Source: Methanobacteriota archaeon (GTDB taxonomy: Archaea; Thermoplasmatota; Poseidoniia; Poseidoniales; Poseidoniaceae). Taken from it: a stretch of DNA of 33,991 bases. The notes below the pieces were generated by a model. It made no database searches, had not been told where the DNA came from, and worked only from the letters and a program-made list of their open reading frames with translations. The number at the start of each line of letters is the position of its first letter. Position 1 is the stretch's first letter. The translations under genes were made by a program, and so were the position numbers. The stretch lies in assembly GCA_009937205.1 (NCBI GenBank), contig JAACCR010000121.1, positions 1-33,991 on the forward strand, written 5' to 3'. Shown in pieces: positions 1 through 33,991 of the stretch.

Positions 1-1550
1 ATTAATTGCCATGGTTCCGGGTCGTTGTTGACCATTCCCCAATGTTGCCAAATGTAATCACAAGAGGCATCCAACCCATCCACTATTAGATTGACAGTAT
101 CGTTAAATTCACTAAATGTGTTGGGTTGGCTTGCATTTTCATCGACATACCGAGAAAGTAAGATGCCTATTTGAGAACCATTTTCAGATTTTCCAGCTAG
201 AATACTAAACTCGTTTGAATCAATAGAATCTGAAGGAAAACCTCCTTCGTTTTGTAACCTGATAGGGGTATTAACAACCATTTCACCGTACACACTCCAT
301 GTGATCCCAGGTGGCTTAATCCGCCCATTTTCCTCCCAAAAGAAACTTCTCGCTGCGAAGAAATGTGCCATCCTTAAGGTACTCACATCATAGGATGAAT
401 TTCCTTCATTTCCTTCCCATAGATCATTGTAGATTGTTAAAACACTGGTCAAATAGGCTTGACTAGCAGGACTTTGGGCATAAACTGGAATATTTCGATT
501 CCATTCTGTAATGTAAACAGGGGTGTTTTCTGAATAGCCATATTGTGCTAAAAACACTCCGAGTGACTCAGTTTCGTGAGTGAAAAAATAGGTTGTTTGA
601 GAGGGGTTTACCCTGTACAAATGAACATAAACGGCATCTATAGGTACATTGTTTTGTTGAGCCAATTCCATAAACCTATGAGAAAATCCATCATCTCCAT
701 CTCCTAATGTAATGGCAGCGACAACATCAATTTCATCACCAAATTCATTGGTAACCGCTGAGTTTACTGCATGATAGAGTTCATAATATTCATCCGCAGT
801 ACCGCTCCACCAATCGGACAAATACGGTTCATTCCAAACTTCAACCACATCAAAACTATCATAATAAAATCCATCATTCCAACCTTGTCGATAATGCTTC
901 AATACTTGGACTGCCGCTTGTGCAAAGACTGTGAAATTGTCGGGTGGACTACGCCAATCAGAACAATCTTGGTAGGCTGGGAATGCTTTAGAGTAGCCCA
1001 TTCGCCAATAGACGCTCGTATGAGTGGTTGCCATCGTAGCTTGAACTCTCTGGTCAGTTTCAGTGAAGTCATAGTTTGAAAGATTAAGGGGATCATATCC
1101 CTCATAAATCGGCACTCCATTTTCGTCAGCGTGTATCCATATCCGGTTCATATCTCCAGGGCCTTCGCCATGTGTACGAGAAGATGGAATTTGCATTTCG
1201 TTATATTCTTCGGTATAATTAGAACCGTACCAAATCTGTTGGCAATCCTCTATTTCCCAGGCATTTCTAATCAGCGGACCATTATTAACACCGTGAATTG
1301 GTGCAATCTTACCGTATTCTTCAGCGAAATGTATCGTTGCATTTAGATCTGCAGAAGGGGTGATGATATATTCGCAAGAAGAGTCATCACTATTCGCTTC
1401 AGGATCGAAGTTGGTTGCATCACTATCCATGCAACCAAAGATTTCGCTAATACCTCCACCACCACCATCGTCTGTACCGCCACCATTACCAAAACAGCCT
1501 GGTAACACAAACATGATTGCGAATAAATAAGCGTAAATTGCTTTGTTCAC
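1..1550 (-). CDS. Secreted lipoprotein, GH39-like / clan GH-A glycoside hydrolase (partial, continues past the left edge)
   Basis: Manual minus-strand translation is open from GTG at 1550 to position 1: VNKAIYAYLFAIMFVLPGCFGNGGG (lipobox-like LPGC), then GCMDSDATNFDPEANSDDSSCEY, then VVEVWNEPYLSDWW (NEP acid/base motif) and VYITEWNRN (candidate nucleophile Glu). Not in the ORF track because it has no stop in the window. Confidence 0.75.
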   Translation of the reverse strand, partial: MNKAIYAYLFAIMFVLPGCFGNGGGTDDGGGGGISEIFGCMDSDATNFDPEANSDDSSCEYIITPSADLNATIHFAEEYGKIAPIHGVNNGPLIRNAWEIEDCQQIWYGSNYTEEYNEMQIPSSRTHGEGPGDMNRIWIHADENGVPIYEGYDPLNLSNYDFTETDQRVQATMATTHTSVYWRMGYSKAFPAYQDCSDWRSPPDNFTVFAQAAVQVLKHYRQGWNDGFYYDSFDVVEVWNEPYLSDWWSGTADEYYELYHAVNSAVTNEFGDEIDVVAAITLGDGDDGFSHRFMELAQQNNVPIDAVYVHLYRVNPSQTTYFFTHETESLGVFLAQYGYSENTPVYITEWNRNIPVYAQSPASQAYLTSVLTIYNDLWEGNEGNSSYDVSTLRMAHFFAARSFFWEENGRIKPPGITWSVYGEMVVNTPIRLQNEGGFPSDSIDSNEFSILAGKSENGSQIGILLSRYVDENASQPNTFSEFNDTVNLIVDGLDASCDYIWQHWGMVNNDPEPWQL

Positions 1551-2019
1551 AATGCTTCTATGAAAGTCAATCTAATGAATGCTTGTAGTTAACAGATACA
1601 ATGCAGTGTGGTTTAGTATCAATTGTTATGTTGGGTTGATCGATTAACCAGTTTGAATGAAAAATATGTGATTGTGAAGGGTAGCGATGAATAGAGCCCA
1701 CTGAAAGCCCTTGCAAACACTAATTTTGAACACATGGGTTTGAGCATAGCCCCTTGTAAATATATGTAAACACTTTGATTTTTCAGTTAATGCATTGGTA
1801 TAAACACAAATACTACAATAAAAATACAAAGTATTCCAATGATAGTATTGAAAATCATTCCAATTGTTGATTTCGAATTTGATTGGCCTATAGACAATTC
1901 CCAATCTGATTTGCCTTTGGAGTATGAAGCATCCAAGAAGCAAGCGGGCTCAATTAAGGAGTTAGTGCACAATACCCTTTGCTAATCCTAGCATTCCAGA
2001 TATCCGAATTTCGGATTAA

Positions 2020-2934
2020 TCAATCTAACATCATCGGTCCTGGTGTTGGGTCCATTGCCAAAACCGCTATGAGAAGAACCCATCCTGTGAGCATTGATAT
2101 TCTGAATAGTGTTGTTTGGAAGTCGGCCAATTTAGCATGCCTCAATATCACAATAATATTGAGAATAGCCATTAATCCTGCAGCTAATAAGAACCAGGCT
2201 TCATCCATGGGATTGGCTATTGCAAAACAAGCAAACCAAAGTAGAGTCATTTGAATAGAGGTTCTTGTTGTAGCGATTTCACCGAATTTAGAAGGAAATG
2301 AATGAATACCATTTTCTTTATCACTTTCAACATCCATTCTGGCATAATTAATGTCAAAGGCGGCAATCCAAAACATCACTCCTAGGGAAATGAAGAAGAT
2401 TGTTGGATACCACATTAATTCGCTAAATCCATCGTGCATTCCAGTGATTGCTGCCCATCCATGTACGTCAGCAGCAACGGCAACCCAAGCACCTGCAGGG
2501 GCTAATCCAAGGCAAAGACCCAACCATATGTGGCAAAGCCAAGTGTATCTCTTCATGTATGGGTAGATGATGAAGACGAGTACTGGTAACCAACTCATCA
2601 TCAATGCTACATGATTGAGTTGCCAGGCAGAGAAGACTAGCATTCCGAGGAAAATTGCACACAGGGTCCAAGCAGTATTCATCGTCATTGAACCAGATGC
2701 AAGGTGTCTACCAGCAGTACGTGGATTTTCCGCATCAATGTCTTTATCGATGATACGATTCAATGCCATCGCAAGACCTCTTGCACCAATCGCTGCGATT
2801 AGAATCCAGACCAAATCAAGCCCAGGAGGGATGTTGAACTGGGCCAGGGCGATGAAATAGCCGATGAGAACGAAAGGGAGGGAGAATAAGGTATGTTCAA
2901 TTTTTACAAAACTTGCTACTTGTTTAAGATCCAT
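2020..2934 (-). CDS. ubiA: UbiA-family polyprenyltransferase (4-hydroxybenzoate / MqnP-like)
   Basis: 304 aa, multi-TM, with UbiA-like motif ALNRIIDKDIDAENPRTAGR and second Asp-rich motif DINYARMDVESDKENGIHSFPSKFG; immediately downstream of a UbiD-family gene. Confidence 0.9.
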   Translation of the reverse strand: MDLKQVASFVKIEHTLFSLPFVLIGYFIALAQFNIPPGLDLVWILIAAIGARGLAMALNRIIDKDIDAENPRTAGRHLASGSMTMNTAWTLCAIFLGMLVFSAWQLNHVALMMSWLPVLVFIIYPYMKRYTWLCHIWLGLCLGLAPAGAWVAVAADVHGWAAITGMHDGFSELMWYPTIFFISLGVMFWIAAFDINYARMDVESDKENGIHSFPSKFGEIATTRTSIQMTLLWFACFAIANPMDEAWFLLAAGLMAILNIIVILRHAKLADFQTTLFRISMLTGWVLLIAVLAMDPTPGPMMLD

Positions 2935-4965
2935 TTACTCATCTCCCTTTGAAATTACTGAATCGTGAAAAGTAAGATGCTGAGGCCAACTATAGTCTGC
3001 TAATTCTGGATGTGAAGCAACCTTCTGTAATGTTTCTTCATCGTGTAGTGTAATTGCAGGCCAGCGACGTGTTCCATACGCTTTGCTTGGAATCGGAGTT
3101 GTAGCATTCCAGCACAATCTAGATTTGTTTTCATCAAAGGTTAATCCTCTTTCAACATCAAATCTGCAAGTAAGTTGCCAAAGCAATCTCTTTTTTGCCC
3201 CAGCAACATGCAAATCTAGGTCATCATCGGTGATAAATAACCAACGAAGTGCATTTTTGTTGTCCAATTGCCAAATTGAATTTCGCAATTGAATAATCTG
3301 CTCTCTTCTGGCTAATTCTTGTGAGTCTAGAAGAGCGTTTTCTTCATCATTCAGTTGTGAAGGGTCACAACCTGTTTTGACATCCGGTCTTCCCGCAATA
3401 GATGTGCTAACGATCAACATCGAATCTCGTAGCATCCTCGCATCGCTTACTAAATCAAGTTGCAATACTTGTCTGATAAATTTAGGTATGTCCTCAGGCT
3501 TTTCCGCAGGATATTGCGATGCTAATTCAGTGCCAGCATAGCGTCTCCACTTAGGGGTGTGCTGAGGGAATGAACCTTCCAAAGGTTCGTTATCAGTACG
3601 TGGGTCAGCCTTAGCCAAAGTGGTAGCATCAATGATTAATTTATCATGTACATTTTCGTAATTGCTCGCAGCTTCTAGTGCATCAGCAACTTGTCCAGGT
3701 AGGACTATTATGTCGGTAGCAGGGTCTACTTTGTCATTTAGACAATCCAGCAGTGCTTCCAAATCTCTTGGGTCTTGATTCTCATCGATTGTAATTATAG
3801 ATTTTAGGAACATCATTTGTCCAGCGCCCAATAAACCGAGAGCGGTCTTTCTCGCTTGTCTCGGATATCTCTGCTTACTGGCAACGATAGCAAGATTATG
3901 GAAACCGGTCTCCATTGGTAGATGGACACTACTAACATCTCGATGTTGGAACTTCAACACAGGAGAAAATTGACGGCCAATAGCTTCGCCCAAATATCCA
4001 TCTTCCATCGGAGGAAGGCCAACGATTGTTGCAGGTAATACCGCATCCTTTCTTGCAGTGATTGCAGTAACGTGTAGGACAGGGTATTGTCCAGTTAAAG
4101 AATAGAATCCGAAATGGTCACCAAATGGCCCTTCTGTACGAGTTTCACTAGGAATGCAATATCCTTCTATGACTATATCAGCATTAGCAGGAACCATCAA
4201 ATCTTGAGTTAGTGCTTTGGTTATTGCTAGTGATTTTCGTCCGAGAATTCCAGCGAATTGGTACTCGGATAAATTGTCAGGTAAAGGGGAAATCGCTGAA
4301 AAGATTAGTTCAGGAGGTCCTCCAATACAAATCGCCACCGGCATCTTCGCATCTTTTCCAAGCATGGCGGCGTGGTCTGCCCCATGCTTGTGAATTTGCC
4401 AATGTAAGCCTATTTCTTTTGGACCGAATACTTGGGCACGATACATACCCATATTGTGTTCTCCAGTTTTAGGATTTTTTGTTATTACTAGGGGCAGAGT
4501 GACGAAGCTCCCTCCGTCTAAGGGCCATGTTTTTGGAATCGGTAATTTTGTTAAATCAAGTGGTAACTTAACGCGTTGACAAGCCCCCGTTCGCTTTTTC
4601 TTTGGCGGCATTGCCATTGCGTCTTTGAGTAGTGGCAATGCTTTCCATGGCTTTTTGAGAAATAATCCAATATCTGGTTTCATCATAGCAACGATCCTCT
4701 GGCCGATTTCATCCTCTTGGCTAACTCCAAGTGCTTGCATTGTTCTTTGCTCGCCTCCGAATAAATTCATCACCAGTGGGATCTTAGAAATTGAACCATC
4801 GGCTAATCTTGGTTGGGAAAAGAGTACTGCAGGGCCATTATTTCTTACTAATAATTCTGCACTAGCGCCCGCTTCATACTCACCATCGACGGGGCGGTCT
4901 ATGTGGAGTAACTCTCCTTGAGACTTGAGATGGTCAAGCCATCGCCCCATCGTTACCCACGCCAT
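2935..4965 (-). CDS. ubiD: UbiD-family decarboxylase (MqnL-like menaquinone biosynthesis decarboxylase)
   Basis: Long ORF (up to 689 aa; start at 5004, 4965 or 4950 all possible) with UbiD signatures such as IVIEGYCIPSETRTEGPFGDHFGFYSLTGQYPVLHVTAITARKDAVLPATIVG and MEDGYLGEAIGRQFSP. Directly abuts ubiA. Confidence 0.9.
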   Translation of the reverse strand: MAWVTMGRWLDHLKSQGELLHIDRPVDGEYEAGASAELLVRNNGPAVLFSQPRLADGSISKIPLVMNLFGGEQRTMQALGVSQEDEIGQRIVAMMKPDIGLFLKKPWKALPLLKDAMAMPPKKKRTGACQRVKLPLDLTKLPIPKTWPLDGGSFVTLPLVITKNPKTGEHNMGMYRAQVFGPKEIGLHWQIHKHGADHAAMLGKDAKMPVAICIGGPPELIFSAISPLPDNLSEYQFAGILGRKSLAITKALTQDLMVPANADIVIEGYCIPSETRTEGPFGDHFGFYSLTGQYPVLHVTAITARKDAVLPATIVGLPPMEDGYLGEAIGRQFSPVLKFQHRDVSSVHLPMETGFHNLAIVASKQRYPRQARKTALGLLGAGQMMFLKSIITIDENQDPRDLEALLDCLNDKVDPATDIIVLPGQVADALEAASNYENVHDKLIIDATTLAKADPRTDNEPLEGSFPQHTPKWRRYAGTELASQYPAEKPEDIPKFIRQVLQLDLVSDARMLRDSMLIVSTSIAGRPDVKTGCDPSQLNDEENALLDSQELARREQIIQLRNSIWQLDNKNALRWLFITDDDLDLHVAGAKKRLLWQLTCRFDVERGLTFDENKSRLCWNATTPIPSKAYGTRRWPAITLHDEETLQKVASHPELADYSWPQHLTFHDSVISKGDE

Positions 4966-4966
4966 A

Positions 4967-4983
4967 ACTCCCCTACGGGGAGT
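4967..4983. promoter_or_regulatory. Perfect inverted repeat at the ubiD 5' end
   Basis: ACTCCCC-TAC-GGGGAGT (7-bp arms), next to the candidate ATG at 4965 and in the divergent ubiD/GGR region. Confidence 0.5.
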
Positions 4984-5095
4984 GTTACCTTTCACTTCTC
5001 GCATTGTTAGTTTTCATAAATATTCGATAATTTTACAACTTTTGCAACAAATAAAGACCGTTGGTTTCAAGGGCTGCCCTTTACAACCGAAGGCT

Positions 5096-6334
5096 ATGGG
5101 CGACCAAGTGCGTGACTGCGATGTCCTCGTAATAGGCGCAGGTCCAGGGGGCGGTTCAGCAGCTCTTCATCTGAGAAGAGCAGGACTTTCAACAATAATT
5201 GTAGAGGCTGACCCGGAAGTAGGAACGCCAGTTCATTGTGGTGAGTGCCTTAGCCAAATGGCCGTCGATAATTTGGATTTAGAATTGCCAGATCATGTCA
5301 AAGCTCTGGATGTAAAAGGAATACGAATTATTTTCCCAGACGGAACAAAGAAACTTCTTTCTGAAACAGGATATGTTCTAGACAAGCATCTTTTTGAAAG
5401 ATGGTTAGTTCAAGAAGCATGTGATATCGGTGCAGAATTACTACTATCTCACAGGGTGACTTCAATGGAGAGAGTTTTCAATAGCGAAAATCAATTTACC
5501 AATTGGAAAATTGATGGAAGAGGAAATGAATTCCCAATTGAATGTCGCGCTGTAATAGACGCTTCTGGAGTGGCAGGTGCAGCTTCAAAAATACTTGATA
5601 TGAAGTCTGAAGTTGAAGTTATAGCAGGATTCCAATACGAAATGCTCGATGTGCCGAATGATGGCTATCTCGACTTTTACCTATGGCCGAAGTATTCTCC
5701 ACATGGTTATGTTTGGATGATTCCTAAAGAAGGTGGAAGGGCAAATGTTGGTTTGGTAACAACCGATAAGAAAGGTGCAATAAAATATCTAGAGGACTTT
5801 ATTCAAGACACATACTTAGTCGACAAGCCAAAAGTAAATCCTCCTTGGCGCAAAGACGGAATAAAAATCAAGCCATTTGGTGGAACAATCCCAATCTCTG
5901 GACCAAGAGAGATCACAGTTGACACAGGAGTCATCTTAGTTGGTGACGCTGCAGGTTTCACCTCTCCTTTGTTTGAGGGAGGCTCGCATCTTGCGCTTTG
6001 GTCTGGGCGAGAGGCTGCTCAGGTAATTACACAAGCAATTGCAGAGAACGACCTTTCTCAAAAGCGCTTAATGGTATATCAAAAGGCCTGGTTGAAGCGT
6101 TTCCCACCATATAATAAAATCCTCAAAGGTAAGACTGCATTGTATGACTTGACCGATGAAGAAATGTCGATTATGGCTCACTGTCTTCCAGAAGAACTAG
6201 GTAATATGTCTCCGTTACAGAAATTAGGAATTGGAATAAAAATATTGTTCAGAAAGCCAATACTGCTGACCAAGCGAGTAATTCCAGTTCTTCTCTCCTT
6301 TGGATATTCAAGGGCTAAGCACTTTGGCTGGTAA
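5096..6334 (+). CDS. Geranylgeranyl reductase (GGR) family FAD-dependent oxidoreductase
   Basis: Rossmann FAD motif DVLVIGAGPGGGSAALHLRRAGLSTIIVEA, PVHCGECLS motif, and VILVGDAAGFTSPLFEGGSHLALWSGREAA. ATG at 5096 is preferred; the ORF-track extension to 4925 overlaps ubiD antisense. Confidence 0.88.
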   Translation: MGDQVRDCDVLVIGAGPGGGSAALHLRRAGLSTIIVEADPEVGTPVHCGECLSQMAVDNLDLELPDHVKALDVKGIRIIFPDGTKKLLSETGYVLDKHLFERWLVQEACDIGAELLLSHRVTSMERVFNSENQFTNWKIDGRGNEFPIECRAVIDASGVAGAASKILDMKSEVEVIAGFQYEMLDVPNDGYLDFYLWPKYSPHGYVWMIPKEGGRANVGLVTTDKKGAIKYLEDFIQDTYLVDKPKVNPPWRKDGIKIKPFGGTIPISGPREITVDTGVILVGDAAGFTSPLFEGGSHLALWSGREAAQVITQAIAENDLSQKRLMVYQKAWLKRFPPYNKILKGKTALYDLTDEEMSIMAHCLPEELGNMSPLQKLGIGIKILFRKPILLTKRVIPVLLSFGYSRAKHFGW

Positions 6335-6374
6335 TTCTCCAACACCCATTGTGGGTTGAGAATAAGAAAACGAC

Positions 6375-8945
6375 ATGAAGGTGTGGTGGTTAGCCTCGTC
6401 TGTGTGGACACTGACATTGTGGCTGGCAGTCTTTGCTGCCACCCTCCTCATTTTGCAACCAAAGTTGCATGAGAGGAGTAAATTATTGTCATTTCTTTGT
6501 CATTTTGCTTTGGCAGTACCGTTTATTGCACTGTCAAGCCGCTTCTTGGTCAATGATACATCGATTGTACACGTAGCAGCATACGGTGGAGTAGCACTTC
6601 CTCTCAAGTATCGTTTTGCCGCCACTTGGGCTGCTAGAGAAGGTCCGATTTTGCTATGGGTACTTTGGATGTCGCTACTCTCTTGGATTTGGCGTAATCC
6701 ATTGCCAGGTGAGGAAATAGAAGGCGCTCAAGGCTTTAGTGCGCATCAATTAAGGCTCAGATTAGTTCATGGGTTCAGTTTGTTATTGTTGATAATTTCA
6801 CTGACCTTAGACCCATTTAGAGCCAATGAGCATAACTGGTTAGGACAGGGTTTAAACGAACTATTGCAAACCGATTTGATGGTTATACATCCACCACTTA
6901 TTTTCTTATCATATTCGTTGTGTCTACATATTGCAGCAATATCTATCTCCAGTTTCTACTCTGCTGATAGGCAAGATCTCGAGGGGCGCATCCTAACTGT
7001 TGCTCGTCCAGCATTCTTTTTCACAACCCTAGGGGTTGGCCTAGGTGGACTATGGGCCTACTTGATTCTCGATTGGGGCGGATATTGGGCATGGGATCCT
7101 GTTGAAACAGGCTCGTTTTTGCCTTGGCTAGCATTAGCGGTTATCGTTCATTTGAGAACTCGTCCGGGCAAGGTCTCGGATAATATTTGGATGGGGGCTG
7201 GATTGATTGCAGGTGGATTAGCTATTTTCGCAACACTAGTTACTAGGGCTGGAGGAGTATGGGCATCATCAGTGCATACTTTCGTAGTAGATGATGGAGG
7301 AACACCTCCTACCGAGGTGTTTGGTCGGTTCATGGTTCTTCGAGATGGTTTAGCAGGTGTGGAAGTGATTTCTTATCTGATGATTATTTTACTCTTCATC
7401 GGAGTGTGGATTACCATGCAGCGACGCACAATTAGAACTAGTAAAATCAATCATAATGGAATTTATATCTTCGCTATACCATTGTTATTAGCCATATTCG
7501 CATTCTTATTTGAACTGAAGATATATTCATTAATTCCAGTATTCATTTTCCCAATAGTTGTATATTTACAGTTGGCGTTTGATATTTTAAATGATAAGGA
7601 AAAACAAAACAGTTTACCATTAGAATGGCAATTCCCAGTTGCTAAAATCGTACCAATTTTGATGGTTACTCCGATAATATTGAGTTTTATCAATGGCGAT
7701 GTATTCTTTTCATTAATTTGTTTAATCTTCTTTACTCCATTATATTATTCAGTCAATCCAACCAAACAATGGGGTTGGGCAACTGCAGGAATAATGTTGG
7801 CTCTGGCTTCCGCCTGGTCTGGCTTGGTTGAAATTCCAGTTGCAGCAGCAGTGTTGATTGTATTTGTATCACCTTGGCTATTGGCTGAAGAGGACAAAAC
7901 AGAATCTGCTAAACGCTTTGACATAACTTCTCGCAGAGACCAACAGAGGTTAGCACTGTGGGCTACAGTTGTTGTTTCTGGATTATATTTGATCTTAACA
8001 CTGGCAATATTGTTGGCGAGTATTGACTCAGTCAATCTCACCGCCCACGAATTATACGGTGCACCATTCATGCTTGCAGTCGCCATTGCAATGTTCACCT
8101 ATACGATGAGGAAAGAGCAACCAAAGACTACTTTTTCAGTCGCATTAGCGATTTTAATCGTTTCAATAATTCTTGCAATGTTTGCTCCCGGGTGGCTAGT
8201 AAGCGATGCAAAAACTACTGTTTCTGAATACATTACTAGAGGCTCCATCGCGTGGGTTTCATTACCAATGCTTTTGGTCACGGTAGCGCCTATGGCCAAC
8301 GAGGTAGTCACTCAGATACAACGTGAATCAAAAACACCTATTCTGAAGAGAATCCCTGTTGGTGCTCATGTAGTTCATCTCGGTTTGATATTGCTAATGA
8401 TCGGCCATATTTTCACTACTACATTGGTCAATAGAGGAGATGCAAGCCATCGGGTTTCATTGGTTCAAGGTGAAATTACTATCCATGGAGATTACGGTTT
8501 TGAATTCTTAGAAATTGTCCTTGAAGATGACGGTCTTGAAGTCGGAGATGGCTATGTTGGCATTAGAATCGCTGTTTATGAGTTCACTGAAAATCTAGAT
8601 GGAGTAGTTGATTTCACTCAAATAGCTATTGTAGAACCCGGTATGCTTAGATTTGATTCAACTGGAACAGCACGTTCTGAAGTTGATACATTATCAAGGT
8701 GGCACGGAGATATAGTATTCATCTTCGATGGTTCACAAGCAAGCGGTTTGATGCAACAGGCAACAACAGACGGATTAGATTCAGTTGAAATGGTCAGAGT
8801 CACTATCTATGATCTGCAAAACTCGCATCTTGTTTGGTCCGGCTGGAGTTTGATGTTAATCGGTATGGCTCAAATTGTAATCGTTTCAAAACTTAAAAAG
8901 AGTCCACTGAGCCTTGAACAACCTAATCTGGGGCAAGAGGAGTGA
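6375..8945 (+). CDS. ccmF: Cytochrome c heme lyase CcmF/CycK family
   Basis: 856 aa, multi-TM; WWD-type motif LDWGGYWAWDPVETGSFLPWLA and downstream TLVTRAGGVWASSVHTF. Confidence 0.92.
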   Translation: MKVWWLASSVWTLTLWLAVFAATLLILQPKLHERSKLLSFLCHFALAVPFIALSSRFLVNDTSIVHVAAYGGVALPLKYRFAATWAAREGPILLWVLWMSLLSWIWRNPLPGEEIEGAQGFSAHQLRLRLVHGFSLLLLIISLTLDPFRANEHNWLGQGLNELLQTDLMVIHPPLIFLSYSLCLHIAAISISSFYSADRQDLEGRILTVARPAFFFTTLGVGLGGLWAYLILDWGGYWAWDPVETGSFLPWLALAVIVHLRTRPGKVSDNIWMGAGLIAGGLAIFATLVTRAGGVWASSVHTFVVDDGGTPPTEVFGRFMVLRDGLAGVEVISYLMIILLFIGVWITMQRRTIRTSKINHNGIYIFAIPLLLAIFAFLFELKIYSLIPVFIFPIVVYLQLAFDILNDKEKQNSLPLEWQFPVAKIVPILMVTPIILSFINGDVFFSLICLIFFTPLYYSVNPTKQWGWATAGIMLALASAWSGLVEIPVAAAVLIVFVSPWLLAEEDKTESAKRFDITSRRDQQRLALWATVVVSGLYLILTLAILLASIDSVNLTAHELYGAPFMLAVAIAMFTYTMRKEQPKTTFSVALAILIVSIILAMFAPGWLVSDAKTTVSEYITRGSIAWVSLPMLLVTVAPMANEVVTQIQRESKTPILKRIPVGAHVVHLGLILLMIGHIFTTTLVNRGDASHRVSLVQGEITIHGDYGFEFLEIVLEDDGLEVGDGYVGIRIAVYEFTENLDGVVDFTQIAIVEPGMLRFDSTGTARSEVDTLSRWHGDIVFIFDGSQASGLMQQATTDGLDSVEMVRVTIYDLQNSHLVWSGWSLMLIGMAQIVIVSKLKKSPLSLEQPNLGQEE

Positions 8946-9015
8946 ACCTTCTTTCAGCCAATGCCATTATGAAGGGGGCGTCGGTCGCCGGACTACCCCT
9001 AAGGGAGGCTTATAC

Positions 9016-9876
9016 ATGGAAGAAGGAACAATTATCCACGTCGATTACGAACTATACAACGGAGAAACCGGTACTATTATCGAAACTACTCGCGAAGAGG
9101 TTGCTAAAGAACACGAAGTCCACCAAGAAGGACGTACGTACTCTCCAATGGTCTGTATCGTTGGTGGAGGAATGCTAATCGCAGGTTTCGAAGAAGCACT
9201 AGCAGGAGCAAAAGTAGGCAAAGAACCAGAATGCACTATCGCTCCTGAAGACGGATATGGTGAGAAGGATTCAGAGTTAATCGACACAATTAGTATTGAC
9301 AAACTCCTTCAATCTGTAAAAGACCCTAAGTCACTTTACATCGGCGCACCGGTAAATATTGGTGGAAAGCAAGGAACTCTATCTTACCTTGCAGCAGGAC
9401 GAGCTCGTATTGATTTCAATCACCCAATGGCTGGAAAGACTTTGAAGTATAATTTCAAGATTATCGCAGTTGTTGAAGGAAAGGAAGAAAAGGTTACAGC
9501 ATTGCTGGAATCTAACACAGGTCACACTGACTTTGGAGTAGAATTCACTGGCGATGACCTTGCTATCACTCTACCACAAACAATGCTCTTTGACACCAAT
9601 GCAGCAATGCTCAAGTTCCGTTTGGTAACTACCATCCGTGATGCAATCACTGATGTTTCTAAGGTTTCATTCGTTGAAGTTCACGAACCTCGTGGATTCG
9701 GTGTTGAAGAAACTGAAGAAGAGCACGTTCACGATGAGAACTGCAATCACGACGAAGACCTCTCTTCCCTATCTGTAGCGGAACTCAAAGAACGTTGCAA
9801 GGCAGCGGGGCTGCCAGTTGGCGGCAAGAAAGCAGATCTAGTAGATCGTCTTTCACAACAAGGCGAAGAAGAATGA
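9016..9876 (+). CDS. FKBP-type peptidyl-prolyl isomerase (SlyD-like) with C-terminal His-rich segment and SAP motif
   Basis: FKBP features (VDYELYNGETGTIIETT, IAGFEEALAGAKVGKEPECTIAPEDGYGEKD, FNHPMAGKTLKYNFKIIAV), then EEEHVHDENCNHDED, then SAP-like LSSLSVAELKERCKAAGLPVGGKKADLVDRLSQ. ATG at 9016 preceded by GGGAGG. Confidence 0.88.
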   Translation: MEEGTIIHVDYELYNGETGTIIETTREEVAKEHEVHQEGRTYSPMVCIVGGGMLIAGFEEALAGAKVGKEPECTIAPEDGYGEKDSELIDTISIDKLLQSVKDPKSLYIGAPVNIGGKQGTLSYLAAGRARIDFNHPMAGKTLKYNFKIIAVVEGKEEKVTALLESNTGHTDFGVEFTGDDLAITLPQTMLFDTNAAMLKFRLVTTIRDAITDVSKVSFVEVHEPRGFGVEETEEEHVHDENCNHDEDLSSLSVAELKERCKAAGLPVGGKKADLVDRLSQQGEEE

Positions 9877-9962
9877 TTTTGGATTAGAGTCTGTGGTCGA
9901 CTCACCCGTTCAGTCAGTATTGATTGCGGATTGTTGATACCTTTTGTCATTGAGGCTACATC

Positions 9963-11024
9963 ATGCCAGACCCAGTCATGAGTCCAGATGACTTTTGGCA
10001 ACCAACTACTGAAAGGCAGAATTTGGGATTAGAAAATAAAGGAACTGTTCGCTGGCTACATCTCGGATTCGGATTTGGCATAGCTTCTATTTGTGTGGCA
10101 TTGATGGTAGTGCTTGCACCCTGTTCCCCAGTAGCGGATATTGTTGAAAAGGTATCTGATTGTTCAGAAAAACCATCCTTATTTTCGAGTGATGAAGAAC
10201 TATCTGTACTTAACGAATCTGGAATCAGAGATGGAGACTGCCTTCATGATCTTGAAATCGCTTCATGGAATGTGAAGAGATTCGGCCCTTCAGGTGCTGA
10301 AGATGAGGCGAGAGTCGCTGAGATGGCAAGTAAAATTAGCAACTATGATATCGTCGCTGTTCAGGAAATAAAAGATATACAACAAACAGCACCCTACATC
10401 CTCCAAGATGGAATTGGCGAAATCTCTGAGTATGGAATGGTTCTATCTAATCGAACCGGAGCATTTTGTGAAAACAAGTCAAGTTCCCAAATTTCGGAGC
10501 AATATGCTTTCTACTATGATGTTAAAACCATAAAATCCTTAGATTCTGGTAATCACTATCCAAATAATGATTGTGAATATACCAGAGAGCCATTTGCAGC
10601 AAGGTTTGTATCTGTTGAGTTTAACCACACCTTTGTATTAATTACCTTACATATTGACCCTGATGATGTATTGAATGAGACTGAAGCACTGGTAAATGTA
10701 TTCGAATGGGCTAAGTTCCAATATCCTGGTGAAGACGACTTCATTTTGCTTGGAGACCTTAATGCAGATTGCAGTTATGCAAGATCTTCAGAATTAGATG
10801 AATTGGAGATTCGCAATGGGGACTATCAATGGATAATTCCTGATGGAACCAATACCAATACCGCTGTATCATCATCTTGTGCATATGATCGAATGATTAT
10901 CGGCGATGGTGGGTCTGATGAGTACCTTGGTTCATTCTCAACCGATTGTGAACTAGAAGCATCAGACCACTGTATTATCTCAGCCAGGTTTTCATCCCAT
11001 GAATCGAGTGCTGTTAGCAATTAG
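9963..11024 (+). CDS. Membrane-anchored/secreted endonuclease/exonuclease/phosphatase (DNase I-like) protein
   Basis: N-terminal TM, then LEIASWNVKRFG, DIVAVQEIKD, ITLHIDPDD, ILLGDLNADCSY, YDRMII and ASDHCIISARF, the EEP catalytic motif series. Confidence 0.85.
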   Translation: MPDPVMSPDDFWQPTTERQNLGLENKGTVRWLHLGFGFGIASICVALMVVLAPCSPVADIVEKVSDCSEKPSLFSSDEELSVLNESGIRDGDCLHDLEIASWNVKRFGPSGAEDEARVAEMASKISNYDIVAVQEIKDIQQTAPYILQDGIGEISEYGMVLSNRTGAFCENKSSSQISEQYAFYYDVKTIKSLDSGNHYPNNDCEYTREPFAARFVSVEFNHTFVLITLHIDPDDVLNETEALVNVFEWAKFQYPGEDDFILLGDLNADCSYARSSELDELEIRNGDYQWIIPDGTNTNTAVSSSCAYDRMIIGDGGSDEYLGSFSTDCELEASDHCIISARFSSHESSAVSN

Positions 11025-11030
11025 TGAATA

Positions 11031-11954
11031 TTATAGAGAACCGGTGTTAACAACTGGTGTAGTATCTGTTTCCGAGCATAATACTACTAGCAGATTGCTG
11101 ACCATTGTAGCTTTCTTTTCCTCGTTTAATTCAATGATGTTCTTTTCACTTAATTGCTCTAAAGCCATTTCAACCATTCCTACAGCACCTTTGACGATTT
11201 CACTGCGTGCTGCAACCACTGCGCTTGCTTGTTGGCGGCGAAGCATTGCTTGTGCGATCTCTTGAGAATATGCCAAGTGGCTGATTCTAGCCTCTAAGAC
11301 TTGAATTCCTGCTCTCTTCAATCGCGCTTCAACTGAAATCTGTAATTCTTGTGCGATTACTTCTTGGTGACTTGATAGTGCAATTCCCCCTATGTCTTTA
11401 TCTTCAATAATGTCATAGGGATATTTTGTTGCCATGGCACGTAGTGCTGCTTCGCTTTGAATCTGAACATAGTTCTGATAATTATCAACTTCAAACAAAG
11501 CCTCGGCAGTATCTACAACCTTCCAAACTACAACTGCTGCGATTTCAATTGGATTTGCATTAACATCGTTAACCTTGAGTTTGGCAGATTCGAAGTTTCT
11601 AATTCGTAGAGATATTTTTTGTTTTTCGTATAATGGATTAATGAAGAAATGGAATCCTTGCTTGTCCACCGTTCCTTTGTATTTACCAAAGAATTGCATG
11701 GCAGCTCCTTCATTTGGACTAATTACTAAGTAACTATTGAACATTAAAAACCAAAGAATGGCCAGTGCTAATTGAAGCAAGCCGCCGAAGATTGCAGTGA
11801 TTGGATGGACATAGGTGATTGCCAGAAGAAGTATAAGAGCGGGGACTACAAGCCATTGGATGGCTAAGCCCAAAAATCCATTCAGTGTACTTATTGAAAC
11901 ATCTTTGAACATTACTTCATCATGTGGGTTGGTCGGAACTGGTGCAGGCTGCAT
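11031..11954 (-). CDS. SPFH / band 7 (stomatin/prohibitin-like) membrane protein
   Basis: Two N-terminal TMs then SPFH-like sequence; VEARLKRAGIQVLEARISHLAYSQEIAQAMLRRQQASAVVAARSEIVKGAVGMV is characteristic. Confidence 0.88.
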   Translation of the reverse strand: MQPAPVPTNPHDEVMFKDVSISTLNGFLGLAIQWLVVPALILLLAITYVHPITAIFGGLLQLALAILWFLMFNSYLVISPNEGAAMQFFGKYKGTVDKQGFHFFINPLYEKQKISLRIRNFESAKLKVNDVNANPIEIAAVVVWKVVDTAEALFEVDNYQNYVQIQSEAALRAMATKYPYDIIEDKDIGGIALSSHQEVIAQELQISVEARLKRAGIQVLEARISHLAYSQEIAQAMLRRQQASAVVAARSEIVKGAVGMVEMALEQLSEKNIIELNEEKKATMVSNLLVVLCSETDTTPVVNTGSL

Positions 11955-12107
11955 AATAGGTGGTAAATTCGGTAATAATTAATATTGTCCATGGTTTGAT
12001 ATTTGTTCTAACTTTACATCACTTGATACTAACAGGACAAGTCAAATTTCCACCACTAAAGGTCTGTAGCAAGCGTAACTTGAAGGTCAACAAGTGAAGC
12101 GCAACCC

Positions 12108-12506
12108 ATGGAGGTTAACTGCCCTCTCTCTCAACAAGAGCAAAGGTGGCTTGATGGCGGTATTACCAAGTTCAATACAGGTCGTTACTGGCACGCTCAT
12201 GAGGACTGGGAAGAGATGTGGAAGTCACTCAAGGTGAGAGAAGTTGAGCAACGATACGTCCTGGGAATCCAGGGGCTCATCCAAACGACAGCTCTGATGT
12301 TCCAATATGAGCGACAAAAGCCCCAAGGCATTATCAAAATGTGGAGGAAATTGACCGATAAAATCGGCACGCCTGAATCACCTTTGTTCGAGAATTTATG
12401 GTGTGTCGATATCCCCAAAGTGCTTCATGATGTTCTCCCTTTTCATGCCGATGCCACCGCTGATGAACCCACGTGGGATCTCAATCCAAACGCAGTTCAA
12501 ATGTGA
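12108..12506 (+). CDS. DUF309 family protein
   Basis: FNTGRYWHAHEDWEEMWKSL...EQRYVLGIQGLIQTTALMFQYERQKPQG matches the DUF309 pattern. Confidence 0.8.
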   Translation: MEVNCPLSQQEQRWLDGGITKFNTGRYWHAHEDWEEMWKSLKVREVEQRYVLGIQGLIQTTALMFQYERQKPQGIIKMWRKLTDKIGTPESPLFENLWCVDIPKVLHDVLPFHADATADEPTWDLNPNAVQM

Positions 12507-12523
12507 CATAAGAATTGTTTTCT

Positions 12524-12904
12524 TCAATTAGCATGAAGGTAATACGCAGTATTGATGGCAGCAGCAAAGCTAATCCATGCGAGATAGGGCCAAACTAACA
12601 TCGATGCGGAGGGAAGGTGTGTATAGATGAGGTATGCATAGATGAGCGTAAAGACAATCATCAATACAATCATCACCAATGAAAGGAGATAACGTTCAGA
12701 ATTGAAGACTGAAGGCCAAGCAAGATTCAATGCAAGTTGAACCAGAAACAAGACAATGATAACATTGGAATGCTTCAGCTCCTCTCGATGATTCAACACA
12801 GAACTGAAACTGAAGGCAATACAGGTGTAAAGAACCACCCATATGGGTGCAACGACCCAGCCAGGAGGTTGGAAGAACGGTTCGTAATCTGAATCAAATG
12901 TCAA
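12524..12904 (-). CDS. tspO: TspO/MBR family membrane protein
   Basis: PPGWVVAPIWVVLYTCIAFSF, LVQLALNLAWPSVFN and LVWPYLAWISFAAAINTAYYLHAN are TspO/MBR hallmark stretches; 126 aa, 5 TM-like segments. TTG start at 12904. Confidence 0.9.
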   Translation of the reverse strand: MTFDSDYEPFFQPPGWVVAPIWVVLYTCIAFSFSSVLNHREELKHSNVIIVLFLVQLALNLAWPSVFNSERYLLSLVMIVLMIVFTLIYAYLIYTHLPSASMLVWPYLAWISFAAAINTAYYLHAN

Positions 12905-12933
12905 TTACTTCGCCCTATTATTAGGTCCGAATC

Positions 12934-12944
12934 GTTTTTTATAA
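12934..12944 (-). promoter_or_regulatory. Putative archaeal TATA box (TTTATAAAAAA) upstream of tspO
   Basis: TTTATAAA about 35 nt upstream of the tspO TTG start on the minus strand. Confidence 0.35.
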
Positions 12945-13088
12945 ATGCCTGTTCAGAATCATGGTATTATCGAACCCTTAGGTTTAGATGCACAAGCATC
13001 AACTAAACACCGTAAAGAATCTAAAACTGAGATTTGTACCAAAGGTCATGGACCTTTCAAGTGCAGCGCAATGGCAGAAATTATTGGA

Positions 13089-13232
13089 TTAGGCACAATC
13101 CTCGCAAACCCATTCATTATCGCGCTTGCGCTTGTAACCATGCGCAGGGCAGCATGGGCTGTTTGCAGTAGTGCACATGCAGAATAACCACGGTCCAACC
13201 GCGCCGCAGTGGTGGCACACATAGTCAGTCAT
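13089..13232 (-). CDS. Small zinc-ribbon protein (47 aa)
   Basis: MTDYVCHHCGAVGPWLFCMCTTANSPCCPAHGYKRKRDNEWVCEDCA: terminal CxxC pairs with extra Cys/His between. Minus-strand TATA-like ATTAAAAT centred near 13258 is about 26 nt upstream of the ATG, fitting a leaderless archaeal transcript. Confidence 0.45.
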   Translation of the reverse strand: MTDYVCHHCGAVGPWLFCMCTTANSPCCPAHGYKRKRDNEWVCEDCA

Positions 13233-13253
13233 AATTCGGCTTGAGAGTATTGC

Positions 13254-13263
13254 TATTTTAATT
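13254..13263 (-). promoter_or_regulatory. Putative archaeal TATA box for the small zinc-ribbon ORF
   Basis: ATTAAAAT on the minus strand about 26 nt upstream of the ATG at 13232. Confidence 0.3.
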
Positions 13264-13388
13264 ATGGCTAGAAATGAAGCCATTGATTGCATGCAGTCAG
13301 AAAACAAAACTCTTTCTTGCTAATATTATGATGATTCAGTGGTAAAGGATATTGCCGAGAGGCTATGAGGATTACTTGAGGCGAGCAA

Positions 13389-14777
13389 ATGTCTAGCGTT
13401 GATGAGATTCACGAAATCCTTTCTCATCATAAACCGTGTTTACCTTCAAAGCAACATCATCCAATAGAAAAAGTAGCGATTTGGTCGGTTCTTGCACTAT
13501 TAACCGGTATTACAATCGGTTTGGTAATGTTCAATGAATTGGTATGGGTTGATACGCTAAAGCCGATAATCTGGGATCCAATTCTAAAAGATGCAGGTGC
13601 GGCAGGAGATGCTGGATATACGCCACAAAATACTGCAATATACACGTCTAGTATGTTCATCTGTGTAATTACCTTACAAGCATTATTCCGTAAAATGGAA
13701 TTACCTTGCGATGATAGGATGACTCTCGCCTTAATCGCCTGGGTTAGTCTTGCACCTGTATTGAGGGTTCTAGAGGATGCGGACTTCTACAGCAGTGAAG
13801 TAGACTGGTTATTCATCTCTCCAGTGATACACCTCCACCTTACCACTTGGTTGGTCGTTGTCGCAGTAATCTCTCATTATCTAGCAGGTAAGTGGGATTC
13901 ACTAAGAGGTGATTTGGCTGAATCCAAGAAGCAAACTACTCTATTCACAATACTAGGACTTCTTCTATTTGCACATTGGATAATGCTATATCGGCCATCA
14001 TATGCAGAACATGCTGAAATGGGTAACCAATTGGTGATCGCTGGGCTTATCGCTTCGTTCACCATTCTATTCTTTGCCTTGACAAAAACTCGAGATTGGC
14101 CAGCGATTACTAGAGGAATGTTTTCTTTCGCAATTGCAGCTTTGGTAATGAGTCTGTCTCATTGGGGGCAATTTATCATCACTCCTTGGCAACAAGAGAG
14201 TGGCCGAGTCACTTCAGAAATAACTCTATGGCCGGTAATAATTGTAATCGGAATACCTGCTGTTGTTTGTTATTGGATGTACAATAAAGGAATTGAAGAT
14301 GCACGAATGTTGAAATTAACCGGTTTCAGTGCAGGTGTTCTCCCCGAAGGCATTAGTCTCAAAAGTTGGGAGTTTGAAAAAGAATTGGTAAAAGATCATC
14401 CGATTGAAAAGTTGTCAAATAATGCACTTCTAGCATCTCCAATGGTTATCGGTATGGTCTTTGGGCAGTTGGTTGATGGTTTCGCAACGATGATGGGGAT
14501 CGATTTCTTTGGCTATGGTGAAAAACATCCAGTGTCTAATAGCGTAATCGTATTAGGTGGAGAAGTCAATCAAATGCTCGGAATTACCGTGGGCGAAGGA
14601 GCATGGTTATTCACTCTCTTGAAAGCCTTTTTAATCGGATTAATCGTTTGGATGTTTGTTCAGATGAGAGTTGAAAACAGGCAAAGTCATCTTCGCCAAC
14701 TTATCGTCTTAGCAGTCCTCATAGTAGGCTTGGCTCCAGGCCTTCGCGATATTGGCCGATTAATTCTTGGTGTTTGA
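13389..14777 (+). CDS. DUF63 family archaeal multi-pass membrane protein
   Basis: 462 aa multi-TM with ASPMVIGMVFGQLVDGFATMMGIDFFGYGEKHPVSN and C-terminal LIVGLAPGLRDIGRLILGV, typical of DUF63. Confidence 0.85.
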   Translation: MSSVDEIHEILSHHKPCLPSKQHHPIEKVAIWSVLALLTGITIGLVMFNELVWVDTLKPIIWDPILKDAGAAGDAGYTPQNTAIYTSSMFICVITLQALFRKMELPCDDRMTLALIAWVSLAPVLRVLEDADFYSSEVDWLFISPVIHLHLTTWLVVVAVISHYLAGKWDSLRGDLAESKKQTTLFTILGLLLFAHWIMLYRPSYAEHAEMGNQLVIAGLIASFTILFFALTKTRDWPAITRGMFSFAIAALVMSLSHWGQFIITPWQQESGRVTSEITLWPVIIVIGIPAVVCYWMYNKGIEDARMLKLTGFSAGVLPEGISLKSWEFEKELVKDHPIEKLSNNALLASPMVIGMVFGQLVDGFATMMGIDFFGYGEKHPVSNSVIVLGGEVNQMLGITVGEGAWLFTLLKAFLIGLIVWMFVQMRVENRQSHLRQLIVLAVLIVGLAPGLRDIGRLILGV

Positions 14778-14854
14778 TAATTAATTGCCTTTGAGTTGTT
14801 ATTGCCTTTGATGTTAAATGCGGGTTTGACTTGGCTGGTCTTGAAGGGGTTGCA

Positions 14855-16465
14855 ATGGACAGATTACCAACGCGCATCATTCGTAGTGACCCTGACTACA
14901 TTGCTCGTAAGTCGCACAATGAGGGATTACTCGCAACTCTTCGTGAACGCCTTTCAGTCGCAAGCAATGGTGGTGGCGGCAAATACGTCGAAAGACATCA
15001 ATCTCGTGGCAAGATGTTACCAAGAGAAAGAATAGACCGAATCATTGACCCAGGTAGCGCATTTTTGGAATTATCTCCACTGGCAGCTTTTGAATTATAC
15101 GATGGCAGAGCGCACTCAGCTGGTATGGTAACAGGTATTGGAATGGTACACGGAAGAGAATGTCTATTCGTTGCTAATGATGCAACTGTAAAAGGTGGAA
15201 GTTACTATCCAATGACTGTAAAAAAGCATATTCGTGCTCAGTCAATCGCTCATGAAAACCACCTTCCTTGTATTTACTTAGTTGATTCAGGTGGCGCATT
15301 CCTTCCATTGCAGGATGAGGTGTTTCCAGATATTGGCCATTCCGGTAGAATCTTCCGTAATCAAGCCAAGATGTCTGGAGATGGAATTGCGCAAATTGCA
15401 GCAGTTCTAGGTTCTTGTACTGCTGGAGGAGCATATGTTCCAGCAATGTCGGATGAATCCATCATAGTCAAAGGCAATGGAACGATTTTCCTTGCAGGTC
15501 CTCCACTGGTCAAAGCAGCGACTGGAGAAGAGGTTACTGCTGAGGAATTAGGTGGTGCTGAAGTCCATACGGTCCAATCAGGTGTTGCAGATCACTTCGC
15601 AGAAGATGAGGCTGAAGCATTACGAATGGTTCGCAACATCGTTGAGAATCTGGGTCCAAGGCAATTAGCGCCAGCAGCCTTTGCTGAAGTTGAAGAGCCA
15701 GCACATGATGTCAATGATTTGCTAGGTCTAATTCCAAATGATAATCGTACACCATTGGCAATAAAAGAAGTAATTGCGAGAATAGTCGACGGTTCAAGAT
15801 TCCATGAATTCAAAGCCAGATATGGAACAACATTGATTTGTGGTTTTGCTCACATCCATGGTCACAAAGTCGGAATCGTTGCTAATAATGGGATTCTCTT
15901 TTCAGAATCATCATTGAAAGGTGCTCACTTTGTTGAGTTATGTGGTCAAAGAGGAATCCCATTGGTATTCTTGCAAAACATAACTGGGTTCATGGTCGGT
16001 AAGGCATACGAAGCAGGTGGAATTGCTAAGGATGGTGCAAAATTAGTAACTGCAGTATCATGTGTTAATGTTCCTAAATTCACAGTTATTATCGGTGGCT
16101 CTCACGGTGCTGGTAACTATGGTATGTGTGGTAGAGCATATGACCCAAGGTTCCTCTTCATGTGGCCAAACTCCCGTATTTCAGTAATGGGCGGCCCTCA
16201 AGCAGCTGATGTATTGACTACGGTCAAACAAGATCAAAGGGCGAGAGAAGGATTGCCTCCGATGGAAGGAACTGAGTTAGATGGATTCAGAAAACCGATA
16301 TTGGATAAGTACGAAACAGAAGGTTCACCTTACTATTCAACAGCCCGATTATGGGATGATGGAATTATCGATCCAAGAGATACAAGAGATGTATTGGGAT
16401 TGTGTTTGGCAACAGCGAGAAATGCACCATTGCCTAATGATAAATTTGGTGTATTCCGAATGTGA
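14855..16465 (+). CDS. Acyl-CoA carboxylase carboxyltransferase subunit, methylcrotonyl-CoA carboxylase beta-like
   Basis: Carboxyltransferase motifs [69 protein letters not shown], and C-terminus [26 protein letters not shown]...KFGVFRM, which is MCC beta-like. ATG at 14855 preferred over TTG at 14831. Confidence 0.9.
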
Positions 16466-16507
16466 TAATGCAATTAGAAAATTAAAAATGCAATTGGAGT
16501 TTTAATC

Positions 16508-17371
16508 ATGGTAAATATGCAAAATCCACCTCAAACGCAACTGATCAGTTTAGAGATTTCAGGTTCTGCCTGCCGTATCACACTAAATCGTGAAGACAAG
16601 TTCAATGCACTTAACGTTCAAATGATAAGCGAATTGTGTCAAATTTTGCAATGGACAGCACAAAGAAGCGCTGGTGCTTTGGATTCACTAGTTGATGAAA
16701 ATGGTCATCAATTCCTAAGAACATTGGTACTCAGTGGTGCAGGGCGTCATTTTTGTGCAGGTGCGGATATCAATATGATGCGTGATGCAGGTGCTAATAG
16801 TGCGGAAGAAAACCGTGCAGATTCTGAAAGACTTGACAGTTTATTCAATGGACTTTGGTCCCACCCGTGTTTGACCATTGCTGCAGTTCAAGGAGTAGCA
16901 CTTGGCGGTGGCGCTGGATTAATCGCTTGCTGTGACCATGTAATCGCTAACAACAATATCAAAATCGCTTTATCGGAAGGGAAATTAGGAATTCTCCCAG
17001 CTGTAATAGGACCTTATGTCTACAGACGATTAGGTTCTGCTTGCTTCCGAAGACTAGCTATGATGGCTAGCCGTATAGATGGTGAAGAAGCGTTACGCAC
17101 TGGCTTTATTGAAAAGTTGGTCGACAACGAAGAGCAAATGATTGCAGAGGTTGACAAAGCAATCGCTGAAGTTCTAACCACTGGACCATGCGCTGTAACA
17201 TTAGCAAAAGAATTGACATTAGAGTTTGATAGATTTACCGAGAGTGATGCGGAATTGAGAGATTGGACTCTTAATTTTACTAGCAAAATGCGTGCATCAA
17301 AAGAGGGGCAGGAAGGTCTTTCTTCTTTCCTTGACAAGCGCCCAGCCAATTGGAAGCCAGATAGCGAATAA
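16508..17371 (+). CDS. Enoyl-CoA hydratase/isomerase family protein (candidate methylglutaconyl-CoA hydratase)
   Basis: Crotonase motifs LSGAGRHFCAGADINMM and AAVQGVALGGGAGLIACCDHVIANNNIKIALSEGKLGILPAVIGPYVYRRLG; lies between the carboxylase subunit genes. Confidence 0.88.
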   Translation: MVNMQNPPQTQLISLEISGSACRITLNREDKFNALNVQMISELCQILQWTAQRSAGALDSLVDENGHQFLRTLVLSGAGRHFCAGADINMMRDAGANSAEENRADSERLDSLFNGLWSHPCLTIAAVQGVALGGGAGLIACCDHVIANNNIKIALSEGKLGILPAVIGPYVYRRLGSACFRRLAMMASRIDGEEALRTGFIEKLVDNEEQMIAEVDKAIAEVLTTGPCAVTLAKELTLEFDRFTESDAELRDWTLNFTSKMRASKEGQEGLSSFLDKRPANWKPDSE

Positions 17372-17400
17372 GCGATTTCAAATTGTAAGAGGTGAAACAG

Positions 17401-18921
17401 ATGGCCAACAAACTGACTAAAGTTCTGGTGGCAAACCGTGGTGAAATCGCTTGCCGTATTCTCCGTGCTTGTAGTGAGGCTGGAATTGCATCAGTAGCGA
17501 TTTATGCTAGCAATGATGCAAAATCACTGTTCGTTGAATTAGCCGATGAAGCGGTACAACTCAGTGGAGATACGATTGCCCAAACCTATCTTGACCAACA
17601 ACAGATTTTACGAATAGCAGCAGCAACAGGTTCGGATGCAATCCATCCTGGTTTTGGCTTCTTATCAGAAAGAGCAGACTTTGCTCAAGCAGTAGGTGAT
17701 GCAGGAATCCAATGGGTCGGACCAAGTCCGGATGCAATCACCAAAATGGGTGACAAGATGACTGCCAGAATCACCATGCGTAATGCTGGAGTACCGGTCA
17801 TTCCTGGTGAAGAAATCGAAGAGGTTGAAGAACAAGCCGCTTTGATAGCAATTGAAGATGCCAGCCATAGAGTCGGATATCCACTTCTTCTCAAAGCATC
17901 AAGTGGTGGTGGTGGTAAAGGAATGCGGGCAGTTCATGATCCAAGTGAATTGATTTCATCTGCCCAAGGTGCTCGGAGAGAAGCTATTGCAGCATTCGGT
18001 GATGGCCGAGTCTATATCGAGAGATTGCTAACCGGTTCTAAGCACGTAGAGATTCAAATTCTTGCCGATAGGCATGGCAGAACTATTCATCTTGGAGAGC
18101 GAGAGTGTAGTGTTCAAAGAAGACATCAGAAAGTATTCGAAGAAGCGCCATGTGCAACGATGACGGCACAAATAAGAGATGCTATGGGAAGTGCTGCTGT
18201 TGCAGCAGCACAAGCAGTTGATTACGAAGGTGCAGGAACTGTTGAGTTCTTATTAGCACCTAATGGTGAATTCTTTTTCCTTGAAATGAATACGCGAATT
18301 CAAGTTGAACATCCGGTTACAGAATTGGTTACAGGCGTTGACTTGGTTAGAGAGCAATTGAGAATCGCAGCCGGTGAACCGATGTCATGTGGCGATTTGA
18401 TGATACGCGGTCACTCTATTGAAGTGCGATTATATGCAGAAGATGCAGCCAATAACTTCCTTCCAGCAATTGGAAAATTAGCAGTATTCTCTCCACCTGA
18501 AGGACCAGGAGTACGTTTGGATACCGGTGTTAGAGAGGGAGATGAAGTCACTCCAAATTATGACCCAATGCTTGCAAAACTAATCGTTTGGGCACCAAGT
18601 CGCCCTGAAGCATTGCAGAGAATGAGAAGAGCACTGGACGAATTTGTAGTTCTAGGAACTACTACCAATATCAGATTCTTGCGAGAGTTGTGCGACCAAT
18701 TAGAGGTAATTAACGGAACAACCGATACCACGACAATCGACAGACTATGGCCCAATGGCTGGTCGCCTAATGTTTCACAATCAATTCAAAGCGCTGCACT
18801 ATTAGTTGCTTCTTGTGCAGAGGTGAATGGTCTACAGCGCAGAACTTCTTCCAATTCTAATCAAGATACATCTGATGGGCCAGTCAGCCCATTCACAACA
18901 TTGAACAGGAGGTTTCCTTGA
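17401..18921 (+). CDS. Biotin carboxylase subunit of acyl-CoA (methylcrotonyl-CoA-type) carboxylase
   Basis: KVLVANRGEIACRILRA, LLLKASSGGGGKGMRAV, HVEIQILADRHGRTIHLGERECSVQRRHQKVFEEAP and FLEMNTRIQVEHPVTELVTGVDLV are biotin carboxylase hallmarks. Confidence 0.93.
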   Translation: MANKLTKVLVANRGEIACRILRACSEAGIASVAIYASNDAKSLFVELADEAVQLSGDTIAQTYLDQQQILRIAAATGSDAIHPGFGFLSERADFAQAVGDAGIQWVGPSPDAITKMGDKMTARITMRNAGVPVIPGEEIEEVEEQAALIAIEDASHRVGYPLLLKASSGGGGKGMRAVHDPSELISSAQGARREAIAAFGDGRVYIERLLTGSKHVEIQILADRHGRTIHLGERECSVQRRHQKVFEEAPCATMTAQIRDAMGSAAVAAAQAVDYEGAGTVEFLLAPNGEFFFLEMNTRIQVEHPVTELVTGVDLVREQLRIAAGEPMSCGDLMIRGHSIEVRLYAEDAANNFLPAIGKLAVFSPPEGPGVRLDTGVREGDEVTPNYDPMLAKLIVWAPSRPEALQRMRRALDEFVVLGTTTNIRFLRELCDQLEVINGTTDTTTIDRLWPNGWSPNVSQSIQSAALLVASCAEVNGLQRRTSSNSNQDTSDGPVSPFTTLNRRFP

Positions 18922-19382
18922 TGCAGAACCAGTTCAAAACAGAAGATGGCTTAGTCGAAGTGACTATTTCTAAGCAAGGAGATTCATGGAATTTTGAAGG
19001 TCAATCGTGCCAGATTCTCAATGATGGCAGATTACAAGTAACAACTACAGATGGTTCAATGCATCTTGCAAGAGCAGCCAAGGTTGGTGATGTTTGGTGG
19101 GTTCATCTTAATGGTCACACCTTCAAATTGGAAAGAATTGAACCAGGAGCTAATGCCAGTGAAGAACAAGGCGGATTGACAGCACCAATGCCAGGAAAAG
19201 TTCTCGAAGTAATGGTTTCAGTTGGTCAAGAAGTGAGTGCTGGTACTACTTTAATGATCTTAGAAGCGATGAAGATGGAACATAAAATCGTTGCATCAAC
19301 AGATGGTACAGTTACTGCGATTAATTTCAGTGCTGGCGATCAAGTTGATCAGGGTGTAACTCTTCTTGACTTGGAAGAATAA
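18921..19382 (+). CDS. Biotin carboxyl carrier protein (biotinyl domain) of the same carboxylase
   Basis: LTAPMPGKVLEVMVSVGQEVSAGTTLMILEAMKMEHKIVASTDGTV: EAMKMEH biotinylation motif. AGGAGG upstream; ATG overlaps the TGA of the biotin carboxylase gene. Confidence 0.92.
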   Translation: MQNQFKTEDGLVEVTISKQGDSWNFEGQSCQILNDGRLQVTTTDGSMHLARAAKVGDVWWVHLNGHTFKLERIEPGANASEEQGGLTAPMPGKVLEVMVSVGQEVSAGTTLMILEAMKMEHKIVASTDGTVTAINFSAGDQVDQGVTLLDLEE

Positions 19383-19467
19383 TGGTAAATGCAATTGTCT
19401 TTATCATTCGATTCACTTACTTTAAAGCAGCATCGTTTTGAAATAAGAATCAATTTGTGCTTTAGTT

Positions 19468-19983
19468 ATGGCGACAAATAAGTTGACACTGGTAATGATT
19501 CTAATTATCGGCTTGAGTGGAATCGGAAATGTTTTGACGGTTTCTAATAATATGGAAATTGAAGATGAATATGACCAATTAGACCAGGATAAATCAACAG
19601 TTGATGATATGAATCAGCAATTAAATGATGATATAAAATCTTTGCAGGATGAGAGAGAAAATCTTTTGATTGAACTTTCACAATGGCAGATGAAGTACAA
19701 CCAATCGGAAGTAAATGTCAGCGGATTAAACTTGCAGATAGATGAGATCAAAATGCAATTGTCAGAAAATTTGACTAATTTAAGTCAATTGCAAATGGAC
19801 TTGAATGATTCTATTTCAACTTCTAGTGAGCAAAGTGATGCTTTGAACGCATCCATTGAAAGTTTACAAAACGACATGTTATCACTGAATACGACAATCG
19901 TTTCTCTCAACAGTTCGCTATTAGATTTACAACAACAATTGTCTGCTAATAATGCCACCATCGCAAATTTACAACAGCAATAG
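19468..19983 (+). CDS. Membrane-anchored, sequon-rich coiled-coil extracytoplasmic protein
   Basis: N-terminal hydrophobic LTLVMILIIGLSGIGNVLTV then heptad-like coiled coil with nine N-x-S/T sequons in the C-terminal half. Confidence 0.7.
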   Translation: MATNKLTLVMILIIGLSGIGNVLTVSNNMEIEDEYDQLDQDKSTVDDMNQQLNDDIKSLQDERENLLIELSQWQMKYNQSEVNVSGLNLQIDEIKMQLSENLTNLSQLQMDLNDSISTSSEQSDALNASIESLQNDMLSLNTTIVSLNSSLLDLQQQLSANNATIANLQQQ

Positions 19984-20139
19984 TCCAATCGCCATACCGG
20001 TTATTAGAGACACATTACTCTTTTTTCCAAACATGCCACTATGCGCAAAACAGGTTAGTGGATTTGGCCCTGGAGTTAGTAACGCTAGAGCAAGAAATCC
20101 AAACAAATGGAATATCGCAATAGTAGCCTCCATGGCCAT
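19969..20139 (-). pseudogene. Truncated N-terminal remnant of a LysE/RhtB-family exporter
   Basis: Minus-strand reading MAMEATIAIFHLFGFLALALLTPGPNPLTCFAHSGMFGKKSNVSLITGMAIGLLLL*: LTPGPNxL followed by a G..GxxxGLLL pattern resembles LysE N-termini, but it ends after 56 aa and overlaps the 3' end of the coiled-coil gene. Below the ORF-track length cut-off. Confidence 0.6.
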
Positions 20140-20189
20140 TGTAACCATTCATGATTGATAACCGTTGAGCAGTCACTGTTTGTTTTAGA

Positions 20190-21539
20190 CTATTCTTCAG
20201 GGGCTGAATACCAACGTCCTTGGAATGAATCATCAGAATTATCAATTCGTACGAAGAGGTCGAGTGATGACCAAACAAGACTGTTGAAACCACTCGCCAT
20301 TCCTTCTTGCCCACCAGCTTTAGCAGTCATGAAATCTAGTGTGTCTGATGGTGAGTGCCATTCTTGCCAGAATGAAATTTCTCCACCAGGGCTGAAGAAG
20401 TTGAAAGTAGGGAAGTCAGCAGAAAAGAACGCACAGTGGTCTGAAGCACATGATTCTGCAATCTGCCAATTAATCGGATTTGCCTCTGTTGGTCTGTATG
20501 AAAGGTCATCTTCTATTGTAGTTCCAACCCACTCGTACATTATCTGCATATTGCTCTCACTTGCACCAGCAATACTAATCTGCCATTCGTATTTTGTTGC
20601 AGAGAAAACTTCTCCACCCGGGCCGATAATTGGTTCTGATGCAGGTATGATTGGGTAGTTCAGAGAAACCATGTCGAAGTTCAGGTACGACTTTACTGTC
20701 ACATTTTCAGGTAAGTGGTTAACATATGCCGAAGAGCCTAGAAGCCCTTCCTCTTCACATGCCCACAATGCTGCAACAACAGTATGATCGAACTCCATCT
20801 TGGCCAATGCTTGAGCCATTTCTAAGGACACAGTAGATCCTGAAGTGTCATCATTTGCGCCTTCGTTTGTACCTCCTCCTGGTGGCGTGAATAAGTAAGC
20901 AATATCGAAATGACCTCCTACGACTATGTATTCGTCAGGATTTATTCTACCCCAATTGTAGCCAACAACATTCAATTGGTCAGGGTCATCATCGTACCGA
21001 GTTACTTCAACGAAATCGAATCCCATTTCCCTCATATCTTCAGCCATTGCTTCAGCCGCAGCTTCGTATGCAGAACCACCTTCGTGAACCGATGCACTAG
21101 CACACCACCTGTTGTTGTGTGAACTGGTTAACATATCGATAGTATCGTAAGCACGCCTACCATCTACAAGCATCATTTCTTGACTATCTTCAAGCATTAG
21201 GGTTGCATTCCAGAATTCGTCACCTGCAGTCACTGAAATGTTAACAGATTCTCTCTCACTGTCCAGTATCAATAATTCAAGTGATTTCTTTTCTGCAGGG
21301 AATGTAGTTGTCAAAGGGTCTCTTAGTACACCAAACTCATCTACATAGAACAATCCTGCAGATCGATTGAATGTCCAGTCCACATTCGAATCCACTTCGA
21401 TAGTCATGTATTGTCCACGAGTAGCCATGGAACTATCAGCGACACTCAGAGTTGGCGCAACATCATCTCCAGCATCTTCTCCGAAGTACCCACTCAAAGG
21501 GGCGAGTACAAGCAATAAAGATAGGAAAAGACAACGCAT
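20190..21539 (-). CDS. Secreted M28-family metallopeptidase
   Basis: Signal peptide MRCLFLSLLLVLAPLSG; zinc-ligand series VVGGHFD, GANDDTSGS, ACEEEGLLGS, LNFDMVS and SDHCAFF. Confidence 0.88.
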   Translation of the reverse strand: MRCLFLSLLLVLAPLSGYFGEDAGDDVAPTLSVADSSMATRGQYMTIEVDSNVDWTFNRSAGLFYVDEFGVLRDPLTTTFPAEKKSLELLILDSERESVNISVTAGDEFWNATLMLEDSQEMMLVDGRRAYDTIDMLTSSHNNRWCASASVHEGGSAYEAAAEAMAEDMREMGFDFVEVTRYDDDPDQLNVVGYNWGRINPDEYIVVGGHFDIAYLFTPPGGGTNEGANDDTSGSTVSLEMAQALAKMEFDHTVVAALWACEEEGLLGSSAYVNHLPENVTVKSYLNFDMVSLNYPIIPASEPIIGPGGEVFSATKYEWQISIAGASESNMQIMYEWVGTTIEDDLSYRPTEANPINWQIAESCASDHCAFFSADFPTFNFFSPGGEISFWQEWHSPSDTLDFMTAKAGGQEGMASGFNSLVWSSLDLFVRIDNSDDSFQGRWYSAPEE

Positions 21540-21543
21540 GTAA

Positions 21544-22833
21544 TCACCACTGACAAGGTTCTAGATGGGTTTTACCACCCATCAATGGTACTAAGCATTC
21601 AGGAACTTTAACACTACCATCTTCAAGTTGATTCTGTTCCATTATTGCAACTAATGCGCGACTAGTAGCGACAGCAGTTGAATTTAGAGTGTGTGCAATA
21701 GGTTGGCCAGCATGGCCTGGTTGGCCATAGCGAATGTTCAATCTATTGGCTTGATAATCAGTACAGTTTGAACAAGAGACGATTTCTTTGTATTGTTCAG
21801 CACCTGGAATCCATGCTTCAAGATCGTACTTTCTTGCCGCAACAGTACCCATATCGCCAGTGCAGATATTGACCACTTCGTAATGAATTGACAAACTATC
21901 CCATAAGTCGATACAATTTTGCAATAATTCTTCTTGCATTTGCCATGATTGCTCTGGTGTTGCGAAAACGATTTGCTCAATTTTTGTGAATTGATGGACT
22001 CGCCAAATCCCTAAATCGGATTGACCGTGTGAACCCACTTCTCTACGGAAACATGGAGAAACAGCAACCATTTTCAATGGTAATTGTTCTTCAGGGATTG
22101 TCTCATCCATGAACATCGCCGTCAATGGGTGTTCAGCAGTGGCTATCATGTAGAATTGTTCAGGTTTAGATCCATACATTACAGTCTCAAAGTCAGACAA
22201 ATCAGTAACGCCTTCGTAGGCTTCTCTATTCATCATAGCAGGGGGCTGAACGAAAGTGAAGCCCCTTTGGCGAATGAACTCAACTGAATATTGCTGTAAT
22301 GCAAATTCTAAGCGAGCCAAGTCACCCTTTAGGAAGAAGAAACGTGAACCAACAATCTTTGCTGCTCGTTTCAAATCAACCCACTTATTCATTTCAATAA
22401 GTTCGTTATGAGTGCGAGGTTCAAAATCAAAAATTGGTTTTTGACCATGAACGCTGTGTTGTGTATTGCCGCCTTCGTCCTCACCTACTGGTACATCAGG
22501 GTGAAGGATATTTGGAATTGACATCCTTATCTTATCTCTTTGAGCAAGAGCTTCATCGGTTGCACTTTCTGCTGTAGTAATCTCTGTTCCTAAATCTGCA
22601 ACTTGAGCCTTAATCTTCTCTGCTTCATCACGGTTTCCTGATTTCATCGCTTCTCCAATGCCTCGAGCAGCGACATTCTTTTGTTTTCTCAGTTGGTTGG
22701 TTTGATGTTGTAATTCTCTCCACTCTATGTCTAAATCAATCACTTGTTGAACTTTATCATGGGCAATACCACGCTTATCGTGATCCGCAAATATCAATTG
22801 CGGGTTTTCTCTAAACAAGGTAATATCAAGCAT
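21544..22833 (-). CDS. serS: Seryl-tRNA synthetase (standard, bacterial/halophile-type)
   Basis: MLDITLFRENPQ N-terminus, coiled-coil arm, and class II motifs including SPCFRREVGSHGQSDLGIWRVHQFTKIEQ and YKEIVSCSNCTDYQANRLNIRY...HTLNSTAVATSRALVAIMEQNQ. Confidence 0.95.
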   Translation of the reverse strand: MLDITLFRENPQLIFADHDKRGIAHDKVQQVIDLDIEWRELQHQTNQLRKQKNVAARGIGEAMKSGNRDEAEKIKAQVADLGTEITTAESATDEALAQRDKIRMSIPNILHPDVPVGEDEGGNTQHSVHGQKPIFDFEPRTHNELIEMNKWVDLKRAAKIVGSRFFFLKGDLARLEFALQQYSVEFIRQRGFTFVQPPAMMNREAYEGVTDLSDFETVMYGSKPEQFYMIATAEHPLTAMFMDETIPEEQLPLKMVAVSPCFRREVGSHGQSDLGIWRVHQFTKIEQIVFATPEQSWQMQEELLQNCIDLWDSLSIHYEVVNICTGDMGTVAARKYDLEAWIPGAEQYKEIVSCSNCTDYQANRLNIRYGQPGHAGQPIAHTLNSTAVATSRALVAIMEQNQLEDGSVKVPECLVPLMGGKTHLEPCQW

Positions 22834-22838
22834 TATTT

Positions 22839-25067
22839 TCACCAACTAATTCCGAAATCTAATAACGATGTTCCAATGAAGAATAATCCTGTGATTAAGT
22901 ATCCTAAAATTGCACCACCATTGAGGAGAGGTAATCCAGCTTGTGCCTTTCCTTGGGCAACGAAATACATCAATGCTGCATATCCGAGTAGGCCACCGAC
23001 CAATGCTCCCATTGCGACAGGTATTGCTGCAGAATCATCGAGCCATTGAGCGCATGATAGAACTAGCATACCAGGGAAGATGACATCGCCAAGACCCATA
23101 AACATCGCTTCTCCACCATTTTTCTTGGCTTTTTTAGTCGTTGTTTGAGCAGATGGTTGAACTGGTATTTCTCCACCCCTATCGCTAATTGATGTTTGAC
23201 CTTCCTTGAATGAGTATCCTTTGCTTTGAGGGGCAACTAGTAGAATTGGTAATCGTAAACCAATCATCGTATCGGCTAATGCAAGCATATGTTTAGACTT
23301 GTAAACCGCCCACGCGTCATATATTGCTGCAACTATCATGAAGATGATTATCAGTGAGGGAACGAATGCAACTCCGAGCATTACGATGACTCCAGAACCA
23401 ACCAATACTCCAACGGTGTTAACCACATACCATTCACTGTGAACATATAGTAAAATCATTAATGCAATAGCAACGATCAACCCAACCATAAATGGTCCAT
23501 CATACAGTTGTAATCCAGTCAATGTCATCATTTCACCGGTTACTTCTCCATGTTTAGCAGTAGTTCCATCATTATCGTAAAGTGCTACAAATTGAGAACT
23601 GGTATTTGACTCATCAACAAAATAACCGGTAGTAAAATTATCATCAACAGGGAATGAAATTCTGTTAACCAGTGCTTCACCATGAAGCCAGTGTGCTGTA
23701 TCACCTGTGGTGATGAGCATGTCTGTATATCCAGAAACATCCAAGTCGGTTAATCTAGCAGACTGAATCGTTTCTCCAAAATCCATCAAATGCATTTTTG
23801 TTTGTTCCACTACTTCAACTTCAGCAGACTGATTCCATTCAAATCCAAGAACATTACCATTATTTTCTCCAATCAGGATAAATCCTGTATCCGCACTAGC
23901 ATTTTCCATTGTCACGCTAGACCATGGCGAATGCCCGAAATCAGAACTTACATAATAGCCGGTAGAATTTCTTACGAATGCAGTTGCAGCAGGTTCAATC
24001 TCAAGTGAAGGCAATAGGGCGCCATTTGTTTCTGCTAATTCAACAATACATACTTGTGTTATAGTGGTGATTAGTAATCTGTCTTCAGAAATAACTTCAG
24101 AATATAGAACTCCATCAGTAATGCCAATATTAGTTGGTAATGACCATGATGCTTGATATACCATTTGTTCTTCAAAAACCCTATAATGATATATCGAATC
24201 ATCGTTGGAAACCATATACATTGAATCATCAATCAGAACTGCCAAAGAACAAGCAGTGTGCATATTTGGTAGAGGAATTACCCCTTGAACAGGATCTACT
24301 AAGTGGCAAGCATATGTATTAATTTTTTCACCACTATCCATATCGATAGTCCAAATCCAAAGACCGTTTGTAAATGTTGCAAGATTGCCATTTAGTACAA
24401 CTCTTGTATCACCCAGATCGTTTCCAGGGTTGCGTTGTTGGTCAACCTGCCATACTGGTTCACCGTCAAACGGCTGGCCGTGCCAATAACTTACAGAATC
24501 ATCCCATGGACCATCGGCTTCCCCAGTCAATTCAGTTGTTAGGAAGCCTTCCATTCCATAATTTACAAGATATGATTCGCTGGTATGGGTTGAGACTTCA
24601 TCGTATTCAAAAGGTTCAGAATCAAAATCAATTACCAACATATGTGCGAGAGGTACTGTTGTGTACATCAATGCAATTGCTAAAATACCCATTATTCCAT
24701 ATTTGATGACCCAGTCCTTTTTGTATTTGGCCAATAGTAAAATCATTATTGTAAAAATAAAGATAAAAGCCAATTCCATTGCGATATATTTGACTTGAGT
24801 AGCACCTGCTTCTCCAAATGCATGCAGACCAGCAATATCATACCAAGGTCTGATAAAAAGTGCAATTAGAATGGTAATAACGAACATAAATGCCATTCCA
24901 AACATCCCGGGTAACTGGTCTTTTATTGAATCCAAAAACGATTCAGCCCGAAGTTCTCTCTCAACTGCAACGAATTCTTCAGAAATATCACGGCCCGTAT
25001 TGTCGGGTTCATTGTCGTCGCTCATAGCAGATGCGAGTTCGGGCTTGCATATGACTGTCACGCCCAT
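22839..25067 (-). CDS. Presenilin/SPP-like intramembrane aspartyl protease with large extracytoplasmic insert
   Basis: Nine predicted TM segments; catalytic motifs YD (FMIVAAIYDAWAVYKS) and GxGD (AMFMGLGDVIFPGMLVLS), and PAL-equivalent LPLL (AQAGLPLLNGGAILGY). About 360 aa of soluble, sequon-containing sequence between TM3 and TM4. Confidence 0.85.
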   Translation of the reverse strand: MGVTVICKPELASAMSDDNEPDNTGRDISEEFVAVERELRAESFLDSIKDQLPGMFGMAFMFVITILIALFIRPWYDIAGLHAFGEAGATQVKYIAMELAFIFIFTIMILLLAKYKKDWVIKYGIMGILAIALMYTTVPLAHMLVIDFDSEPFEYDEVSTHTSESYLVNYGMEGFLTTELTGEADGPWDDSVSYWHGQPFDGEPVWQVDQQRNPGNDLGDTRVVLNGNLATFTNGLWIWTIDMDSGEKINTYACHLVDPVQGVIPLPNMHTACSLAVLIDDSMYMVSNDDSIYHYRVFEEQMVYQASWSLPTNIGITDGVLYSEVISEDRLLITTITQVCIVELAETNGALLPSLEIEPAATAFVRNSTGYYVSSDFGHSPWSSVTMENASADTGFILIGENNGNVLGFEWNQSAEVEVVEQTKMHLMDFGETIQSARLTDLDVSGYTDMLITTGDTAHWLHGEALVNRISFPVDDNFTTGYFVDESNTSSQFVALYDNDGTTAKHGEVTGEMMTLTGLQLYDGPFMVGLIVAIALMILLYVHSEWYVVNTVGVLVGSGVIVMLGVAFVPSLIIIFMIVAAIYDAWAVYKSKHMLALADTMIGLRLPILLVAPQSKGYSFKEGQTSISDRGGEIPVQPSAQTTTKKAKKNGGEAMFMGLGDVIFPGMLVLSCAQWLDDSAAIPVAMGALVGGLLGYAALMYFVAQGKAQAGLPLLNGGAILGYLITGLFFIGTSLLDFGISW

Positions 25068-25071
25068 ATCA

Positions 25072-25089
25072 TTCCCCCTAAAGGGGGAA
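25072..25089 (-). promoter_or_regulatory. Inverted repeat / hairpin just upstream of the presenilin-like gene start
   Basis: TTCCCCC-TAAA-GGGGGAA; on the minus strand the 3' arm supplies AGGGGG 6 nt before the ATG at 25067. Confidence 0.5.
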
Positions 25090-25127
25090 AATCTTAGTTT
25101 TTATGAATTTCAAAAAAGTATGGAATA

Positions 25128-25604
25128 CTAATTTTGACTTCTCGGGTCCTTTGGCCCATCAGCACTTTGAATCTCAACACCATGTTCGCCTAGATAGCCT
25201 ACACCATTTTCTCCCATGAAGCCACCATCGACGATGACAACCCTTGTAATTCCAGAATGGTGTATTAGTTTAGCGCACATCATGCAAGGTTCTCCGGTAA
25301 CGATTAGCCATGCACCATTGGTAGGTACTCCATTGGCTGCTGCATTACAAATCAAATTCATTTCAGCATGGTGGCAACCGATTTCAACCCGCGTACCAGA
25401 TACAACATTTTGGGTATCTCTCAAGCATTCTTCGCCACCACAAAGGCGTCCTCCGCCTCTTGGGCCACCGTTATAGCCATCCATCAAGATTACATTTCTT
25501 GCAGGATCAACTAATAGTGCGCCGAATTTTCTGCGAGAGCAATTAGAAGCCTCAGCCAAAGTTAAGCACTGTTGAATCCGGATTGCCAAATGCTTGTCTT
25601 TCAT
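25128..25604 (-). CDS. dCMP/cytidine deaminase family protein (ComEB-like)
   Basis: Zinc deaminase motifs CHHAEMNLI and TGEPCMMCAKLIHHSGI; NCSRRKFGALLVD...GYNGGPRG typical of dCMP deaminases. Confidence 0.9.
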   Translation of the reverse strand: MKDKHLAIRIQQCLTLAEASNCSRRKFGALLVDPARNVILMDGYNGGPRGGGRLCGGEECLRDTQNVVSGTRVEIGCHHAEMNLICNAAANGVPTNGAWLIVTGEPCMMCAKLIHHSGITRVVIVDGGFMGENGVGYLGEHGVEIQSADGPKDPRSQN

Positions 25605-25639
25605 ACCCTCACCCAACCCTTGCTAACTCTGTCCTTGTT

Positions 25640-26947
25640 TCATCTCTTCGCTAGCAAACTTAGGTCTTCATCACTATCAAGATATAGCAAACCGAGTATA
25701 TTTCCTTGTAAATACATGGAGCCAAGGCTGACGACAAGACCGACATCATGTGGTTCTTCGTCTTCTATTATTGATAATGCACTTTCGGGGAATTCTACTG
25801 ATGAGATATCGCAATCAATCCCCATGAATTGATTCATCAATTGTTGAGGTTCAATGCCTGGGTATCTCCCTCCCTGTGGAGCGGTGATGATTATTTGACG
25901 AGGTGGATTTTTTTGACAATATTCGAGTAATGGGGCAACAAATGCATCCATTTCTTGCTGAGGTGAAGCTGCAAAAACTAGTGACCATGCTTGAATTTTA
26001 TAACTTTCAATCATATTTGCAACCTCTGGCATTATTCTGGCCATGCCGCTTGGGTTGTGAGCACCATCGAGCAAAAATTCGTGGCCACCAGTTTTCCCAG
26101 CAGGAATAAATTGCATGCGACCAGGCCAACGAATTGAGTTCTTCGCCTGCCACACAGTTGACGTGTCCATTCCGGTTCTCTTCAGTGTTTGATCGACAAG
26201 GATTGCGGCCTCTTGCCGAGTGGTAAGCATCTGTGGAATTTCAACAAAAATTGGCTGAGCTGGAAGTGGTATTTCATCAAGTTCAATGTTTCCAGCGGCT
26301 TGACATTCTTCACGCATTGCCGCTTCGATGCCCTCATCTTCAGGATCGCGAATAATCACTTTGACGCCAGGTCTTGCAATCGCAACCTTCTCCCGCGCTA
26401 TTTTGCAAATATCAGGTCCTAAGATATCGGTGTGTTCGGCAGAAATAGAAGTGATAATGCAGGTGTCGGCCGGAGCAGTCCTAGTAGCATCTAGTCTTCC
26501 CCCCAACCCAGTTTCTAAAATCAATACATCGACATTATGACTAGATGCTGTAACCATCGCACAAAGATATGTGATTTCAAAAAAAGTCAAGTCAATTACA
26601 GGAACTTCTTCACTAATCTGCTTGACTTCCGCTAATGCACTATCAAATAACTCACCAGCGATCGGCACTCCATCAATTCTAATTCTCTCTTCAATTCTGC
26701 TAACATGTGGGGATGAGAATAATACGGCTGAATGACCAGAGAGCTGTACTGAAGCGGCTAATATTGCACAAGTTGTGCCTTTTCCATTGCTTCCTGCTAC
26801 ATGGAAAATATGAGTATTATCAAATTTTAGATTCAATCGATCGAGTGCCTGCTTGGTATTAGGCAAACCCAAAGACATTCCTTTGGACTTAGAGGAATTT
26901 AGCCATTGGCGAACCTCTTCCATAGTCTGACCCATGTCAAGGCTCAT
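25640..26947 (-). CDS. folC: Folylpolyglutamate synthase / dihydrofolate synthase (Mur ligase family)
   Basis: HVAGSNGKGTTCAILAA P-loop, SSPHVSRIEERIRIDG, ETGLGGRLDATR, ISAEHTDILG and LLDGAHNPSGM are FolC signatures. Confidence 0.92.
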   Translation of the reverse strand: MSLDMGQTMEEVRQWLNSSKSKGMSLGLPNTKQALDRLNLKFDNTHIFHVAGSNGKGTTCAILAASVQLSGHSAVLFSSPHVSRIEERIRIDGVPIAGELFDSALAEVKQISEEVPVIDLTFFEITYLCAMVTASSHNVDVLILETGLGGRLDATRTAPADTCIITSISAEHTDILGPDICKIAREKVAIARPGVKVIIRDPEDEGIEAAMREECQAAGNIELDEIPLPAQPIFVEIPQMLTTRQEAAILVDQTLKRTGMDTSTVWQAKNSIRWPGRMQFIPAGKTGGHEFLLDGAHNPSGMARIMPEVANMIESYKIQAWSLVFAASPQQEMDAFVAPLLEYCQKNPPRQIIITAPQGGRYPGIEPQQLMNQFMGIDCDISSVEFPESALSIIEDEEPHDVGLVVSLGSMYLQGNILGLLYLDSDEDLSLLAKR

Positions 26948-27054
26948 GGGTATATCTCATAGCATCTTTGGCTAATAATCTTTAAATGGCTGAAATTATT
27001 GCTAATATCATGGAAGTATTTTCTAATTGGAAAATCAATTTTGCAATTGAACTT

Positions 27055-30000
27055 TCACTGCCAAAAACGACGAGTTCTTGCATATTCCACTTCTGCTTTA
27101 TGAATCGTATGCAATAACGAATCGAGGTCATTTGGAGTCACCTTTCTCAATACACGTTGAGCGGTAGCTTCTCCAATTCCTCTTCCCATCAAACATAGAA
27201 TCGCATCATATCCTCTGTTTGCCACAGTAGTTGCATTCTTCATCATACGCCCCTCATCCTTAGGATCGGTTGAATTAACCCATTCGACAAGCATTTTTTG
27301 CATTCCTTCTCTTGCACAAGCCATCATTAGGCCCTTGCATTTCAAACATTGTTTGACATCGTCCATCTCTTTGTATCTAGCAACTCTAAATCTTCTAGTG
27401 GCTTTACACTTCAAGCAACATAATACGGCTCTTTCATTCTCTAGTCTTAGTTTCAGTCTTGCCCTTACTGCAGCATTATCCCAATTTGGCAATAGCATAT
27501 CTCGGCTATTGTGGTTTGAGATACCCAAAGGACCAGTTGCAGTTATTTCAATATCAATTAAACCAGATTGGATTGCATGAATTATATCTCTTGCACCGAT
27601 GACATCCATTCTTTCATGGAATAACTTTCCAAGAACTTCTTCCATCACCACAGTACCACGGTATTTTTTCAACAGTGATTGGAGATTTATTTTTCTCGGA
27701 TCAACGCCATGCCTTAGTATCGCAAAAGTTTTGGCAACTTGAGCAAATCTCCATCTTACTTGACGAGAATTTGGCAATGTTACACTTAGCAGTCCAGTGA
27801 TTGCATCAGGTGGTGTATCCATCAACCAATTTAGGAAATCACGACCGTTAACACCTGAAACCTGTAACGAGATTCTTGTCGGTTCAACCACTAATCTTCC
27901 CCAGCCACCTGATTTTGTACTGGCCATCGCTAGTAGAAATTGACCAATCGCTTCATTGATTCTTGAACCATTACAGGAATTGATTACTACAGCATCATCT
28001 CTTTCTTCAATGGTTATTTTACGGTCTGTAGGAAGGTGACCAGTTGCTTCAATATGACTACGAATCGCTTCACTGAGCAAACTCATCGCCTCACCATCTA
28101 TAGGATGGTCAGATAATTTCGAGTCGCGTTCTGCAAAGATCCCGTTGACATCTAGGCCAACTTGATTTTCAGTTTCTTCATCATCGCCTTCATCTTCTAA
28201 TCCTTCAAGCAAATTCAAGTCCTCGGCAACCAATTGACGAAGGCGACCAATATCTCTAGCAACTTCTTTTGGCACTGGTGGTAATTCTCCAGTCCATTGA
28301 GGTGCATGGGCTTGGTCGGTAACCGGAGTGACCAGCAATTCTGATTTTTCAGAGTCTGCGTCTATGATTAACCAGGTTCTTCCAGCCATCACGAAACGTC
28401 TTGGAGAGCCATCATCATCCTCACCGGAATCGTTCAAACTCAGTACGAAAGCCTCATCAACGCTTCCCAAACTAGAGCGCGTCACAGCATCTCTAACGCG
28501 ATATTTCTGTTTATCAGGTATCATTGAAAGATGGTTTGTAACCCATTGTCTAGTTCTTCCAGCAGTTGAAATCCAGCCGTTGGAGAATCGTTTTGGAACT
28601 ATGACCTTAATGTTCTTTATAGCATTAGGAATTTCATCTTCTGGTATTGTGAACAGTGGCCTTTCTTCAGGCAACTCTTCACCCTTGGCCAATGCTTCCA
28701 TGCGTGCGAGTTCATACACAGTTTTTGGCCATCTATACCAAGGAATTTCAACTGGATCGGTGCAAATTCTTACAACCCATCCTTCTGATAAGATGGTTGC
28801 AATATTTTCTGTATCCTCTTGACGCCATCGTTCAAATTGACTACTATTGGCAATACTTTCAGTCATCTCTGAAATAGGCACAGCTCCGAAAGAATGAGCC
28901 ATTAATACGATTTGATTTGCAGCAACAGAATAGGGCATATCTCTCCATTCAACAGGCTCAATTTTTCCTTCCATTGCTCGCCTAGCAATGACTGCAGCCT
29001 CTGCCACATCATCTGCATTCCAGGACAATAGATGCCCTCTTCCCAGTCCACCTAAACGGTGGTCTGCTCGACCAACACGCTGTAGCATTGAATCAACAGA
29101 ACGTGGACTTTTCATCTGCACAATACGATTGATTGTTCCAACATCTATTCCTAATTCCAAACTGGATGTACAAACCAAACCAGATAGTTTTCCTTCACGT
29201 AAATCATCTTCCATTTTCTGACGCGTTGCAGCGGCTAAGGAGCCGTGATGAACTCCAATGGATAGGTCGGGCGCCATACTCGACAATCTGCTAGCGATCG
29301 TTTCAGCATCGTTTCTAGAATTGACGAATACCAAACAAGGAGGGTCCTTTCTCAAAATATCATTCAATCTGCGATACGTCGAGTGCTCTCTTGGAGATTG
29401 GATTGATAATTCCATACAACCGATTTCATCTTCAGCTGTTGTAGGTTCTGCTTCTACAGTCAATTTTGTATCTCTATGACCCATTGCAACAACCGCTTTA
29501 CCTTTTTTTGGTGAAAGCCATTCAGCGACTTGTTGAGGGTTGCCGACAGTAGCAGATAACCCAATTCTCTGAACCGGTTGGCCAGTCATTACCTCCAAAC
29601 GAGATAGTCCAATATTCAATTGCCAACCTCTCTCACTGGCCGCCAAATCATGAACTTCATCAACGATTACTACTTTGACACTGGTCAATAATTTTCTCAA
29701 GTTTTTACCAGTAAACATCAACTGGAATGTTTCTGGAGTTGTTACCAATAGGTGTGGTGGATTGCGCACCTGTTTTGCTCTTTCACTCTGAGTTGTATCA
29801 CCATGCCTCAAACCTATTCTGAGACCAACAGCTTCAGCGATTTCAGTCAATCTTCGGTCGACATCTCGATTCAAGGCTCGCAATGGTGTGATGTAGATTA
29901 TCGCTAAAGGATCCCACTCTTCTTCTAGACAGCGATGCAGAATCGGTAATACTGCTGACAGAGTTTTTCCTGAACCGGTAGGTGCGATAATAATTCTATC

Positions 30001-30114
30001 ATCACCCGTCATCAGTTCAGGTATCGCTATCTGTTGTACTGGGGTTGGTTTCCAACCCCGAACTTTCAGTGCTTCTACCAATTTCGGATGTAGGGTGGAA
30101 AATACATTTGACAT
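27055..30114 (-). CDS. lhr: Lhr-like ATP-dependent helicase (DEAD/DEAH superfamily 2) with C-terminal Cys-pair and HhH-like region
   Basis: IIIAPTGSGKTLSAVLPIL, TTPETFQLMFT, VIVDEVHDLA, IGLSATVGNP, VFVNSRNDAE, QRVGRADHR; C-terminal CCLKCKATRRF...QCLKCKGLMM and CLMGRGIGEATAQRVLRK. Confidence 0.9.
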   Translation of the reverse strand: MSNVFSTLHPKLVEALKVRGWKPTPVQQIAIPELMTGDDRIIIAPTGSGKTLSAVLPILHRCLEEEWDPLAIIYITPLRALNRDVDRRLTEIAEAVGLRIGLRHGDTTQSERAKQVRNPPHLLVTTPETFQLMFTGKNLRKLLTSVKVVIVDEVHDLAASERGWQLNIGLSRLEVMTGQPVQRIGLSATVGNPQQVAEWLSPKKGKAVVAMGHRDTKLTVEAEPTTAEDEIGCMELSIQSPREHSTYRRLNDILRKDPPCLVFVNSRNDAETIASRLSSMAPDLSIGVHHGSLAAATRQKMEDDLREGKLSGLVCTSSLELGIDVGTINRIVQMKSPRSVDSMLQRVGRADHRLGGLGRGHLLSWNADDVAEAAVIARRAMEGKIEPVEWRDMPYSVAANQIVLMAHSFGAVPISEMTESIANSSQFERWRQEDTENIATILSEGWVVRICTDPVEIPWYRWPKTVYELARMEALAKGEELPEERPLFTIPEDEIPNAIKNIKVIVPKRFSNGWISTAGRTRQWVTNHLSMIPDKQKYRVRDAVTRSSLGSVDEAFVLSLNDSGEDDDGSPRRFVMAGRTWLIIDADSEKSELLVTPVTDQAHAPQWTGELPPVPKEVARDIGRLRQLVAEDLNLLEGLEDEGDDEETENQVGLDVNGIFAERDSKLSDHPIDGEAMSLLSEAIRSHIEATGHLPTDRKITIEERDDAVVINSCNGSRINEAIGQFLLAMASTKSGGWGRLVVEPTRISLQVSGVNGRDFLNWLMDTPPDAITGLLSVTLPNSRQVRWRFAQVAKTFAILRHGVDPRKINLQSLLKKYRGTVVMEEVLGKLFHERMDVIGARDIIHAIQSGLIDIEITATGPLGISNHNSRDMLLPNWDNAAVRARLKLRLENERAVLCCLKCKATRRFRVARYKEMDDVKQCLKCKGLMMACAREGMQKMLVEWVNSTDPKDEGRMMKNATTVANRGYDAILCLMGRGIGEATAQRVLRKVTPNDLDSLLHTIHKAEVEYARTRRFWQ

Positions 30115-30200
30115 ACTCTCCCCACCCCTATGGAATAGTCTCAGGGCCCACCCTTTTTGAACAAACCGTTAGTAAAAGAGCCAATAAAATAGAACAAAAA

Positions 30201-31232
30201 TCACTCTTCTTCGAATACAATATACTGTTTATCTAGTTCAAGTTTTTTTGCTTCTTTATTCGCTTGAGCCAATTCAGGAGAGCGCTGCATCAGTTTGTTG
30301 ATGAGCGGTTCGACAATCATCGGTGCTATCAAAACTGATATAATTAAAGTGAATAACCAATAAAACGATGATGTTGGTACATATGAAGTTCCAGGTGAAC
30401 CTTCTCCACCGACCATCAGTTTTACAGTACCGAGCCAAGGTAGTTCTCCACCAGCGACCCCGATAACCCAATCATTTGTTACAGGTCCAACTAGGCCACT
30501 TTGGCTATGAACTCCAGATGAGCCATTTACAGCAGAACTGCCTTGGTCTACCGAACATTTGTTATTATCTCCTAATGTTAACATTCCTGCGTGCAGAGGT
30601 TGCCATTGCCAAACCACTAGATGAGTTTCTACATTGGCGTGACTTGGTCTGTTGCAATCATATAATCCCGCTTGAATTCCATCAAATTGGATAGTAATAG
30701 ATTCAACAGCGTATTGATCAGTTCCCGGCACATCCCAATTAACAACACAAGTTCCGGCAATTCCTTCAAGTACATCGGTTGAGTATTGGTCATATGTCCC
30801 TCCAGTGGGACAATGATCCGCATTTGAAGAGTTACTGTCAGTATCGCGCGAAGGCGAATAAGTATCGTGTGGGATGACTCGAAGAATTGACCTATGGATA
30901 ATAGGGGTACCAGGATCGCCATTTTTCTCATAAATAATCACATCACCCGCCATACCATGCGATGCATAACCATGATTTTTTGAGCCAACTTGACTAGCTT
31001 CAGCGAATGTCACAATCGTATCATATGGTTGGTTGTGAACTAGGATCAAGTCTCCAGCATCAATACTACCAATCTCACCTTCAATATCGTGAATCATAGA
31101 TGATGATTCTACCACGACCAATGGTGGCATTGAACCAGTATGTGCCCACAGTCCAAGAATAAGAATGGCAATCATTGCAGCAGCAAGAATCAATTCTCTA
31201 ATCAAAGATTTGAGCGGATCTTGGTCTACCAC
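30201..31232 (-). CDS. Archaeal-type signal peptidase I (S26B), Ser-His dyad
   Basis: VVVESSSMIHDIEGEIGSIDAGDLILVHNQ, GDVIIYEKNGDPGTPIIHRSI (His in place of bacterial Lys) and LTLGDNNKCSVDQ. GTG at 31232 with GGAGG 8 nt upstream preferred over the track start at 31289. Confidence 0.82.
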   Translation of the reverse strand: MVDQDPLKSLIRELILAAAMIAILILGLWAHTGSMPPLVVVESSSMIHDIEGEIGSIDAGDLILVHNQPYDTIVTFAEASQVGSKNHGYASHGMAGDVIIYEKNGDPGTPIIHRSILRVIPHDTYSPSRDTDSNSSNADHCPTGGTYDQYSTDVLEGIAGTCVVNWDVPGTDQYAVESITIQFDGIQAGLYDCNRPSHANVETHLVVWQWQPLHAGMLTLGDNNKCSVDQGSSAVNGSSGVHSQSGLVGPVTNDWVIGVAGGELPWLGTVKLMVGGEGSPGTSYVPTSSFYWLFTLIISVLIAPMIVEPLINKLMQRSPELAQANKEAKKLELDKQYIVFEEE

Positions 31233-31249
31233 GAGTGTTTCCTCCACCC

Positions 31250-31657
31250 TTAGCGGCGAAGTCCTTTGCTTTGAAGGAATTCTCCCCATGCGACATCATG
31301 GCCAGCTCCTAGTACTGAAGCGGAAAAGTTCCCATCACTCTTTTGGCGGCGTAATTCTGAGATTGAATCAATTTGTTTTATCTCTTCAAGTGTGTTGACA
31401 TGGCCACGCAATACAAGCATTTCAGGGCCTGATACTATCATGAACATGAACGACAAAACCCCCAAAATAATTGCTAAACCGGTGTGTTGTCCCCAATCAG
31501 GATGATCTTGTAAGGTTAAGATCTGGTAGAGGCAGAGTAGCATGATGATTATCGATGAAAAGCAGACTGTGGTCGTAATCGATAAATGTGTACCATGCTG
31601 TCCTATCCACCATTTTGTAAATAATCGTATTATCATTGCATCTCGCCTGTTTGGCAC
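31250..31657 (-). CDS. Small membrane protein of unknown function
   Basis: 135-aa ORF with hydrophobic stretches (ITTTVCFSSIIIMLLCLYQIL; AIILGVLSFMFMIVSGPEML) directly upstream of the signal peptidase gene, same strand. Confidence 0.6.
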   Translation of the reverse strand: MPNRRDAMIIRLFTKWWIGQHGTHLSITTTVCFSSIIIMLLCLYQILTLQDHPDWGQHTGLAIILGVLSFMFMIVSGPEMLVLRGHVNTLEEIKQIDSISELRRQKSDGNFSASVLGAGHDVAWGEFLQSKGLRR

Positions 31658-31680
31658 AGAGCAGTTTTGTTATTGAAGGT

Positions 31681-31832
31681 TACACAACGCCGCTTCTGCT
31701 ACTACAATCTGGTTTATATCGTATTCTAGTAAAACGAATCCACCCCACGCTACTATATCTTAGAGGCCAATAGTACTCTCTATGAAGGGTTTCAACATTA
31801 CCATCTGTGAATTTACACAACACCGCTTCTGC
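31681..31832. repeat. 19-nt direct repeat, one mismatch, copies 133 bp apart
   Basis: TACACAACGCCGCTTCTGC at 31681-31699 and TACACAACACCGCTTCTGC at 31814-31832, in the divergent intergenic region. Confidence 0.75.
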
Positions 31833-31867
31833 GATTTGACGCAGAGGGGGATGCTTGAAATGCTTTG

Positions 31868-31902
31868 GCCGCTGAGGGCCAAAGGCCCTTGACAGGAGCG
31901 GC
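31868..31902 (+). promoter_or_regulatory. RNA hairpin overlapping the Shine-Dalgarno of the surface-protein gene
   Basis: Outer stem GCCGCT (31868-31873)/AGCGGC (31897-31902), inner stem AGGGCC (31875-31880)/GGCCCT (31884-31889) with AAA loop; AGGAG lies at 31894-31898. Confidence 0.5.
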
Positions 31903-31903
31903 G

Positions 31904-33991
31904 GTGATTCTGATGCGACTTGCAATATTTCTAACTCTAATTTTTATAACATCTACACTTGCTCCGTTTGCAACTTCAGCAACAACAGAAACGCAGTTTA
32001 ATGATGGTTCAACATCATATGAAACCACATTTACTGGTAGTGGAACAGGAACTGCAGGTGTGATTTCTATCCCTTATGGTGCCGAAGTTACCGCTGCTGA
32101 ATTTAGATTAACTGGAGAGGCATCCAATACAGCATATACAAATTATACAACCAATGCTCATTATGGTGGTGCAGGTGATGCGAATTGGCAAAGTGCCCCT
32201 CCATCTCCATTCACCTACGGAAGCCGTTCCAACATGGATGTAAATTCTCAAACAATGACTTTGAAAGGCATACCTTCAACCAATCATGCTGATTTCACAA
32301 GAACATCTACTGTCCAGTCACTTGGTGGCGCACATCAAAACACCACTGGTGGATTCATTGCACTTTCTGATCAAGGCTACAATAGTCCAGGTCTAAAACA
32401 CTCTGATTTAGCCGTTTCAAGTAGTGCTTCGTGGACCTATATGGGAGTGGTAGTTCCTATTTCAGAATATGAACTTCACGTTATGAAATACTCCAATACA
32501 GGATTATACAATACGCCTACTATTCTGCGAATTAACAAGAGCACTGGTGCCTATTTGGGTACTGCCACATTCCAAAGTAGTTCTACTAATGGATGTTCTA
32601 CATCTTCAAATTATTACATGCATGATGCAACAGTCTACAATGGGGATGTATATACGGCATCATATTCTAATAATGATGTTGTAAAGTGGACAGTCACTAG
32701 TACAACTTGGAAATGTTCCACAGTATGGAGCTATAACCAATATATAACCGGAGTTGATTTTGATGATGATACTGGAAAGATGTATATTGCAACTTATGAT
32801 TATCAAGGTCAATCTCATTATATTAAGGAAGTCAACCCTGCATCTCCAACTTCAATAAATGGGTCATGGTTGATGGGGAGTTATCCTTCAATGTATTACT
32901 ACTATGGTGCAGGATTGGTCGTGAATTATCCAATGGTAACATACAACCTTTATAGCAATCAAGGATACAAGAGCACTCATCATCAATATGCATTCAATGG
33001 CTTATGGTTGGACTCGATGGGTGAAGTTGAGATCGATGGTGGTGGCCACTATGGATTAGTTGATGATGGCACAGGTAAAGTAGCCTTTACATGCCATTAT
33101 TATTCTGCATACTGCTCCTCGTCCCAGTCAAGAAAGATTAATTTCATGGGCGATGGCGATCTATTTGATTCACGTTCATCAACCACAACTTCAGCTACGG
33201 TAGTGGGTTCAACATTCTCGGTTGGAAAGACTCTCACCTCATTGAAATTAACTTCAGTATTGGCATATGAACCAGCAGGAACTTCAATCAATATCGATAT
33301 TTCAAATGATGGAGGGATTACTTGGATGCATGCTAATGCTGGTCAAATAGTGACATTTGCAAATGCAGGATCAATGCTAAAGTGGAGAGCGCATTTGAAT
33401 GGAACAACATCGAAAACACCAATATTAGGGGATTTGGCAATTCAATATACTGCAAGTTACCAAAGGAATGGTTATTTGTATAATTATCAATATACCGGAA
33501 GTGGTACTGTTAATAATCTGGTTGCAGCAACATTAAATTGGAATGAAACTAGACCATCTGGAACTAGTATTAGCGTAAAATTCGGCTTTGACTCTTCAAG
33601 CACTTGTTCTGGTTCAATAATTGATACATTCACTTCCCCAGGCCAGACAAAAACAATTACCAGTACTGGTTATTACATGTGCGTTAGAATAATGTTATCA
33701 ACCTCGAATACAGGCAATTCACCATCAATTACAAATCTGAGTATCCAACGCCATAGCGATGCACCTATGGAGCCTGAAATTCTTCTTGATAATTCTTCAG
33801 CATGGAAGCGATTAGCAAATGATGGAGCATTGATTGGGCCACTTACTATTTCTGAAAATAGCCCTAGTGAAAAAATAATCAAGAAATTTAATGATTTGAT
33901 TCCCGATACTGGGGCGGGAATAAAACATATTCAAGTTGATTTAGCTTCCTCTTCAAGTGGAAAACTAATTCTTGATTCATTTTCTGTTACA
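31904..33991 (+). CDS. Large secreted surface/adhesin-like protein (partial, continues past the right edge)
   Basis: Manual translation is open from GTG 31904 (or ATG 31913) to the window end: signal peptide VILMRLAIFLTLIFITSTLAPFATSA, then Thr/Ser/Asn/Tyr-rich beta modules. AGGAG 5 nt upstream of GTG. Missing from the ORF track because it has no stop in the window. Confidence 0.75.
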   Translation, partial: MILMRLAIFLTLIFITSTLAPFATSATTETQFNDGSTSYETTFTGSGTGTAGVISIPYGAEVTAAEFRLTGEASNTAYTNYTTNAHYGGAGDANWQSAPPSPFTYGSRSNMDVNSQTMTLKGIPSTNHADFTRTSTVQSLGGAHQNTTGGFIALSDQGYNSPGLKHSDLAVSSSASWTYMGVVVPISEYELHVMKYSNTGLYNTPTILRINKSTGAYLGTATFQSSSTNGCSTSSNYYMHDATVYNGDVYTASYSNNDVVKWTVTSTTWKCSTVWSYNQYITGVDFDDDTGKMYIATYDYQGQSHYIKEVNPASPTSINGSWLMGSYPSMYYYYGAGLVVNYPMVTYNLYSNQGYKSTHHQYAFNGLWLDSMGEVEIDGGGHYGLVDDGTGKVAFTCHYYSAYCSSSQSRKINFMGDGDLFDSRSSTTTSATVVGSTFSVGKTLTSLKLTSVLAYEPAGTSINIDISNDGGITWMHANAGQIVTFANAGSMLKWRAHLNGTTSKTPILGDLAIQYTASYQRNGYLYNYQYTGSGTVNNLVAATLNWNETRPSGTSISVKFGFDSSSTCSGSIIDTFTSPGQTKTITSTGYYMCVRIMLSTSNTGNSPSITNLSIQRHSDAPMEPEILLDNSSAWKRLANDGALIGPLTISENSPSEKIIKKFNDLIPDTGAGIKHIQVDLASSSSGKLILDSFSVT

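Follow-up and report, generated by a model that had tools for sequence, protein, structure and literature searches.

Presenilin is the protease of Alzheimer's disease, and the choice of substrates by presenilin-type proteases has usually been examined in the human complex, with its four subunits, or in an archaeal enzyme that is compact and carries no ectodomain. Gamma-secretase (presenilin, nicastrin, PEN-2 and APH-1) combines a presenilin-type core with a bulky ectodomain on its outer face, which has been proposed to exclude substrates with long ectodomains. TM3 and TM4 of PS1 contact PEN-2, as does the nicastrin ectodomain (PMC7248309), and nicastrin has been discussed as a barrier to substrates whose ectodomains are bulky (PMC12043953). 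Nicastrin is a separate subunit of this complex. Among the intramembrane aspartyl proteases of the wider family there is a precedent for an ectodomain in cis: SPPL2a/b/c carry an N-terminal lumenal or extracellular domain of the PA fold, on a core of inverted topology, and these PA domains affect substrate recognition (PMC12043953). The archaeal presenilin/SPP homologue (PSH) of Methanoculleus marisnigri (PDB 4hyc) comprises 301 aa and the NCBIfam model of PSH 281 positions; both lack a domain at the TM3-TM4 position. The principal survey of the archaeal proteins is reportedly that of Raut et al. 2021 (Proteins 89:232). A search of the open-access literature found no paper combining presenilin and Poseidoniales; that survey lay outside the search, and prior notice is possible.

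The window analyzed here, a stretch of 33,991 nucleotides, comes from Poseidoniales, an order of archaea that is abundant in the ocean. On its reverse strand lies an open reading frame (positions 22839-25067) of 742 aa, counted from the first ATG. On extending matches to the first residues of this 742-aa query, several relatives showed stop codons, and the true start is therefore probably M15 at position 25025 (MSDDNEPD...), giving a PSH gene with ectodomain of 728 aa (22839-25025, reverse strand). Residues are numbered below in the 742-aa frame. The product matched Pfam PF06550 (6.8e-50, residues 526-730; 170.6 bits against a cut-off of 23.9), the PSH model NF041679 of NCBIfam (7.8e-64; 215.9 bits against a cut-off of 125) and 4hyc (9.7e-33). 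By these matches above curated cut-offs it is assigned to the PSHs of peptidase family A22, which bears out the preliminary description of the frame as a presenilin-like intramembrane protease. The N-terminal ends of these models also match TM1-TM3, more weakly than the C-terminal part is matched.

The protein of the window shares with 4hyc the TM core, the Asp residues of the YD and GxGD motifs and the PAL-type motif. Its core is present in two halves, TM1-TM3 (24630-24908, reverse strand; residues 54-146), delimited by hydropathy and by alignment with compact orthologues, and TM4-TM9 (22842-23498, reverse strand; residues 524-742), delimited by PF06550 and by alignment to 4hyc. The catalytic residues Asp584 of the YD motif in TM6 (Y583-D584; 23316-23318) and Asp661 of GLGD in TM7 (23085-23087), as well as Pro713 of the PAL-type motif GLPLL in TM9 (22929-22931), all on the reverse strand, were unchanged in 80 of 80 aligned homologues. 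The predicted active site is thus intact, and the placing of YD, GLGD and LPLL in TM6, TM7 and TM9, made earlier from inspection of the frame, holds. The hydropathy profile of the 742-aa frame has nine peaks, one of them within the TM6-7 loop region, and TM5 and TM6 are poorly separated. The peak at residues 594-612 (MLALADTMIGLRLPILLVA) comes after TM6, and the 4hyc alignment assigns it to the TM6-7 loop region; of the earlier segment assignment the position of YD in TM6 therefore stands, but this peak had to be reassigned. The presenilin arrangement of the TM segments agrees with the homology to 4hyc and with the charge pattern. Since the TM2-3 loop (4 basic and 1 acidic residues) and the TM6-7 loop (7 and 4) are basic and the insert between TM3 and TM4 is strongly acidic (10 and 60), the insert probably lies on the outside of the cell, in presenilin orientation, and these residue counts uphold the charge argument that had been made for cytoplasmic loops and an external insert.

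The N-x-S/T sequons pointed out earlier in the insert are indeed enriched (316 observed in inserts against 171 expected), but the protease core shows a similar enrichment (48 against 28). They are therefore uninformative on topology and were dropped as evidence for it.

The insert itself (23499-24629, reverse strand; residues 147-523) is taken to be a probably extracytoplasmic domain in the TM3-TM4 loop with a probable beta-propeller fold. The gap from TM3 to TM4 by hydropathy peaks is 377 aa, and at the site of the insert the compact copies of f2, the sister family within Poseidoniales, and of f3 show a short loop, so that the large domain proposed between TM3 and TM4 is real in extent and position. 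Its best conserved motifs are DFGHSPWS (23919-23942; residues 376-383) and the DLDxSGxxD stretch, represented in the window by the FG-GAP-like motif DLDVSGYTD (23721-23747; residues 441-449). Cys254 and Cys273 (24249-24308), like these motifs encoded on the reverse strand, form a conserved pair in the alignment of the window's family (f1), and a disulfide between them is a possible prediction.

In comparison with the three closest of the relatives measured, dN/dS was 0.18-0.21 for the insert and at 0.08-0.13 for the core. The insert is under purifying selection. Identity to more distant family members amounts to 32-44% in the insert and 61-71% in the core. Such fast divergence would fit a role in recognition, and would equally fit a loosely constrained domain. 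A rival reading is a structural ornament, an insert that does no more than stabilise the protease or shield it at the cell surface. Its faster evolution relative to the core agrees with this, and so does its absence from one clade of the order with mostly smaller genomes; a dN/dS near 0.2 and the conserved DFGHSPWS and DxDxxGxxD stretches, however, indicate sequence-specific constraint, and a mere ornament is considered decidedly improbable.

The FG-GAP-like pattern DxDxxGxxD was found in 20 of the 28 inserts of the window's family. In f2 the looser D..G..D form is present in all 15 inserts, the strict metal-type motif in 1 of them. These motifs could point to a ligand sensor, in which an extracellular ligand or ion switches the protease through TM3 and TM4. 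In PS1, TM3 and TM4 shift together with PEN-2 when gamma-secretase changes conformation (PMC7248309), and a domain clamped between these segments could pass on a signal in a comparable way. Nevertheless, the ligand site is putative, the strict motif occurs in only one of the f2 inserts, and compact orthologues persist at the same locus without such a domain. A sensor function therefore appears unlikely.

A PSH match was obtained in 54 of 60 genomes searched, and an order-wide scan found PSH in 294 of 324 genomes. As 339 of 394 sampled Thermoplasmatota genomes have the gene, PSH is probably a housekeeping enzyme in this phylum. Complete copies in f1 form open frames of ~690-830 aa; in f2 the frames are long in some genera and compact in others. 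The insert was present in the fetched representatives of all 11 sampled f1 genera (g1, g11-g20) and in 4 of 11 f2 genera (g5, g7, g9, g21), with a compact PSH in the remaining seven (g2, g3, g4, g6, g8, g10, g22). The architecture, described beforehand as unusual, is so for PSHs generally but is the normal state in Poseidoniales. This distribution bears directly on the suspicion that the insert is an artefact of assembly or gene prediction in which two genes were fused. The assembly of the window is indeed fragmented (152 contigs), but an uninterrupted frame of this kind was recovered from dozens of genomes in several families, among them the single-contig genome G095 with its long form, and the frame is under purifying selection. 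An artefact can be regarded as practically negligible in probability; the insert is not absent from related genomes, and proteins built in this way occur repeatedly in Poseidoniales and in further Thermoplasmatota lineages. No copy of the insert as a separate or second protein was found in 30 genomes searched, including genomes with a compact PSH; apart from that, the search gave a small number of weak, partial matches elsewhere in Thermoplasmatota. No relative was found in the viral contigs searched.

Long and compact copies share the gene order Mur-ligase-like gene, PSH, seryl-tRNA synthetase (SerRS) and are, by this synteny, taken to be orthologues differing by the domain. In the window the SerRS gene (21544-22845, reverse strand), identified by Pfam and synteny, adjoins PSH on one side; the Mur-ligase-like gene (25640-26947, reverse strand), identified by weak Pfam matches below cut-off and by synteny, is the constant neighbour on the other side, here with a dCMP-deaminase-like gene in between. 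Across Poseidoniales the Mur-ligase-like gene next to PSH is often divergent from it. Further conserved surroundings are an M28-family peptidase gene adjoining SerRS (20190-21539, reverse strand), as in several related genomes, and a gene for an Lhr-like DEAD/DEAH helicase of 1019 aa (27055-30114, reverse strand). The f2 genome G047 has two compact PSH matches (C43 and C45) on different contigs, reflecting either a paralogue or a mixed assembly.

The history of the insert was followed on a tree built from TM4-TM9 only. Rows with the insert grouped more closely when the N-terminal half was included, but cutting out the insert could bias such a tree, and preference was given to the one from TM4-TM9. 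On it the PSHs of Poseidoniales fall into a single clade (100/100), within which the compact f2 copies also group together as a clade (99/93). Over the phylum sample four changes in the state of the insert are required on this tree, which does not fix the root within the order. Homology between the f1 and f2 inserts extends over their whole length (hhalign 8e-34). With the insert found in both families, it would be simpler to assume a gain before the f1/f2 split and a single loss in f2. Compact f2 genomes are mostly smaller than long-form ones among the matches listed, which suggests loss during genome reduction. In four further Thermoplasmatota lineages (f11, f26, f33 and f18 with f8) this TM3-TM4 loop holds 236-374 aa. 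A relationship between the f18/f8 and f33 inserts is probable (P 1.6e-4). Profile comparison of the Poseidoniales inserts with those of the other lineages gave no reliable homology, with a best P of 0.005 (f18/f8). A smaller insert of ~102 aa in the same loop was seen in a PSH of family f5 (L063, genome G449).

The preliminary description had recognised propeller-like stretches in the insert. The insert profile mainly matched beta-propellers in the PDB (designed Cake proteins, WD40 and PQQ proteins), the strongest E-values being sums over identical repeats of designed propellers at ~4.5 bits each. Against Pfam the best match of the window's insert was Pep3_Vps18 (E 0.17), with no propeller model above cut-off. 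The f33 insert matched several Pfam propeller families just below their cut-offs, such as the BBS7 propeller (1.2e-5; 25.2 bits against a cut-off of 27), and FG-GAP at 8.6e-4; FG-GAP-like motifs are also present in the f18 and f26 inserts. AlphaFold models of the full protein and of the insert, made from an alignment of six close sequences from which L037 was left out because of runs of N, had mean pLDDT values of 29.6 and 32.9, with mostly beta secondary structure in the insert. In Foldseek searches with both models, every hit whose description reveals its fold was a propeller protein, headed by BamB, at TM-scores of about 0.3 or less; with models at a pLDDT of about 30 these are low-confidence matches. 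Self-comparison of the insert profile by hhalign revealed no internal repeats. Taken together, PDB profiles, f33 Pfam matches and Foldseek form several weak, partly independent lines that make a propeller probable, and the low confidence of both models keeps it at that grade; the propeller likeness proposed earlier is retained in this form, with the poor models and the missing repeats counting against it. That the window's insert is a beta-propeller is considered likely. BamB and the WD40/FG-GAP propellers represent the fold class of the profile and Foldseek matches, but show no detectable orthology with the insert, the sequence of which has no clear repeat signal.

BamB as best match of the insert models raises the idea of a docking scaffold, a domain that links PSH to secretion or envelope machinery and makes no contact with substrates. 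A connection of PSH with secretion is hinted at by a compact Natrinema PSH gene located beside the gene for SRP19. The likeness to BamB, however, derives from low-confidence models, and the genes around PSH in the window serve metabolic, tRNA or nucleic-acid functions, none of them being an envelope partner. A scaffold is accordingly rated as rather unlikely.

Substrate gating or recruitment would be the most likely role of the ectodomain when set against scaffolding, sensing and a structural function, and is given about an even chance, because a domain in the TM3-TM4 loop would cover the face at which PEN-2 and nicastrin make their contact. The ectodomain (~377 aa, a probable propeller) would lie above the external opening of the protease and control the access of transmembrane substrates to the active site. 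Remnants with short ectodomains, such as signal peptides and the stubs left by other proteases, would be admitted, and intact proteins would be kept out or selectively bound. Such a role would resemble those put forward for nicastrin in gamma-secretase, in trans, and for the SPPL2 PA domain, in cis. As the gene persists at its usual locus in one clade of the order that lacks the domain, the ectodomain would modulate a widespread protease and would not be required for catalysis; for retention of the gene it appears dispensable, since the compact clade keeps PSH. A PSH with a folded extracytoplasmic ectodomain that gates or recruits substrates in cis is, as a whole, judged an evenly balanced proposition. 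In contrast to nicastrin, this ectodomain is part of the protease chain, and unlike the N-terminal PA domain of SPPL2 it is a propeller-like insert between TM3 and TM4. More tentatively, and with clearly lower confidence, it may be suggested that archaeal presenilins acquired in this propeller their own substrate gate in cis, on the side of PEN-2 and the nicastrin ectodomain, possibly more than once in Thermoplasmatota, as a single-chain functional counterpart of the multi-subunit complex. A natural single-chain presenilin with its own ectodomain, and with close relatives at the same locus that have none, offers a ready-made comparison of what an ectodomain adds.

Compact PSH cores with long N-terminal extensions in open frames were encountered in L038, L040 and L041 (f31, f32 and f22), with the first hydropathy peak at residue 216, 178 and 149, respectively. 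The extensions are possibly another way to add a domain, or the frames are overlong. Finally, a plasmid of Natrinema thermotolerans (L145) encodes a compact PSH relative of 362 aa, annotated as hypothetical protein, near the SRP19 and Gar1 genes.
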